In this document: positions 1 to 64,000 of the stretch, piece by piece
Layout of the letters: each line of letters begins with the position of its first letter
How positions within the stretch are numbered: the stretch's first letter is position 1
Source of the DNA: Sedimentisphaerales bacterium
GTDB lineage: Bacteria > Planctomycetota > Phycisphaerae > Sedimentisphaerales > SM23-30
Assembly (NCBI GenBank): GCA_016928435.1
Contig: JAFGKT010000048.1
Location: forward strand, 1-64,000
Direction: 5' to 3'
Length of the DNA stretch: 64,000 nt
Position numbers and translations under genes: made by a program
Notes under the pieces: generated by a model
The model's input: the letters and a program-made list of their open reading frames with translations, nothing else
What the model was told of the DNA's origin: nothing
Database searches by the model: none

Positions 1-103
1 CTTATCTATGGTGATAAGGATTATAATATATATTTTAATGGAAGTATAGGCTGTTTGGGCAACACGCCCTGAGAGCCCATCCTACATGGCTGCGCAAAAA
101 AAA

Positions 104-166
104 GTGGGCCATGGGGTGCTATCAGCTGGGGGGGGCAACTGACAGCGGGGGGAACCCACAGCCCAC
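104..166. repeat. Structured intergenic repeat, copy 1 (nested inverted repeats, G8/G6 runs)
   Basis: GTGGGC..TGGG...CCCA..GCCCAC outer arms; inner GCTATCAGCTG-G8-CAACTGACAGC; near-identical copy at 296-357; A-run on the left flank (T-run on the minus strand). Confidence 0.75.
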
Positions 167-295
167 AAATTTTGGGCACTTAAGCTGATCAAAACAGCAA
201 AAGTATATTTCGATGCTGCGTCTAAAAGCTAAAACCGACCCACACCAAAACCCGGCACAGGGGGGACTCTTAACGCCCGCATTGTTACAAAAAAA

Positions 296-357
296 GCGGG
301 CTACGGGGTGCTATCAGCTGGGGGGGGCAACTGACAGCGGGGGGAACCCATAGCCCA
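296..357. repeat. Structured intergenic repeat, copy 2
   Basis: GCGGGCTACGGGGTGCTATCAGCTGGGGGGGGCAACTGACAGCGGGGGGAACCCATAGCCCA, near-identical to 104-166; outer arms GGGCTA/TAGCCC; preceded by A7. Confidence 0.75.
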
Positions 358-624
358 TGAATATTAGTAACGTAAAGTTCTGGAGTAGTCAAGGGCCCAT
401 GTGGAGTTTTTTTTACTTTAATCCGTGAAAATCAACGTAAAATCGCGTGATGCTCACACAAGCTAAAGAACACATCTTCAGTTTATTACCTTGAACATAG
501 TGGCGAAGACGTTTAGGGCGGCCCAAAAACAATTGTCTTTGTGTTTATGATCGGAACATTGAGAACAGCTAAATTGTTTGAGTTCTGAGCATGGGATAGG
601 CAAAAAAGTCAGTGCGGCCCCCGC

Positions 625-1152
625 TCAGTTCAATATCTTGGCTAGCTCCTCGCGATAAACATCCAAGGTTGCTTTGTCGAAAAGCACAAAACGGACCTCT
701 TCGATTGTAGAATCAGTTAAGAACTGCTGCACGGTGGCGAGCGCGATGGCTGCGGCCCTCTCGACGGGAAAACGATAAGCACCAGTGCTGATCGAGGGGA
801 AGCTAACACTCTTTATGGAGTGTGTTTGAGCTATTTGCAGGCTGTTGCGGTACGCGTTCTCGAGCAGTTGGTCTTCTTGTTGGTTACCGCCGCGCCAAAT
901 TGGGCCGACGGTGTGAATTACCCACTTGGCTTTCAAGTTACCCGCGGAAGTAATGACCGCTTGGCCCGTGGGACAACGGCCTTGCTTGGCAACAATGCGG
1001 CGACATTCGGCTAGGATCTCCGGACCGCCGGCGCGATGAATGGCGCCATCAACACCGCCGCCTCCCATAAGTGAGCAATTCGCGGCATTTACGATGGCAT
1101 CAGTATCTTGCTGGGTGATATCTCCCTGTACTAGGTTGATTTTGCGGACCAT
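625..1152 (-). CDS. Macro domain protein (O-acetyl-ADP-ribose deacetylase-like)
   Basis: [43 protein letters not shown]...[14 protein letters not shown]; start moved inside the ORF to ATG at 1152. Confidence 0.92.
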
Positions 1153-2372
1153 TTTCGTTTTTCCTCTGACGTTACGGTCCCCAGTTGCTCCTTGACAATA
1201 CGCTGTTGTTCCGGCAGGTCTTCTACCAGTACCCTCTCTACGCGATTGCCTATTCCCGTTAGAATTTCCTGACATACAGTTTTGCAGTGGTCAGCGATAG
1301 CCTTTACGTTGCAGCGGCTGTCGGGGCGGTCGTCAATAACGGTGACATTCATGCCTTCGTAAGGGTTGGGGACATCGGTAATGTCGATGGTGATCTGATC
1401 CATGCTGATTCTGCCTAGAATAGGGGCAAATACGTCACCAATACGCACAAATCCACGATTTGACATCTGTCGGGGCAGAGCGTCGGCATATCCGACGGGC
1501 ACAAGGCCTATAGTCATATCGCGGGGCAAGACGAACATTCGGCCGTACCCGCAGGATTGTCCCGCACGCAGTTTTTTGATCTGGATAAGCGGCGCTTCTA
1601 TACGCAACACCGGCCTGAGATCATACCGAACATTATGGTCATTATTCATATAACCATAAACCGCCAAGCCGGGACGTACCATATCGCAATAGGCTTGCGG
1701 TAAACGGAAGGTCGCGGGGCTGTTACAAGCATGACAAACAATAGACGGATCGCCGTGAAGGCGGTTGGCGTTTATAAAATCCGCGAACGATTCATATTGT
1801 TCACGAGCGTAGGTCAGGTCTTGTTCGTCGGCTGTGGCGAAATGGGTATAAACGCCGGTAAGCTGCACGGCGTCGCTTTGCTTAATTGCTGTTAACAGCT
1901 TGTTGGCCTGGGCGACAAGACATCCGCCCCGGCCCATGCCGGAATCAAGCTTCAGATGAACCTTGAGAGGGCTTTTCGCGCGATTCAGGTTTTTCTCGAT
2001 ATAATCCAATCCCGCCAACGAACTAAGCGTACAATGAAACCCTCGACTCTGGGCCAACTCCAACAAAGTAGGGGAAATACCAGCGTAAATCGCTCTCAAG
2101 ACAATAATATCTTTGCCGAGAGCAGAAGAATAAACGGCTTCGGCTTCTTCAATGGCCACGACCGCAAAGGCATCGACAATATCAGCCAAGGCCGAAGCGA
2201 CCAGAGTTGAACCGTGACCGTAAGCGTTGCCCTTTATCACGGGACAAACTTGCGTGTCGCCAACCAACTGCCGGATAATTCGGATATTGTGACGTAAATT
2301 GGCGCGGCTGATATAAGCAGTGAGAGTGGACACATTCGACCTTTCTATAGCTGATGCAACTAAAAACGACAT
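1131..2372 (-). CDS. alr: Alanine racemase
   Basis: [14 protein letters not shown]-lysine motif, [28 protein letters not shown]. Confidence 0.93.
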
Positions 2373-2823
2373 TGGGCAAACACTCAGGCCATCGTTGTTT
2401 ATATCCTTGTCGGGGCAGGAATGTCACGCTGAAAATGTCAAAACTAGGCAACAACTATAAATCTTTGGGAAAAAGAGTTTTACCGTGACGAACTGTCGAG
2501 ATTCCCGTCAGATGTACCAACAACCAATAATAACGCAATAAACCATAGAGAGGCTCTTTCTGCCAGGGCGAAATTGCAGAGGCGTCTTTGGCCGAGGAAG
2601 TAAAGCTCCGGCGGCACTGCCATGGCATAAGCTTAGTAATATCACAACTTTACAGTAAACACCGCTGTAATCGCCATGCTCTATTGGCAGGTTGAATTCT
2701 CGGATAAATTTAATATGGACAGTGGGCGGATTTGGCATCATAATTGTCTCTTTTGATTCTCAGCGATGGGAAAGGGTACCCATTGCAGTAATATTGGCCA
2801 CTTTAAGAACAGAGAGTATAAAA

Positions 2824-4419
2824 ATGATTAAGATACTGGTAACCGACAAGTTGGCCCAAGAGGGTTTGGATCTGCTGGCAAACATGGACGACGTTGAAGT
2901 CACCGTAAAGACCGGCGTGAGCGAAGATGAGCTGGCGGGGATGATCGGGCAATATGATGGTCTGATTATTCGCAGCGGCACACAGGTAACAGCCAAGGTC
3001 CTGGAAAACAGCGGGCGGTTGAAAGGTGTCGCTCGGGCGGGTGTCGGGGTGGACAATGTCGATATTACCGTAGCGACGCAAAAAGGCGTTATGGTGATGA
3101 ATACGCCGGACGGCAATACCATCAGTGCGGCTGAACATACTATCGCCTTGATGATGGCAATGAGTCGTTATGTGGTACAGGGCTGCACCAGTCTCAAGGC
3201 GGGCAAGTGGGACCGTAAGAAGTTTATGGGTACCCAGTTGATGGGCAAGACTTTGGGCGTAGTTGGTATGGGGCGTATCGGCATGGCTGTGGCCCGCAGA
3301 GCGCAAGGCCTGAAGATGAAGGTACTCGGTTTTGATCCGCTGGCGGCCCCGGACAACGCTGACGAACTTGGCATTGAAGTTATCGCCAACCTCGACGAAT
3401 TGATCGGCAAATGTGATTATCTCACACTGCATGTACCGGTAACAGATGAAACTCGCGGTATGATCAACGCTGAGCGTATCGCCAAGATGAAACCGACTGC
3501 TCGCATCATCAATGTCGCGCGTGGGCCGGTCATCAACGAAGACGATTTGTACGCTGCGTTGAAAGAAGGCAAGATCGCCGGGGCGGCGTTGGACGTGTTC
3601 GCCCAAGAGCCTCCGGAAAATCGCGGCTTTGAAGAATTGGACAATTGTATTGTAACGCCGCACTTGGGCGCCAGCACTGAAGAAGCCCAGATCGAAGTCG
3701 CCATCGATGCCGCGAAGGAACTCGTTGAAGCCATACGCGGCACACAAGTACGCAATGCTGTGAATGTTCCGGGGCTGGACAAGACGCTTCCGGAAATCGT
3801 GCGAAACTATCGCGGATTGGCGGAGCGACTGGGATTGGTTTTGAGTACCATTACGCCGGGCAAGATCAAGAAAGTCGAAGTGACGTATCGCGGGGATATC
3901 GCTCAGGTGGATGCCTCGGCTGTGACGACCGCTTTTACCGTGGGTCTGCTGCAGAAGCATTTCGATGAGCCACTCAACATTGTCAACGCTCCGGTATTGG
4001 CCAAGCAGCGCGGCATAAGCTTTGATGTTGTGACCAATGCTGAGAGTCACGACTTTGCCCACACTATGTCAGTGCGGCTGGTAACGGATCAAGCTGACCG
4101 TACTATTAAAGGTACTATTGTCGGCAAAGATATTCCGCGAGTGATTGGTGTGGATGACTTCGCATTTGAAATGTCACCTGAAGGCACCATCATGATTATC
4201 TTCAATGATGACAAGCCGGGTGTTATCGGTTCGGTGGGAAGCATTTGCGGCAAGCACAGCCTTAACATCGGCACCATGGGGGTTGGACGACTAAAAGACC
4301 AGAACAAAGCTGTGCTGGCTATCAGCATGGATAAAGGTCCCGAACCTGAAGCGATCAAGGAATTCCAAAAGCTCGATTTCGTCAAGAGCGTGTATGTTAT
4401 TGAATTCCCCAATAGCTAA
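2824..4419 (+). CDS. serA: D-3-phosphoglycerate dehydrogenase with C-terminal ACT domain
   Basis: [18 protein letters not shown]..., [28 protein letters not shown]-terminal [15 protein letters not shown] motif; start reassigned from 2692 to ATG 2824. Confidence 0.94.
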
Positions 4420-4480
4420 AGCGAACCACTAATCGACACTAATAGTCACTAATAAGAGATTAGCTGCCAGGGGCGTGATA

Positions 4481-4530
4481 GGAACCGCGTGGGTAACATT
4501 GAACGAGATGTTCAAAATTACCCACCCTAC
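4481..4530. repeat. Palindromic intergenic repeat, copy 1
   Basis: GGAACCGC GTGGGTAACATTGAAC GAGAT GTTCAAAATTACCCAC CCTAC; 48/50 identity to 13047-13096. Confidence 0.8.
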
Positions 4531-4687
4531 GTCTGCCACAATGAAAGCGGTGAGGTCAGAGAATTATTAACGGTTACGCTAAAAGTCCAAAAAGTTTATT
4601 TATATCGCTAACGTGTAACTGAGCTGCAAACGCAACGGTGTGGAATCCGTTGGCACGCAGGCGATAATATATGTTTAGGAGTAAATT

Positions 4688-6022
4688 GTGAGTGAACAAA
4701 AAAGTCCGGAAAAGGTGATGAATCGCTGGATCGTAGTGATCGGCGCCATCCTTATCCAATTGTGTCTGGGTGCTATTTACGCATGGTCGGCTTTTACCGG
4801 CAAACTTAACGCAGATCCCTATAACTTCAGCAAAACTCAAACGCAGGTAGTTTTTTCCGTGGGTCTGGTTACCTTCGCAGTGGTCATGGCACTGATCGCC
4901 GGCCGTTGGCAGAAGAAAGTCGGACCACGTAAGGTTGCTCTTGCCGGCGGGGTCATCCTGGGGCTCGGTTATATCATAGGCGGCCTCAGCGGTACGAGTT
5001 TCGCGGGCATTTTAATCGGCGTGGGGATTCTTGGCGGTGCCGGTATTGGTCTTGGCTATGTTTGCCCGATCGCCGCTCTTGTCAAATGGTTTCCCGATAA
5101 GAAGGGACTCATCACCGGACTGGCCGTGGCCGGCTTTGGCTTCGGTGCGCTTATATGGATTAAGTTAACCAGCGGATTTGCTTTCGGGGAAATCGGTGGA
5201 GTAAAGCTTGACTTAACACCCGGCTGGCATGGCTTGTACGGCATGGAATGGACGGTAAACAACGTATTCACGCTCTACGGCATCCTCTTTGCTGTGCTTG
5301 TTGGTCTTGGTGCAATGGTCATGGTCAATCCCCCTGAGGGTTGGTCTCCCGCTGGATGGCATCCGTCGGCCACTAAGGCTGCAACCGCCGGCGGGGTGGA
5401 CTTCACTGAAAAGCAAATGATCCGCACACCGCAGTTTTGGGTTCTTTTCCTGACTTTCACGGCCGGTGCCATGGCCGGCCTCATGGTTATCGGCATCATT
5501 GGTCTTTTCGGCAAGGATCAGCTCACGGCAGCCGGCGCTATTGAGGCCGGGAAGATCGCCGTCGTCACTGGTACCGCATGGGGCTTTTTCGGGTCCCTTC
5601 TCAACGGCGTCGGTCGTATTGTTTGGGGCAGCTTTTCCGACAAGCTCGGTCGCAAGAATGCCATCGTTTTGATGAGTGCGTTGCAGGGTGTGATGATGAT
5701 CCTGTTCTACTTCATCGGCGGCAACGAATGGGGCTTGTATATTGGCGCGGCGGTTATCGGCTTTAACTTTGGCGGTAATTTCGCGTTGTTCCCGGCAGCT
5801 ACGGCTGACTTGTTCGGCAATAAGAATGTCGGCACCAATTACCCGTGGGTATTCATGGCCTACGGCGTTGGCGGCGTTGTCGGCCCGATCCTGGGCGGCG
5901 CGATGGGTGACGCAAAGGCTTGGATGTGGGCTTTCATTCCGGCCGGCATCGCGTGCTTGGCGGTAGCCTTGCTGGCGATGACACTGAAACCCCCGAAGCA
6001 TCACGAGATCGCTGCTGCGTAA
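4688..6022 (+). CDS. MFS transporter, oxalate/formate antiporter (OFA)-like family
   Basis: 12-TM-like protein; N-terminal NRWIVVIGAILIQLCLGAIYAWSAF typical of the OFA group; GTG start. Confidence 0.85.
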   Translation: MSEQKSPEKVMNRWIVVIGAILIQLCLGAIYAWSAFTGKLNADPYNFSKTQTQVVFSVGLVTFAVVMALIAGRWQKKVGPRKVALAGGVILGLGYIIGGLSGTSFAGILIGVGILGGAGIGLGYVCPIAALVKWFPDKKGLITGLAVAGFGFGALIWIKLTSGFAFGEIGGVKLDLTPGWHGLYGMEWTVNNVFTLYGILFAVLVGLGAMVMVNPPEGWSPAGWHPSATKAATAGGVDFTEKQMIRTPQFWVLFLTFTAGAMAGLMVIGIIGLFGKDQLTAAGAIEAGKIAVVTGTAWGFFGSLLNGVGRIVWGSFSDKLGRKNAIVLMSALQGVMMILFYFIGGNEWGLYIGAAVIGFNFGGNFALFPAATADLFGNKNVGTNYPWVFMAYGVGGVVGPILGGAMGDAKAWMWAFIPAGIACLAVALLAMTLKPPKHHEIAAA

Positions 6023-6082
6023 GGTTTGTTGGTAAACCAGGCAAGTGTAAAGTATGACACTTGCTGGAATATATTGAATGCA

Positions 6083-6119
6083 AAGGCTCGTAACCTTAAT
6101 TGGTTGCGGGCCTTTTTTT
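6083..6119 (+). terminator. Rho-independent terminator after the MFS gene
   Basis: AAGGCTCGTAACC-ttaat-TGGTTGCGGGCCTT followed by a T-run. Confidence 0.85.
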
Positions 6120-6314
6120 ATTGGCTGATCCATAAGGCCCTACAAACAGTGCAGATAGCGTGGTCTTTTGGTCAGATAAGCTTGTTTTGTCGGAATTGTT
6201 CTTGTGGGAGATGGTGTTTGGATAGTATAATTGCCGGAATATAGTTTTGGTTGGGCAAAGCCATGGGCTTATGGTGTTCTGCGTAACCACCCGAGCAGTG
6301 CTGAAAGGTAATAG

Positions 6315-9119
6315 ATGGCTGACAAAACTATCAGCGTACGAGGCGCGAAGGAACACAATCTCCAATCCATCGACGTCGAGATACCACGTGACGAATTAGT
6401 GGTAATAACGGGCCTCAGCGGTTCGGGCAAAAGTTCGCTGGCTTTTGATACGATCTACGCTGAGGGGCAGCGTAAATATGTCGAGTCATTGTCGGCGTAC
6501 GCGCGGCAGTTTCTCGAACAAATGCAAAAACCCGACGTGGAGAACATCGAGGGATTGCCTCCGACAATCGCTATCGAGCAACGCGGCGGCGGACACAACC
6601 CTCGCTCGACCGTAGCTACTACCACCGAAATCTATGATTATCTGCGTTTACTTTTCGCCCGCGTCGGCAAGCCCCACTGCTATATTTGCGGCAAACCCAT
6701 CAAAACCCAACACGCGGGACAAATCGTGGATGCCATCTTGGCGTTAGAGGAAGGTTCCCGCATTCAGATCTGCGCGCCTTTAATACGAGGCCAAAAAGGC
6801 GAACACCTCGAAATTCTTCGGCGGATACAACGCGAAGGTTTTGTCCGAGTTCGAATTGACGGCGAAGTCTATGAAGTAAAAGACGCGCCCCTGCTCGACC
6901 GTAAACGCGCCCACAGCATTGAAGCTGTTGTAGATCGGATTGTCACCAAGGCGGCGATCCGTTCGCGTTTGGCGGACTCGGTGGAAATCGCTCTGAAATT
7001 GGGCGAAGGTCTGGTCTTGATACTGCACGAAGTCAAGAAGGGCCAATGGGAAGAAATCTACTACAGCGAAAAATACGCGTGCCTGGATCATCCGGAAGCA
7101 TCGATTCCTGAATTGTCTCCGCGCTGTTTCAGTTTTAACAGTCCATACGGGGCGTGTCGCAGTTGCGACGGGCTGGGCACCATTCTTGAATTCGACGCGG
7201 ACTTGATTGTGCCTGATCCAACATTGTCTTTGGACGATGGCGCGATTAACGCTTGGCGCCGCGGCGGTAAAAGGATGAACATATTCTATAACCGCCTGAT
7301 CCGTCAGTTCTGCCGACAGTATGATATCAGCCCCGACACGCCCTTTAAGAGTATTCCCGCGGCGGTACGAAAGATTTTGATGTATGGCGACGATGAATTT
7401 GAAGGAGTGCTGCCTAATCTTACCCGCCGATTCAAAAAGACCGACAGCGAATTCGTCAAATCCCGGCTGCACAATTATCTTTCCGAGCAACCTTGCCAAG
7501 ATTGCCACGGAGCGAGGCTACGTCCTGAATCGCTCGCGGTGCGCATACAAAACAAGAATATTTTCGATGTTACGCAGATGGGCATTGGAGAAGCTCAAAA
7601 GTTTTTTGAAAACCTTGAGCTATCCGATGAAGACCGGCAAATCGCCCGGCTGATCTTAAAAGAACTGAGCCATCGTCTGGAGTTTATGGTGAACGTCGGG
7701 CTTGATTACCTAACTCTCGATCGCATGAGCAGTACACTGAGCGGCGGTGAGGCACAACGTATTCGCCTGGCAACCCAAGTGGGTTCGGCGCTGGTTGGGG
7801 TATGTTATGTGCTGGACGAGCCCTCGATTGGTTTGCATCAACGTGACAATCGCAAGCTGATTCATACGCTGCAACACCTGCGCGACATTGGCAACACGGT
7901 AGTTGTGGTAGAACACGACGAAGAGACTATAATGGCCGCGGACCACGTGATTGATATCGGGCCTGGGGCTGGGACGCACGGCGGCAAAGTAGTCGCTCAA
8001 GGGAAAGTGGCAGATATTATCGCGTCGGAAAGTTCGCTGACCGGCAAATACCTGTCCGGCCAACGTCAAATAAAACTGCCTGAGAAACGGCGTAAAGTAA
8101 ACATCAAATACTGCTTGGAACTACGCGGCGTTCAACAGAATAATCTCAAGAATATCGATGTGCAGTTTCCGCTGGGCGTTCTGGTATGTGTAACGGGAGT
8201 AAGCGGCAGCGGGAAAAGTTCACTGGTACGGCAGGTGCTGCTGCCCGCGGCCCGACGCAAGCTATATAACAGTCGCGAAAAACCCGGGGTATTTGAAAAG
8301 CTGCTGGGGACCACCCGTATCGACAAGATCATCCAGATTGATCAGAGCCCGATCGGTAGAACCCCGCGCTCGAACCCGGCGACCTATACCGGAGTGTTTG
8401 ATCTGATACGTCAGTTGTTCAGCAAAACCCGCGAAGCTAAAATCCGCGGATACACGCCCGGACGTTTCAGCTTCAATGTTAAAGGAGGGCGGTGCGAATA
8501 CTGCCAGGGTCAAGGTACGAAAAAAATTGAAATGCACTTTCTGCCTGACGTGTATGTTATATGCGATCAATGCAAAGGCACTCGCTACAATCGTGAGACA
8601 TTGGAAATTCGGTATCGCGGAATGAACATCGCCAATGTTTTGGATATGCAAATCGAAGACGGAATGTCATTCTTTGAGAATTTCCCCAAGATCCAACGTA
8701 TGCTTCGCACGCTGTACGATGTCGGCTTGGGTTACATGGCTTTAGGGCAATCCAGCACAACCTTGAGCGGCGGCGAAGCGCAACGAGTCAAACTCGCCAC
8801 AGAACTGGGCAAAGCCAGCACGGGCCATACGCTGTATGTATTGGATGAGCCCACCACGGGACTGCATTTCGCTGATATTCAGAACCTGCTCAATGTCTTA
8901 CAGCGATTGGTGGACATGGGCAATACCGTGATCGTGATTGAACACAACCTGGACGTCATCAAGATGGCTGATCACATAATTGACCTTGGCCCCGAAGGCG
9001 GTAATGCTGGAGGCTCTATCGTTGCCCAAGGTTCGCCTGAAGAAATAGCAGCCAATCCCAAAAGCTATACCGGACAATTCCTGCAAGATAAACTAAAGGG
9101 CGTCCAGCATCGAAGCTAA
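6315..9119 (+). CDS. uvrA: Excinuclease ABC subunit A
   Basis: TGLSGSGKSSLAFDTIYAEGQRKYVESLSAYARQFL; two ABC domains; zinc-finger CxxC motifs; LSGGEAQR repeated. Confidence 0.98.
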   Translation: MADKTISVRGAKEHNLQSIDVEIPRDELVVITGLSGSGKSSLAFDTIYAEGQRKYVESLSAYARQFLEQMQKPDVENIEGLPPTIAIEQRGGGHNPRSTVATTTEIYDYLRLLFARVGKPHCYICGKPIKTQHAGQIVDAILALEEGSRIQICAPLIRGQKGEHLEILRRIQREGFVRVRIDGEVYEVKDAPLLDRKRAHSIEAVVDRIVTKAAIRSRLADSVEIALKLGEGLVLILHEVKKGQWEEIYYSEKYACLDHPEASIPELSPRCFSFNSPYGACRSCDGLGTILEFDADLIVPDPTLSLDDGAINAWRRGGKRMNIFYNRLIRQFCRQYDISPDTPFKSIPAAVRKILMYGDDEFEGVLPNLTRRFKKTDSEFVKSRLHNYLSEQPCQDCHGARLRPESLAVRIQNKNIFDVTQMGIGEAQKFFENLELSDEDRQIARLILKELSHRLEFMVNVGLDYLTLDRMSSTLSGGEAQRIRLATQVGSALVGVCYVLDEPSIGLHQRDNRKLIHTLQHLRDIGNTVVVVEHDEETIMAADHVIDIGPGAGTHGGKVVAQGKVADIIASESSLTGKYLSGQRQIKLPEKRRKVNIKYCLELRGVQQNNLKNIDVQFPLGVLVCVTGVSGSGKSSLVRQVLLPAARRKLYNSREKPGVFEKLLGTTRIDKIIQIDQSPIGRTPRSNPATYTGVFDLIRQLFSKTREAKIRGYTPGRFSFNVKGGRCEYCQGQGTKKIEMHFLPDVYVICDQCKGTRYNRETLEIRYRGMNIANVLDMQIEDGMSFFENFPKIQRMLRTLYDVGLGYMALGQSSTTLSGGEAQRVKLATELGKASTGHTLYVLDEPTTGLHFADIQNLLNVLQRLVDMGNTVIVIEHNLDVIKMADHIIDLGPEGGNAGGSIVAQGSPEEIAANPKSYTGQFLQDKLKGVQHRS

Positions 9120-9160
9120 GGACGCTCTGGATCGACAACTCTTAGCGCGACGCGAGCCGG

Positions 9161-9508
9161 CTATTCGGCGGGCTCTTGCTCACCTATGATTTCATTATGT
9201 ATGGCGTCCCATATTTTGCGCATCATCTCCACATAGTCCGCCTGGCGTCGACTGAACTCGCGGACCTTGTCATTGCTGCTCATCTGGTTTTCATAGGCTT
9301 CGAGCTGATGCTTGTCGGCGACCTCGATTGGTTTGTTCTCTTGCTCGAGTTTATGAATCTTCTCGGCCTGTTTTTGGAAATCCTCCACCAGCTTGCGAGC
9401 GTCGGGATCCTCCTGCAAAGCCTTCTGCGCATTTTGCATTAAAACCGTTCGCTCGTGGGCAGCTATCTGACGACCCAAACGCCGGGACAATTCAATCAAC
9501 TTATCCAT
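9161..9508 (-). CDS. YlbF/YmcA-like family protein
   Basis: 115 aa, all-helical, charged; ELSRRLGRQIAAHERTVLMQNAQKALQEDPDARKLVEDFQKQ resembles the YlbF family. Confidence 0.7.
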   Translation of the reverse strand: MDKLIELSRRLGRQIAAHERTVLMQNAQKALQEDPDARKLVEDFQKQAEKIHKLEQENKPIEVADKHQLEAYENQMSSNDKVREFSRRQADYVEMMRKIWDAIHNEIIGEQEPAE

Positions 9509-9718
9509 GCCATCTCCAATACAAAAAATATCATCATACGATCAATCACTTTTTCCTGTTATACCGTCTAGCGGCGGCTATGTCTGCGCTTAAATGGCCC
9601 AGACTGCCCATATTCCCGGACAAAACGCTTATATTGACACTTAGTCCGGTTTCGGCTATATTGAAGTATCTCTTCGGCTGAGGAACTACGGTCTGGAACA
9701 GCAGGATTCTGTGCTATT

Positions 9719-10612
9719 ATGAGAGTACTCGTAAAACGCGGCTTCTCCCTGATCAGCGATCTGCGCTTCAATGGCGGCCCGATATATATCGGCCGCCAAC
9801 CGGGCTGTAACATTTATCTACCCGATAAAAGTGTTTCTCGGCAACACGCAGTATTCTTCACCAGTTCTTCCGATGCCTGGATGATACAGGATCTGCAATC
9901 GGCCAACCGTACCACGCTAAATCGACGGCCTGTCACCAAAATGCCTTTGCGCGACGGTGATATCATCGGCATCGCTGATTTCACGCTGGAAATCCACTTG
10001 GACGATGACGTTATTAACGCCATCAACGACAAACCCATTGATTTGGGTGATACCATCGTGGCTGCCAGCCCCCTGCCCAACACAGTGTGCGAAATCGGTC
10101 GAGATTCCAACCGTCCTCTGCATCTATCTTCCACACGACTGCCCGGGATCTATGACGTGGTCGCCAAGCTGGTCGCGCAGAATGATGAAGAAAGTCTATT
10201 GGACCAGCTTACCGATATCCTATTGGAGCAATTTCAGGCTTGGCATGTTTGGGCTGGTCTGCGGGAGACAACATCGGGACCATTAACCTGCCATGGCGGC
10301 AAAACGCGCGATGATCGAAAGGTGAGCCTGGAAAAACTGGCAGGCAAAAAGATCATCCGCGAGGCGATCGACAAAGAGGCTTACATATTGCTTCCTGACG
10401 TCGCTGAGGCAGCCAATCCCGACGACACGCAGTTTCCCGGTCTGCAAAAACTCCGCTCCGCACTAGCTACACCCATCTTCGCCCCTGAAGGTGCTTATGG
10501 CGTTATATACATTGATAACGCGATCGATCAAGCACCTTACAATCACAACGACTTGGATTACCTCACCCTCATCAGCACCGTTCTGGCTGCTTTGGTCGAG
10601 CATGTCGGCTGA
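9719..10612 (+). CDS. FHA domain + GAF domain protein
   Basis: N-terminal FHA (IYIGRQPGCNIYLPDKSVSRQHAVF...NRTTLNRR); C-terminal GAF-like LRSALATPIFAPEGAYGVIYIDN. Confidence 0.85.
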   Translation: MRVLVKRGFSLISDLRFNGGPIYIGRQPGCNIYLPDKSVSRQHAVFFTSSSDAWMIQDLQSANRTTLNRRPVTKMPLRDGDIIGIADFTLEIHLDDDVINAINDKPIDLGDTIVAASPLPNTVCEIGRDSNRPLHLSSTRLPGIYDVVAKLVAQNDEESLLDQLTDILLEQFQAWHVWAGLRETTSGPLTCHGGKTRDDRKVSLEKLAGKKIIREAIDKEAYILLPDVAEAANPDDTQFPGLQKLRSALATPIFAPEGAYGVIYIDNAIDQAPYNHNDLDYLTLISTVLAALVEHVG

Positions 10613-11154
10613 ACACATCCCAACCGGTAAAAGCCATAGCTAATATCATCAATCGCTGCGCTGTTTCTCTAATCATTATCCAAACTGTCGCTTTTGGAGA
10701 TAGGCGGGCCTAGCCACCCCACCTATATTACGTTATTTTGCTGAAAAACTCGCGACGGCAGGTGTGTCAGCCTGGATTTTGATCACATTAAACTTATTAT
10801 TTGCAAGCACTTACAAAAATCAGGCTGGTCTCACAGGTATTTTCACTAGTTTTTGCCGCTTTCCTATTGACTTTTGGGCCTACTATCTCTATTATAAGGG
10901 ACTTACAGGGGGTTGAATGGCGGCATGACCTTAGTGTGTGTAAGGTCGGGTCGTCTCCGGCAAGCTATGTGTATCACCAAAATTTGTGTTAATCCAACTA
11001 AGATAACTGTCTGGGTAGGGATTGAGAGCTAGGAACGGCCTGAGTGAAGTTGGTTTTTTGCCCCCTTCGCTTGGGCCGTGACTTTTTTGGGGGTAATTCC
11101 CGCAAGGTTTATCCAATCGTCCGCCGAGCCAAGCCCCCCACCCCAATAAGCAGC

Positions 11155-12306
11155 TTACTCAAACCAAGCGTTCGCTAGAAATCCACTGTAGGCCGCTAAG
11201 CCCTGTTCCAAGGCCTTCAGTTCAATGAATTCGTCGGGCGTGTGGGCTTGGCGAATATCGCCGGGGCCAAACACCACAGTGGCGATACCAAGGCCGCCAA
11301 ACGCACTGGCGTCGGTAGCATACGGAACCACAGTTGTCTCACTGTTACCCGTCAAATGCTCGACCGTCCGGCGTAATTGCAGCACCAATGGGGCGTCTTC
11401 ATCGGTCTCCATGGCTCCGTATTCGTTGTAGAACATGACATCAATGTCACTAAAACCATGCTGCTTGAGAAATTCCGCCAACTCATCCCTGCCCTGGGCT
11501 GCGCTGTGGCCCGGCAGAAGACGCCAATCAATCCACGCGGTGGCACTATCCGGGACAACATTGGCCTGCTGACCGCCATTTACCATCGTTACCGTCAAGG
11601 TTTCGCAGCCTAAACGCTGATGGCCCGGAGCTTCGGATAGAGATTGTCCGTACTGCTCTAACAGTGAGATTGCTCGCGCCAAGGGATATATGGCGTTTTG
11701 CCCTAGATGAGGGGCCGAGCTATGAGCCGTCCTTCCACTACTGCTTAGCGTCAATCGTGCCACGCCTTTGTGGGCGACCACCACGGACAAACCGGTGGGC
11801 TCTCCAAATATCGCGCCAGTGATGGCGTCGCCTCGTTCGACCGCGAATCTGCGAGCCCCGAGCATATTGTGTTCTTCGCCGCAACTGGCCAGAAACACGA
11901 TATTGTGGGGCAACCGACCGGCTCTGATACGATCACGCACAGCGATCATCATCGCCGCGAGGCAACCTTTGGTATCACAGGAACCGCGACCATAAAGCCT
12001 GCCATCTTTAATCACGGGGTCAAAAGGGTCAATGGTCATACCCTGGACATCAACTGTATCAAGATGCGCCGAAAGCAACAGGGTTTTGGTGCGATCTTGT
12101 CCCTCGGCTTGCACCACTACATTGGGACGGCCCGGCGCAACGGACCAAAACTCAGCGTTCAAACCTTCTCTCACAAACCAATCGTGAACATATTGAGCTA
12201 TAGCTTCTTCACCATAGGGATGGGACCATTGGATACGGTCCTGTGGGCTGACACTGGCAATCGCCACTAACGCACGGGCAAGCTCTACCACTTCACTGAA
12301 CGCCAT
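11155..12306 (-). CDS. M20 family metallopeptidase (ArgE/DapE-type deacetylase/desuccinylase)
   Basis: LLLSAHLDTVDV, GRGSCDTKGCLAAMM, SCGEEHNMLGARRF; start set to the internal Met at 12306. Confidence 0.88.
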   Translation of the reverse strand: MAFSEVVELARALVAIASVSPQDRIQWSHPYGEEAIAQYVHDWFVREGLNAEFWSVAPGRPNVVVQAEGQDRTKTLLLSAHLDTVDVQGMTIDPFDPVIKDGRLYGRGSCDTKGCLAAMMIAVRDRIRAGRLPHNIVFLASCGEEHNMLGARRFAVERGDAITGAIFGEPTGLSVVVAHKGVARLTLSSSGRTAHSSAPHLGQNAIYPLARAISLLEQYGQSLSEAPGHQRLGCETLTVTMVNGGQQANVVPDSATAWIDWRLLPGHSAAQGRDELAEFLKQHGFSDIDVMFYNEYGAMETDEDAPLVLQLRRTVEHLTGNSETTVVPYATDASAFGGLGIATVVFGPGDIRQAHTPDEFIELKALEQGLAAYSGFLANAWFE

Positions 12307-12479
12307 CAAAAAAACTCCTATGCTTACGGCAAAAAAGATGTGCCGACAATATAACACATTTCAGCATATCACAAGGCCCGCCCAACAGCAATCGCCTTTT
12401 TATTGTGTACCAACCTAATGCATACATATGCTGTCTATTCTATTGACCGCCCAGTAATAATCATGCCATAAGCGGTTAA

Positions 12480-12748
12480 AGATTGCGTTCGGGTTCAGGC
12501 GATAAATATTAGTGTGAGAGTACTGTTCCCAAGAACTTGTTGTAATCAGCGGTGTCGGTGTTAATGGAATAGGCTGGCACCGAACGGAATGAAAAACTTG
12601 GCTTAACTGCTGCGTATGTGGGAATCGCAGATTAACTCTATAGAGTAAAACAGAATTTAGCCATTTTAATTATGCCGGTAACCTGTTCTGGTTTAACGAA
12701 GGGTTCACTGAGGCAGGAGTCATTTGTTATGGCCCCTGCTGTTTTTTT
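12480..12748 (+). ncRNA. Candidate structured RNA ending in a terminator-like hairpin
   Basis: No convincing ORF; hairpins TCGGTG/CACCGA and TTAACTGCTGCG/CGCAGATTAA, then GGCAGGAGTCATTTGTTATGGCCCCTGCTG followed by T7. Confidence 0.3.
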
Positions 12749-12773
12749 GCGCCCAATCTGATTGCCTAGCGGG

Positions 12774-13030
12774 GGCGATTTAAGATTCGCTGTTGGGGGT
12801 GTGAACTGATAGATTGACCGATGGTGATTGGTTGGTGTTCGATCACCCTTTAGCTGCGCGAAAGGGCGGGCACCCGGATGGTTGGGGAATTGGGCTTGGT
12901 TGGTGTTCTACCACCCTTTAGCTGCGCGAAAGGGTGCCACCCGGCGATTTAAGATTCGCTGTCGGTGGTGTGAACTGATAGATTGACCAATGGTGGTTGG
13001 TGTTCTATCACCCTTTTGTCGCGTGCGAGG
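12774..13030. repeat. Degenerate tandem repeat region (about 170 bp period, nested hairpin units)
   Basis: GGCGATTTAAGATTCGCTGT...TGTGAACTGATAGATTGACC at 12774 and about 12943; TTGGTGTTC.(A/T).CACCCTTT three times; CCCTTTAGCTGCGCGAAAGGG twice. Confidence 0.75.
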
Positions 13031-13046
13031 ATAGATGATGGGGCTG

Positions 13047-13096
13047 GGAACCGCGTGGGTAACTTTGAACAAGATGTTCAAAATTACCCACCCTAC
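13047..13096. repeat. Palindromic intergenic repeat, copy 2
   Basis: GGAACCGCGTGGGTAACTTTGAACAAGATGTTCAAAATTACCCACCCTAC; 15/16-bp stem. Confidence 0.8.
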
Positions 13097-13278
13097 CGAG
13101 GGTTATAATGCTTGATTGGTCACGCTTTTGTCTGACGACAATAAAGCTCTGTGAGGATAGGAATTATGCTTGGCAATTATCACAGTTTCGGTATGATAGT
13201 CTTAAGGAAACTCTAAGAATTGTCACTATAAGGCTATTGCCTCAAGTAATTTGTGTTTCATGGAGGTCATCGCTGCAA

Positions 13279-14346
13279 ATGAATAACTCAATAGCTCAAA
13301 CTAAAGGCCGGCGTAGGTTTGCACGGCAAGCCCTGGTTTTGCTGATGGTTTTAATAGCTGCCTTAGTTGGATCAAGCGGCTGCAACAGCCCAACTAATAC
13401 TTTCAGCAGCATATCGCCATCGCAACTCAATCAGAGAATCCGCGCCGTCACCAACGCCGCGGTTGTCTCCTCCGATCCTATTACCCGTTGTCATGGTCTG
13501 GAATCTTTGGCCGCCCTTAATGACCTCCAAGCGGCTGCGACAATCCACCGGCATTTCTATGACAATAGTGCGGCTGTGCGATTCGCCGCTGCCATGGCTG
13601 CCGGGGATATGCGCGACACTACCGCCCGTCCTCAATTACAGATATTGCTGCGCGACAACAGTATATCGGTACAGTTGGCTGCGGCGTATGCGTTGGAACG
13701 AATCGGCGACCAGCGTTTCGGCAATTGGTATGATCATGTATTGGCCAGTGACAACGCCCAACTGTGCGGTCAAGCCTGTATGATTCTGGGACGACTGGGC
13801 AATAACGGAATTCGCCAAGATAGTCGCGATAAACTGTGGCGGGTTCTCAACAGACCTGACCAAGACACCGCGGTAAGATTGCAGGCGGCGGAAGCACTTG
13901 CGCGACTTGGCGACGAGAGAATCATCGAAAGATTATTGGCTTATGGCGGCAGTACGTATGCCGACGATAGACTCATGGCCATATCCGGTTTGGAGCTTTT
14001 AGGTGGAGCGGACGCGTTTGCGATGTTGACAGTGTTAGCGGGTGACCCCCAAATTGAAGTGCGTTTGGCGGCTTTTGGCGCATTGGGAAGCGCCAACGAT
14101 CAAACTAACCTGCAAGAACTTCGTGACGCTCTTGAATATCGTGATCCTGACGGCGATCAAGTCGTAACCGAAAGAGTGCGGGGGTTAGCTTTGCTGTCTT
14201 TAGGCAAAATCGCCAATCCGCAAGACGGAAATCTGCTCTACCATACCATGGAAGATAATTCTGAATACCTCAGATTGGCTGCCGCTCGCGCGGCCATAGA
14301 TTGGCTGCGTAATCAGAACCAGATAATCAGTGCAACAGGTATGTAA
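13279..14346 (+). CDS. HEAT-repeat lipoprotein
   Basis: Signal sequence with lipobox LVGSSGC; repeated AVRFAAAMAAGDM / SVQLAAAYALERIGD / AVRLQAAEALARLGD units; start set to ATG 13279. Confidence 0.8.
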   Translation: MNNSIAQTKGRRRFARQALVLLMVLIAALVGSSGCNSPTNTFSSISPSQLNQRIRAVTNAAVVSSDPITRCHGLESLAALNDLQAAATIHRHFYDNSAAVRFAAAMAAGDMRDTTARPQLQILLRDNSISVQLAAAYALERIGDQRFGNWYDHVLASDNAQLCGQACMILGRLGNNGIRQDSRDKLWRVLNRPDQDTAVRLQAAEALARLGDERIIERLLAYGGSTYADDRLMAISGLELLGGADAFAMLTVLAGDPQIEVRLAAFGALGSANDQTNLQELRDALEYRDPDGDQVVTERVRGLALLSLGKIANPQDGNLLYHTMEDNSEYLRLAAARAAIDWLRNQNQIISATGM

Positions 14347-14359
14347 CCCAAACATAACT

Positions 14360-15481
14360 ATGGCAGGTTTAATATTATTTTTCGCTTTAGCGTTATTCGT
14401 TTCTTTCTTCTGTTCACTGATGGAAGCGGTAATGCTGAGCGTTTCTCACAGCTATGTGGAAACACTGGTCCAGGCTCGTCCCAAGGCCGGCAAACTCCTC
14501 AAGAAGCTGAAAGATCGCATTGACCGCCCTCTAGCTGCCATCTTAACCTTAAACACCATCGCCAATACTATCGGTGCCGCGGGCGTAGGCGCGCAAGCCC
14601 TGAAGCTGGCTAATAGGACATGGCCTGACTCCAATAACGGTAAATGGGTTGCATTAGCTTCGGGATTGCTCACCTTGGCGATTTTGGTTTGTTCAGAAAT
14701 CATCCCCAAGACTCTGGGGGCGATCTACCATCGCCGACTGTCTCCATTGGCTGCCTATGCGATCAACGGTCTCATCAAAATCACATATCCTATTGTTGTG
14801 TCTTCCGAAGCCTTGGCGAAATTAATCGCCCGAAATTCAACCACCTACGGGATTTCGCGCGAAGAGATGATCGCCTCGGCTGAGTTAGGCGCCCATGCCG
14901 GGGAAATCGACAAACAAGAGATAAGAATTATTCGTAATCTTTTGCGGCTCAACACCGTAAGAGCTAAGGACGTCATGACTCCACGTTCGGTGTTATTCGC
15001 TCTCAAACAGCGATTGACCGTGGGTGAAGTAGTACGCAACCATAGCCCGATACGCTACAGCCGTTTGCCGATATTCCAGAAGGACATGGATCACATAACT
15101 GGTTTCGTTTTACGTCACGACGTATTGCAGAGCTACTCAAAAGGGGATATCAATACCATACTAAAGAAATTGCGCAAACCTATTCACGCCATACCTTATA
15201 CAAAAAGCGTGGCTTTGGTACTTGAAGAGTTCATTCATTTAGGTGAACAAATATTTCTCGTTGTGGATGAATACGGCGGGACGGCTGGGATTATAACTCT
15301 GGAGGATGCCATTGAAACCCTGCTCGGAGTAGAAATCGTTGATGAACTGGATTCAGTGGCAGACATGCGCAAACTAGCCAAGCACTTGCTCGAAAAGCGG
15401 CGGGCAGAAATGAACCTGCAAGACGAGAATGTCAACAATTCTGCCGTTCCACCTGACCAACCGCAAAACCCGGCCCAATAG
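14360..15481 (+). CDS. CNNM (DUF21) + CBS domain hemolysin C/CorC-type membrane protein
   Basis: N-terminal TM region, LRLNTVRAKDVMTPRSVLFAL, IFLVVDEYGGTAGIITLEDAIETLLG. Confidence 0.9.
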   Translation: MAGLILFFALALFVSFFCSLMEAVMLSVSHSYVETLVQARPKAGKLLKKLKDRIDRPLAAILTLNTIANTIGAAGVGAQALKLANRTWPDSNNGKWVALASGLLTLAILVCSEIIPKTLGAIYHRRLSPLAAYAINGLIKITYPIVVSSEALAKLIARNSTTYGISREEMIASAELGAHAGEIDKQEIRIIRNLLRLNTVRAKDVMTPRSVLFALKQRLTVGEVVRNHSPIRYSRLPIFQKDMDHITGFVLRHDVLQSYSKGDINTILKKLRKPIHAIPYTKSVALVLEEFIHLGEQIFLVVDEYGGTAGIITLEDAIETLLGVEIVDELDSVADMRKLAKHLLEKRRAEMNLQDENVNNSAVPPDQPQNPAQ

Positions 15482-15508
15482 TGATGATATTACCGGGAGA
15501 TTTCGGTA

Positions 15509-16546
15509 TTAAACATCGCTTGCGGTACGCACTATCACTTTTCGCCTGAGAATTTCGATCAGACCACAATTCTTGTATAGCTTCATTGCCGGGCTGTTGC
15601 GGTGGTCCACAGCCAGAGAAAGCGATTCAGCCCCGGTGCGTGCCGCGGCAGCTTGGGCTTCCTTCACCATACAATCTCCCAGCCCCATACCCCGAAATTC
15701 CGGATCTACCCCCATATACGTCAACTCTAAAGTAGCATGACAAGGAATTGGCGACAACAGTAACACCCCCACCGGAGTGTCGCCTTTGATTAGCAGGCGC
15801 CAGAGCGATGGATCAAATTTGCCGGCCGCTTTGTGACCCTCAAGTATATCGTCTATGCTGCGAAAAGATTCCAGTTCATTACAATCCAGACTATTGATAT
15901 AACTGCGCAAAACAGTATGAGCAAAGAGATCACGATGTTCTTGATCGTAGCTCTGCCAGCGCGAATCTTTCGGCACAGAAGCAACTGTCGGCGGTGCCGC
16001 GGTCAAACAAGCCATATAGATCAGTTCTGTTAAATCCTCAAAGCCGCTGTTCAAAGTCAACTGATGTCGAAGCGAATCAGCCGGGTCTATCATAATTTGT
16101 AATATTCGACTGCCCTCGGCAAAAGCACGGTCAGCGAGCATTCGCAGGGATCCCAAGGCACTTCGCCATACCGCGTTATTGTCCGCGGCTTGCGGCGCGA
16201 TTGCTGAGGTTAGAACCATTGCCGTGCCCCCCGGTTGAGCTACATAGAAAGCGGCATGAACTAACTCATTGCCGTATTGGACAATTTGCAGACGGGATAG
16301 ATCATAGGCGCCTTCGGCGGCAGTGGCTTTGAAAGCCGTCAAATGTTCCGCCATGTTCTGAGATGCTGAATTTTTCTCGGCCAACAGAAGCATTAACGCG
16401 CGATCAACTTCGTCGGGACGCGCGAGTCTGATGCGAGTCTGATAGATTTCATCTGAACCGACAGACCGATAGCGAGGGCCGGCCTTTTCCGCGGACCGAG
16501 TTCGGCGTGAATCCAATATACGACTATTGCGCGAAGGGCGCGGCAT
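15509..16546 (-). CDS. GNAT family N-acetyltransferase (345 aa, possibly tandem GNAT)
   Basis: C-terminal YMGVDPEFRGMGLGDCMVKEA...SLAVDHRNSPAMKLYKNCGL. Confidence 0.8.
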   Translation of the reverse strand: MPRPSRNSRILDSRRTRSAEKAGPRYRSVGSDEIYQTRIRLARPDEVDRALMLLLAEKNSASQNMAEHLTAFKATAAEGAYDLSRLQIVQYGNELVHAAFYVAQPGGTAMVLTSAIAPQAADNNAVWRSALGSLRMLADRAFAEGSRILQIMIDPADSLRHQLTLNSGFEDLTELIYMACLTAAPPTVASVPKDSRWQSYDQEHRDLFAHTVLRSYINSLDCNELESFRSIDDILEGHKAAGKFDPSLWRLLIKGDTPVGVLLLSPIPCHATLELTYMGVDPEFRGMGLGDCMVKEAQAAAARTGAESLSLAVDHRNSPAMKLYKNCGLIEILRRKVIVRTASDV

Positions 16547-18755
16547 TCATTTGCCTTTCCAGCAGCTCCATCACACGTTCATACATCTGCGGAGCTTCTA
16601 TTCTCATTCTCTCCAACAAAGCGCCTTTGAAGGCAGGATCAGTCATCGGATCAGCAAAGAAATCCTGCAAAGCAATCCATCTCAACTCATCCATATCCAA
16701 CAGCACTATGCGATCACCTTGTTCATCCGTAAACTCGGCTTCAAACAAATCGTGAATCTGCGCGGCCCATTGCTCACGAATCATCGCGTTCTCGTCATCA
16801 AGCAACGCATACCGAGCGAAACTTTCACGCAAAAGTGAATTGATATAATCAGAAGCCCCCTTAGGACCTATCTGCTCGGCTTCCTGTCTCATTCTAGCGC
16901 GAACAAAATCTACCAGCGTGCCCTGAGTTTCTTCCGCGTCAGGACGTCGCTGACGAAGCTCACGATAGTAATATCGTGCCAAGGCCTCGTGACCCGCCAG
17001 ATACAGATTCGTTATCCCACTACGCAAAAGATTCAGCGACCCATCAACCACACCTGACGGCTCTTCTTCACCACGATCGGTGCGCGTTCTAATCACATCC
17101 AGCGTCGCTTGGTACGCCACGGGAAACATGCGCAAATCTTGACTGAGATAAACCCGTGCCTCGGTAACAGGCTGACGGCTTATTATCTCCTGACCTTCTG
17201 CTGTTTCTGTATGTGTCGGCGGGACATAAGTTCTACGTATCTGCATATTGCCATAATGGAAAAGCGACTGCAGCGAATGATATACCCTGCGATGCAAATT
17301 CAATTCATCAAAAGAACTCTCGCCGTTGCTGTACTGCAACCCGCGCTCAGCCCAATAAATCGCGTGTACAAATGCCGAACGCCAGTCCAAACACAAACGT
17401 CGGTTTGGATTATCGTAGTTGATCGGGCCATACATGCGATTGATGATCAATATCCAAACGGGGTCGATCTTCCATTCTTGACGCAAGAGCCTCGCACGCT
17501 CAAAACGCTGTAATCTGAAATAAGCCTGGTTCTGGTTCTGCACTATTTCCGGCATCAAAGCCATCAGCTCATCAGAGAAGCCCTCTTGATCTCGCAGCAT
17601 CTGGACTATGCCGGCCAAGACATCCTCGGTTGATTCAAAACCCGGCTCGGCCTGCATCATAGCTTCGATAACCGCGGCAACATCCGGATCATCATCCAGA
17701 CGATAACGCTGCTGGGGCGTAATCTCCGCGGGAAACGCTGCCTCTATCAGCAGGCGATTCAAGGGTATTCTGTCCCAAGAACGCAAATTCTGCCCGATAA
17801 GCTCCTGAATCTCCTCGGATAATTCGACATTGGCAAATCGTTGGGCATCATAAAGATTCTCATCCAACAACAGCATATTGAATTCGTTCATCATATCCAA
17901 AAGCAACGGCTCAACTATCGCCTGTACATCGATGGTTTCATCAGGCTGCGCGACAACATTTGACCTAAGCGCAGCTCGAGCCGCGACTTCATCAAAGGCG
18001 CCCAGCCGCTCGCGGAAATCCGGCGTTAGATTGTTGTATATATAACGAGCAACAGTATTGTTTTCGTCGTCACGAATCTTGAGCAGCAAATCCATCGGCG
18101 CGGCGAAATCCCGTTCACGAAACGGGGCTGAACTATACTGCCCCCAACTGCGCGGCGACTCTGCCAGCAATTCGACCTCAGTGTTAGTCATTACTCCCAT
18201 CAAAGGGAACATTTCAGAAGCTAGACGCCATTTATAGTAGGAATTCTCGTCGTCTGTTATGCCTCCGATCTTGTGCTGAAATATCCAAGCTAACTCAGAA
18301 TACAATTCCATGCTGGTTTGGTTATAAACCAGCGCTCTGTCCCGCAGCAATTCATAACCCGCGCGAACCCAATTCCAACGTTCCGGCCCGCTGGGCAATC
18401 CTACTGAAATATTGTAAGCCATATTCCAAGCATTGAACTGCCATACCGAGGGCAGGTTCGGCTGTAAGGCACAAATCATACGCGCCAAATACAACGCATC
18501 AAAATACTGGCCATCGTTTTTCAGATTATCCGCGCGAATCCAAAGGTAGTCTATCACCAAACTGCGAAAGACACTCAAAGCAGCGGTGGGGATACGCAAT
18601 TCACTCGACCAATCACCGTCCTCAAAAGTATTTGACGCTTCCAGGTCCATGTCACTTCGCATATCGTTGATCGGCTGCACGCGCGTAACGGCCGCCCACA
18701 GCATCGCCGCGGCCAAAAAAAGAAGTAATAATGATATCCAGTCAAATCTTCGCAT
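16524..18755 (-). CDS. Large membrane-anchored protein of unknown function, possible TPR-like helical repeats
   Basis: 743 aa; N-terminal TM MRRFDWISLLLLFLAAAMLWAAV; then FRSLVIDYLWIRADNLKNDGQYFDALYLARMICALQPN... Confidence 0.7.
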   Translation of the reverse strand: MRRFDWISLLLLFLAAAMLWAAVTRVQPINDMRSDMDLEASNTFEDGDWSSELRIPTAALSVFRSLVIDYLWIRADNLKNDGQYFDALYLARMICALQPNLPSVWQFNAWNMAYNISVGLPSGPERWNWVRAGYELLRDRALVYNQTSMELYSELAWIFQHKIGGITDDENSYYKWRLASEMFPLMGVMTNTEVELLAESPRSWGQYSSAPFRERDFAAPMDLLLKIRDDENNTVARYIYNNLTPDFRERLGAFDEVAARAALRSNVVAQPDETIDVQAIVEPLLLDMMNEFNMLLLDENLYDAQRFANVELSEEIQELIGQNLRSWDRIPLNRLLIEAAFPAEITPQQRYRLDDDPDVAAVIEAMMQAEPGFESTEDVLAGIVQMLRDQEGFSDELMALMPEIVQNQNQAYFRLQRFERARLLRQEWKIDPVWILIINRMYGPINYDNPNRRLCLDWRSAFVHAIYWAERGLQYSNGESSFDELNLHRRVYHSLQSLFHYGNMQIRRTYVPPTHTETAEGQEIISRQPVTEARVYLSQDLRMFPVAYQATLDVIRTRTDRGEEEPSGVVDGSLNLLRSGITNLYLAGHEALARYYYRELRQRRPDAEETQGTLVDFVRARMRQEAEQIGPKGASDYINSLLRESFARYALLDDENAMIREQWAAQIHDLFEAEFTDEQGDRIVLLDMDELRWIALQDFFADPMTDPAFKGALLERMRIEAPQMYERVMELLERQMNAAPFAQ

Positions 18756-18771
18756 ATACTTAATTAAAACC

Positions 18772-20244
18772 TTAGACGATGACTCGTGCCAACTCCCGGA
18801 ACCGGAAAATTAGATAGCCCACCAAAGCGACAAACCCACCTTGGAGCAGCAATAGAAACACAAAGCTGGTACCTATCAATCCCAATTCGACGATTCTTCC
18901 GGTTTCCAACGCCCGAACCGGATCATAAGCCGCCAACTTGGGGAAGAAGGTTAGGAATATATGCATAACAGTCATATACCCCACGCTGCCTTGGAAGCCG
19001 ACAGCTTCCAGGATGAAACCGCTGGCCAACCCCACAACATAAATCACCGATACTAGCAACACCGCTACGGGCATACTTAACCAGGCCCCCGCGGCAATAC
19101 CCAATATCGACAAGAATATCAACCGAAAATATATGAGTACCATTCCGCGAAACATGTTGCCTTCATAGGTACCCGCAACATAGAGTGCTTCAATACCACC
19201 ATCGGGGGGAAAAATCACCACGACCTCGCCTTGGGCGGAATTGATCGCGTTATTGCGATACATAACGAACAGCTCATTGTTAGCCGAGACTATACTTACC
19301 GGCACGCCAAATTCATGTACTGTACGAATCGCTTGGCGTTGCGGGGCAACATGATACGAAGCCACACCGGCAGCCAGTGGGTCAGCCGACGCGCACCACC
19401 ACTCGTTCCAAAGCACCAAATCAGGCGGATTAAGCGAAACATCCTGTTTGAAACGTATGTAAACGTAGCCGTTTTCCCGATTCACAGGCTCTATACCAGG
19501 AAAACGAAAAGTCATGGTCTCTTGCGGCCCCACCGCTCGACTGCGCATCTGCAATTGCTGAACGCTTTCCTGGAACTTTGAATTACGAAAACGCTCGATC
19601 TCGCCGGGGCCGGTAAGTTCACCTTGATTGAGACGTTCCTGAACCAATCTATCAGCCATCTCTGTGGCTTGGTCAGTGAAATCGGGCAACGGCGGCTGCA
19701 CCCCCCGCCGAGCAACCAATACCAAATCTTCGATACGCCTACGCTCATACTGTCGGCTCTCAGCATCCGCGGGCAACAGAGCTTGTTCCAGCACTCGGGA
19801 CGTTACATAAATACTCACAAAAGTGACGCCAAGAAAAAGTAAGTTCAGCAAGGCTATGCCCATGAACTTACCCAATAGAAATTGGCCTCGACCGATTGGC
19901 TTGGTGGTAATAGTAAAAATCTCGCGACGCTTTATGTCGCGCGCGATTGTGGCAATTGAGAGAAAAATGGTTAGCAGCGAAAAGAACCAAGTCGTGAGAC
20001 GAATGGAGTATCCCAGAAAGGTTTGCATGTCCTGATAAGGAACGGTACTTCTGTCGCCGGCATATGCCGCCGCCAAGGACGATCCGGAAATTCCCTCAAC
20101 CGTCGGAATTCCTTGGCGCCATATCCAAAACGCAAACCCCGCGGTACAGACCGAAATGAATAATATCACAAAGGCCATCAGAAAACGCATACGAAGCGTT
20201 TCCCGAATCAGATTTTTAGCTACGGCCCAAATTCCACTTATCAT
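18772..20244 (-). CDS. ABC-2 type transporter permease with large extracytoplasmic loop
   Basis: 490 aa, TM segments at both ends; ATIARDIKRREIFTITTKPIGRGQFLLGKFMGIALLNLLFLG typical of ABC-2 permeases. Confidence 0.82.
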   Translation of the reverse strand: MISGIWAVAKNLIRETLRMRFLMAFVILFISVCTAGFAFWIWRQGIPTVEGISGSSLAAAYAGDRSTVPYQDMQTFLGYSIRLTTWFFSLLTIFLSIATIARDIKRREIFTITTKPIGRGQFLLGKFMGIALLNLLFLGVTFVSIYVTSRVLEQALLPADAESRQYERRRIEDLVLVARRGVQPPLPDFTDQATEMADRLVQERLNQGELTGPGEIERFRNSKFQESVQQLQMRSRAVGPQETMTFRFPGIEPVNRENGYVYIRFKQDVSLNPPDLVLWNEWWCASADPLAAGVASYHVAPQRQAIRTVHEFGVPVSIVSANNELFVMYRNNAINSAQGEVVVIFPPDGGIEALYVAGTYEGNMFRGMVLIYFRLIFLSILGIAAGAWLSMPVAVLLVSVIYVVGLASGFILEAVGFQGSVGYMTVMHIFLTFFPKLAAYDPVRALETGRIVELGLIGTSFVFLLLLQGGFVALVGYLIFRFRELARVIV

Positions 20245-20273
20245 TACTAAGACTACTCACATCCCAGGTATAA

Positions 20274-21539
20274 TTACTGCTTATCTGACTGGTCATCGTT
20301 ATGCTTTTGGGGATTGTCCGTTCGATCCCTGTTGCCGGTAAGTCGGTCGATCAAGGAAATATCCACCGATTGCTCGGATTCTTCCACAGGTACGGAATCC
20401 AATTCTGCCGGTTCTGATGGTTCATCGCGGCTGTTCGCGGACACCAAGCCTGCCGATTCCGATTTGGTAAGCGAATCCAAAACATCCTGCTGCACTTGTT
20501 CGACCGGTTCGACTTTCTCCAATTGGGGTGACAGCGGTTTGGTTTCAGTTTTTTCCGCTGCAACATTAACCAACTGTGAAATCACCGACTCGCTTTGGTC
20601 CACTTCAGGTTCTGACGAACGCAGGAAGTCACTTATGCCTTCGCCCATAACAGCGCCTGAAGTCTGCTGCTCTGATGTCTGGGCTTTTTCCACAATATCC
20701 AGGAAGTATTGTTCCAAACGCAGTCGCGGTGATGTAACCTCAAGTTTAGCATGGGGGTATTCCGCGTGAATAGCCGATTCCACCGCTTTCATTGTCGCCG
20801 GGCTAAGACGTTCGGTGTTTATCTGGGTCATTTCCTGATGCGCCAGCAATTCGTCAACCGACCCCAGAGCCTGAGGCTTGCCGCCGTAGAGAATGCATAC
20901 CCTATCACAGACATCCTCAACGTCCGCCAGCAAATGACTGCAAAGCAAAACTGTTTTACCACGCCGACTCAACTCACTAATCAAATCTTTGATCTGACGT
21001 GTTCCAATGGGATCAAGACCTGACGTGGGCTCATCTAGAATAAGCAAATCCGGATCATTTATCAGAGCTTGCGCCAAACCAATACGTCTCATCATACCTT
21101 TGGAGTATTCCCCCACCGGGCGCCGTGCCACGCCGGTCAATCCTACCATATCCAGCAGGCTTTCCGTACGACGTTTGCGCTCGGAACGACTAAGATCAAA
21201 GAGACGCCCATAAAAATCCAGTGTTTCTCGAGCCGTCAAAAATTGATATAGATGCGATTCCTCAGGCAAATAGCCTATGCGTGAATTGGTTTTGACATCG
21301 CCGGGCAGTTTACCTAAAACCCTGGCGACTCCACGCGTGGGAAAGAGCAATCCCAACAGCATTTTGATGGTCGTGCTTTTGCCTGAACCATTAGGCCCCA
21401 ACAAGCCAAAAACTTCTCGCGAACGAACCTGGAGATCCAGTTTGTCCACTGCAACCACACGCTGATGGCCCCAAAAATCACGAAACACTTTCGTGAGTCC
21501 CATGGTTTCGATAGCCAAGTTTTTAGAATCAGCACTCAT
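20274..21539 (-). CDS. ABC transporter ATP-binding protein with acidic C-terminal extension
   Basis: LLGPNGSGKSTTIKMLLGL Walker A, YSKGMMRRIGLAQALINDPDLLILDEPTSGLDP; C-terminal about 120 aa acidic low complexity. Confidence 0.93.
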   Translation of the reverse strand: MSADSKNLAIETMGLTKVFRDFWGHQRVVAVDKLDLQVRSREVFGLLGPNGSGKSTTIKMLLGLLFPTRGVARVLGKLPGDVKTNSRIGYLPEESHLYQFLTARETLDFYGRLFDLSRSERKRRTESLLDMVGLTGVARRPVGEYSKGMMRRIGLAQALINDPDLLILDEPTSGLDPIGTRQIKDLISELSRRGKTVLLCSHLLADVEDVCDRVCILYGGKPQALGSVDELLAHQEMTQINTERLSPATMKAVESAIHAEYPHAKLEVTSPRLRLEQYFLDIVEKAQTSEQQTSGAVMGEGISDFLRSSEPEVDQSESVISQLVNVAAEKTETKPLSPQLEKVEPVEQVQQDVLDSLTKSESAGLVSANSRDEPSEPAELDSVPVEESEQSVDISLIDRLTGNRDRTDNPQKHNDDQSDKQ

Positions 21540-21588
21540 ATACTTATCTCATAAAGTAGATAAAATCATTCACCAACATCAAGGCCCA

Positions 21589-23628
21589 TTAAGCGGGCAG
21601 CGGCGTTAAACCGGGGTCATCAGTCGATGGCCCGGCATCGGCCGAATCCACCGATACGGTAGCGGCACCACCCGGACCAAATGCGCTGGGCACGGGTCCT
21701 TCGGTAAGCTCTTCGCCAAAGCGTACTAACCGGGCACTGTTGAATATGATTATCAACGAGCCAGCCAAGTGCATAATAACCGCCAGGACCGCAGGCAACC
21801 AACCGCTGGCTGCGAGCGACACGCCTAGAACAATAAAGGCCACACCAAAAATCAGATTCTGCGTTACCACGCGACGTGTTATCCGCGAAAGCCGAATCAA
21901 AAACGACAACCGGCGTAGATCATTATTCATCAGCGCAATTGACGCGCTGTTAATAGCAACATCGCTGCCCGCTGCCCCCATAGCCACACCAAGGTCTCCC
22001 GCAGCCAATGCCGGCGCGTCATTAACGCCGTCACCAACGACCGCAACCTGATGGCCTTCTTTTTGCAGCTCATGCACCAAATGCAGTTTTTCGTGAGGCA
22101 AACATTCGGCCTTGACTTCCGAACAACCCATTTCCGCCGCCACACGTTTGGCTACCGCTAAACGGTCACCTGTAACCATAACCAATCGATGCAAACCTAA
22201 GTCGGTAAGCTCTTTGATAGCTTGTTGTGCTTCCGGCCGCGTTCGGTCTTCCATACCTATCCAACCGATGCACCGGCCGTTTTGGGCAATATAAAGCAAA
22301 CTGACACCTTTAGGGGCCGCCATTTGCTCGCTGCGTACGGCTGTCATATCGACATCCAAAGACTCCAGCCAAGTCTCACGACCCACCAGAATATCTGCAT
22401 CAGCGACTTTGGCTTTGACTCCGCGGCCGGATACTTCCTCGAAATTCTCCGCCGTGGCCAAAGGCAAATTCGCTCGCTTGGCAACATCAACCACCGCCCG
22501 AGCCGCGGGGTGACGACTGAATTGCTCGACCGCCGCAGCCGCAGCCAACATCTTGGCAGCATCTACCCCCTCAGCCGGAGTAAGTTTGGTAACGGCCAAT
22601 TTACCAGTGGTAAGCGTTCCGGTTTTGTCAAACACAATCGCTGTCAGGCCGCCCGCTGACTCCAGATCGGTAACATTCTTCACTAGAATACCTAAACGGG
22701 CTGCACAGCTCAAGGCCGCCACCATCGCCGTGGGGGTCGCCAAGATCAAGGCGCACGGGCAAGAAATAATCAATACCGCTATCGAACGCTCAAGGCCCGT
22801 AAAAGCGAAAATTATCACAGCCAACATCAAGATCGTCGGGATATACCAACCAACATACTGATCGATAATGCGCATGATCGGTATCTTGGTCCGCTCAGCA
22901 TCCAAAATAAGCGATTGCACCCGGCCCAAAGTAGTGTCTTTGCCCGCGGTTGAAACTTCGACATCCATCATACCGGTTAAGTTTGTGGTGCCGGCAAAAA
23001 CCTGATCGCCTACGGTTTTGTCCACCGGAAGTGATTCACCCGTAATCGTAGCTTGGTTTACTGTTGAATCGCCCGCGACCACCTTACCGTCCGCGGCGAT
23101 GTTATCACCGGGGCGTACGCGAATAACTTGTTTGGCCTGCAACTGGCTCGCTTCTGTTTCTCGTTCGGTTCCATCAGGCAGCAACAAATGAGCTTTGCTA
23201 GGCGTGATACGCACCAAGGACTCAATCGAAGCGCGAGCGCCTAAAGCTGTGCGTGTCTCCACCAGTTCCGCCAACAACATAAAGAAACCAACCGCACCGG
23301 CAACTCGATAATCCTTGGTCGCGAATGCCGCCACGATCGCCAACGCCACCAACTCATCCATATGAGTACAGCCGGTAAACATTCCTTTCAACGCATGCCA
23401 AACCACAGGCGCCCCCAACAGTATAGCGCCTAACATAGCCAGCAATTCCGCCTGCTCCTGGCTGTTACGGAAAACATATTCCGCAATCATACTATTAAGC
23501 AGCAGAATACCGCCCATCAAGGTGCCCAACAAACTCAGACTCACCCGTAACGTACGCATACGAGTGGTATGGCCCTGCTCGGACTCTATTTCCTGCTGAA
23601 GTAAACCTGAATTCCTATGTGCACTCAT
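21589..23628 (-). CDS. P1B-type heavy metal-translocating ATPase lacking an N-terminal HMA domain
   Basis: SCPCALILATPTAMVAALS (CPC), FDKTGTLTTGKL, VGDGVNDAPALAAGDLGVAMG. Confidence 0.92.
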   Translation of the reverse strand: MSAHRNSGLLQQEIESEQGHTTRMRTLRVSLSLLGTLMGGILLLNSMIAEYVFRNSQEQAELLAMLGAILLGAPVVWHALKGMFTGCTHMDELVALAIVAAFATKDYRVAGAVGFFMLLAELVETRTALGARASIESLVRITPSKAHLLLPDGTERETEASQLQAKQVIRVRPGDNIAADGKVVAGDSTVNQATITGESLPVDKTVGDQVFAGTTNLTGMMDVEVSTAGKDTTLGRVQSLILDAERTKIPIMRIIDQYVGWYIPTILMLAVIIFAFTGLERSIAVLIISCPCALILATPTAMVAALSCAARLGILVKNVTDLESAGGLTAIVFDKTGTLTTGKLAVTKLTPAEGVDAAKMLAAAAAVEQFSRHPAARAVVDVAKRANLPLATAENFEEVSGRGVKAKVADADILVGRETWLESLDVDMTAVRSEQMAAPKGVSLLYIAQNGRCIGWIGMEDRTRPEAQQAIKELTDLGLHRLVMVTGDRLAVAKRVAAEMGCSEVKAECLPHEKLHLVHELQKEGHQVAVVGDGVNDAPALAAGDLGVAMGAAGSDVAINSASIALMNNDLRRLSFLIRLSRITRRVVTQNLIFGVAFIVLGVSLAASGWLPAVLAVIMHLAGSLIIIFNSARLVRFGEELTEGPVPSAFGPGGAATVSVDSADAGPSTDDPGLTPLPA

Positions 23629-23735
23629 TATTTCAAATTCCTAATCATATATCAGAGTTCGACTTCGCTAGTTCCAACAAAAACTCGCATCGCTCAACAA
23701 AGCTCTATCAGCGACAGCGATCAGAACATAACTAA

Positions 23736-25124
23736 CTAACGCGGCGGCCCGGGGGCCATGGGATTAACGGGAGTATGGACGTACTCCTGCTCCGTATCAT
23801 TTTCGGTTTGGCGCGGCGCCAAAGTGGCGTCACGAGAAAGCACTGGACGCAATTCCACCGCGGCATCGCCCGCAGCATTCAGCACAAACGCCTCATCAGC
23901 ACTGGCTAACACATCACGAAGCGCCTCTTGGTAGAGTTCATCTATCGTCACCGCCAACAACTGAGCGCGTTGACCGGCGTAGTCTTCGGCACTATCAGGT
24001 GCAAAATCAGACACCGCTAAATCTATGCGATCCAAAACTATGTCAATGTAGTTGGCGTCCGCCGCGGCTGCTTCGACAACTCGTGTTCGATAGGCTTCGG
24101 CTTGTGCGATAATAATCTCCGCCTCGGCGCGAGCGGTACTGCGTACCTCTGACGCTTGAGCTTGGGCGCCCTGCACCCACTCATCCGCTTGGCTGCTGGC
24201 GCGGGCCGCGGCATCAAAAGCATCCTGTACCTGACGCGGAGGCCTCCAGTCCAGCAAATTCAACTGCACCGTCAGACCTATATCAGACGCTTCCAGACGA
24301 CTGGTAAACTCCTGCTCCACAGCATTACTGAAAGCCCCGGCGCCTTGTCCTCGTTCACGGCCCCACATCTGTTCGATATCCCAATTAGCACTGGTGACAA
24401 TAACCGCATCAGCTAACAGCGCACGCAGATAATTTTCTACGCCGGTCCAATCGTAACGATTGTTGGCGTTCTTGGCGCCAGACCATATCTCACTGAAGAA
24501 ACGCTGGGGATTGGTAACACGATAACGAATACGCCATTTGTAATGAATGATGTTGTAGTCGGTAATCGGTATGTCGTTGGCGTCCTCTTGGCCATCCAAC
24601 ACAGCGGCACTGCGCGACGCTGTAAGACTGTAACCATCCGTGCCAAAACGCAATGTTTGAGGTACGCGAGATGAACGCAGGCCCATCGCCTCTTCCGTTG
24701 CCTGGGGATCAAAATACCAAAAATCGTCTATGCTCAATTCTCGCTCAGCCAGCTCACCGGGGATTATAACCACCTCTTCCACCGGATAAGGCCAAGCCCA
24801 ATGCGGACCGGGCTGCAGAACCGCTGAAACACTTTCGCCCCCTTTCACACTGCCAAAACGCAACTCCAACGCCACTTCGTTTTGCTCTACCCAATAGAAG
24901 CCGCGATAGATGAAAAACGCTATGACACATATCATCACTAACTTGAGCACGACAAAACTAAGACGCAATGCCTCAGCTAATGCCTTACTGGCTGGATCCA
25001 GATTCTCGTTGGAATCAACCGTAGGGTCGTGATGATGATGGTGGTGGTGATGGTGCCCGTGAGAGTGGCTGCCACTTTTATCATGGCCCGAGGAGGCCTT
25101 TGAATTCTTTTCCGAATCGGTCAT
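23736..25124 (-). CDS. SPFH-domain protein, HflK-like, with His-rich N terminus
   Basis: HSHGHHHHHHHHH tract; single TM; YRGFYWVEQNEVALELRFGSV; coiled AEAEIIIAQAEAYRTRVVEAA. Confidence 0.85.
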   Translation of the reverse strand: MTDSEKNSKASSGHDKSGSHSHGHHHHHHHHHDPTVDSNENLDPASKALAEALRLSFVVLKLVMICVIAFFIYRGFYWVEQNEVALELRFGSVKGGESVSAVLQPGPHWAWPYPVEEVVIIPGELAERELSIDDFWYFDPQATEEAMGLRSSRVPQTLRFGTDGYSLTASRSAAVLDGQEDANDIPITDYNIIHYKWRIRYRVTNPQRFFSEIWSGAKNANNRYDWTGVENYLRALLADAVIVTSANWDIEQMWGRERGQGAGAFSNAVEQEFTSRLEASDIGLTVQLNLLDWRPPRQVQDAFDAAARASSQADEWVQGAQAQASEVRSTARAEAEIIIAQAEAYRTRVVEAAAADANYIDIVLDRIDLAVSDFAPDSAEDYAGQRAQLLAVTIDELYQEALRDVLASADEAFVLNAAGDAAVELRPVLSRDATLAPRQTENDTEQEYVHTPVNPMAPGPPR

Positions 25125-25197
25125 ATTTGAAATCTCCGTGGGATTTCAGCTTTAGATTATTTGTAAAATCAGGAGTCATCAATATCGGTTGTAATGG

Positions 25198-26160
25198 TCA
25201 ATTATTCTCGTCTTCAGTCAGAGAACTCCAGGTAGTGTCGGCCGGGCCGGTGTTCAAAAGGTCGTAAGGGGCTGTGTCGCTGTCCAGAACTATGGTCGTC
25301 CGTGCGTTCAGTGTTGTACGCAGAGTTTCCAGCCGTCGCAGGAAGTTGGCCAAGTCCGGATTCTGCATGAAAGTTCTATAGTACACCGCGGCTTCCGCGT
25401 CACCCTGGCCTTCGATGCTACGAGCTTCAGCTTCGGCACGTGCCCGAATTCGCGTCGCTTCGGCTTCCGCTCGGCCGGCGATGCTATTAGCCACGCTTCG
25501 TCCCTGGGCAAACAACGTACGAGCTTGGCGCTGGCGCTCCGCGGTCATACGGGCGAACACAGCGGTGCTTACACTGTCCGGTACACCAAACTGCCGAATA
25601 CCAACATCCATAATAGTGATGCCATACCCGCCGCCGGCTTCAGCTTCAGCTTGAACTCGCTGCAGCATACCACCTGACTCGCTGTCGTTGCTTTCAACCA
25701 TCGGGAGAACAAAAGCGTTACTGTCAATCGTAACCAATTGACCCAAGTCATATTCCGCGACCACGTTCATCGCTTCGCGCACCCAGGCATTGATAGCTTC
25801 CTCTGCACGATAGACAGCGTCAGCCTCGCTCGCCGCGGTACCGCTGCGGAACCGCTCATAGAAAACTTGAGCGTTACTAATACGCCAATTCACGTAAACA
25901 GCGACGATAACCGTTTGCTTATCCGCTGTCTGAATCTGTACCGCTTGGGGCTGATACGTTCGAATACGAGTGTCGAACTTAACAACCTTCTGCCAAGGCC
26001 AAATCCAGTTAAGACCCGGTTCGTCCACTTGGTCTGTAATGCTGCCAAATGTCAGTACCAGGGCCTTCTCTTGCCATCGCACCGTAAAGGCGACAAAGTA
26101 CAAAGCCAAAATCGCTACAATAATCAACGTAACTAATATAGCACCAAAGTGTCTTTTCAC
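25198..26160 (-). CDS. HflC-like SPFH-domain protein
   Basis: Single TM; FTVRWQEKALVLTFGSITDQVDEPGLNWIWPWQKVVKFDTRIRTYQ; ERQRQARTLFAQGRSVANSIAGRAEAEATRIRARAEAEARSIEGQGDAEAAVYY. Confidence 0.9.
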   Translation of the reverse strand: MKRHFGAILVTLIIVAILALYFVAFTVRWQEKALVLTFGSITDQVDEPGLNWIWPWQKVVKFDTRIRTYQPQAVQIQTADKQTVIVAVYVNWRISNAQVFYERFRSGTAASEADAVYRAEEAINAWVREAMNVVAEYDLGQLVTIDSNAFVLPMVESNDSESGGMLQRVQAEAEAGGGYGITIMDVGIRQFGVPDSVSTAVFARMTAERQRQARTLFAQGRSVANSIAGRAEAEATRIRARAEAEARSIEGQGDAEAAVYYRTFMQNPDLANFLRRLETLRTTLNARTTIVLDSDTAPYDLLNTGPADTTWSSLTEDENN

Positions 26161-28184
26161 TGTGAGTTCTCCTGTTCAGGAAGACCTAGTCCGCTAAACA
26201 AATCCGGCTGTAATTTTTCTTGTAAATCTAACTCATATACCCAACTATCAACATTGTCGGCAATAAAAACGTATTTCCGCATAGCGGGCAAATACTCATC
26301 CAAAACCGACAAATACTCTCGCATCAAATAGACATTGCCACCTAGTTCATAAGCAAGACACTGCTGCCTGAATCTTTCACTGATTGCTTGAGTGGTCAGA
26401 CTGCGACGTTCCGCGTATGCTTGCGCTCGAGCTAGACGTATGTCGCTGGCGCTCTCGGCAAATGCCAAGGTTTCGCTGCTCTCTCCTTGAGCCGTAAGCA
26501 CCACCGCTTGACGGTTTTGGAACGCTGAAATCACGGTTTCAAACGAAGGCGCAACCTGCAAATGCGGATGCACGGAATCCAACCCTACAAAAACAACCTT
26601 TATTCCCAAGCCATATCGTTCGACTTCCGCTTGAATCGCCTGTTCTAGAAACTGTGTTGTTTCATAACGGCCGGGCCCCATCAGAGTCTGAATATCCGAA
26701 TGGGCCGCGTAACGTATGGCTTGACGATAGCAAATGCCCTCTAATAACGATCGAGTGTCGCGATAACAACTTCCATTATCGGCATAAGCGTATTGCTCCA
26801 CATCCTCGATCAAATAATGCACGGATAGAGCAATTATCAGTAAATCGAAATTCGTCCCTGAATCAGAAGTGAAGGCTTCGGAATCATCTTCCATTGCAAG
26901 CGATTCAGGCACCAATCCTTCATAAGCCACATCACACGCGTCTGCCACATCAACCACATCCGCCGGCGTCACAGCGTCAGAATCTTCCTGTATAACCGCG
27001 ACCATAAACGGATACTCGTTTTTCCAGTGTTGAACGCTCCAAAGCACCGGCCTGTTGTCTTCGCGTCTCTCAAAAGACTCGAAACCTATTTCCAAGGTCT
27101 GCAACTGCTTCATCGGAAATGATCGAATTCTATCAATCGGCCAAGGATATTTCAGATGCAGGCCCGGTTCGTAGGGAGAAGCGGCATTCAAGGGCTCGCC
27201 GAAACGCTCCAACACCCCAACATTGCCCGGCTCGACTATCGCTAACGTCGTCATTAGGTATAATACCAATGTCATGGCGATTAGAAGCGGCACCACCGCC
27301 CGCGAAAGCAATTGGAAAAACCAAGTGTCCGAGACTTTGAAACCAAACTGATAATCCAGAGCGTGAGCCGCGGTGCGGAATATACCGCCTGGTTCGCTGA
27401 ACAATCCCAAAATCCGCGATTCATAAGGAGCGCGATGATAGACCCCCTTGACCCGAGGCCGATACGCATCCAGCACCAAGTTCAATATCACCTCGATGCC
27501 GATCACAATCATTACCGCGGCAATCACATACGCCAATACCCGTTCAAACAACGGATAGCCCCCATCAGCCACTAATAACGCGACGGTTGTCGCAAAACAG
27601 ATCAAAGCGTTGCTTAATAGATAACTGCCCCCGGCCCGCAACGGGCGCCACTGCTCTTGCTGACTCATGCCCACGGCATAACGGGAGAAAAGAAAACTCA
27701 CCAAGGCAAAGCCGGCAATATACGCCGCGGCTGACAATACCGCGTCGCGCTGGTCAATCAGCATATTATAATCAACCGCGCGAACCCAATAATATTTCCA
27801 AAGCCCAATCCCAACCAGATAAACAACAGTCAGAATGGCAAAGATCGGAATCAGATATTTTTCCATCCACACCAATCGGCGCTGCGCTATATGCAGACTT
27901 CCCTCGACCGAACTGCTCTCAAAAACCGAGGTGTCTTTGCCTTGCCGACGCAATTGGTTGTATTGCTCGACGTCGCGATGCTCTTCTTGGGCCATGCGGC
28001 GCTGACGAAACTGCAGCAGCAGTATCAACCAGATTATACTGCCGCCTAGAAAATGCCACGCTTCAACGCGAACCGCCAGCGAACCAACCGCGTTACCCAC
28101 CCACAAGGCCAACATAAAGAAAAGGCCATGCAACAGAAATGCAACTAACGAAAGTCTTTCCGCGCGCTTAAATGATAGATTCAT
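26157..28184 (-). CDS. SPFH-domain protein fused to an N-terminal multi-TM region
   Basis: About 7 hydrophobic segments, then MTTLAIVEPGNVGVLERFGEPLNAASPYEPGLHLKYPWPIDRIRSFPMKQLQT; 4-bp stop/start overlap with the next gene; start set to Met at 28184. Confidence 0.83.
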   Translation of the reverse strand: MNLSFKRAERLSLVAFLLHGLFFMLALWVGNAVGSLAVRVEAWHFLGGSIIWLILLLQFRQRRMAQEEHRDVEQYNQLRRQGKDTSVFESSSVEGSLHIAQRRLVWMEKYLIPIFAILTVVYLVGIGLWKYYWVRAVDYNMLIDQRDAVLSAAAYIAGFALVSFLFSRYAVGMSQQEQWRPLRAGGSYLLSNALICFATTVALLVADGGYPLFERVLAYVIAAVMIVIGIEVILNLVLDAYRPRVKGVYHRAPYESRILGLFSEPGGIFRTAAHALDYQFGFKVSDTWFFQLLSRAVVPLLIAMTLVLYLMTTLAIVEPGNVGVLERFGEPLNAASPYEPGLHLKYPWPIDRIRSFPMKQLQTLEIGFESFERREDNRPVLWSVQHWKNEYPFMVAVIQEDSDAVTPADVVDVADACDVAYEGLVPESLAMEDDSEAFTSDSGTNFDLLIIALSVHYLIEDVEQYAYADNGSCYRDTRSLLEGICYRQAIRYAAHSDIQTLMGPGRYETTQFLEQAIQAEVERYGLGIKVVFVGLDSVHPHLQVAPSFETVISAFQNRQAVVLTAQGESSETLAFAESASDIRLARAQAYAERRSLTTQAISERFRQQCLAYELGGNVYLMREYLSVLDEYLPAMRKYVFIADNVDSWVYELDLQEKLQPDLFSGLGLPEQENSQ

Positions 28185-28691
28185 ATGTGCATCCAATTCA
28201 ATAACATCGAGAACCATAAGTCGCCGGGGCGATTTTTCATATGTGTCGCGACACAGCAACCAGGAAGCAATCAACACCGAAATTAGGCGACCTCAGATAC
28301 TGTTGAACTAAAATATATCAACAGTCCTGACGGGCCACCGGATTTCACCGCTTCATAGCCAAATAACGAACCTTAATATGCGTAATTGCGTATAATATGC
28401 AAGCCCGCCCCTCGGACAAAAGTCAACAACACTGTCCGACCACAAGATAACTGCTGTTAGGATAGCGAACTATGCAACAGAATGCAAACATCAACAATAG
28501 CCAATAATACCAAAACCACAAGACTCTCGGGAAATAGCCCTTGCAAAGAGTCTTGATATCTGTCAGCATTAACCGATATTCATATAGTAGAGGCCGGCGA
28601 TTAGGCCATATAACGGTTGAGCCGATAGCCTAAACCAAGACACCCTATGTCAATATTATCGGTATATTGACCCCAATTTGGAGTAATCAAA

Positions 28692-29669
28692 ATGTCCAGG
28701 AATCTTCTGGCAATAACAGGTAACACTTTCACCGAAACGCTGCGCCAGCCCGTATATGCTGTGGTTGCCGGCGCCGCTATTCTGTTGTTGATCTTCGGCC
28801 CGTCACTTTCTATGTTCACAATCGACGATGACAACATGCTTCTGAAAGACACTGGGCTGTCCACATTATTGGTTGCTGGGCTTTTTCTTGCGGTTTTCGC
28901 GGCCGCTACCGTAGTACACGGCGAAATCGAAAACAAAACCGTCTTGACCGTCGTCACCAAAACCGTCGATAGATACACATTTATACTAGGTAAATTCCTA
29001 GGCATAGCCGCCGCCGTTCTGCTGGCGGAGTTTCTGTTGGCACTGGTCCTATTAATGGTTGTACGTCATGGAGCCCTTCAGCGAGCCAGCGACCACCGCG
29101 ATACTGTCGTCCTTACCTTCGGAGCCATCACGGCTGGCGCGACCTTGGTCGTGGGGCTGCTGGGCAATTACTTCTACCGCTGGCGTTTTACTTCAACGGC
29201 AGTGGTTCTCGGCACCAGCCTTTGCGCTATCACCATAGCAGCCCTGGTATTCATTGACCCTTACTGGGCCTACAACCCAACCGCTGACAACCTCGACCTC
29301 AAGCTGATTGGGCCGATCTGCCTTGTGGCAATTGCCACCACAATCTTGGCTGCCATTGCAGTCGCTGTCGCTACCAGAGCCGGGCTTGTTCTAACCTTGT
29401 TGATTTCAGCCATATTCTTTGTCGCCGGCACAACACTGCAACCCTGGCTCGGACCTTTCGCTCAGCAAGCCAATATATTGGGATACGTTGCCAAGACCGT
29501 CCTGGCGATATTCCCCTGTATAAACTTCTTTATGGTCAGCAACGCCATATACACCGGACAAACCGTCCCCACGCCCTACATTTGGCACGCACTGGGCTAT
29601 GCACTAATTTACGTCACTGCTGTATTATTGTTCACCATGGCCCTGTTTCGGCACCGCGAAATCGGATAA
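28692..29669 (+). CDS. ABC-2 type permease-like membrane protein
   Basis: LFLAVFAAATVVHGEIENKTVLTVVTKTVDRYTFILGKFLGIAAAVLLAEF; six or more TM segments; no adjacent ATPase. Confidence 0.78.
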   Translation: MSRNLLAITGNTFTETLRQPVYAVVAGAAILLLIFGPSLSMFTIDDDNMLLKDTGLSTLLVAGLFLAVFAAATVVHGEIENKTVLTVVTKTVDRYTFILGKFLGIAAAVLLAEFLLALVLLMVVRHGALQRASDHRDTVVLTFGAITAGATLVVGLLGNYFYRWRFTSTAVVLGTSLCAITIAALVFIDPYWAYNPTADNLDLKLIGPICLVAIATTILAAIAVAVATRAGLVLTLLISAIFFVAGTTLQPWLGPFAQQANILGYVAKTVLAIFPCINFFMVSNAIYTGQTVPTPYIWHALGYALIYVTAVLLFTMALFRHREIG

Positions 29670-29771
29670 TTTGCCCATTTGCCAGCTATTTCCCACCTAT
29701 AATAGCCAGGCGATAATTCATAAAGCCATTCCAGTAAAGTGTTTGCAACAAAAAGCTCTTTTTGTGCCCAC

Positions 29772-29800
29772 TTGACGTCAACCCACCCGCCAACTATAAT
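29772..29800 (+). promoter_or_regulatory. Sigma70-type promoter upstream of thiS
   Basis: TTGACG - 17 bp - TATAAT, about 108 bp upstream of the thiS start. Confidence 0.65.
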
Positions 29801-29907
29801 TGGCTCTTTGTCTCAGAGGCAAAGGCACCGCTACCGTTATGCGTAGGAATGCCGGCTCGAACTAAAACGCGAGATATCAATCTGACACTTTTTTTGCGAG
29901 AATAACC

Positions 29908-30105
29908 GTGATTGTCAAAGTAAACGACCGTGATCACCAACTCCCGGACAAAGCCACCGTAAGACAACTTCTAGATGAATTAAAAGTGGTCGGCCCTTTG
30001 GCGGTAGAACTCAATCGAAAAGTATGTCCTAAGAAAGACCACGAGACCACCATTCTAAGTGATGGCGACATTATTGAGATTGTTACCATCGTCGGCGGCG
30101 GGTGA
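29908..30105 (+). CDS. thiS: Sulfur carrier protein ThiS
   Basis: 65 aa ubiquitin-like; [20 protein letters not shown]...[14 protein letters not shown] with C-terminal GG. Confidence 0.93.
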
Positions 30106-30194
30106 GTCATATAAGATTGTCCAATAGCCCCATCAAAAGTACAGACTTTTGTAGCAAACATAAGAATATTGAATTTCCGGAAGGCGGGCCAATC

Positions 30195-30983
30195 ATGGCA
30201 AACAATGAAAAACTAAAACTTGGACCATTTGAATTTTCCAGTCGTCTTTTTGTCGGGACCGGCAAGTACTCGTCATTTGAGCTAATGCAACAGGCCTTGG
30301 AAGCCAGTGGTTGCCAAGTCGTAACTGTCGCGGTACGCCGAGAAAGATTGTTCGACAAACAGCAACGTAACATTCTTGATTTCCTTGATCGCGATCGTTA
30401 TACGCTCTTGCCCAACACCGCTGGTTGCTTCAATGCTGAAGACGCTGTGCGTACCGCTCGACTGGGACGCGAACTGCTCGATTTAGACTGGGTAAAGTTG
30501 GAAGTTTTGGCTGACACCAAGACTTTGTTGCCCGACCCTCTAGGCACTCTCGAAGCCACCGAGACTTTAGTCAAAGATGGATTCACCGTTTTGGTCTATA
30601 CCAATGACGATCCTGTGATGGCTCAACGGTTAGAGCAAGCCGGCGCCACCAGCGTGATGCCCGCCGCTGCGCCCATCGGGTCCGGTCAAGGAATCCTCAA
30701 CCCCAATAATATCCGCATCATCCTCGAACGGGCCACCGTTCCGATTATTGTCGATGCCGGAGTTGGAACCGCCAGCGATGTTACATTGGCAATGGAACTT
30801 GGAGCTGCCGGGGTGTTGCTCAATACTGGTATTGCCGGCGCCCAAGACCCTGTAGCCATGGCTCGAGCAATGAACCACGCCATCGAGGCCGGCAGACTCG
30901 CAGCCAACGCCGGTCGTATCCCCCGTAAACTCTACGCCACCGCTTCTTCACCTGTCGAAGGCACCATCGGAGTGTCAAAATAA
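30195..30983 (+). CDS. thiG: Thiazole synthase
   Basis: [82 protein letters not shown]; start set to ATG 30195. Confidence 0.95.
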
Positions 30984-31080
30984 AACACCGATACGCATCT
31001 GAAACAACTTCATTATGAACCAACACAGGATGAAAGCGCCTCGCTAACCAAACCCATCCCGTTGATCGGCCTGAAATAGA

Positions 31081-33147
31081 ATGAACAACAACCGTATTGA
31101 TCCTGCATGGTTTCTCGGTTCCCAAGGCCCCATCGCCCGGTATCTAAACGGTTATGAAGTTCGCCACGAACAAGTGGCTATGGCTCAGGCTATTCAACAA
31201 GCGTTCAGCTCTTCCCAGCATCTTGTCGTCGAAGCTGGAACCGGGGTCGGCAAAAGCTTCGCCTATCTCATTCCCGCCATTCAACGCGCCGTCGAAAACA
31301 AACAAAAAGTCGTTATCAGCACCTACACCATCGCCCTGCAAGAACAGCTCACTCGTAAAGACGTGCCCTTTATTCACGAAATCGCTGATCATGATTTTCT
31401 CTGCGTACTAGCCAAGGGCAGAGGGAACTACTTCTGTTGGCGCCGTTTTGAACACACAAAAAAAAGAGGCGGCACTCTTTTTGACAGCGAAGACCAATTC
31501 GAAGAACTGTCGAAAATCTATAGCTGGGCATTGGAAACCAAAGACGGTTCTCGCAGCAGTATGCAAGATCAGCCGTCTCCTGCTGTATGGGAACAAATCT
31601 GCAGCGACAGCACCGTGTGTATGGGGCGCAAGTGCCCGCATGTCGGCATCTGTTTCTATCAGCAAGTCAAAAGAAGAATATTCGGCGCCGACATAATTAT
31701 AACTAACCACGCCCTGTTATTCTCCGACTTGGCAGCGAAACTCGAAGGCGGGGCAATTCTGCCTAAATTCGAACTGCTCATACTCGATGAAGCCCACAAT
31801 GTGGAAAATGTCGCCAGCACTCACTTCGGCCTGCGCATAACCAATCATCAGATCAGCTATCTCCTAAACCGCATCTACAACCCCCGCACCGGCAAAGGCA
31901 TAGTCACCCCTTACTGCGACAACATGACCATCGAACTGCTTGCCGATGTCACCGATGCCGCTGAGAAATTCTTCGCCTCGCTGCAAACCTTCGATGAAGT
32001 TGAAAAATCCTATGGAGGCAACGGCAGAGTCCAAAAGAGCGCGGCGTTCGTCAATGTACTTAGTCGTCCTTTGATCGAGCTTGGCCAAAACCTCCATAAT
32101 ATCGCCGCGGAAATCGAAGACGAACAAGATCAAATGGAAATCGATTCTTACAGTGTCCGTTGTCTCGAAATGGCCGATGCGATAAAAACCTTTATCGATC
32201 AGCAGATCGGCGAAAGCGTTTATTGGGTCGAGGCCTCCCAACGCCGCTATCGCCCCACCGTTGCCGCGTGCGCCTCGCCATTACATGTAGGCAGTACACT
32301 GCAAAAGGCCCTCTTCTCCCAATGTTCCACGGTAGTCCTTACCAGCGCCACCATCGCCACCGGGTCAACAAAGCCAACCACTAAGAATCCATCAGCAACC
32401 GACGACGCTTATTCCGATCAGCTCATCGCCGGCACAGATAGACCTCCAGGATTCGATTTCTTCTGCTCAAGACTGGGGCTGGAAGAATGCCTCACCCTCC
32501 AATTGGGTTCACCCTTTGACTATCAATCCCAAGTAGAGGTTTTTGTCGAAGCATCGTTGCCCGATCCATCCCAGAAAACACAAGACTTTTTGGATGCCGC
32601 CGCCCAATGCGTAAAGAAATATCTCGAGCATACTATGGGCAAGGCGTTTTTGTTGTTCACGAGTTTCAAACAACTGGACCAAATGGCACAAGAGCTGCAA
32701 TCTTTCTGCCAGACACACAACCTCACTCTTTTGGCTCAGGGCAAAGGCAAAGACCGTTCTCAACTGCTGGACCAATTCCGCGAAAACACCAATAGTATTT
32801 TATTAGGGACAGACAGTTTCTGGCAAGGCGTGGATGTGCCCGGCGAAAGTCTTAGTAATGTAATTATCGTAAAACTTCCCTTTTCCGTACCGGACCATCC
32901 CTTGCTGCAAGCCCGGCTCGAACAAATCAAAAGCCAAGGCGGAAATCCATTCTTCGATTACCAACTGCCCGAAGCCATACTCAAGTTCAAACAGGGGTTC
33001 GGCCGATTGATTCGCTCCAAAACCGATACAGGAATTGTCGTTATATTGGACCCCCGCGTAGTCACCAAAAGGTATGGCAAAGCATTTCTTCGTGCCCTGC
33101 CCCCCTGCCCCGTGAATATCCGCACAAATAACACGCCCGAGCTTTGA
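31081..33147 (+). CDS. ATP-dependent DNA helicase, DinG/Rad3 (XPD)-like
   Basis: VEAGTGVGKSFAYLIPAIQ Walker A, LILDEAHN (DEAH), Cys motifs in FYQQ-region, QGFGRLIRSKTDTGIVVILDPR. Confidence 0.92.
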   Translation: MNNNRIDPAWFLGSQGPIARYLNGYEVRHEQVAMAQAIQQAFSSSQHLVVEAGTGVGKSFAYLIPAIQRAVENKQKVVISTYTIALQEQLTRKDVPFIHEIADHDFLCVLAKGRGNYFCWRRFEHTKKRGGTLFDSEDQFEELSKIYSWALETKDGSRSSMQDQPSPAVWEQICSDSTVCMGRKCPHVGICFYQQVKRRIFGADIIITNHALLFSDLAAKLEGGAILPKFELLILDEAHNVENVASTHFGLRITNHQISYLLNRIYNPRTGKGIVTPYCDNMTIELLADVTDAAEKFFASLQTFDEVEKSYGGNGRVQKSAAFVNVLSRPLIELGQNLHNIAAEIEDEQDQMEIDSYSVRCLEMADAIKTFIDQQIGESVYWVEASQRRYRPTVAACASPLHVGSTLQKALFSQCSTVVLTSATIATGSTKPTTKNPSATDDAYSDQLIAGTDRPPGFDFFCSRLGLEECLTLQLGSPFDYQSQVEVFVEASLPDPSQKTQDFLDAAAQCVKKYLEHTMGKAFLLFTSFKQLDQMAQELQSFCQTHNLTLLAQGKGKDRSQLLDQFRENTNSILLGTDSFWQGVDVPGESLSNVIIVKLPFSVPDHPLLQARLEQIKSQGGNPFFDYQLPEAILKFKQGFGRLIRSKTDTGIVVILDPRVVTKRYGKAFLRALPPCPVNIRTNNTPEL

Positions 33148-33230
33148 TCCGCCAGGGTGTTATTGCTCTAATCCATCAGCCCGCTTAGCTGCAACCTCGA
33201 TCTGTGGCAACTCTATTTACGCCCCAGCCG

Positions 33231-35477
33231 TTAAAGCCGCACATCCGGCGAAATGAAACGCAATAATGAATCGCAACCCCATTGGAACAGCGTAAACCGA
33301 CCGCACGCTATTCGTACTCGACCAGACATATAAGGCCGGGCACAATCCAAAACCTCCGCATCATCCAATTCTATCGTAATCTCATAAACCGGATCGGTAG
33401 GCCTTTCACTTCGCGTATAATAATCGTACTCCGTATAAACCTCGCCGCCGACTTTATGGCTCAATGCCATCTTCTCGCCAAATTCTCCCATACTGTCTTC
33501 ACAGTGATCACCCGGTCCTATCGCCACATGGCCGGTAAACGTATCACCCGGAAAAGCATACAGCATTAACTCCGCCGCCTGACCAATCTCATCCAAATCA
33601 GGGAATATCCGCGCGAGGTCGTCTTCCGAAACCCAAACCTTGGCCGTCATTTGCGAATTATCCGCTAGCAGGAACAGAATCGTACCTTTTCTCAAAAAAC
33701 GATTGTTTATGGAATCCAGTTCTGACACTGTACCCAAAACCTCACCCGAAAACGACGCCTGAACCTGCAACTCCGCTTCTATTGATCGCAGCCGTTCTAA
33801 GTCCGCCACTTTCGATTCTCGACGCTCGATCAACATATCCGCTTCCGCGTTCTGACCGTAGCGGCGTAACTGGTCGATCTGAATATCAAACTGCTGAATC
33901 TCATAGCCGGTCTGTTCTATCTGCAACTGCAAATCTCTGTTTTCTAACAGCGCCACGGTTCCCGATTGATCCGTGCCGTCAACCGTTATGTAGCTTCCTT
34001 CCTTCACGGAATCGACAAGCTGCAACTGGCCATCAACTCCCGTGCGAACCAATTGCACTTGTGCCGGCTCTAAAACAAAATTCAGCGTAACATGCTGTTC
34101 CATCGGCCAGAACAAGACCATGCCGACCAATATCACCAATATCGCTAATATAATCACCAAACGCGTATTTGATATACCCAATGCGATGCGTTGCTTAGCT
34201 ATACGACTACCTCCCTGAACCAAAGGCGTTAACATCATTTTCCAAATCGCAAGCACAACCAAAACCTGACCTAGCCAGGCTAGATGCAAACCGTCCAATA
34301 TGCGATATAGGCCAAACATTATCGCAAACAGAATAAACCAACGGTACAAATAGGCTGACACACTATAGAAAGGGAAAACCGAACGAAAACGATGTTCCTC
34401 CGGCATCTCGTCACTGTGCCCACCCAAAACGCAGCGTACAAAAAGATTACGCATATAGTCGTTAGAACGCTGGCGAAGATTCGGCACTTCAATCAAATCC
34501 ATCAGCATGTAATATCCATCATATCTCAATAATGGATTAGCGTTGAATAGCACGGTCTGGAACGAACAAGCTACTACAACATTGAATGCCATCAGATTTA
34601 TAAAGTCAGGCGAATTCGTATAGTACCAGACAATCGCAGCTATCCCCGCGAAGATCATCTCCGTCATTATCCCCGCGGCCGTTACAAATATCCGATGGCG
34701 CTTATGCGGAAAAGTCCAAGAATCGGTCACATTACAATAAAAAAACGGCACAAAAACCAAAAACAGCCACCCCATCTCGTGAACTTCCCCCCCATAATTC
34801 TTGCACGTTAAACCGTGTCCGAATTCGTGCAGTCCCTTGATAATCCAAAGCGTCGCCAGCAATAACGGCATATTATAGATCGTGAAAAACTGGGTGCTGA
34901 ACGTTTCGCTGAAATCATCCCAGCGGTGCAAAATCATCCCAAGGCCCACGAACATCAACGCCAGATACAGCACAAAACTGGGCCAAGTCCATATAAAACG
35001 CAAATGCTCCCAGATGCGACCCAAAATCTTGTCGGGATCAAAAACCGGTATCTTGACAAACAGGAAGTTCTGGAACATCGCCTTGGTTTTCAACCACCAC
35101 TTTTTCCGCGACAAACGATACAGAACTTCGTCACGGTCCGGCTGCGCTATCGTAATAACCCCCTTACTGGTCAAGGCCCGCACAAATTGCGCAACCTCCG
35201 CGTTGTTCAGACAGTCAGTCCTAAATTCCTTGCGATGAGCCGCTTTTAGCTGCGCCAACGTAATATCATTACGCAATTGATTGATAATGAAGTATTCTTC
35301 CCGGTTAAAGCGATAATAACGCAGCGAAACCGGGTCTTTGATAACCCAATATGGCTGGCCGTCGTAAATCTGCGGATAAGCCAGCAGCTCCCTTCGCACC
35401 TTGGGAAGAAGCTGATGCTCCGGCAAATCGCTATTGGGCGACCCCGCCCCATCATACCTTTTGTAGTTGGATTGCAT
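33231..35477 (-). CDS. PqqD-like domain + M50 (site-2 protease-like) membrane domain + HlyD-type C-terminal domain
   Basis: WVIKDPVSLRYYRFNREEYFIINQL; LHEFGHGLTCKNYGGEVHEMGW (HExxH); NANPLLRYDGYYMLMDLIEVPNL; C-terminal barrel/lipoyl-like region with helical hairpin. Confidence 0.85.
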   Translation of the reverse strand: MQSNYKRYDGAGSPNSDLPEHQLLPKVRRELLAYPQIYDGQPYWVIKDPVSLRYYRFNREEYFIINQLRNDITLAQLKAAHRKEFRTDCLNNAEVAQFVRALTSKGVITIAQPDRDEVLYRLSRKKWWLKTKAMFQNFLFVKIPVFDPDKILGRIWEHLRFIWTWPSFVLYLALMFVGLGMILHRWDDFSETFSTQFFTIYNMPLLLATLWIIKGLHEFGHGLTCKNYGGEVHEMGWLFLVFVPFFYCNVTDSWTFPHKRHRIFVTAAGIMTEMIFAGIAAIVWYYTNSPDFINLMAFNVVVACSFQTVLFNANPLLRYDGYYMLMDLIEVPNLRQRSNDYMRNLFVRCVLGGHSDEMPEEHRFRSVFPFYSVSAYLYRWFILFAIMFGLYRILDGLHLAWLGQVLVVLAIWKMMLTPLVQGGSRIAKQRIALGISNTRLVIILAILVILVGMVLFWPMEQHVTLNFVLEPAQVQLVRTGVDGQLQLVDSVKEGSYITVDGTDQSGTVALLENRDLQLQIEQTGYEIQQFDIQIDQLRRYGQNAEADMLIERRESKVADLERLRSIEAELQVQASFSGEVLGTVSELDSINNRFLRKGTILFLLADNSQMTAKVWVSEDDLARIFPDLDEIGQAAELMLYAFPGDTFTGHVAIGPGDHCEDSMGEFGEKMALSHKVGGEVYTEYDYYTRSERPTDPVYEITIELDDAEVLDCARPYMSGRVRIACGRFTLFQWGCDSLLRFISPDVRL

Positions 35478-35540
35478 ATTTTTACTACGTATCTAAAAAT
35501 CTAAAAACCGATAGCCCAACAGTCGTCGCTACAAGTCTTA

Positions 35541-36509
35541 TTAATCCACCAACTCCACCCGACCACTCATGCCCGGCCGAAAACGATAACGATACTCCGA
35601 TTCCCCAGTACCAGGCAAAACCGGATTCTCAAATTCCACTTCTACCGTAAACCGACCCGTGGACCCAATGGTGGGACTTATATAAACCACATGACCAACG
35701 AACGCCTCGTCACCAGCGCCTTGCACATAAATATTCGCTGTCTGTCCTAAATGAACATTCGCCAATTGCTCAGGAGGAAAATTCTCCGATATCCGTAAAA
35801 AATCAACCTTCATCAAGGCTATAACCGGTTGGCCACGGGTAACCATCTCACCCACTACCACTTGCTTCACTTGATCATAAGCAGTAATGTCAAGACTGGA
35901 AAACGGCACTACGACCCCATCCATCGGAGCCACAATCGAGTGCTTGGCCAGCAGAACCTCATTCTGACGCAACTCCAGTTCCAACAGACGTACGTTCATT
36001 TGTGCTTCTTGCAGAGCGTACCTCGCCATGTCACGCCGTTGAGTAGCTTCTCGCATTTCTTTGGGCGAACCAACACGAGCTCCGCCGACTTCTGTCTCAA
36101 AAAGTCTCTGCACAATCTCCAAGTTGTCTTGAGCATACTCCAACGCAGTCTCTGCTTCTGCAATATCGGTATTCATTTCAAGCTGAGCCGTTATGCGCTC
36201 TACTGCTATTTCAACCAGAGTACTATCCAGCCGTATCAGCACATCACCAGCGCTCACAAAATCCTGCGGCTCACTCTCAATAGAACCTATCAGACCTTCA
36301 ACTTCGGCACTTAAAACTGCCACTCGTTGCGCCCGCAGAAAGCCCGAAAACATCTCCGAATTGCCATAGTTGCCGTAGTCATCTGAATCCGAACCAGCCA
36401 CTTGGGCCATGACATCGTCGGCAAAAAAACCGGATGCCAAAAACAAACAAACCAAAAGAAACAGTCCCGTCTTACGTTGCATCACGCCATTATCAATCAT
36501 ATGCGTCAT
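35541..36509 (-). CDS. HlyD/RND-type periplasmic adaptor protein
   Basis: Signal peptide GLFLLVCLFLASGFFADDVMA; SAEVEGLIGSIESEPQDFVSAGDVLIRLD; SIVAPMDGVVV. Confidence 0.87.
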   Translation of the reverse strand: MTHMIDNGVMQRKTGLFLLVCLFLASGFFADDVMAQVAGSDSDDYGNYGNSEMFSGFLRAQRVAVLSAEVEGLIGSIESEPQDFVSAGDVLIRLDSTLVEIAVERITAQLEMNTDIAEAETALEYAQDNLEIVQRLFETEVGGARVGSPKEMREATQRRDMARYALQEAQMNVRLLELELRQNEVLLAKHSIVAPMDGVVVPFSSLDITAYDQVKQVVVGEMVTRGQPVIALMKVDFLRISENFPPEQLANVHLGQTANIYVQGAGDEAFVGHVVYISPTIGSTGRFTVEVEFENPVLPGTGESEYRYRFRPGMSGRVELVD

Positions 36510-36515
36510 CCCTTA

Positions 36516-38498
36516 TTAAAATGTCGATCTACGTACAAAATCCACAAACTCATGCGTAACCGCGTATAGCAAATTGCCTCCGCCGCATTCAACCGCCACC
36601 TTTCCTTCCATCCCTTGACGCAAACCCATTTTACGCAATTCTTCCGGCACAGAAACTCGCACACTTATCACATTGCGGTATTCTCGTTCACCCGTAGCGA
36701 TCACCTGGGCACGAGGCGCAACTGAAATAACTTCGCTGGCGTACTTCCTATCTGGATGAGCGTTCAAAATAACCCAAGCACGCAGAGGTTCGACACGTTC
36801 CGGGTCATCATAGGCCCGCAGTAAATCTCCCGCGTCATTTTCCGGTACCGAAACTAAGAACTCCCATTCTGTATCATCTGGAACAATCTCCAGAATCGCT
36901 TCGCCACGAGTCACCGGTCGAGAAAGCAAATGTGCTATCGTACTCTCCGAGCTAACAACCCTGCCCGAAACCGGAGCGATAATCTGAAACTGACTCATTT
37001 GATGCTCCAGAATCGCTTGCTCAGCTTCCAAAGCATTCATACTCAGTTGATAGCGATCCGCCATTGCTGCATTACCGCTTTGCCGAGCTTGATTGCGGAG
37101 CAACCTAGCCTCCTCCCATTGGTGTGTAACCCTATCAATCGAACTTTGCATAGCCCTGTCGTCCAGAGAGGCTAGGACATCCCCCGCTGCCACTATATGG
37201 TCTTCAGGAACCGAAACCTCACGAATCACACCGTCTTGTTGCGCGTACGCCATCCGTGCCGATACAGCCACCACCTCCGCTGTACCAACAATCTTTATTT
37301 CCATTGGAACCAATATTGGTATCAAAACTAGAGCCAAAACCACCGCCGCCCAGAAAATCCGTCGCGCTCGCCCCATACGCCATACTCGATCCCGCAAACG
37401 TCCCAAAGGCCGCATCAGAAACGCGAACGGCAAAGTGCTATAAGACATACTATTGTACAACGCTACCCCCGCGTCGGTCAGTAAGCCCTCGCACTGCAAA
37501 CGCTCAGAATCGGTTATCGCTTCCTCAGTAGCCTTTTCCACAATCATGGCGCCAACAACATTATCTTCATAGCGAATTGGAAAAACGCCTAAACTCTTAG
37601 ACTCCGCTTGGAGCATGTACAAACGAGCCGCCGTTATCAAATCACCACCTTCCGACACCTCCGCCGAATTCACCGCCTCCGGATTATCAACCAATAGCGT
37701 TTTATTGTTCTCACAAACAACCCGCGCTATTTCGCTGATGCTTTTGACAAAACTGCTCTTTACCGCCACCGATTCCAAACCTGACACCGACTCAACCCGA
37801 AACTTACCCTTGGCGTTGTACGTCCCCACCATACACCGATACACACCCAACAACTCCTGTCCGTAATTCGCCAACGCGTAGCAAACCCGCTGCGGATCCA
37901 AACTGCTATGCAATGAGCTGACGTAATCTCGCAGTCGGTCACTGCGAGTCATTTCTTCGTGCAAATCCTCGATCCGTTTGCGTTGCAGGAAAATCCCCAC
38001 ACGGGCGCACAAACCAACAACAAACCCGCCATAGCCGCGAACCGCTCTCGGATCAACCTCTTCCGGTGAAATCAACGCCAGAACCGCCGCAACCTTTTTG
38101 CCTTCAACAATCGGTACAAACAGCAATGTGTTAGGGCAATCATTCTGCACCGAATCCCCCAGACCTCCGTCGTACACATTCGCTCCCCCGTTGCCAGGCA
38201 AAATCACCGCCGAACCGGTTTGCACCACTCGGCCGACCGCCATGTCTGCCAACTGTCTTTGCCGCCCGTTTTCCTCCAGTCCAGCCGGACTCAAGTTCAT
38301 GTGACAGACCATCTCCCAACTGTCACCTTCGCCAACCCAAATCGCTCCGCCGACTCCCAATACCGATACCGTCTGCTCGAGAAAGATCCGAAACAAATCT
38401 TCTCGGCTTGTATCACTTACGCAAAGCTCTACAACGGCACGTTCAAGTTGGCTCAATCGTTCTTGGAACGCACTAAGCTGAGCATTCATTTCCGCCAT
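36516..38498 (-). CDS. GAF domain(s) + TM + HlyD-type adaptor fusion
   Basis: N-terminal GAF-like region; TM RIFWAAVVLALVLIPILVPMEI; QDGVIREVSVPEDHIVAAGDVLASLDD and FQIIAPVSGRVVSSE lipoyl halves. Confidence 0.85.
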   Translation of the reverse strand: MAEMNAQLSAFQERLSQLERAVVELCVSDTSREDLFRIFLEQTVSVLGVGGAIWVGEGDSWEMVCHMNLSPAGLEENGRQRQLADMAVGRVVQTGSAVILPGNGGANVYDGGLGDSVQNDCPNTLLFVPIVEGKKVAAVLALISPEEVDPRAVRGYGGFVVGLCARVGIFLQRKRIEDLHEEMTRSDRLRDYVSSLHSSLDPQRVCYALANYGQELLGVYRCMVGTYNAKGKFRVESVSGLESVAVKSSFVKSISEIARVVCENNKTLLVDNPEAVNSAEVSEGGDLITAARLYMLQAESKSLGVFPIRYEDNVVGAMIVEKATEEAITDSERLQCEGLLTDAGVALYNSMSYSTLPFAFLMRPLGRLRDRVWRMGRARRIFWAAVVLALVLIPILVPMEIKIVGTAEVVAVSARMAYAQQDGVIREVSVPEDHIVAAGDVLASLDDRAMQSSIDRVTHQWEEARLLRNQARQSGNAAMADRYQLSMNALEAEQAILEHQMSQFQIIAPVSGRVVSSESTIAHLLSRPVTRGEAILEIVPDDTEWEFLVSVPENDAGDLLRAYDDPERVEPLRAWVILNAHPDRKYASEVISVAPRAQVIATGEREYRNVISVRVSVPEELRKMGLRQGMEGKVAVECGGGNLLYAVTHEFVDFVRRSTF

Positions 38499-39022
38499 GC
38501 GGACCTCCGAAACAACTCATGGAATAGTCAAACCAGATTAAAAAGCACATCATAGCACATTGAGTCCCTAGGCAAAACCATTTTCTCGCAATCAAAACGC
38601 CAAATGAGCGCATTAAGCCAACCGGGCCAACAGCATTGCTCGTGTCCATCCACTGTAATCCTGTCAATCCGCTTAAAACCCGCTTCCATACTAGTCCACA
38701 AACCAGGAATTCGTCCGTCGTTTGCTCCACCGCTTCTTTACGGCTCTGACCTCCAAAAATCCAGTTCATCCTGGCATACCACAGCAAGCCGGCATCCATC
38801 CCAGATCTTTCGCCATCGTTGTATTTATTCCCCAACCCCCATGGCCCCCAGCATCCCAACACCAAATCAGCGCCCTAAGCGTAAACGCGGTGATTATCTA
38901 CCAGTCAAGTAGAATGGGCTCTCAAGCTCATACCGTCCAACACAACTCAAGTATTCTTGCTTGAGATTCATAACCATTGAAGTACAAAAAATCATAAGGC
39001 CACATGCAGATGCCCATACCAC

Positions 39023-39060
39023 AAAAGAAAAGGCCCGGCCTGCAAAAGCAAGCCGAGCCT
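39023..39060 (-). terminator. Rho-independent terminator of the giant surface protein gene
   Basis: On the minus strand: AGGCTCGGCTTGC-TTTT-GCAGGCCGGGCCT followed by TTTTCTTTTG. Confidence 0.75.
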
Positions 39061-39115
39061 TTATCATCGTCTAACAGAATCAGCTTAACGCCGATTCTTT
39101 ACCGAACTCATCAGC

Positions 39116-42100
39116 TTAGATCAAACCACTGTTCCAGAGGTTGAATCCGCCAATGTTCCAGGCCGTCACGCCACCACTGAACGTGTTGCCAATCGCATGA
39201 GTATTGACATTCAGGTTCGTGGTGTGACCTTGGACGGTGCTGTTCAGCAACATACCGGCTTGCAGCGCCGTTACATCGCCACCAACACGCAGGCCCATCA
39301 CATGGTTCGAGCAGCTGATGCTATGGGCATCGCCGCGGATGAACGCCTGACTCAGGATGCTGCCGCCGGTCACGCTTACGTCACCAGCGTCGCCGCCAAC
39401 CCACAGACCGAACAGGTGTCTGCCCGCATTGATATCCGCCGCGTCACCATCAACAACCAAACCGGTCGTCATAACGGTGCCATTGATATCAACGGTATCA
39501 ACATGCGCGGTTCCAGGAGCAGCATAATCGCCGTCATCACTCAGAACACTGTCGCCGATACCAGCACGAACATTGTTGACTACCCGATACAGATCAATGA
39601 TCGAGGCCCAGTCAGTGTTGCTGGTCGGTGCCATATCAGCATTCAAGCTCAGAATGTTGGCAACGCCGTAACCATTTACGTCAACATCCGTAAGCTTATC
39701 GAAGATACGGGTGAAGTTAGTGGTGATAACACCGCCACCAACCAATGCCAACGTTTGGTCCTGGCCAGCCATGTTCAACCAATGTACACCTTCGTTTACG
39801 CCAAAGGTGCCGGTGGTCGTTACATTGGCAAGCTGAGCGGCCGCGGCGTCAATCACGCCGAAGTTGAACGCGTTCAAATCAGCACCAACGGCAATCGTGT
39901 CGGTCGCGACTACGCGAGCTACTTCACCATTGCTGGCGTCATCAGGATTCGGGGTAATGTTTATGGTACCGAGCCATGCGCCATCAACAGTCAGCACATT
40001 CACGTCACCGGAAACGTCCAGCGTGCTGCCGGCTGCCAAACCGCCAACCAGGCGGATGCTCGTGCCGTCAACAATAGCCAGTGTCGTTGCACCGGTTACC
40101 GAAACATCCAAACCGTTGGTGTTAAGAGCGGCACCAACAACCACAACATCCTCGCCATTAATCACGAGTACGTTGGTTCGGTCATGATTCCACGAACTCT
40201 CGACATTGCCTTGAGCATCATGCCAGTTGTTCGGGCAGATGATCCGATCAATGTCAGCCGTGAAGGCAACCTGCAATTGTACCCAAGCAGAACCGCTCGG
40301 TACGTTGATACCACCGAAGTCACCGCCCGATTGGATCGTAGCGGAAATACTGCCGGTCGGCAGGAAGAAGTCACCCATGGCTTGATCGACCAGCAGGTCA
40401 ATGCCTTGAACGATCGTAGGATCAGCGTAAGCGACAAAGCGTGCTTCCGTTGCTTCGTCGTTGTCGTAGCTGTTATCGTTATCGCCATCGACGAACCAAG
40501 GAGTTCCGGTCCACATGCTGGCCAGCATGTTACGGTTCTCACCGATGTCACCAGACTCAGACAGGATACCGCCATCGAACCAAGTCGGTATGCCGGTCAG
40601 GCTGTACAGGCCGATCGGGCCGCCTGCGTCATCAGCGGTGTAGGTCACAGCCAGAACACCCTCAGCGATAAACTCGCCGTCGATATCCAAGCTCGCTACG
40701 ATACTGCCAATCGATACACCCGAGTGAACATCGCCGTCGATGTTGCCATCCTGCGAAATGATATCACCAATCGCGCCTGGGATATCAGCGACGATTTCAA
40801 CGTCGCCTTCAGCAATGACACCACCGGAGCTTTGAACCTGCAGGATCACATCGATCGGGAGGTCATCAACATCGTCACCGGCAGCAGTGTCAAGCAGGGT
40901 CGGAGCGTAAACGATCGTCGCGTTGTTGATCGCGGTCATGCCGGCAGGCAAACCAGCCGGATATGCACCGGTGATCTGGGCCAGCAACTCAGCGCTGGTG
41001 TCAACATCAGCGTCATCGTCAACAACGAACCAGCCAACATTGGCCGGACTTGCGATAACAAAGTTAGCAGTCACAGCGTCAAGAGCAATCACGTTGCCGA
41101 TGTCCATGGCGTCGCCATTGAGGTCAACCACATACAGGCCGGCAGCCGCAGCGCCATCGTTAATAATGTAAACATCGCCAATGGTGTCAGTACCGTTGCC
41201 AAAGGCATTAGCAGCCCATTGAACAACGATTGCACCAGCTTGATCGCCACCTGCCACAGCCGCCGTGACACCGATGTAATCAATGTCGCCGAGATCGCCG
41301 AAGACTTCATGATCAATAATGGTTACACTTTCAACACCAACAGAACCACCGATTACGGCAGCACTGGTAATGCCGGTACCTTCGATCAACACATCAGCAT
41401 CAAGAACGTGCTCAGCACGATCGCCGCCGGTGTTGCCACCGATGAAGATGTCCGAGTTCAAAGAAGGCTGAGTACTCATACCGTCAGCGATAATCGCCGT
41501 GGTGGTGCCCGCAATAACTACGACATCACTGTCGCCGTTGTTACCAAGTTCGTCACCGACCTTGATACCGCGGAGATCGCCATCCTGCTCAATGTTGTTG
41601 TCTTCCAGATCGTCGTTCACACCTGTGACAATCACATCGTTGTTGATGTCATCAGCAACAAGGATATCGGTTTCAGGAGCGTCGCCGATGTAGATGTTAG
41701 CATTCACTGAGCCGCTCGGGGTCTCATCGGTATCGGTGTAATCGCCGTCGTTGTTACCATCGATCGCGATACCGACCAAGATGTCAGCACCTGAGGTTTG
41801 CCCGTTGTGAATGATACCCGGTATGGTCAAAGCGCCGGCCAGGTTGCCACCGATGGCGATAGCGGCCGAGGTATTGGTTCCATCAGCAATCAAGCTGCCG
41901 TTATCCCGCGAGCCAACTGCTTCACCGGTAATCGCTGCCTGAGTGGCGTCGATATAATCATCGCCGGTCAAAGTGATCGGACCAGAATTGCCGGTTACAA
42001 CAACGTTAATGTTGGCTGCGCCAGGATTGCTCATCGACTGAACAATCATGTTACCCAGCATCGCGTCAGCGTCAGAAACGCTGGTCGCCGGGTTCAAGCC

Positions 42101-44911
42101 CAGTTGGCTACCAAGTGCTTCGCCACCGCCGAGACGGTCGAAGTTAGCCTTGGTTGTGTTCTGAGCAACAATGCTCGTCACAACCGCGTTATCATTCGCG
42201 TCGCTGCCGTTATCGATACCAACCGAAACCGTGCTAACCGGAGTACTCACTTCCAACAGACCGTGGTTGGTTTCAAACTCGAACCAAGAACCGTCGGTGG
42301 TACCTTCGGTTTCACGAACCGCAACGTCAGTTGCCAAGCCCGTGACACCGTTAATGTGAATCCGACCGATCATCGCGTCGGGAGCAGCAGCCATCATGCC
42401 GGCCGGGTCAATCGCGGCACCGCTTTGACCAACACCGCTAAATTCGTAAGGCGCGGTCACGCCAGCGTCACCGTTGCCGGCACCATCGATACCGTAAACA
42501 ATGGCCTCGCCGCCAACGATAATAATCTCATGGTTGAATTGGGTTACGCCGGCGCTAGCGAACTGGAACCATTGCGTACCAGGCAGAGTCAGAGGTTCGT
42601 TGGTGTCTCTATCCAACGTGCTGATGGTTACGTTCGGTCCCATGTCTAGGGTCGAGAAGCCGGCCACATCGTCATCAAGACCTGTGCCCAGTCCCTGGAT
42701 ACCGCGGCCATAGAAAGTGTGCTGTGCAGCACCGCCACTGGCGTCACCGGCAATCATAATGATCTCGACGGTGTTAAACTCATTGGCAACTTCGCCGATA
42801 TCACCGTACAGGTCACCTTCGATGCTGATCAGCGCCATGCTAGGCGTAGCAGGACCGAGGTTGCTTGCCCGGGTAATCTGAGTCACGTCGAATTCACTGG
42901 CTCCGCTGGTGCTTACAACCAATTCGGTCGCGGCACCCAAGCCGGCACCGGCCAGGTCATCAATCGAGACTCGCTCATCAGCACCGGCCGGGATCAACGT
43001 CAACGTCGCCGTTACCGGAGTCGTGGAAGCGTCAACCAAGTAGGTCTCGCCAGCCAGAACCATGCTAAGCAGCGGAGAAGCGTTGCGTGCCGCAACAATA
43101 GCGTTGCCGGCACCGGTCACTTCCGCACCAGTGGTCATATTCAGAGCAAACGGCAAGGCCGCACTGTAATCAGCGTCAATAGCGCCGTCGAGGGTGTCGT
43201 CGCCGTTATAAATAATCAGGTTGGCGTCAAAGTCGATGACGTCACCGGCATCACTGCCACCTGCAATCAGCGAACCGTTCGCAGCAGCATTCCAGATACG
43301 ACCGCTGATTTCACTGGCGGCAGTAATCGTCAAGCTGTCATTGTTTGCTGTGTCAACGACGTTAACACCGGCAAAGTCAACCGCGTTCGTCGGAGCGTTA
43401 TTGGTCGCGTCAGCTTGGGCCGTGCGAATCCGCAGTTCCGCGGCATTCGTCGCACCACCCTGAACCGTCAGCAAGCCAACCGTACCATCGCCTTGGATGT
43501 CAACGCGAGCGAAACCGTTATTGGCGGTAATCTCGCCAACCGGACGCACCGTCGTGTTGTCACCGGCGGTGCCGTTGGTGTTGATGATCAGCGTGTTGGC
43601 ACCTGCCGTACCAATTGTCGTACCAGCGGTTACAGCCGGCATCGCACCGGTGTCGTCATTGGTATCGGCATTCATGTTAAAGGTCACGTTAGCGCCGGCA
43701 GCGATAGAACCGGTCGTCGCAATGGCATCGGTCATACCGTCGTCAGCGGTGAAGACTACCGGACCAACTTGGCCCAGAGCCAGCAATGGCGTCGTTCCGC
43801 CAACCTCGCCGATCGTACCAACCGCGGCACCACCATCGGTATCGGCGGCGTCATCAGCGGTAAAGGCTACCTGCCCCGCGCCATGGCCGATGTAAGGTGA
43901 ATCAATCGTGCCGATGTTCTCAGCGTTAAATGTCACCGTAGCAGCGCCATCGCCAATTCTGTCGCCGACAGAAATGCTCGGGATGTCGCCGCCGTTGTTG
44001 TCGGCGTCAGCATCGAACAGGATAGCACCATTCGCACCGCCAACAGCACCCGTTACGCTAAATGCGCCCATGCCGTCGTTGATGTTAAAGGTAATGTTAT
44101 TGCCGCCGTTGGCTTGTACGTCACCAGCCCAGGTGAACGTGCCCATACTGTCGGCTGCCACAACGCAAGCACCATTGGTCGATGCCAGATCAACATCAGC
44201 GTCTGTTGATGAAATGTTGCCCAAGGTACCGGTACCGTTAGTTGCCACAATCAGACGAACCGGCATATTGGCCGTCGTAATCGAGCCGAATGTAATGTTG
44301 CCAATACCCGAGTTGGCTAACCCGGTGAACACTTCAGGCGTATTGGCAATCGCCGGATCACCAACACTGGCCGCCGTGGCTACTTGTACCGTAGCGGTGT
44401 CAGCCACATAACCAGGAATCGTAAAGTCTTGATCCAGGCTGGCAGCACCATCGCCATCAACCGTGGTAATGCCGCTACCAATGACCAGCGTCAAGCTAGT
44501 CGTATCCGCAGCCAAGCCGCTTACGTTAACCTCGCCAATGGCTTGGCTACTGGCAATAACGATCACTGCTGCGTTACCTGCACTGGTATCCTGAACTGTA
44601 ATGTTCAGTACCGCCGTATCCGCGGCAACACCGCCATCGACAAAGTCCGCTACCGAAATGCTGTCGATACCGGAACTAGATGCACCTAGAGCCAGAAAAC
44701 CATCGGTAGCATCCCATGCGCCGTCGCCGATGACCGCGCCGGTATCCCATGTCACGAACTCACCCGGAGCCAATACCAGCGCCGGGGCGATACGTTCTTC
44801 GAGCTCTTCAGCACGAAGTCTGCCGAATCTATTGAATCGGCGGTTAAGGGTTGAAGTTTTCGTAAATTCCTTTTTTGCTTTCTTGATCAGTTTGCGAAGC
44901 CCGTTGGCCAT
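39116..44911 (-). CDS. Giant (1931 aa) acidic, Gly/Ala/Asp/Thr-rich surface or exported protein with LEPR-XLL-like N-terminal motif
   Basis: N-terminal basic MANGLRKLIKKAKKEFTKTSTLNRRFNRFGRLRAEELEERIAPALVLAPGEF; beta-repeat texture; Asp-rich Ca-binding-like DGNNDGDYTDTDETP and DGDNDNSYDNDEA. Confidence 0.85.
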   Translation of the reverse strand: MANGLRKLIKKAKKEFTKTSTLNRRFNRFGRLRAEELEERIAPALVLAPGEFVTWDTGAVIGDGAWDATDGFLALGASSSGIDSISVADFVDGGVAADTAVLNITVQDTSAGNAAVIVIASSQAIGEVNVSGLAADTTSLTLVIGSGITTVDGDGAASLDQDFTIPGYVADTATVQVATAASVGDPAIANTPEVFTGLANSGIGNITFGSITTANMPVRLIVATNGTGTLGNISSTDADVDLASTNGACVVAADSMGTFTWAGDVQANGGNNITFNINDGMGAFSVTGAVGGANGAILFDADADNNGGDIPSISVGDRIGDGAATVTFNAENIGTIDSPYIGHGAGQVAFTADDAADTDGGAAVGTIGEVGGTTPLLALGQVGPVVFTADDGMTDAIATTGSIAAGANVTFNMNADTNDDTGAMPAVTAGTTIGTAGANTLIINTNGTAGDNTTVRPVGEITANNGFARVDIQGDGTVGLLTVQGGATNAAELRIRTAQADATNNAPTNAVDFAGVNVVDTANNDSLTITAASEISGRIWNAAANGSLIAGGSDAGDVIDFDANLIIYNGDDTLDGAIDADYSAALPFALNMTTGAEVTGAGNAIVAARNASPLLSMVLAGETYLVDASTTPVTATLTLIPAGADERVSIDDLAGAGLGAATELVVSTSGASEFDVTQITRASNLGPATPSMALISIEGDLYGDIGEVANEFNTVEIIMIAGDASGGAAQHTFYGRGIQGLGTGLDDDVAGFSTLDMGPNVTISTLDRDTNEPLTLPGTQWFQFASAGVTQFNHEIIIVGGEAIVYGIDGAGNGDAGVTAPYEFSGVGQSGAAIDPAGMMAAAPDAMIGRIHINGVTGLATDVAVRETEGTTDGSWFEFETNHGLLEVSTPVSTVSVGIDNGSDANDNAVVTSIVAQNTTKANFDRLGGGEALGSQLGLNPATSVSDADAMLGNMIVQSMSNPGAANINVVVTGNSGPITLTGDDYIDATQAAITGEAVGSRDNGSLIADGTNTSAAIAIGGNLAGALTIPGIIHNGQTSGADILVGIAIDGNNDGDYTDTDETPSGSVNANIYIGDAPETDILVADDINNDVIVTGVNDDLEDNNIEQDGDLRGIKVGDELGNNGDSDVVVIAGTTTAIIADGMSTQPSLNSDIFIGGNTGGDRAEHVLDADVLIEGTGITSAAVIGGSVGVESVTIIDHEVFGDLGDIDYIGVTAAVAGGDQAGAIVVQWAANAFGNGTDTIGDVYIINDGAAAAGLYVVDLNGDAMDIGNVIALDAVTANFVIASPANVGWFVVDDDADVDTSAELLAQITGAYPAGLPAGMTAINNATIVYAPTLLDTAAGDDVDDLPIDVILQVQSSGGVIAEGDVEIVADIPGAIGDIISQDGNIDGDVHSGVSIGSIVASLDIDGEFIAEGVLAVTYTADDAGGPIGLYSLTGIPTWFDGGILSESGDIGENRNMLASMWTGTPWFVDGDNDNSYDNDEATEARFVAYADPTIVQGIDLLVDQAMGDFFLPTGSISATIQSGGDFGGINVPSGSAWVQLQVAFTADIDRIICPNNWHDAQGNVESSWNHDRTNVLVINGEDVVVVGAALNTNGLDVSVTGATTLAIVDGTSIRLVGGLAAGSTLDVSGDVNVLTVDGAWLGTINITPNPDDASNGEVARVVATDTIAVGADLNAFNFGVIDAAAAQLANVTTTGTFGVNEGVHWLNMAGQDQTLALVGGGVITTNFTRIFDKLTDVDVNGYGVANILSLNADMAPTSNTDWASIIDLYRVVNNVRAGIGDSVLSDDGDYAAPGTAHVDTVDINGTVMTTGLVVDGDAADINAGRHLFGLWVGGDAGDVSVTGGSILSQAFIRGDAHSISCSNHVMGLRVGGDVTALQAGMLLNSTVQGHTTNLNVNTHAIGNTFSGGVTAWNIGGFNLWNSGLI

Positions 44912-45836
44912 AACAGCGATCTCCTTTCGCGTCGGTTTTTTATAGTACCAAACCGTTTAGTTTAAGTTTCCCATGTTTATTGCATTGTTAATGACGTTTT
45001 TGTTTTGTCCACCTACCTCGTATGTTAAATCGGATTTTGCACCGTCTTAAAAGAAGTTTTCTCGTCTATTGTTTACCACCACAACACCACTATCAGCTAC
45101 GGCCCAATAGACAATGGCCGTAGAAATAGCCCTACTTCATGTAATTGTCTGCTATTTAGGCGGATAAGTTTTAATTTTTCAAGGGTTTTTTTAGAAAATT
45201 TTATTCAGTGACCTCCATTTATGCTAAAAGAAAACATATCACACATAGACTGTTACCAAAACACCAAATCCCGGCTATCAGAACTGGTAATCGCCTTTCG
45301 GGCCCACCATAGAGCTACCGGAACCAATTAATTCATATATTTTCAGTGCGTTCTGCAATCCCAGATTCCTACTAATATCGAGTTCGCTCACCTCCGGCCA
45401 CAAACTCTGTTATAGCCCTCTCAACTCCCCGAAGGAATTGCCGCATTCACGGCAATAAACAAATCTGTCAATGCAGTTACAATGCCCAATGCTGTCCACA
45501 CACACTCACCTTCGTCGATATTGAATCTGTTACAATAGCAACAACAACTCCGCGCTCAGCTAGAATGCCGCTAGGAGCTAAAATGAGCCAGAAACAGCAG
45601 AATGGACAAAAAACGCCTTCAGATTTTGATAATTATCGCTTCTGAGGTTTTATGTCAAGCAGTATCTTGGTTTTTTGACCAAAAAACACCGCTATTATCA
45701 CAATTGCCCAAATCCGCCCTAACAGCACTGCCCATAAGGTAGCAAAGGGGCCTACCAACAGCAATCGCACACAAGAACCGGTGGATCGCGCCGAAGCATA
45801 AAACTGCCTCGGCACGACACCTTTATGCTCAAGTCA

Positions 45837-46202
45837 TTACTTCTTCTGAGCGTCCGGGCTCAAGCGTCGTTGAACATTCAGTTCAATCACGCCGAAGTTC
45901 TGCTCGTGACGCATAATCGTCTGTTGCAGGGCCGCAAACAGGCGTTTGGCTGTGAATTGATTCATCACTATGCGCTGGCCAACCTTAATCGTCTGATCCT
46001 GACGACTATAAGGGCTCGGATTCAGGGCGAAATCAACAATAATCTCTTCCGGAGTACCAGTGACCCGGCAGAAATTCGAGTACGCCGCATCCAAACCAGC
46101 ATCATCAAGGGTAATACGAACCTGCTGCTGCTCACCAGCGCCCTCGCCGGGCTTTTCAACTATAGCAGCTTCAGTGTCTTTCTTCTTAGCATCGTCAGCC
46201 AT
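45837..46202 (-). CDS. DUF3467-like protein
   Basis: QVRITLDDAGLDAAYSNFCRVTGTPEEIIVDFALNP...IVMNQFTAKRLFAALQQTIMRHEQNFG; start set to Met at 46202. Confidence 0.82.
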   Translation of the reverse strand: MADDAKKKDTEAAIVEKPGEGAGEQQQVRITLDDAGLDAAYSNFCRVTGTPEEIIVDFALNPSPYSRQDQTIKVGQRIVMNQFTAKRLFAALQQTIMRHEQNFGVIELNVQRRLSPDAQKK

Positions 46203-46636
46203 GAAACTATTTCCTTTCGCAGACAAACAAAAAACCTGTGACAAACACAAAATCTATCAAGCAACTTAACAACACTGTAATACTGTCAACCAAGATGCTT
46301 ATCAAGATGCCCTTAGGGTTCCATCCAAAGGGCCAAACAATATCTACTAAACGCCAGTTGCCTGACGCAGAGATACTTTATTTCGCTAATTGCCCTTGCT
46401 GTCAAGAAAAATTAACCCGCGGCACTGCCAAATATCCTTTATCACACACCTGATATCGCGTCTAAGCATCAAAAACTCCCCCCGGATACCAATTACCGCG
46501 AAAACCCCCGCTCTTGACGAATCCGATCCGGTAAGGTAGCCTGCAACATAAAATACATAACCGACCATCAAACGCCGGCCTTACTCCTTCGCTCAAAGCA
46601 CCAAAAGTAGAGCCGCGTCATTCGCAAGAGGAACAA

Positions 46637-48232
46637 ATGTCCGCACAATCTGAAAAAAAAACGCCGAAAACCGCCCTTGAATCCTGCCGTGACGCCCTCG
46701 AATCCCTTGTAATCGCTTTTATCTTGGCGTTTGTATTTCGAGCCTTTGTGGTCGAAGCCTTTGTTATTCCAACCGGCAGCATGGCAGATTCTTTAAGAGG
46801 CGCCCACTTCCATATGGTTTGTCCCAATTGCGGATACGAATACAACTACGGCTTCACTCCCCAAAGCTACGGCTACGGCCCCGACAGCAGAGGCTTAATA
46901 CCACCAGCACCCATCACCGTCGTGCCCAACCAAGCCAGAATCGTCCAGCAAAACGGCGACATAAGAAACCATGCGCCGACCGGCGAACCACTGTGTCCTA
47001 TGTGCGGCTGCGCCGTCGGAACCGCTGTTCGACAACGTGTAAACAACGGCGACCGAATCCTTGTCCTAAAATACATCTACCACCTCTCCGAGCCCCAACG
47101 CTGGGATGTCATCGTTTTCAAAAACCCCCGTTTGCCGCAAGAAAACTACATCAAACGCCTAATCGGCAGACCTGGAGAAACCGTCGAACTTATCGACGGC
47201 GATGTCTATGTCAACAACGTCATTCAACGTAAGCCCGAGCATGTTCAACGGGAACTGTGGATCGAAATCTTCAATAGCGACTACCAAAGCCCTTTGCATA
47301 CCGACCAAAACTATGTGCGAGGCCTCGAAACCCCCAACCTCTGGCAACAGCCCATAGACATCCAACAGCCAGAAACCTGGACCATCGATTACGCTCAACA
47401 TCAATTCGACTTCAACGGCAGCGAGCAACCCGCCGCTGTCAGTTTCACCCACGAACGTCTTGGTTTCACCCTCGCCAATTTCGACGCTTATAACGGCTAT
47501 CGAACTGACCGCGATAATGTCGCCAGCGATCTCAAAATCGCTTTCACCATCATACCCCAAAGTCAAGAATCCAGCATCGAACTAACCCTCGGAAAGTACG
47601 GCCGACAGTACCGCGCCACCGTCAACCTCGCCGGCCAATATCAAATCACCGACCTCTACAACAGCACAGTTGTAGCCCAAGGCAATTTCACCTCCCTAAC
47701 CATGGGCCGTCCAGTAATAATTTCTTTTGCCAACCTCGATCATCAACTCACCCTGAACGTGGAAAACGACTCTATTACTTACAACGGGCCATCTGATCCC
47801 CAAGAATGGGGCTATGATCCCCAGTGGCACCATACCCCCCAAAGTGCCATGCCTCTGCCAACCGTTGACATCGCCGCACAAGGCCAACCGTTCGCCCTCC
47901 AACATGTTCAGCTATTTCGCGACGTCCACTACACCAATTCCAATTTGGACAACGGAAGCGCCCCAGGGCATGGCACCGAAGGCAACCCCATCACCCTCCA
48001 AGACGACCAATTCTTCGCTCTGGGCGATAACAGCCCAGTCAGCGGCGACTCACGCGTTTGGAGCCAGCCCGGTATCGGCAATCGCTCAACAAGCTACGAC
48101 GCAGGCATCGTACCCCGAGACTACATCATGGGCCGAGCCTTCTTCGTCTATTGGCCTGCCGGCTACACCATCCACCCCAACGTCAGATTCGCACTCATAC
48201 CCAACGTAGGCGACATGCGATTTATTCATTAA
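46637..48232 (+). CDS. lepB: Signal peptidase I with zinc-ribbon-like and large internal insertions
   Basis: FVIPTGSMADSLRG (Ser), ENYIKRLIGRPGETVELIDGDVYVNN (Lys), FFALGDNSPVSGDSRVW; extra CPNC...CPMC and about 250-aa insertion. Confidence 0.9.
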   Translation: MSAQSEKKTPKTALESCRDALESLVIAFILAFVFRAFVVEAFVIPTGSMADSLRGAHFHMVCPNCGYEYNYGFTPQSYGYGPDSRGLIPPAPITVVPNQARIVQQNGDIRNHAPTGEPLCPMCGCAVGTAVRQRVNNGDRILVLKYIYHLSEPQRWDVIVFKNPRLPQENYIKRLIGRPGETVELIDGDVYVNNVIQRKPEHVQRELWIEIFNSDYQSPLHTDQNYVRGLETPNLWQQPIDIQQPETWTIDYAQHQFDFNGSEQPAAVSFTHERLGFTLANFDAYNGYRTDRDNVASDLKIAFTIIPQSQESSIELTLGKYGRQYRATVNLAGQYQITDLYNSTVVAQGNFTSLTMGRPVIISFANLDHQLTLNVENDSITYNGPSDPQEWGYDPQWHHTPQSAMPLPTVDIAAQGQPFALQHVQLFRDVHYTNSNLDNGSAPGHGTEGNPITLQDDQFFALGDNSPVSGDSRVWSQPGIGNRSTSYDAGIVPRDYIMGRAFFVYWPAGYTIHPNVRFALIPNVGDMRFIH

Positions 48233-48269
48233 ACCTTACCAAACACTCTCTCCTTAACAGGCCCGCAAC

Positions 48270-49046
48270 ATGACCACCAAAGCCGTACTCTTCGATCTTG
48301 ATGAAACCCTCATGTACGAAGAGACCTCCAACCAGCAATCCTTCCAAGTCGCCTGCCAACTCGCCGCCGAACGATACCCCGTCACCGCCGACCAAATCTA
48401 CCAAGCACTCACGCAAAAATCCGATGCTCTTTGGCAAGCAGGTCCTTTCTTTCAATTCCTCGACTCGCTCGGCACCGCGTATTGGGAAGGACTATGGGGA
48501 CAATTCTCCGGCAATTGGCCTAACTTCAATCAAATCCGGCCTTGGATCGAAGACTTCCGCGCTCAGTCTTGGCAGCAGGCTCTGCAATCTCTCGATATCG
48601 ATGACCACGCCTTAGCCGATTACATGGCCGAAACCTTCATTCAAGATCGCGCCCACCGCCACACCGCCTTCGATCATGCCCACCAACTGCTCGCCGACCT
48701 ATCGAAAAAATACAAACTCGCCCTCATAACCAACGGCGTGCCCGATATCCAGTGGTGCAAAATCAACGCCCTTAACTTCGCCCCTTACTTCCAAGCCGTC
48801 CTAATATCCGGCGAACTAGGCATCGGCAAACCCGACCCAAAAATCTTCAACCTCGCCCTAGAAAAATTAGGGACATCTGCTTCTAATGCCGTCATGGTTG
48901 GCAACAGTCTATCCCGCGATATCGCCGGCGCCCACAACGCACAAATCCGCTCCATCCTCATCGACACCACCGACCCCGAAGCCCACACCGACATCACCCC
49001 CGACGCCGTAATCTCCCAACTAGATCAACTTCCACCACTGCTCTAA
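48270..49046 (+). CDS. HAD-family hydrolase
   Basis: AVLFDLDETLMYEE, LALITNGVPDIQ, GELGIGKPDPKIFNLAL, VMVGNSLSRDIAGAHNA. Confidence 0.92.
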   Translation: MTTKAVLFDLDETLMYEETSNQQSFQVACQLAAERYPVTADQIYQALTQKSDALWQAGPFFQFLDSLGTAYWEGLWGQFSGNWPNFNQIRPWIEDFRAQSWQQALQSLDIDDHALADYMAETFIQDRAHRHTAFDHAHQLLADLSKKYKLALITNGVPDIQWCKINALNFAPYFQAVLISGELGIGKPDPKIFNLALEKLGTSASNAVMVGNSLSRDIAGAHNAQIRSILIDTTDPEAHTDITPDAVISQLDQLPPLL

Positions 49047-49057
49047 CCCCAAAGTAG

Positions 49058-49076
49058 CACAAGCGTCTCGCTTGTG
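49058..49076. repeat. Perfect 8-bp hairpin CACAAGCG-TCT-CGCTTGTG between convergent genes
   Basis: Direct reading; lies between the HAD gene (+) and lpxI (-). Confidence 0.7.
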
Positions 49077-49128
49077 TCATTCTTGCGAAGACTCCGAATC
49101 CATCCCTGACACTTCTAATCCCCGCACG

Positions 49129-49983
49129 TTACCGCCCCACTATGGCGATCTTATTCTTATCCGCCGCCTTAACAGTATCAGGCAAATCAATTAACAGCGT
49201 CTTGCCTGCCTCCACCGCCACGCACACCGCCCCGTTACGTTTCAAATTCTCTATCGTCGCCACCCCCACCGTCGGCACATCAAAGCGCATATCCTGGTTC
49301 GGCTTGGCCGTCTTTATCAGCGTCCACCCACCAGCCTTACACAACTGCCCCGCCCGCTCGATCATCTTATCCGTCCCCTCTATCGCCTCTACCGCGATAA
49401 CTTCCTTCTCCTTCACCGCAATCGCCTGGCCGATATCCAAATCCCCCATCCGCTTAACAATCGACCAACCAAACTCAATATCCGCTAACACAGCCGCGCT
49501 CGGCTGAGTTCGGGTCATCACCCCTTCATGCGCCAAATGCTCTTTACAATATTGTACCGAATCTTCCAAAATAATACCTCCCGTCGCCAGCTCATCCGCT
49601 AACGCCGATAGCAGCGTATCGTTGCGTTTATCTTTGCCCCGCAATCTACTATACCACAAACGGAACGCCCGCCAATCCGGCCGATACTGCAATATCCGCC
49701 ATGGCGTATAAATCTTTCGCTTCGCCACTCGCCCCACCATTATCGTTCCACTGACCCCATGCCTTGACAAATGCCTTATCCACCGCCCAGGCCTCGCGAT
49801 CGGCACCCACTTAAAAACATCCACATGTTCCGCCAACTCCGCATCCGCCTGATCCGCAAACGCCGCGCAAACCACTCGCAGCCCAGCCGCTCGCGCACCG
49901 TCCGCCACCAAAAAAGGTAACCGCCCCTGACCCGCGATCAAGCCCAAAACCCCCTTAGCATCTTTTTCACCTGTTACCGTCAC
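49129..49983 (-). CDS. lpxI: LpxI-family UDP-2,3-diacylglucosamine pyrophosphatase
   Basis: LGLIAGQGRLPFLVADGARAAG...VAKRKIYTPWRI...CKAGGWTLIKTAKPNQDMRFDVPTVGVATIENL. Confidence 0.88.
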   Translation of the reverse strand: MTVTGEKDAKGVLGLIAGQGRLPFLVADGARAAGLRVVCAAFADQADAELAEHVDVFKWVPIARPGRWIRHLSRHGVSGTIMVGRVAKRKIYTPWRILQYRPDWRAFRLWYSRLRGKDKRNDTLLSALADELATGGIILEDSVQYCKEHLAHEGVMTRTQPSAAVLADIEFGWSIVKRMGDLDIGQAIAVKEKEVIAVEAIEGTDKMIERAGQLCKAGGWTLIKTAKPNQDMRFDVPTVGVATIENLKRNGAVCVAVEAGKTLLIDLPDTVKAADKNKIAIVGR

Positions 49984-50044
49984 GCGCCTAAACCGCCTGC
50001 CTGTCCCCTATTTTAAGCTTGATATCAGTATCCCGCCCCGCAAC

Positions 50045-51076
50045 CTACGATTTGCCTTTGATGAAATTCCGCACTGTCTTATCCAGCTCTCGCAGTTTCT
50101 TGCGAAAGTCCGGCAAATCTTTTATCAGTGTCAAACTGCGCTTGGCCAACGTCAAAGGCATCGCCGGCGAACCCGCCAGCGTCTCACCATCTTCCACACT
50201 ATTGGTAACACCCGACTTAGCCGCGATCGTCACTTGATCACCAATCTTGATATGCCCCACCACGCCGACCTGTCCGCCGAACACACAATATTTACCAGTC
50301 TCCACACTCCCAGCAATACCCACCTGCGCCACCAGCAAATTATGAGGCCCAATCTTGGTATTGTGTCCAATAGCAATCAAATTGCTGAACTTGCACCCCT
50401 TGCCGATCACCGTATCACCCAACGTACCACGGTCAATCGCGCAGTTAGCGCCAATCTCCACATCGTCTTCGATAACCACCGCCCCAATTTGCGGTATCTT
50501 ATGATGCACGCCCCCGTGCGTGGCGTAACCAAACCCATCCTGGCCCACCACCGTACCGCTATGAATCGTCACACGGTCGCCAATCGTACACCCATCATAA
50601 ATCGTTACATTCGGATAAATGATGCAGTCTTTCCCTATCGTCGTGCCGGGCCCCACCGTGCAGTTCGGATATATCCGCGTACCCGCGCCAATCTCCACAT
50701 TTTCCGATATGCAGGTGAAATCGTGAATATCCACGTTCTCCCCTATTGTCGCTGACTCCGCCACGCTCGCTCGCGCACTCACACCGATAGGCCTATGCTC
50801 CCGATGACCATGGATCAAAACCACAATCTGCATAAAAGCGTAATACGGATCACGACAACGAATCAGCGTCCGCCCCGTCACCTCAACGTCTTCACCCACC
50901 ACAATCACCGAAGCCTTCGACTCCGCGATCTGTTTCTCGTACTTCAGGTTCGCCAAAAAACTAACATCCCCCGCCTCCGCGTCCGTCAGCGTCGCAGCAC
51001 CAGTTATAACTTGCGAACTGTCCCCCTCGACCACCCCACCAACATGTTCCGCTAATTGTTGTACGGTCTTTTCCAA
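50045..51076 (-). CDS. lpxD: UDP-3-O-acylglucosamine N-acyltransferase
   Basis: LbH hexapeptide repeats; [62 protein letters not shown]. Confidence 0.95.
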
Positions 51077-51116
51077 AACTAATAACCTTATTCAAACTAA
51101 CCGAAAGAAATGTGTC

Positions 51117-51136
51117 ATTCCCGCGCAGGCGGGAAT
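51117..51136. repeat. REP-like short palindrome ATTCCCGC-GCAG-GCGGGAAT
   Basis: TCATTCCCGCGCAGGCGGGAATCCAGG upstream of lpxD. Confidence 0.7.
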
Positions 51137-51467
51137 CCAGGGAAAACAGCTTCGCCGGAGGCGAGTCCACTTTGATACTCTAAGTTCTTCACAAATGCTA
51201 CTGATACGATTATTCTTCTCAATGAACCGGTCAGTTTGAGTACCTTAACAATAATTCACTCTACAAATTAACCACTTGTCAATCAAGCAATTATAAGTAC
51301 CTCGCCCCACAAGTCAACAATAACATAAATCCAATCCCCCACCAAATTGGCAGACCACTACCACCTAAACTACTGCTAACAATAACATTACACATCCCAC
51401 CGTCGCCATGCTCATCCCCCATATCGCCATTCCCACCTACCCCACTTCCGTGCATTGTGCCTCTGAA

Positions 51468-51923
51468 TCAATCCACTTGCTCGAAATTTGGAATTATGTT
51501 TTCCCTTACGTATGGCCCAAACCACCTTCCATGGGGATCAGGAGGAAAGCTGCCGATTTTTTGCAGGGATTGTATATGCCCCTTCAAGTTAGGCATCTTT
51601 CTTACTGTATCAACAGATAATAGCCGCTCTAACGCACATATGTACATCATCATCTCGTCGGGATCGACATATACCTCAGCTTCCCATTCTTCAGCAGAAA
51701 TTTCAGGAACTAGAAAACAATAAGGCAATTCGCCCCAATTCCAGGCAGAGGCATACTGCCAATATTCATTAGTTATTTCATCCCTGTAAAGGCGATGCTC
51801 ACCATCAGGATGCTTCAACACAAGAGTCAGAGATTCTAGAATACTTCTTGTCTCCTTGGCTCGCCTATTTATAGCTTTGCGTGCAAACTCTATATGCGGA
51901 TATTTTGATAATGATTCAGACAT
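51468..51923 (-). CDS. Hypothetical protein (151 aa)
   Basis: Intact ORF in the same orientation as its neighbours; no recognised motif. Confidence 0.6.
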   Translation of the reverse strand: MSESLSKYPHIEFARKAINRRAKETRSILESLTLVLKHPDGEHRLYRDEITNEYWQYASAWNWGELPYCFLVPEISAEEWEAEVYVDPDEMMMYICALERLLSVDTVRKMPNLKGHIQSLQKIGSFPPDPHGRWFGPYVRENIIPNFEQVD

Positions 51924-51975
51924 AGTCTTCCTAATAGATAATCATATGCTTTTGCTGTTCACATCCCACTTCGCT

Positions 51976-52407
51976 TCAGTACAGTTTCTTTCCCATACTA
52001 ACTCGCTGTTCCACCGAATACCCATTAGCCAAATAAAATTCCTGCACCGCTTCATTACCTTCCATAATTTGCAGATTAACTTTCAAACACCCCAGCTCCA
52101 TCAATTTACTTTGAATAAACCCAAGCAACCCAGAACCAACACCTCGCTTCTGACACTCCGGCCGAACCGCAATAGAATAAATCCAACCTCTATGCCCATC
52201 ATACCCTCCCATAACCGTACCAATAACTTCCCCATCTTTCTCAGCCACAAAAAACAACCCATCGCCGTTCTCAACCTTCTTATCTATCGCAACCCCCGGC
52301 TGATTATGCGCCGCCCCATAACCAAAAACCCCCTGCCAAAGCCCAATCACCTGCTCCCGATGCTTAGAATCATCATATTCAACAATGTTATACTGCATAC
52401 TTTGCAT
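51976..52407 (-). CDS. GNAT family N-acetyltransferase
   Basis: IYSIAVRPECQKRGVGSGLLGFIQSKL...EFYLANGYSVEQRVSMGKKL. Confidence 0.9.
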   Translation of the reverse strand: MQSMQYNIVEYDDSKHREQVIGLWQGVFGYGAAHNQPGVAIDKKVENGDGLFFVAEKDGEVIGTVMGGYDGHRGWIYSIAVRPECQKRGVGSGLLGFIQSKLMELGCLKVNLQIMEGNEAVQEFYLANGYSVEQRVSMGKKLY

Positions 52408-52498
52408 ACTGTTCTTCTTTATACCTATTGATATTAACTCCAGCTATACAAAATCGCGGATAAAAACCGCGCATTTTGAATCTCCCCCTAAGCACTGG

Positions 52499-53389
52499 CT
52501 ACACATAAAATATCGCTTTGCCCACAAAACAACATTTTCCACCTATTTCTATTCTGTATTTATCATCCTTAATACTGCCGCGCATCATTATCCGGGAAGG
52601 CCTCTTTATTTCTATCCCCTGTTCATTTTGTATTTCAAATTGATCCCCAAACACCTTGTGTTTAAGAAGGTATGCCACTAATGGACCAGCAGCGGAACCA
52701 GTCGCAGGATCTTCAATAATTCCAAAGTGTGGAGCGAATAGCCTTGTGTGAACCTTGGCATCCTGATTTTCCGTTTCAAAAGAGAAAATATAGGGCGCTA
52801 TCGAATTATGCTTGGCAAAAAATCCTGCAATTCTATCCATGTTGCCCTGTGCTTTGCGAATAGAAGTAAGCCCTTCAATAGGGACAATTAGTATTGTATT
52901 ACCTGTAGATACTTCTTCGATCGGCAGATTTTCCTGAATGTCGCACCCTTTTAATCCAACTAGTGACGCTATCTCATCCAAATCTTCATATGTATCAAAA
53001 AACTCCGGCTCGTTTTGCTTCATCCAAATTACTTCGTTGGATTGAACCAAAGGAATAACTCCTACTTTTGTTCGCAGATTAATACTCTTTTTATCTTTAC
53101 AATCATTATCTAAAACATTTAGCAGCGAATATGCTGTTCCTAATGTAGGATGCCCAGCAAAAGGTATTTCCGACTTCGGAGTAAATATTCTTATATTGTA
53201 ATCCGCCTGCGAATTATTACTCTTTTGTACAAAAGTAGTTTCAGAATAATTAATTTCATTTGCCAGCTTTTGCATTTGAGCATCAGTTAAATCATCCGCT
53301 GACGGAAACACCGCCAGCTGATTGCCCGCAAAAGGCATATTAGTAAATACATCAATAAAAACACAATCTTTTTTCAAATTACCTCCCAT
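52499..53389 (-). CDS. PhzF family isomerase-like protein
   Basis: DVFTNMPFAGNQLAVF, NYSETTFV, EIPFAGHPTLGTAYSLL, EDPATGSAAGPLVAYL. Confidence 0.92.
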   Translation of the reverse strand: MGGNLKKDCVFIDVFTNMPFAGNQLAVFPSADDLTDAQMQKLANEINYSETTFVQKSNNSQADYNIRIFTPKSEIPFAGHPTLGTAYSLLNVLDNDCKDKKSINLRTKVGVIPLVQSNEVIWMKQNEPEFFDTYEDLDEIASLVGLKGCDIQENLPIEEVSTGNTILIVPIEGLTSIRKAQGNMDRIAGFFAKHNSIAPYIFSFETENQDAKVHTRLFAPHFGIIEDPATGSAAGPLVAYLLKHKVFGDQFEIQNEQGIEIKRPSRIMMRGSIKDDKYRIEIGGKCCFVGKAIFYV

Positions 53390-53423
53390 ATGACATCAGT
53401 CTCACATGCTTAAAATCACGCAA

Positions 53424-53963
53424 TTATTCCAAGTCAGGTTCATGCTTGGCCTCCGTATTCAGAACGCCTCGAATGAAATCGTGTTTGCCGCCGGTGTATG
53501 ACTTCCGGTCATCTGGAAAATCCTCCTTGAGTTTCTCCTTTAGCTCCGAATAGCGTTTCCGCAGATCAGAGTCCCGACGCAGCATGTCTCGAAACCGGAG
53601 ATAGTTTTGCCACTGAATGTCATCGAGTGCCACAATGTGAAGATGGATGGTCCGAACATTCGGCTCAGTCTCCCAAACAAAAAGGTGGCCACCAGAATCC
53701 TCCCCGTCACCACGATAGATGTAGCCAAGTGCCGTAAGCTTCTCAATCAACTTGGGCATCACATCAAGTGTAGCCACTGCGGCGGCAAGGTCCAAGATGG
53801 GTTTCGCCACCATCCCAGCCACCGCTGTACTGCCGACATGCTGAACATCCGCAATAAGATCCCCGCCGATCTCCCGCACCTGAACACAGGCCTTGGCCGC
53901 AAGATCAGTCCAACCCGGGTCGGACTCAACCACTCGCACGGTATGCCTTCTCAATCCAATCAT
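53424..53963 (-). CDS. GrpB family protein (UPF0157, nucleotidyltransferase-like fold)
   Basis: VQHVGSTAVAGMVAKPILDLAAAV, FRDMLRRDSDLRKRYSELKEKL. Confidence 0.9.
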   Translation of the reverse strand: MIGLRRHTVRVVESDPGWTDLAAKACVQVREIGGDLIADVQHVGSTAVAGMVAKPILDLAAAVATLDVMPKLIEKLTALGYIYRGDGEDSGGHLFVWETEPNVRTIHLHIVALDDIQWQNYLRFRDMLRRDSDLRKRYSELKEKLKEDFPDDRKSYTGGKHDFIRGVLNTEAKHEPDLE

Positions 53964-53995
53964 CTCATTAATCCAAGGTTTTAATCAACCAATCA

Positions 53996-54337
53996 TTATT
54001 TCTCAATTCCCAACGGCAAACAAAAACGCCCATCTGCCTCCGTCGGAAAACCAACAACATCAACCACCGCATCCAAATTCACACTGCCGTAAACATGCGG
54101 AAAAAGCTCTTCCCCTCCCTCAAGATTCTCATAGCGGACCTCTGCCGTGAGTTTCTCCTCATCAATACAAAGCAAAACCAACCCCTCTTGCCCAGCAAAT
54201 AAAAAATTCGCGACCCGAACCACCTGCTCAGCCTTAGAACAATGAATAAAACCCTCCGCGTTCAGAGAAGCTGCCCCGTACTCCCCCGCCAACACCGCCT
54301 CTTCCCATTCGCTTCGCTTGGTTATATGAAGAATCAT
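53996..54337 (-). CDS. DUF952 family protein
   Basis: ILHITKRSEWEEAVLAGEYGAASLNAEGFIHCSKAEQVVRVANFLF...ELFPHVYGSVNLDAVVDV. Confidence 0.9.
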   Translation of the reverse strand: MILHITKRSEWEEAVLAGEYGAASLNAEGFIHCSKAEQVVRVANFLFAGQEGLVLLCIDEEKLTAEVRYENLEGGEELFPHVYGSVNLDAVVDVVGFPTEADGRFCLPLGIEK

Positions 54338-54367
54338 TGTCTTTTCCCAGAGACTTGTTCTGTTTTC

Positions 54368-54748
54368 TTATTCTTCCAATATGAGCTCGTCTTGACTTTG
54401 TGATTCTATTTGTGAATCAATGCGTCTCTCCTGAATTATCGGGTTGTTACGATCATTAGTAATTGTTAGTACAAATTCTGTGAACTTATCCTCGCTACAA
54501 CGTAACAGGTGGACCTCTTCATCTGTTAGCTTGATTGCGACATTCTGCCAGCCGATACCAGGAAATATCGCCACAAGCATATAATCGGACTGATCATCTG
54601 CACGGTAAATCGAGTACAGCCATGCGTCGTTTTGATATTGTTTCGTGTATCGCGTTTGTGACATAGTTCCGTAGCCCTGTAGGATGCCCTCATCAGCCCA
54701 TATCCTATGTGTCCGCAAACCCTGCGCCCAAATCTCCATCACGATCAT
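54368..54748 (-). CDS. Hypothetical protein
   Basis: Intact 126-aa ORF; no recognised motif; start uncertain. Confidence 0.5.
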   Translation of the reverse strand: MIVMEIWAQGLRTHRIWADEGILQGYGTMSQTRYTKQYQNDAWLYSIYRADDQSDYMLVAIFPGIGWQNVAIKLTDEEVHLLRCSEDKFTEFVLTITNDRNNPIIQERRIDSQIESQSQDELILEE

Positions 54749-54912
54749 TCAGAACCCAATCACAACAGAGACCTGATTTCACAAACCCATAATACGTCGA
54801 TCAACCCCAATGGTCAATTGATTTTACCACCCGTCGACTGTGCAACTTGCTTGCACACGCGTCCCCCTCATAATATGCGAAAAGGAATAATGACGAAAAA
54901 ACTCGACAACAA

Positions 54913-55299
54913 TTACGCTGACGACTCATCTAAAGACGCATCTTCAGACAATTCCCCTACAACCTGCTGCCCAACATTCTTAAGTTGCTGAATCTTTCTT
55001 TCCCGCACTATTCCGATGACAGAAAAGGCGATCAGGGCCAGGCCCTGCCACATATTCTGTTTGCCTATTTCGCTTCGGAATTGGGCACGATTCTGCAGAG
55101 CTGTTACAAGCTCTGCCTTTACATCGGAATGAGAAAGATGGGAAGCCATGCTCTCATCCATCTGGATTGACCACTGATCTGGTGAGCGCGACAGAGTTGA
55201 AGCCACAAATGCATCACGTGGGACTGCAATGGTAACGAATTGCATCACGACTGCCATTATGATGCCCAGCAACAATATCAGTATGTAAAAAAGTTTCAT
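54913..55299 (-). CDS. Hypothetical two-TM membrane protein
   Basis: N-terminal TM FYILILLLGIIMAVVMQFVTIAV; second hydrophobic segment QGLALIAFSVIGIV. Confidence 0.6.
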   Translation of the reverse strand: MKLFYILILLLGIIMAVVMQFVTIAVPRDAFVASTLSRSPDQWSIQMDESMASHLSHSDVKAELVTALQNRAQFRSEIGKQNMWQGLALIAFSVIGIVRERKIQQLKNVGQQVVGELSEDASLDESSA

Positions 55300-55346
55300 A
55301 ACTCATCATCCCTGTAGCATGCCCTCATCAATCCATGCTGGATGAC

Positions 55347-56561
55347 TTACCCCCAAGGCTTCACGCGATGTTCGGCTGTTTCCGCCCGCGCCATCACCAC
55401 GTCCAGCCAATCGGACATATCACTCTGGCAACGACGAGTGGTTGCCTCTTTACGCGACTCAGGCAGCGCCAAACGATCACGCAGCGTATTAAAAACCTGG
55501 TCCGGCAATACATCAGCGATCCCGCCCTTTCGGCCTTCGCCATCGGTCGGCCCCATACCCACCACGCGGTCACGATAGCGATCGCGCAACACATCCTTCT
55601 CCAATGAATGTTCGAGACGCACAGCCGCTTTGCCCAACGCCACCGCCAGGGCCGCACTCACATCCGACACACCGACAACGGCGTCACAACTGTTGATCGT
55701 AACCAGCAGTTCGCCCCACGTCATCGCCCCGCAATATGCAGCGTCCGATTGCTTGGCGATTCTGCTATTAACTCCGTGCCATTCCGCGGTGCCGGCCAAT
55801 AGTACCGTCACCCCATGTTTACGCAGCAATTCAACCAAATAAACCCAATGCGCTTCCGGCCAAGCTCTCTCGTGCTGCTCAAAACTCTGCCCCCACAAAA
55901 CCACCAACGATTCATCCTCCGCTAAACGCTTACCCGCCTGCGACGCCGTCAAACGAGGCATCTCCATCCGATACTCCAAACCGCAATTCTGGAACATCTC
56001 CCGCATCGGACAAACATAACCTTCCCCCATACTCCCCGGCAGAACCCGCCTTAAATAACTCAACTGACTATCTTCGTCCACCGGCATCGCGTTACCCTGC
56101 CGGAGATAAAACCCCTTCTGATAGTCACTGTGAATCAAATTCGTTATAGCGCACGTCCGCCGATTCATATCCAGGTTGTACAAACGATCGTATTGATCCG
56201 TCTGTACGTACGCCACGCTCCCAGCGTCCAATGGCAACGCGACATCAACCGAAGCGTTCAGCAATTCCGGATAACTCGTCAAATACGTAATATGGCAATC
56301 AGGAACATCAACCTTCAAACGTTCGACCAACGCGCTGCTCTGCACCACCCGCGCCGCCGAGGTCAATTCCACTATCAAAATCTTTTCGCCCCGCGGACAG
56401 TACGCCTTACATCGGCAACTCGCCCCGCCCCGCGCATGAGGCAAACAAGGACGATCGCCCTTAAAATGCACACACTCCCGCGCTATATTCTGAATCTGTT
56501 CTATGCGGCGCACTGCAAACACTTCCTTCCAAGCTGGTGTATCTTTCGTCCGATAACCCAA
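55347..56561 (-). CDS. Glycosyltransferase family 9 (heptosyltransferase-like) with Cys-rich N-terminal extension
   Basis: ILIVELTSAARVVQSSALVERLK, HWVYLVELLRKHGVTVLLAGTAEWHGVNSRI, INSCDAVVGVSDVSAALAVALGKAAV. Confidence 0.78.
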   Translation of the reverse strand: MGYRTKDTPAWKEVFAVRRIEQIQNIARECVHFKGDRPCLPHARGGASCRCKAYCPRGEKILIVELTSAARVVQSSALVERLKVDVPDCHITYLTSYPELLNASVDVALPLDAGSVAYVQTDQYDRLYNLDMNRRTCAITNLIHSDYQKGFYLRQGNAMPVDEDSQLSYLRRVLPGSMGEGYVCPMREMFQNCGLEYRMEMPRLTASQAGKRLAEDESLVVLWGQSFEQHERAWPEAHWVYLVELLRKHGVTVLLAGTAEWHGVNSRIAKQSDAAYCGAMTWGELLVTINSCDAVVGVSDVSAALAVALGKAAVRLEHSLEKDVLRDRYRDRVVGMGPTDGEGRKGGIADVLPDQVFNTLRDRLALPESRKEATTRRCQSDMSDWLDVVMARAETAEHRVKPWG

Positions 56562-56781
56562 TCAAAACCTAAACCGAACGTAACCGCCAAATCTAACATA
56601 GCTGTTCCGCACAAACGCTAATTCAGATAAAGCTACGCTTTTTATTATCGCCCACTGCCGCTGCAACAGACCAAATTTCTACCGGAAACTTCCCCACAAA
56701 AACCATCTTCGACCAACCCCGCCGTTATCGGACTTGAAAACCAAACGCAAAACAAAAAAGCGAACACCAAACACCATCGCG

Positions 56782-57678
56782 TCACTGCGAATCACTCTGG
56801 CAACATCGCTTAGTAAAATCCAACACTAACCGATTGAATTCCTCCGGCCTTTCCATATTGGGCAAATGCGAAACCCCCTCCATCACCAAACTTTCACAGT
56901 TGGGAATCTCCCGCGTCAGCAATTGCGCAATCGCGTGGAACCGCTGCAAATCTCTTTCGCCCACCATCACCAGCGTCGGCGCTGTAACCTGGTCCAATCG
57001 CTCCAGGGCCGGGGGGTCAATCAGATAACCCCGTCCAATAAGCCAATCCCGCCACTCATAGTCATTTACCATCTCCAACAATAGTTCATAAGCAGCAGGG
57101 CAATTCTTGACATCGCGCAGCATCGCGTGGTCCAGCCAAATCCGAACCGCCTCCCGCTTATCACCCCGCTCCAAAGCCTGCTGGGTCGCCAAGATCGGCT
57201 CAGCAAATTCACCTGATATGGCAAAACGAGACAAATCGCTATCCACCAAGATCAAACCACTGGTCCGCTCCGGATGCAGCAAAGCAAAATGCAACGCCGC
57301 GACCCCACCCATCGATGTGCCGCAAACCACTGTCTTTTCAATATTTAGATGATCTAGCAATGCCCGCAAATCGTCAACCGCCGCCCCAATATGCCTGCCT
57401 TTTGCCCCAGATTTACCATAACCCTTCATGTCATAAGCAATTACCGTATGATCCCGCGACAGCTGCCCCACGTTGAACCGCCACATGCGACTGTCCAGCA
57501 TATTGCCGTGAATCAGCACCAAACCAGGCCCTTGCCCGGAAATTTCATAGTACAGTGAGGAGTCGTAAACGTCGATTATACCGTTGTGTAAGGTCAATAT
57601 CGCACCACCATCATGTAACATCTGCTCCAAGTTAGAATAGAGATTGACCACACCAAAAACCGATTTCTCCCGCGACAA
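56782..57678 (-). CDS. Alpha/beta hydrolase
   Basis: GLVLIHGNMLDSRMW, VVCGTSMGGVAALHFA (GxSxG), SLVMEGVSHLPNMERPEEFNRLV. Confidence 0.92.
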   Translation of the reverse strand: MSREKSVFGVVNLYSNLEQMLHDGGAILTLHNGIIDVYDSSLYYEISGQGPGLVLIHGNMLDSRMWRFNVGQLSRDHTVIAYDMKGYGKSGAKGRHIGAAVDDLRALLDHLNIEKTVVCGTSMGGVAALHFALLHPERTSGLILVDSDLSRFAISGEFAEPILATQQALERGDKREAVRIWLDHAMLRDVKNCPAAYELLLEMVNDYEWRDWLIGRGYLIDPPALERLDQVTAPTLVMVGERDLQRFHAIAQLLTREIPNCESLVMEGVSHLPNMERPEEFNRLVLDFTKRCCQSDSQ

Positions 57679-57774
57679 TTTCTGTTGCGGAGCCGGTTTA
57701 CAGTGCTTTTAGGAGCAAAAACAGTAATATAAGCCCAATAATCGTGTATGAAGGCCAGCTAAAAGGTTATCTTA

Positions 57775-58968
57775 ATGAATATCACGATGAAAATCTATCG
57801 CACTACAATTTGCCTGTCAACCTCTCTGGTGTGCCTGATGGCTGGGTTAATTCTCAGCGGATGCGGCAACTCCAGCTCGGCTGACACCTCGCCCGCACCG
57901 TCCGAAACACAGTCTCAGACCGCCGAACCATCATCCGAGACGCTGACCCAACCAATCGACGAATCCCCAGAGACACCCACAACGCAAGCCGGCGAAGAAT
58001 CACCCGAAACATCAACTCAAACTCCAACCGACACAACCCAAGAATCGCCGCAACTAAGACCCCAATTCACAGTAGGCACCACCTATCGCCAACAGTTGCA
58101 TCTTATCAGCGACATGACCTTGCCTTTGGGCATACCTAATGCCGATCATAAAGATTCCCGCTTGACCGTTGACTGCCTGCCCACTGCCGTCGATGGCCAA
58201 GGCAACACGCTTGTGGAAGTAACCATCGTGAGCCTGCAGGCATCGATGATCAGCCTATCGGTACAAGCTTCGTACGACAGCGAAAATCCCCCAGCGGATC
58301 TAACGAGATTGGATAATCGAGGACGACATTTCTACGATCTTTTTGACGGTTTGGTTGGTTTGAAGTACACTGCCGTTGTCGATACACATGGATTTGTCGT
58401 GGAACTGCGAGATATTCCCACACGCGTCAGCCAAGCTATGGAAGGACAAATCGAAGGATCGATCGGCGAGGACCAACTGATAATGCTGTTCAGTCGGCAA
58501 AATCTGGAGGATGTTGTCAGTCCGGACTTCTTTGACGGGCTGGGCGAAATTGCAGAGGCGACAGATTCTCATCCCGAACTAAACGCTACTTGGCAGAGCC
58601 AACAATTCGTAATCGTGCCAAGAGCAATACCGGTAGCTGGTGATCAGAACTTTGTTCTGGAAAACTATGAGATTTCCGATGACGGTTCCACCACGGCAAC
58701 AATAAGTTACCGCACCGTAGCCGACCAAGAACGGGCAGCGCAAGCCAACGCCGAAGGCCATTCGGGCGGACTGGAAATCGTACAGGCAGCGATAGTGGGC
58801 CACACCAGCTATTCACTCACCGAAGGACACCCCATCGCAACTAGTGAAGATATGCGAGCGGAAATCCGCACGACGCAGACCGGGCGACGCCAAAGCGAAA
58901 ACCGAAACCGTATCTTCTATGACGTAAAAAGACGCGTGAACTGGATCGAAATCACCAATAGTAACTAG
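57775..58968 (+). CDS. Secreted lipoprotein of unknown function (DUF6263-like architecture suspected)
   Basis: Lipobox LILSGC followed by Ser/Thr/Pro/Glu-rich linker; GTTYRQQLHLISDMTL ... LVEVTIVSLQASM. Confidence 0.7.
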   Translation: MNITMKIYRTTICLSTSLVCLMAGLILSGCGNSSSADTSPAPSETQSQTAEPSSETLTQPIDESPETPTTQAGEESPETSTQTPTDTTQESPQLRPQFTVGTTYRQQLHLISDMTLPLGIPNADHKDSRLTVDCLPTAVDGQGNTLVEVTIVSLQASMISLSVQASYDSENPPADLTRLDNRGRHFYDLFDGLVGLKYTAVVDTHGFVVELRDIPTRVSQAMEGQIEGSIGEDQLIMLFSRQNLEDVVSPDFFDGLGEIAEATDSHPELNATWQSQQFVIVPRAIPVAGDQNFVLENYEISDDGSTTATISYRTVADQERAAQANAEGHSGGLEIVQAAIVGHTSYSLTEGHPIATSEDMRAEIRTTQTGRRQSENRNRIFYDVKRRVNWIEITNSN

Positions 58969-59052
58969 TAAACCTTGACCTAGAAGACTAATAGCGGTAA
59001 AAGGATCAAGGTGTCGCCGTTTTTATAAGTTTTACAATTGGAGAGCAATGCT

Positions 59053-60033
59053 ATGAGAACTGTTAAATTTAACGTTGGTCTGGTGGCTGTCGTGGCTGTA
59101 ATTTGCCTGGGTATCTGTGCGAACTTGAGCGCGATAACCTGTGTATATCAACCCGGCACCTCGGAAACTGTCAGGTACAGTACAACCGATTCATATCGCA
59201 ATTGGGTAGAGATGGGCAATTCCTCTGAACCCAGCCAGATGAGCAGTCGGGTGATCAGTCAATCGGTAACCATGCAGCGCAATGTGCTGTCGGTAGCCGA
59301 GGACGGCTCAGCCCTGATCGAAATCACAATCACCGAAGCCCAAGTAACGCTGGATAAGACCCTGCAGGGCGAAGACTCCACCAGAACCTATCATAGCACA
59401 ACCGAAGAAACCACATCCACTTGGTCCGACGTACCGGCCATCGCCGGGGTCAGCTACCAAATCCGCCAGGCGCCAGACAGCACCGTTCTGGAAATTACAG
59501 GATTGGACGAAGCCAGAGCCGCCCTGGGCATAGGCGCCGAAGGCGGGGTAGTCTCGGAAATACTGAGCGACGAGTTCGTCAGAGCTTGTCATCAACATGA
59601 CTTTATTCTCAGCGGAGTTGAGGTTGACAGCCCGGCTGAAATGATGATCCCCGTTACCAACGTAATGATCAAAGCTCAAGCGATCGAAGAATCATTCACA
59701 GCCGTGGGGATCGACAATAACATGATAGCGGTAATGATCTCCGGCGAACCGATTCATGTATTGCCCGAAGGCATAGCTGAGCCGCCTCAACCGCGTGATT
59801 GGGGCCGTTCGCTGATCAAAGACAGAAGCGATATGAGCGAGTTTGCACTGGCGGGGATCGGTCAATTCAACAGCGAAAGCAATACGGTAATCACTGATAC
59901 CAGCACCACGTCGGCAATGCTGGTGCTGTTGGAAGAAAACGTGTTCCCTAACGCGGCTCCGGAAGGCCAAAGTTCGGGCAACGTCATGTTTACCGCTATC
60001 GATCTTACTGATAGTTACGAAGTCGTCGACTAG
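59053..60033 (+). CDS. Secreted protein of unknown function
   Basis: N-terminal hydrophobic signal VGLVAVVAVICLGICANLSAI; weak similarity of layout to the 57775-58968 product. Confidence 0.68.
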   Translation: MRTVKFNVGLVAVVAVICLGICANLSAITCVYQPGTSETVRYSTTDSYRNWVEMGNSSEPSQMSSRVISQSVTMQRNVLSVAEDGSALIEITITEAQVTLDKTLQGEDSTRTYHSTTEETTSTWSDVPAIAGVSYQIRQAPDSTVLEITGLDEARAALGIGAEGGVVSEILSDEFVRACHQHDFILSGVEVDSPAEMMIPVTNVMIKAQAIEESFTAVGIDNNMIAVMISGEPIHVLPEGIAEPPQPRDWGRSLIKDRSDMSEFALAGIGQFNSESNTVITDTSTTSAMLVLLEENVFPNAAPEGQSSGNVMFTAIDLTDSYEVVD

Positions 60034-60091
60034 GATGACGACAAATAAGATACTACGCGGTTGCAGTCTTAAAGCAACCAAGGAGAAAAGA

Positions 60092-60295
60092 ATGTCGGAC
60101 GAATGTGAGTTTCTAAGCAAATGTGGGTTCTTTCAGAATTTCAGTGGTAATTCAGAAACAGTCAAAGAAGGCTGGATAAAGATATTCTGCAAAGACAAAG
60201 ATAAGTCGGAAACCTGCAAGAGAAGCCAGATACGCCGGGAGACAGGCATAGCGCCTCCAGACAATATGACTCCGACCGGCAAGTTGCTCGTATGA
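60092..60295 (+). CDS. Small four-cysteine protein (67 aa)
   Basis: MSDECEFLSKCGFFQNF...GWIKIFCKDKDKSETCKRSQIRRETGIAPPDNMTPTGKLLV; AAGGAG-like RBS just upstream. Confidence 0.75.
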   Translation: MSDECEFLSKCGFFQNFSGNSETVKEGWIKIFCKDKDKSETCKRSQIRRETGIAPPDNMTPTGKLLV

Positions 60296-60360
60296 CGCTA
60301 TAGATAACCAATAGCACCGACCGCAGTATCCAATTAATTCGATAGCGACAACCAACCAGT

Positions 60361-60398
60361 AAAAGCTCCCGTCCTCAATGGGCTCGGGGGCTTTTTTT
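60361..60398 (+). terminator. Rho-independent terminator
   Basis: AAAAGCTCCCG...CGGGGGCTTTTTTT. Confidence 0.85.
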
Positions 60399-60565
60399 AT
60401 GCTTGGACCCGGTAAATCACCGCCGGCAGATCGACCAACGGCAGATGGTTGACAGCACAGGACAAACGCCTTACCATTGGTAGGCAAGGAAATCACTATG
60501 GACGGAACAAACAATCATCTATTCGAACGGACATTTGCGGACCGATTAACTGCTGGAGGTCAAAG

Positions 60566-62140
60566 ATGAAAATTAACCACAATAAAAACCCCAGAAACAA
60601 CAGCGGTTTTGGCAAAAATTATGTGGTTCTGTTGCTCGCTGTATTTATTACAACTTGTTTGTTGTTTACAGGCGGCGCGCAAGCCATGGAGCAAAACAGC
60701 AAGCGAATCGAACAGCGGCCACAAGAATCTTCATCAGATCAGCAGCTCACTACTCTTGAGGGGCGGTACGGCAGATACACCATTGAATACGACCAGTCTC
60801 AATGGGATGTGGACACCGAGCCGGGGGGCGACATGGAATTTGCGTTTGCTTACCTGGACGCTGAAGTGTACGCGATGATTATAGCGGAGCGGATACCCTT
60901 ATCTCAGGAATATCTGCGCGATATGGTGGTAGAAAACTTTCGTGCTGCGGCAAGTAATGTTCGCGTTTTGGATGAAAGCTCCGAGATTCGCGACGGAATA
61001 ATGCTAATGCGCCTGACAATGTCGGGCAACATAGATGGCATAGGGGTCATCTACCACGGGGTTTATTACACCGGCCAAGCGGGAACTATTCAGGTTGTTA
61101 CATTTGCACAGCGGGATCTATTCGAAGAGTACCGCGGTGTCATGGATGAATTCCTAAATGGCTTCGCAGTGGAAAGAGAAATTGATGATGAGCAGCCGAG
61201 CAGTTCTTCACCAAGAGAGCAAAAGGTAAGGTTGCGAAGTGAATCCGGCACCTATTCGATTGAATATGACCAATCGCGCTGGGAGAGAGATACTGAGACG
61301 GTTGGAGACGAGGAGTTCTTTTTCACCCATCGCGACGGGGATGTTTTCGCGATGATTATAGCTGAGCGAATGATGCTGACTCCGGAGGCGCTGCGCAGCG
61401 TGGTAGTGGACAACTTTCAGGCCGTCGCGGAGAATTTCCGCATGCTTGAGGAAAGCACCGAAACGCACGGCGACATGGAAGTAATGTGTTTGACAATGTC
61501 AGGGATAATAAACGGAGCCCCGACAATCTACCATGGCTACTACTACACAGGCCCAGCTGGAACAATTCAAGTTATCACCATGACAACCCAGAATCTGTTT
61601 GAGCAATACCGCGACGAGATGGAAGAGTTCCTAAATGGTTTTGAAGTGGAGACAGATGTACCCGCAAGCCGATCCAGCCGGAGACAACCGCGCCAAGACC
61701 GCTGGGAAACCGTAACGGGAAGATATGGAACATACTCGCTTGAATACAACTCAGCCTTGTGGGAACCGGACGACATGGTTACAGGAGACCAAGAATTCTT
61801 CTTTTCGTATCTCGGCGGCGAAGCGTATGGCATGATTGTCGCTGAGCGGATGGAATTTTCGCGGAAAAGCTTGCGTGATTTCGTAATAGACAACATCGCG
61901 GCCGCGACAAGCGAATATGAAATCCTGGAGGAGCGAACGGTAACACATAGAGGGGTTCAGATTTTGTGTTTGACAACATCAGCAATAGTCGAGGGCATAC
62001 CTTTGGTGTATTACGGCTACTATTATACAGGAGAACCGGGCACAATCCAGGTGGTAACATTCACAACGCCGAACGTCTTCGATGAATTCCGCGCCGACAT
62101 GCAAGACTTTGTGAATGGACTCACGGTTTTAGAGGATTAG
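60566..62140 (+). CDS. Secreted protein with three tandem about 140-aa domains
   Basis: Signal-like VVLLLAVFITTCLLFTGGAQA; repeats starting GRYGRYTIEYDQSQW, SESGTYSIEYDQSRW, GRYGTYSLEYNSALW, each ending YYTGxxGTIQVxTxxxxxxFxxxRxxMxxFxNG. Confidence 0.85.
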   Translation: MKINHNKNPRNNSGFGKNYVVLLLAVFITTCLLFTGGAQAMEQNSKRIEQRPQESSSDQQLTTLEGRYGRYTIEYDQSQWDVDTEPGGDMEFAFAYLDAEVYAMIIAERIPLSQEYLRDMVVENFRAAASNVRVLDESSEIRDGIMLMRLTMSGNIDGIGVIYHGVYYTGQAGTIQVVTFAQRDLFEEYRGVMDEFLNGFAVEREIDDEQPSSSSPREQKVRLRSESGTYSIEYDQSRWERDTETVGDEEFFFTHRDGDVFAMIIAERMMLTPEALRSVVVDNFQAVAENFRMLEESTETHGDMEVMCLTMSGIINGAPTIYHGYYYTGPAGTIQVITMTTQNLFEQYRDEMEEFLNGFEVETDVPASRSSRRQPRQDRWETVTGRYGTYSLEYNSALWEPDDMVTGDQEFFFSYLGGEAYGMIVAERMEFSRKSLRDFVIDNIAAATSEYEILEERTVTHRGVQILCLTTSAIVEGIPLVYYGYYYTGEPGTIQVVTFTTPNVFDEFRADMQDFVNGLTVLED

Positions 62141-62190
62141 ATTTGATCAGGCTGAAACCCCATCCCACAAGCCGAATCCGGCGTGGGTAA

Positions 62191-63015
62191 TCACTCCGGT
62201 TTTTTAAGTTCGTCGGCGGTGGGTAGGTCTTTTAGGTTATTTAGGCCGAAGACTTCCAGGAATTTTTTGGTGGTTCCGTAAAGAAGCGGACGACCGATGA
62301 CTTCGGCGCGGCCGACGATTTTGACGAGGGATTTTTCGATTAGCTGACGCACCATTTCACCCGCGGCGACACCACGAATAGCTTCAATATCGACACGCAA
62401 GATAGGCTGTTTGTAAGCGATGATGGCTAAGGTTTCCAGGGCGGCGGGAGAAAGCTTGGTCTCGCTGCGGACCTTCAACAGCTTACGCAGCCATACATTG
62501 AACTGTGGCAAGGTGAGCATTTGATAACCGCCGGCAATCGTCTCGACGCGAAACGCGCATTCCATTTGGGTGTATTTATCGTTTAGCTCATCGATAATCT
62601 TACGGATTTGTTTAACATCGCCGGTACCCACCATGGCGACCAACTTCTGAGCGGTAACAGGCTCATCGGAAGCGAACAAGATCGCTTCGACTATGGAGGT
62701 GGTGGAGATTTCGGGCTCGTCAGTCTCGTTGGGTTCCTGCGCGTCATCGGTTGCGGCTGGTTCTTGGGACGGTTCGGACTCGGCAGGTTCTTGAGGGCTT
62801 TCCGATTCTGCGGGTTCTTCGATATCGGTTAGCTGCTCGGAAATTTCAGATTGGTCGTCGTCGGGGTCCGCGTCTTCAGGCGCAGCTTGAGCAGAACTGT
62901 CGTCTTCGGGCAAAAGCGACGCCTGGTCGGCTTCGACATCATCCTCGACAGGGCGCCAAGGTTGTTCGTCTTCGTTGAAATCGTCATCGATTTGTTTTTC
63001 TTGCTGATCCACCAA
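62191..63015 (-). CDS. scpB: Segregation and condensation protein B, acidic N-terminal extension
   Basis: IVEAILFASDEPVTAQKLVAMVG...LSPAALETLAIIAYKQPILRVDIEAIRGVAAGEMVRQLIEKSLVKIVGRAEVIGRPLLYGTTKKFLEVFGLNNLKDLP. Confidence 0.95.
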   Translation of the reverse strand: MVDQQEKQIDDDFNEDEQPWRPVEDDVEADQASLLPEDDSSAQAAPEDADPDDDQSEISEQLTDIEEPAESESPQEPAESEPSQEPAATDDAQEPNETDEPEISTTSIVEAILFASDEPVTAQKLVAMVGTGDVKQIRKIIDELNDKYTQMECAFRVETIAGGYQMLTLPQFNVWLRKLLKVRSETKLSPAALETLAIIAYKQPILRVDIEAIRGVAAGEMVRQLIEKSLVKIVGRAEVIGRPLLYGTTKKFLEVFGLNNLKDLPTADELKKPE

Positions 63016-63056
63016 TTGACCTCACTATGGAATGCCGTGCTGGCTGAGATATATGC

Positions 63057-63079
63057 GGTGGGCAAACGAGTTGTCCACC
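63057..63079. repeat. Hairpin, possible diverged member of the GTGGG/CCCAC palindrome family
   Basis: GGTGGGCAA-ACGAG-TTGTCCACC. Confidence 0.55.
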
Positions 63080-63154
63080 CAACCGGTTATTAATGCTATT
63101 ATGGGGCATAAAAGGGTTTAGATAAAGAAAAAACTGGGGATAGCATATGGGGCC

Positions 63155-64000
63155 TTAACGGTCGCGAAATAGGCCCGTGAGCTTTCTGGGTGGACGCGTA
63201 AATCTATCGATGGGTCCGACCAAGGTGTTCAAAACCAGAACCGCGGCGCAGGCGGGCACAGCAATGGGTGTATAAAGGCGAAATACCATGGTCAGGATTC
63301 CAGCGGCCAGAGCGAACACCATTTGGCCGGGCAAGGTAATGGGGCGACTGGTCATTTCAGCCAAGAGGACAAACGCCGCAATGAACACGCCGCCGCTAAA
63401 CAACTGATAGTGCGCATAAGTAAGCCCAACGGCAAGTGAATCCGCGACAATGGGGTATATCATGGCGCTGCGCTGGGGGCCTGCGGGAGAAACCGTCACA
63501 GGCAGAATCAACGCTGACACATAAACTCCCACCAAAAACAGAAGAGGCAACTGCCAGCGAAGATAACCGCGATAGACAAAATACAAACCAATCACCATCA
63601 GAGCAAGCGCCGAAGTCGTGCCCAGGCCTCCGGGGGTGGCGCCCAATACGCAATGCTCCAGCGAAGGCAGATGCTCCGCGAGATACGCGGATAGATCGAT
63701 GTCACCTTGGATGATGCGGAGACCGTCGAAATGCCGCAGCAGGTTCATAGGTTCAGGCAAAATGTAACCGGTGACTTTCGCGCTGGCGGACTCGAACCAA
63801 TCGACTTTGAACCAACCGCTTTCTTTCAATCGGTTCAAGACATCGCCAAAGAACATCATGGGTTTGGTTAATAGGGCTCCTTGGCGACCACCGAGCTGGT
63901 TGTTGAAAAATAACTGTACAACAACACGCCCGATCAGCGCGGGGTGCCAAACGTAGTGCCCCATGCCGCCAAAGACGTGTTTGCCGATTAATACAGTCGC
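63155..64000 (-). CDS. RnfD/NqrB-family electron transport complex subunit (5' end truncated by window edge)
   Basis: ATVLIGKHVFGGMGHYVWHPALIGRVVVQLFF (frame stays open to 64000), GPQRSAMIYPIVADSLAVGLTYAHYQLFSGGVFIAAFVLLAEMTSRPITLPGQMVFALAAGILTMVFRLY. Confidence 0.82.
   Translation of the reverse strand, partial: ATVLIGKHVFGGMGHYVWHPALIGRVVVQLFFNNQLGGRQGALLTKPMMFFGDVLNRLKESGWFKVDWFESASAKVTGYILPEPMNLLRHFDGLRIIQGDIDLSAYLAEHLPSLEHCVLGATPGGLGTTSALALMVIGLYFVYRGYLRWQLPLLFLVGVYVSALILPVTVSPAGPQRSAMIYPIVADSLAVGLTYAHYQLFSGGVFIAAFVLLAEMTSRPITLPGQMVFALAAGILTMVFRLYTPIAVPACAAVLVLNTLVGPIDRFTRPPRKLTGLFRDR

Follow-up and report, generated by a model that had tools for sequence, protein, structure and literature searches.

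Giant surface proteins without an obvious Sec signal occur in planctomycetes and in many Proteobacteria, and the locus described here raises the question of whether a protease fused to a periplasmic adaptor could be part of the route by which such proteins are exported. The window, that is, the whole 64,000-nucleotide stretch of Sedimentisphaerales DNA that we analysed, contains three adjacent minus-strand genes, separated by gaps of 6 and 63 bp, without any pump or TolC-like gene at the locus. This layout agrees with what had been claimed from the bare sequence. The features of the trio are:

33231..35477, minus strand: P0001, fusion of PqqD-like, M50 (S2P) and HlyD domains, 748 aa
35148..35420, minus strand: PqqD-like (RRE-type) N-terminal domain of P0001, residues ~20-110, assigned from PF05402 matches in the family and a structural model
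34815..34829, minus strand: HEFGH metal-binding motif of P0001, residues 217-221
34515..34538, minus strand: NPLLRYDG motif of P0001, including the second metal-ligand Asp, residues 314-321
33252..34109, minus strand: HlyD/MacA-type periplasmic adaptor domain of P0001, residues ~457-742 (PF16576, Foldseek)
35541..36509, minus strand: P0002, separate HlyD/RND-type adaptor with a signal-peptide-like N-terminal hydrophobic stretch, 322 aa
36516..38498, minus strand: P0003, GAF-GAF-TM-HlyD protein, 660 aa
37482..38411, minus strand: two cytoplasmic GAF domains of P0003, residues 30-147 and 201-339 (PF13185, PF01590)
36522..37307, minus strand: periplasmic HlyD domain of P0003, residues ~398-659

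Most of the predicted domains were borne out by profile searches. An HlyD region was recovered in each protein (PF13437 and PF16576 in P0002, PF13437 in P0003, PF16576 in P0001); P0002 also matched TIGR01730 (3e-26), and the HlyD domain of P0001 gave MacA, MexA and AcrA as Foldseek matches, with E down to 2e-11. The two GAF stretches of P0003 (PF01590, 2.6e-12; PF13185, 7.2e-10) resemble PDE6 GAF domains in structural matches. Both HExxH and NPxxRxDG, the signatures of site-2-type M50 proteases, lie within the membrane domain of P0001 at the motifs listed above; HExxH is kept in all 104 homologues longer than 600 aa, residues H217, E218 and H221 (P0001 numbering) are invariant, and judged by its sequence the active site is intact. 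The PqqD-like domain stood in part: PF05402 matched 9 of the 14 members of the P0001 family alignment (best 2.6e-6) but not P0001 itself in the Pfam search. The model of this N-terminal domain has three strands followed by three helices, with pLDDT mostly 75-91. Viral contigs gave no convincing relative of P0001.

Among named genome loci whose upstream sequence was long enough, a same-strand GAF-HlyD gene was found no more than 4.5 kb away in 48 out of 57 and a separate HlyD gene in 52 out of 57, and a genome of the same family as the source (G056, locus L046) carries the full orthologous trio plus a LEER giant. The trio is therefore not a chance arrangement. Domain profile searches found no ABC transporter among the neighbouring genes tested, and an ABC ATPase lies near the module in only 2 of 33 homologous loci of at least 20 kb; SecA-like genes and TolC genes were each present in 2 of 33 planctomycete loci of that size. 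SecA_DEAD and TolC-type partners, which the original prediction did not consider, are both encoded elsewhere in the genome. The secondary SecA_DEAD protein (636 aa), with SecA_DEAD, P-loop and PP_bind domains and no wing-scaffold match, lies outside the trio neighbourhood (contig C68, the trio being on C66). In a tree it forms a long branch beside canonical SecA, where its placement is unsure, and profile scores do not separate the two (566 vs 565 bits). A lone outer-membrane factor (OEP), unlinked to the trio and with no pump beside it, is found on contig C33. Further outer-membrane factors in the genome belong to RND and ABC systems and have their own adaptors.

Co-occurrence of the module with the N-terminal LExR motif was tallied in 292 genomes of the phylum, 67 with the module and 225 without. 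A first profile (A4) matched, at E<=0.01, 40 of the 67 module-positive and 7 of the 225 module-negative genomes, related genomes being pooled and not phylogenetically independent. The training set of A4 included neighbours of the module and was partly circular, and the test was therefore repeated with a profile (A9) whose training set had no planctomycete neighbours of the module, together with a reversed-motif control. The association persisted with A9 (31/67 vs 2/225, odds ratio 96, P 8e-21, related genomes again pooled), whereas the reversed motif showed none at E<=0.1 (12/67 vs 43/225). Matches to A9 are spread across many families of the phylum, fall in open frames of 400 aa or more in 94 of 97 cases, and cluster locally, with 10 lying no further than 20 kb from the M50 gene against 1.7 expected, about six times. 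A LEERIAP-type variant was found at E<=0.001 in 7 of the module-positive genomes and none of the module-negative ones. LExR N-termini are mostly basic and have no strong hydrophobic segment, their maximum 12-residue Kyte-Doolittle mean being 0.5-1.9 vs 2.67 for P0002. Most LExR proteins in these genomes are unlinked to the module; the source genome has at least seven LExR-type proteins, six of seven being unlinked. The gene set is, on these sequence data, conserved and strongly associated with LExR genome-wide, which suggests that the module handles surface proteins of very large size, and at times small peptides, with a short tag at the N-terminus in common.

Next to the trio lies one such candidate:

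39116..44911, minus strand: P0004, large repetitive surface-type protein, 1931 aa, candidate substrate
44780..44803, minus strand: LEERIAPA variant of the N-terminal LExR motif, P0004 residues 37-44
39029..39062, minus strand: intrinsic-terminator-like hairpin between giant and trio, 15 pairs, 9 of them G-C

The N-terminus of P0004 (...RAEELEERIAPALV) bears the variant as EELEERIAPA, which is conserved in a homologue of 2929 aa at the same position in L046 and in small ORFs of another locus (L208). The description of this giant as LEPR-XLL-like fits by eye, but it has no match to NF012209 at E<=1 or to the independent profile A9, so that only the LEERIAP variant ties it to the LExR set. The 617 bp between giant and trio hold the terminator-like hairpin, and P0004 is therefore probably a transcription unit separate from the trio operon. 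An ORF in this gap, considered as DUF3467-like, had no Pfam match.

In Proteobacteria the linkage is operonic, and the homologous operons follow the order giant, [DUF3467], HlyD (with GAF in several), PqqD/M50/HlyD, [SecA-like], HlyD, [TolC]. The giants are annotated LEPR-XLL or Ig-like, and three exceed the NF012209 cut-off. Eight loci include a giant gene, and in seven of them an LExR N-terminus can be read (E. coli, Kosakonia, Azospirillum, Thalassospira, Methylosinus and two in Pseudosulfitobacter). A SecA-like ATPase is often present, with none in the 15.8-kb E. coli stretch, and TolC lies inside the operon in L155-L158 and L161. These operons with giants, and the genome-wide and local LExR association, support the proposed protease-linked route for large surface proteins; the part that fits less well is the adjacent giant, as a probable separate unit.

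We consider it probable that these three proteins form the core, in the inner membrane and periplasm, of a type I-like but ABC-less machine that exports proteins with a short N-terminal LExR motif and no Sec signal peptide. In the cytoplasm the LExR leader would be bound by the PqqD-like domain; cleavage at the leader or close to it, within the membrane, would fall to the M50 domain. A SecA-like ATPase would drive the chain through, and the three HlyD adaptors would connect to a TolC-type outer-membrane channel, with the GAF domains perhaps gating export via a small ligand. In the source genome the SecA-like protein of C68 and the outer-membrane factor of C33 would act in trans, serving at least seven LExR-type proteins, the adjacent giant included. 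In favour of this reading are the proteobacterial operons, the LExR association and clustering, the LEERIAP-type matches, the N-termini without a strong hydrophobic segment, the secondary SecA_DEAD protein and lone outer-membrane factor, and the short motif ORFs of L208 and L210 described below, as well as the resemblance of P0001 to daptide and YydH/LiaK peptide proteases and the roles of PqqD in binding and of M50 in cleaving leaders in RiPP pathways. Against it stand the missing profile matches of P0004 and the terminator beside it, the unsure placement of SecA2, the scarcity of SecA-like and TolC genes at the planctomycete loci of at least 20 kb, the lack of a SecA-like gene in the E. coli stretch and the relatedness of the genomes. 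We also venture, more tentatively, that LExR (LEPR-XLL/LEERIAP) may be a portable leader that an RRE-guided PqqD-M50-HlyD protein reads whether it sits on a short RiPP-like peptide or on a giant adhesin, the module forming a distinct SecA-driven, ABC-less secretion class.

The machine could instead primarily mature and export RiPP-like peptides, with large LExR proteins borrowing the leader or being incidental neighbours. At L208 five tandem RiPP-precursor-like ORFs of 54-74 aa, each with the LExR motif and preceded by a Shine-Dalgarno-like sequence, lie directly upstream of the PqqD-M50-HlyD gene, and a 107-aa motif ORF adjoins the M50 gene at L210. ECF sigma factor genes were also seen beside L208. 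These ORFs, and the similarity of P0001 to daptide and epipeptide proteases, fit a peptide system, but the six short motif ORFs come from only 2 of the 114 loci scanned and nearly all independent LExR matches fall in long frames, and we regard this explanation as rather unlikely. Shared ancestry or lifestyle in surface-protein-rich genomes, with no direct functional link, would agree with the pooling of related genomes and with the many unlinked LExR proteins, six of seven in the source genome. However, the local clustering, the operonic linkage in Proteobacteria, the spread across families and the silent reversed motif all argue against it, and we hold it to be unlikely.

Enzymes of the M50/S2P type often cleave anti-sigma factors, and with the GAF domains of P0003 and the sigma factor genes at L208 one could imagine a signalling complex of regulated intramembrane proteolysis, in which GAF senses, the substrate cut by M50 is a membrane regulator and the HlyD domains act as sensors in the periplasm. 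The TolC-type and SecA-like partners, the three adaptor proteins and the LExR link favour export instead, making such a complex very improbable. Small-molecule efflux, with the adaptors served by a pump encoded elsewhere, would draw on the HlyD/RND-type adaptors and the RND and ABC systems of the genome, but the outer-membrane factors of those systems have adaptors of their own, 31 of the 33 long loci have no ABC ATPase near the module and we know of no role of an M50-PqqD fusion in efflux; we give it hardly any credence.

The original prediction knew of no assigned function for this combination, which overlooked that the export module favoured here has been described (Kamneva, Poudel and Ward, 2015; PMC4452313): GAF-HlyD, M50-HlyD and HlyD genes were co-encoded with a secondary SecA_DEAD protein lacking the wing-scaffold, an OEP (TolC-type) protein was sometimes linked, and in some cases SecA_DEAD and module genes were not co-encoded. 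That SecA_DEAD/T1SS-like module has the same gene trio in the same phyla, while here SecA2 and the outer-membrane factor are unlinked. That paper named neither a substrate nor a PqqD domain nor the LExR motif, and LExR as the likely substrate tag is the addition of our analysis. In the papers searched, which included few subscription journals and no preprints, LEPR-XLL was linked neither to the module nor to an exporter. Once the motif is linked to an exporter for which the 2015 description gave no substrate, both become testable, for instance in Methylobacterium extorquens AM1, a laboratory strain with the operon (META1p2402-2399 of Kamneva et al.); the link would also join RiPP leader recognition to giant-protein secretion. 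With regard to NF012209 (LEPR-8K, LEPR-XLL domain), three proteobacterial giants match and P0004, with LEERIAPA, does not. The M50 core is common to the daptide protease NF041824 (P0001 E=3e-54, its 184.7 bits being below the 300-bit cut-off) and to the YydH/LiaK epipeptide protease NF058609 (E=7e-9); unlike these, P0001 is fused to HlyD and its family is associated mostly with very large proteins. With type I secretion (HlyB-HlyD-TolC) the module shares HlyD adaptors, a TolC-type partner in relatives and very large repetitive candidate substrates, but an M50 protease stands in place of the ABC transporter and the candidate signal is N-terminal.

The adjacent three-gene set of the original prediction was borne out, its members encoding the expected architectures:

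36516-38498, minus strand: GAF-GAF-TM-HlyD protein (P0003)
35541-36509, minus strand: secreted HlyD-type adaptor
33231-35477, minus strand: PqqD-like–M50–HlyD fusion (P0001)

Among family profiles, NF041824 (daptide intramembrane protease) came closest to the M50 core of P0001, with E=3e-54, yet the 184.7 bits fall under the family cut-off of 300. In the predicted structure (mean pLDDT 84.8), an N-terminus of three strands plus three helices precedes a membrane domain and an HlyD module with structural matches to MacA, MexA and AcrA; P0003 gave matches of GAF type and MacA type. Pfam detected PqqD in 9 of the 14 members of the P0001 family alignment, with no match in P0001 itself. All 104 homologues >600 aa have HExxH, and the Asp motif was seen by eye in outlier homologues.

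As a gene set this module is widespread and was already known. Of 292 genomes sampled from the phylum, 67 encode PqqD-M50-HlyD, and the best 80 matches among named genome records were nearly all from Planctomycetota. Among the 57 named-genome loci with enough upstream sequence, GAF-HlyD (48 loci) and a separate HlyD (52) lay no more than 4.5 kb away in the same orientation. Kamneva et al. (2015; PMC4452313), who reported these genes together with a secondary SecA_DEAD protein, proposed SecA as the ATPase and M50 as a pore, called the biological role completely unknown, and mentioned neither giants, LEPR nor PqqD.

The module is associated with proteins carrying the N-terminal LExR motif (LEPR-XLL type). 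A profile built from module neighbours (A4), and partly circular, matched 40/67 module-positive vs 7/225 module-negative genomes at E<=0.01. Because of this circularity a second profile (A9) was built from the seven proteobacterial N-termini given below and eight LExR proteins, encoded on trio-free contigs, from the two nearest genomes. It matched 31/67 vs 2/225 (OR 96, P 8e-21; association P values ignore kinship among genomes), or 29/65 vs 2/225 without the two training genomes. Of its 97 matches, 94 fell in open frames of 400 aa or more, and 10 were no further than 20 kb from the M50 gene, vs 1.7 expected. A reversed-motif control profile (E<=0.1) gave 12/67 vs 43/225.

Proteobacterial plasmids carry fuller operons:

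Thalassospira: LEPR-XLL giant, DUF3467, HlyD, M50-HlyD, HlyD, TolC
Methylosinus: giant, DUF3467, HlyD, M50-HlyD, SecA-like, HlyD, TolC
Pseudosulfitobacter (two loci) and Alisedimentitalea: giant, HlyD, M50-HlyD, SecA-like
E. coli, Kosakonia and Azospirillum plasmids: Ig-like giant, TolC, HlyD, HlyD, M50-HlyD

The tested ORFs annotated SecA or prepilin peptidase are SecA_DEAD proteins, and the one annotated translocase also matches that profile. The giant has an N-terminal LExR in 7/8 loci (LEPRFLLSAD, IEPRILLSAD, LEPRVLLNAD, LESRQLFDGA, LEPRFMFDAA, LEPRMLFDGA, FEPRVLLSAD); none was seen at the annotated start in Alisedimentitalea. The E. coli form, mostly plasmid-borne, occurs in 24/5426 complete genomes; there (L157; 24 genomes) a TolC-HlyD-HlyD-PqqD/M50/HlyD operon adjoins the gene of an Ig-like giant whose N-terminus has LESR, and no SecA-like gene was seen within the stretch. 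DUF3467 and SapC-family genes recur next to the proteobacterial module operons (L155:6663-6959, L156, L159; L154:11284-12105, L173).

The window's giant, P0004, carries an N-terminal LExR variant, EELEERIAPA, matched by neither NF012209 nor A9. A LEERIAP-type profile from P0004 and its sister-genome homologue found only seven genomes at E<=0.001, all module-positive (7/67 vs 0/225). P0004 and the trio are probably separate transcription units, because a strong terminator lies between them. A 531-aa signal peptidase I-type protein (S26; 46637-48232, plus strand) is divergent from P0004.

The domain architecture and the association with LExR proteins are direct observations. We consider LExR proteins somewhat probable substrates of the trio, for export or processing, and hold each mechanistic step with lower confidence. 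In the likeliest mechanism, the PqqD-like domain would recognise LExR, the M50 domain would cut it, SecA2 (the secondary SecA_DEAD protein) might power the process, and a TolC-type channel together with the adaptors would form the rest of the path; the GAF domains may also contribute. The strongest hint that LExR may be a leader comes from short motif ORFs beside PqqD-M50-HlyD. In one of the seven LEERIAP genomes (L208:5147-6384, G186:C14), a tandem array of five ORFs that resemble RiPP precursors (54-74 aa), each preceded by a Shine-Dalgarno-like sequence, lies directly upstream of that gene; the ORFs read M..K(L)..(I/L)E(E/A/T)LE(E/P)RIAP(T/S), then Gly/Asn/Pro-rich tails; the four scanned had no Pfam or NCBIfam family match. 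Two ECF sigma factor genes follow the array. Locus L210 contains one ORF like those of the array, 107 aa long, and a scan of 114 loci gave 16 ORFs with the forward motif and 2 with the reversed one.

Elsewhere in the window's own genome are six more LExR-type proteins on other contigs, including a subtilase and HYDIN-Ig proteins, and a 636-aa SecA2 on contig C68, whose gene lies directly 3' of, and in the same orientation as, the gene of a sigma-54 activator with GAF (L165:9702-13439), so that shared control is possible. Of four outer-membrane factors, that on C33, adjoined by neither pump nor adaptor, scored highest with a profile of module-linked TolC proteins. A second GAF-HlyD/PqqD-M50-HlyD pair (C12, L045:1674-5978) has no separate HlyD and adjoins an ORF starting like a protein kinase (LGKYRLLKRLGSGGYCEVWKAKD).

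The trio belongs to the module published in 2015 (PMC4452313), with its own-genome SecA2 unlinked; it would work similarly to a type I secretion system but lacks the ABC feature of the type I family.
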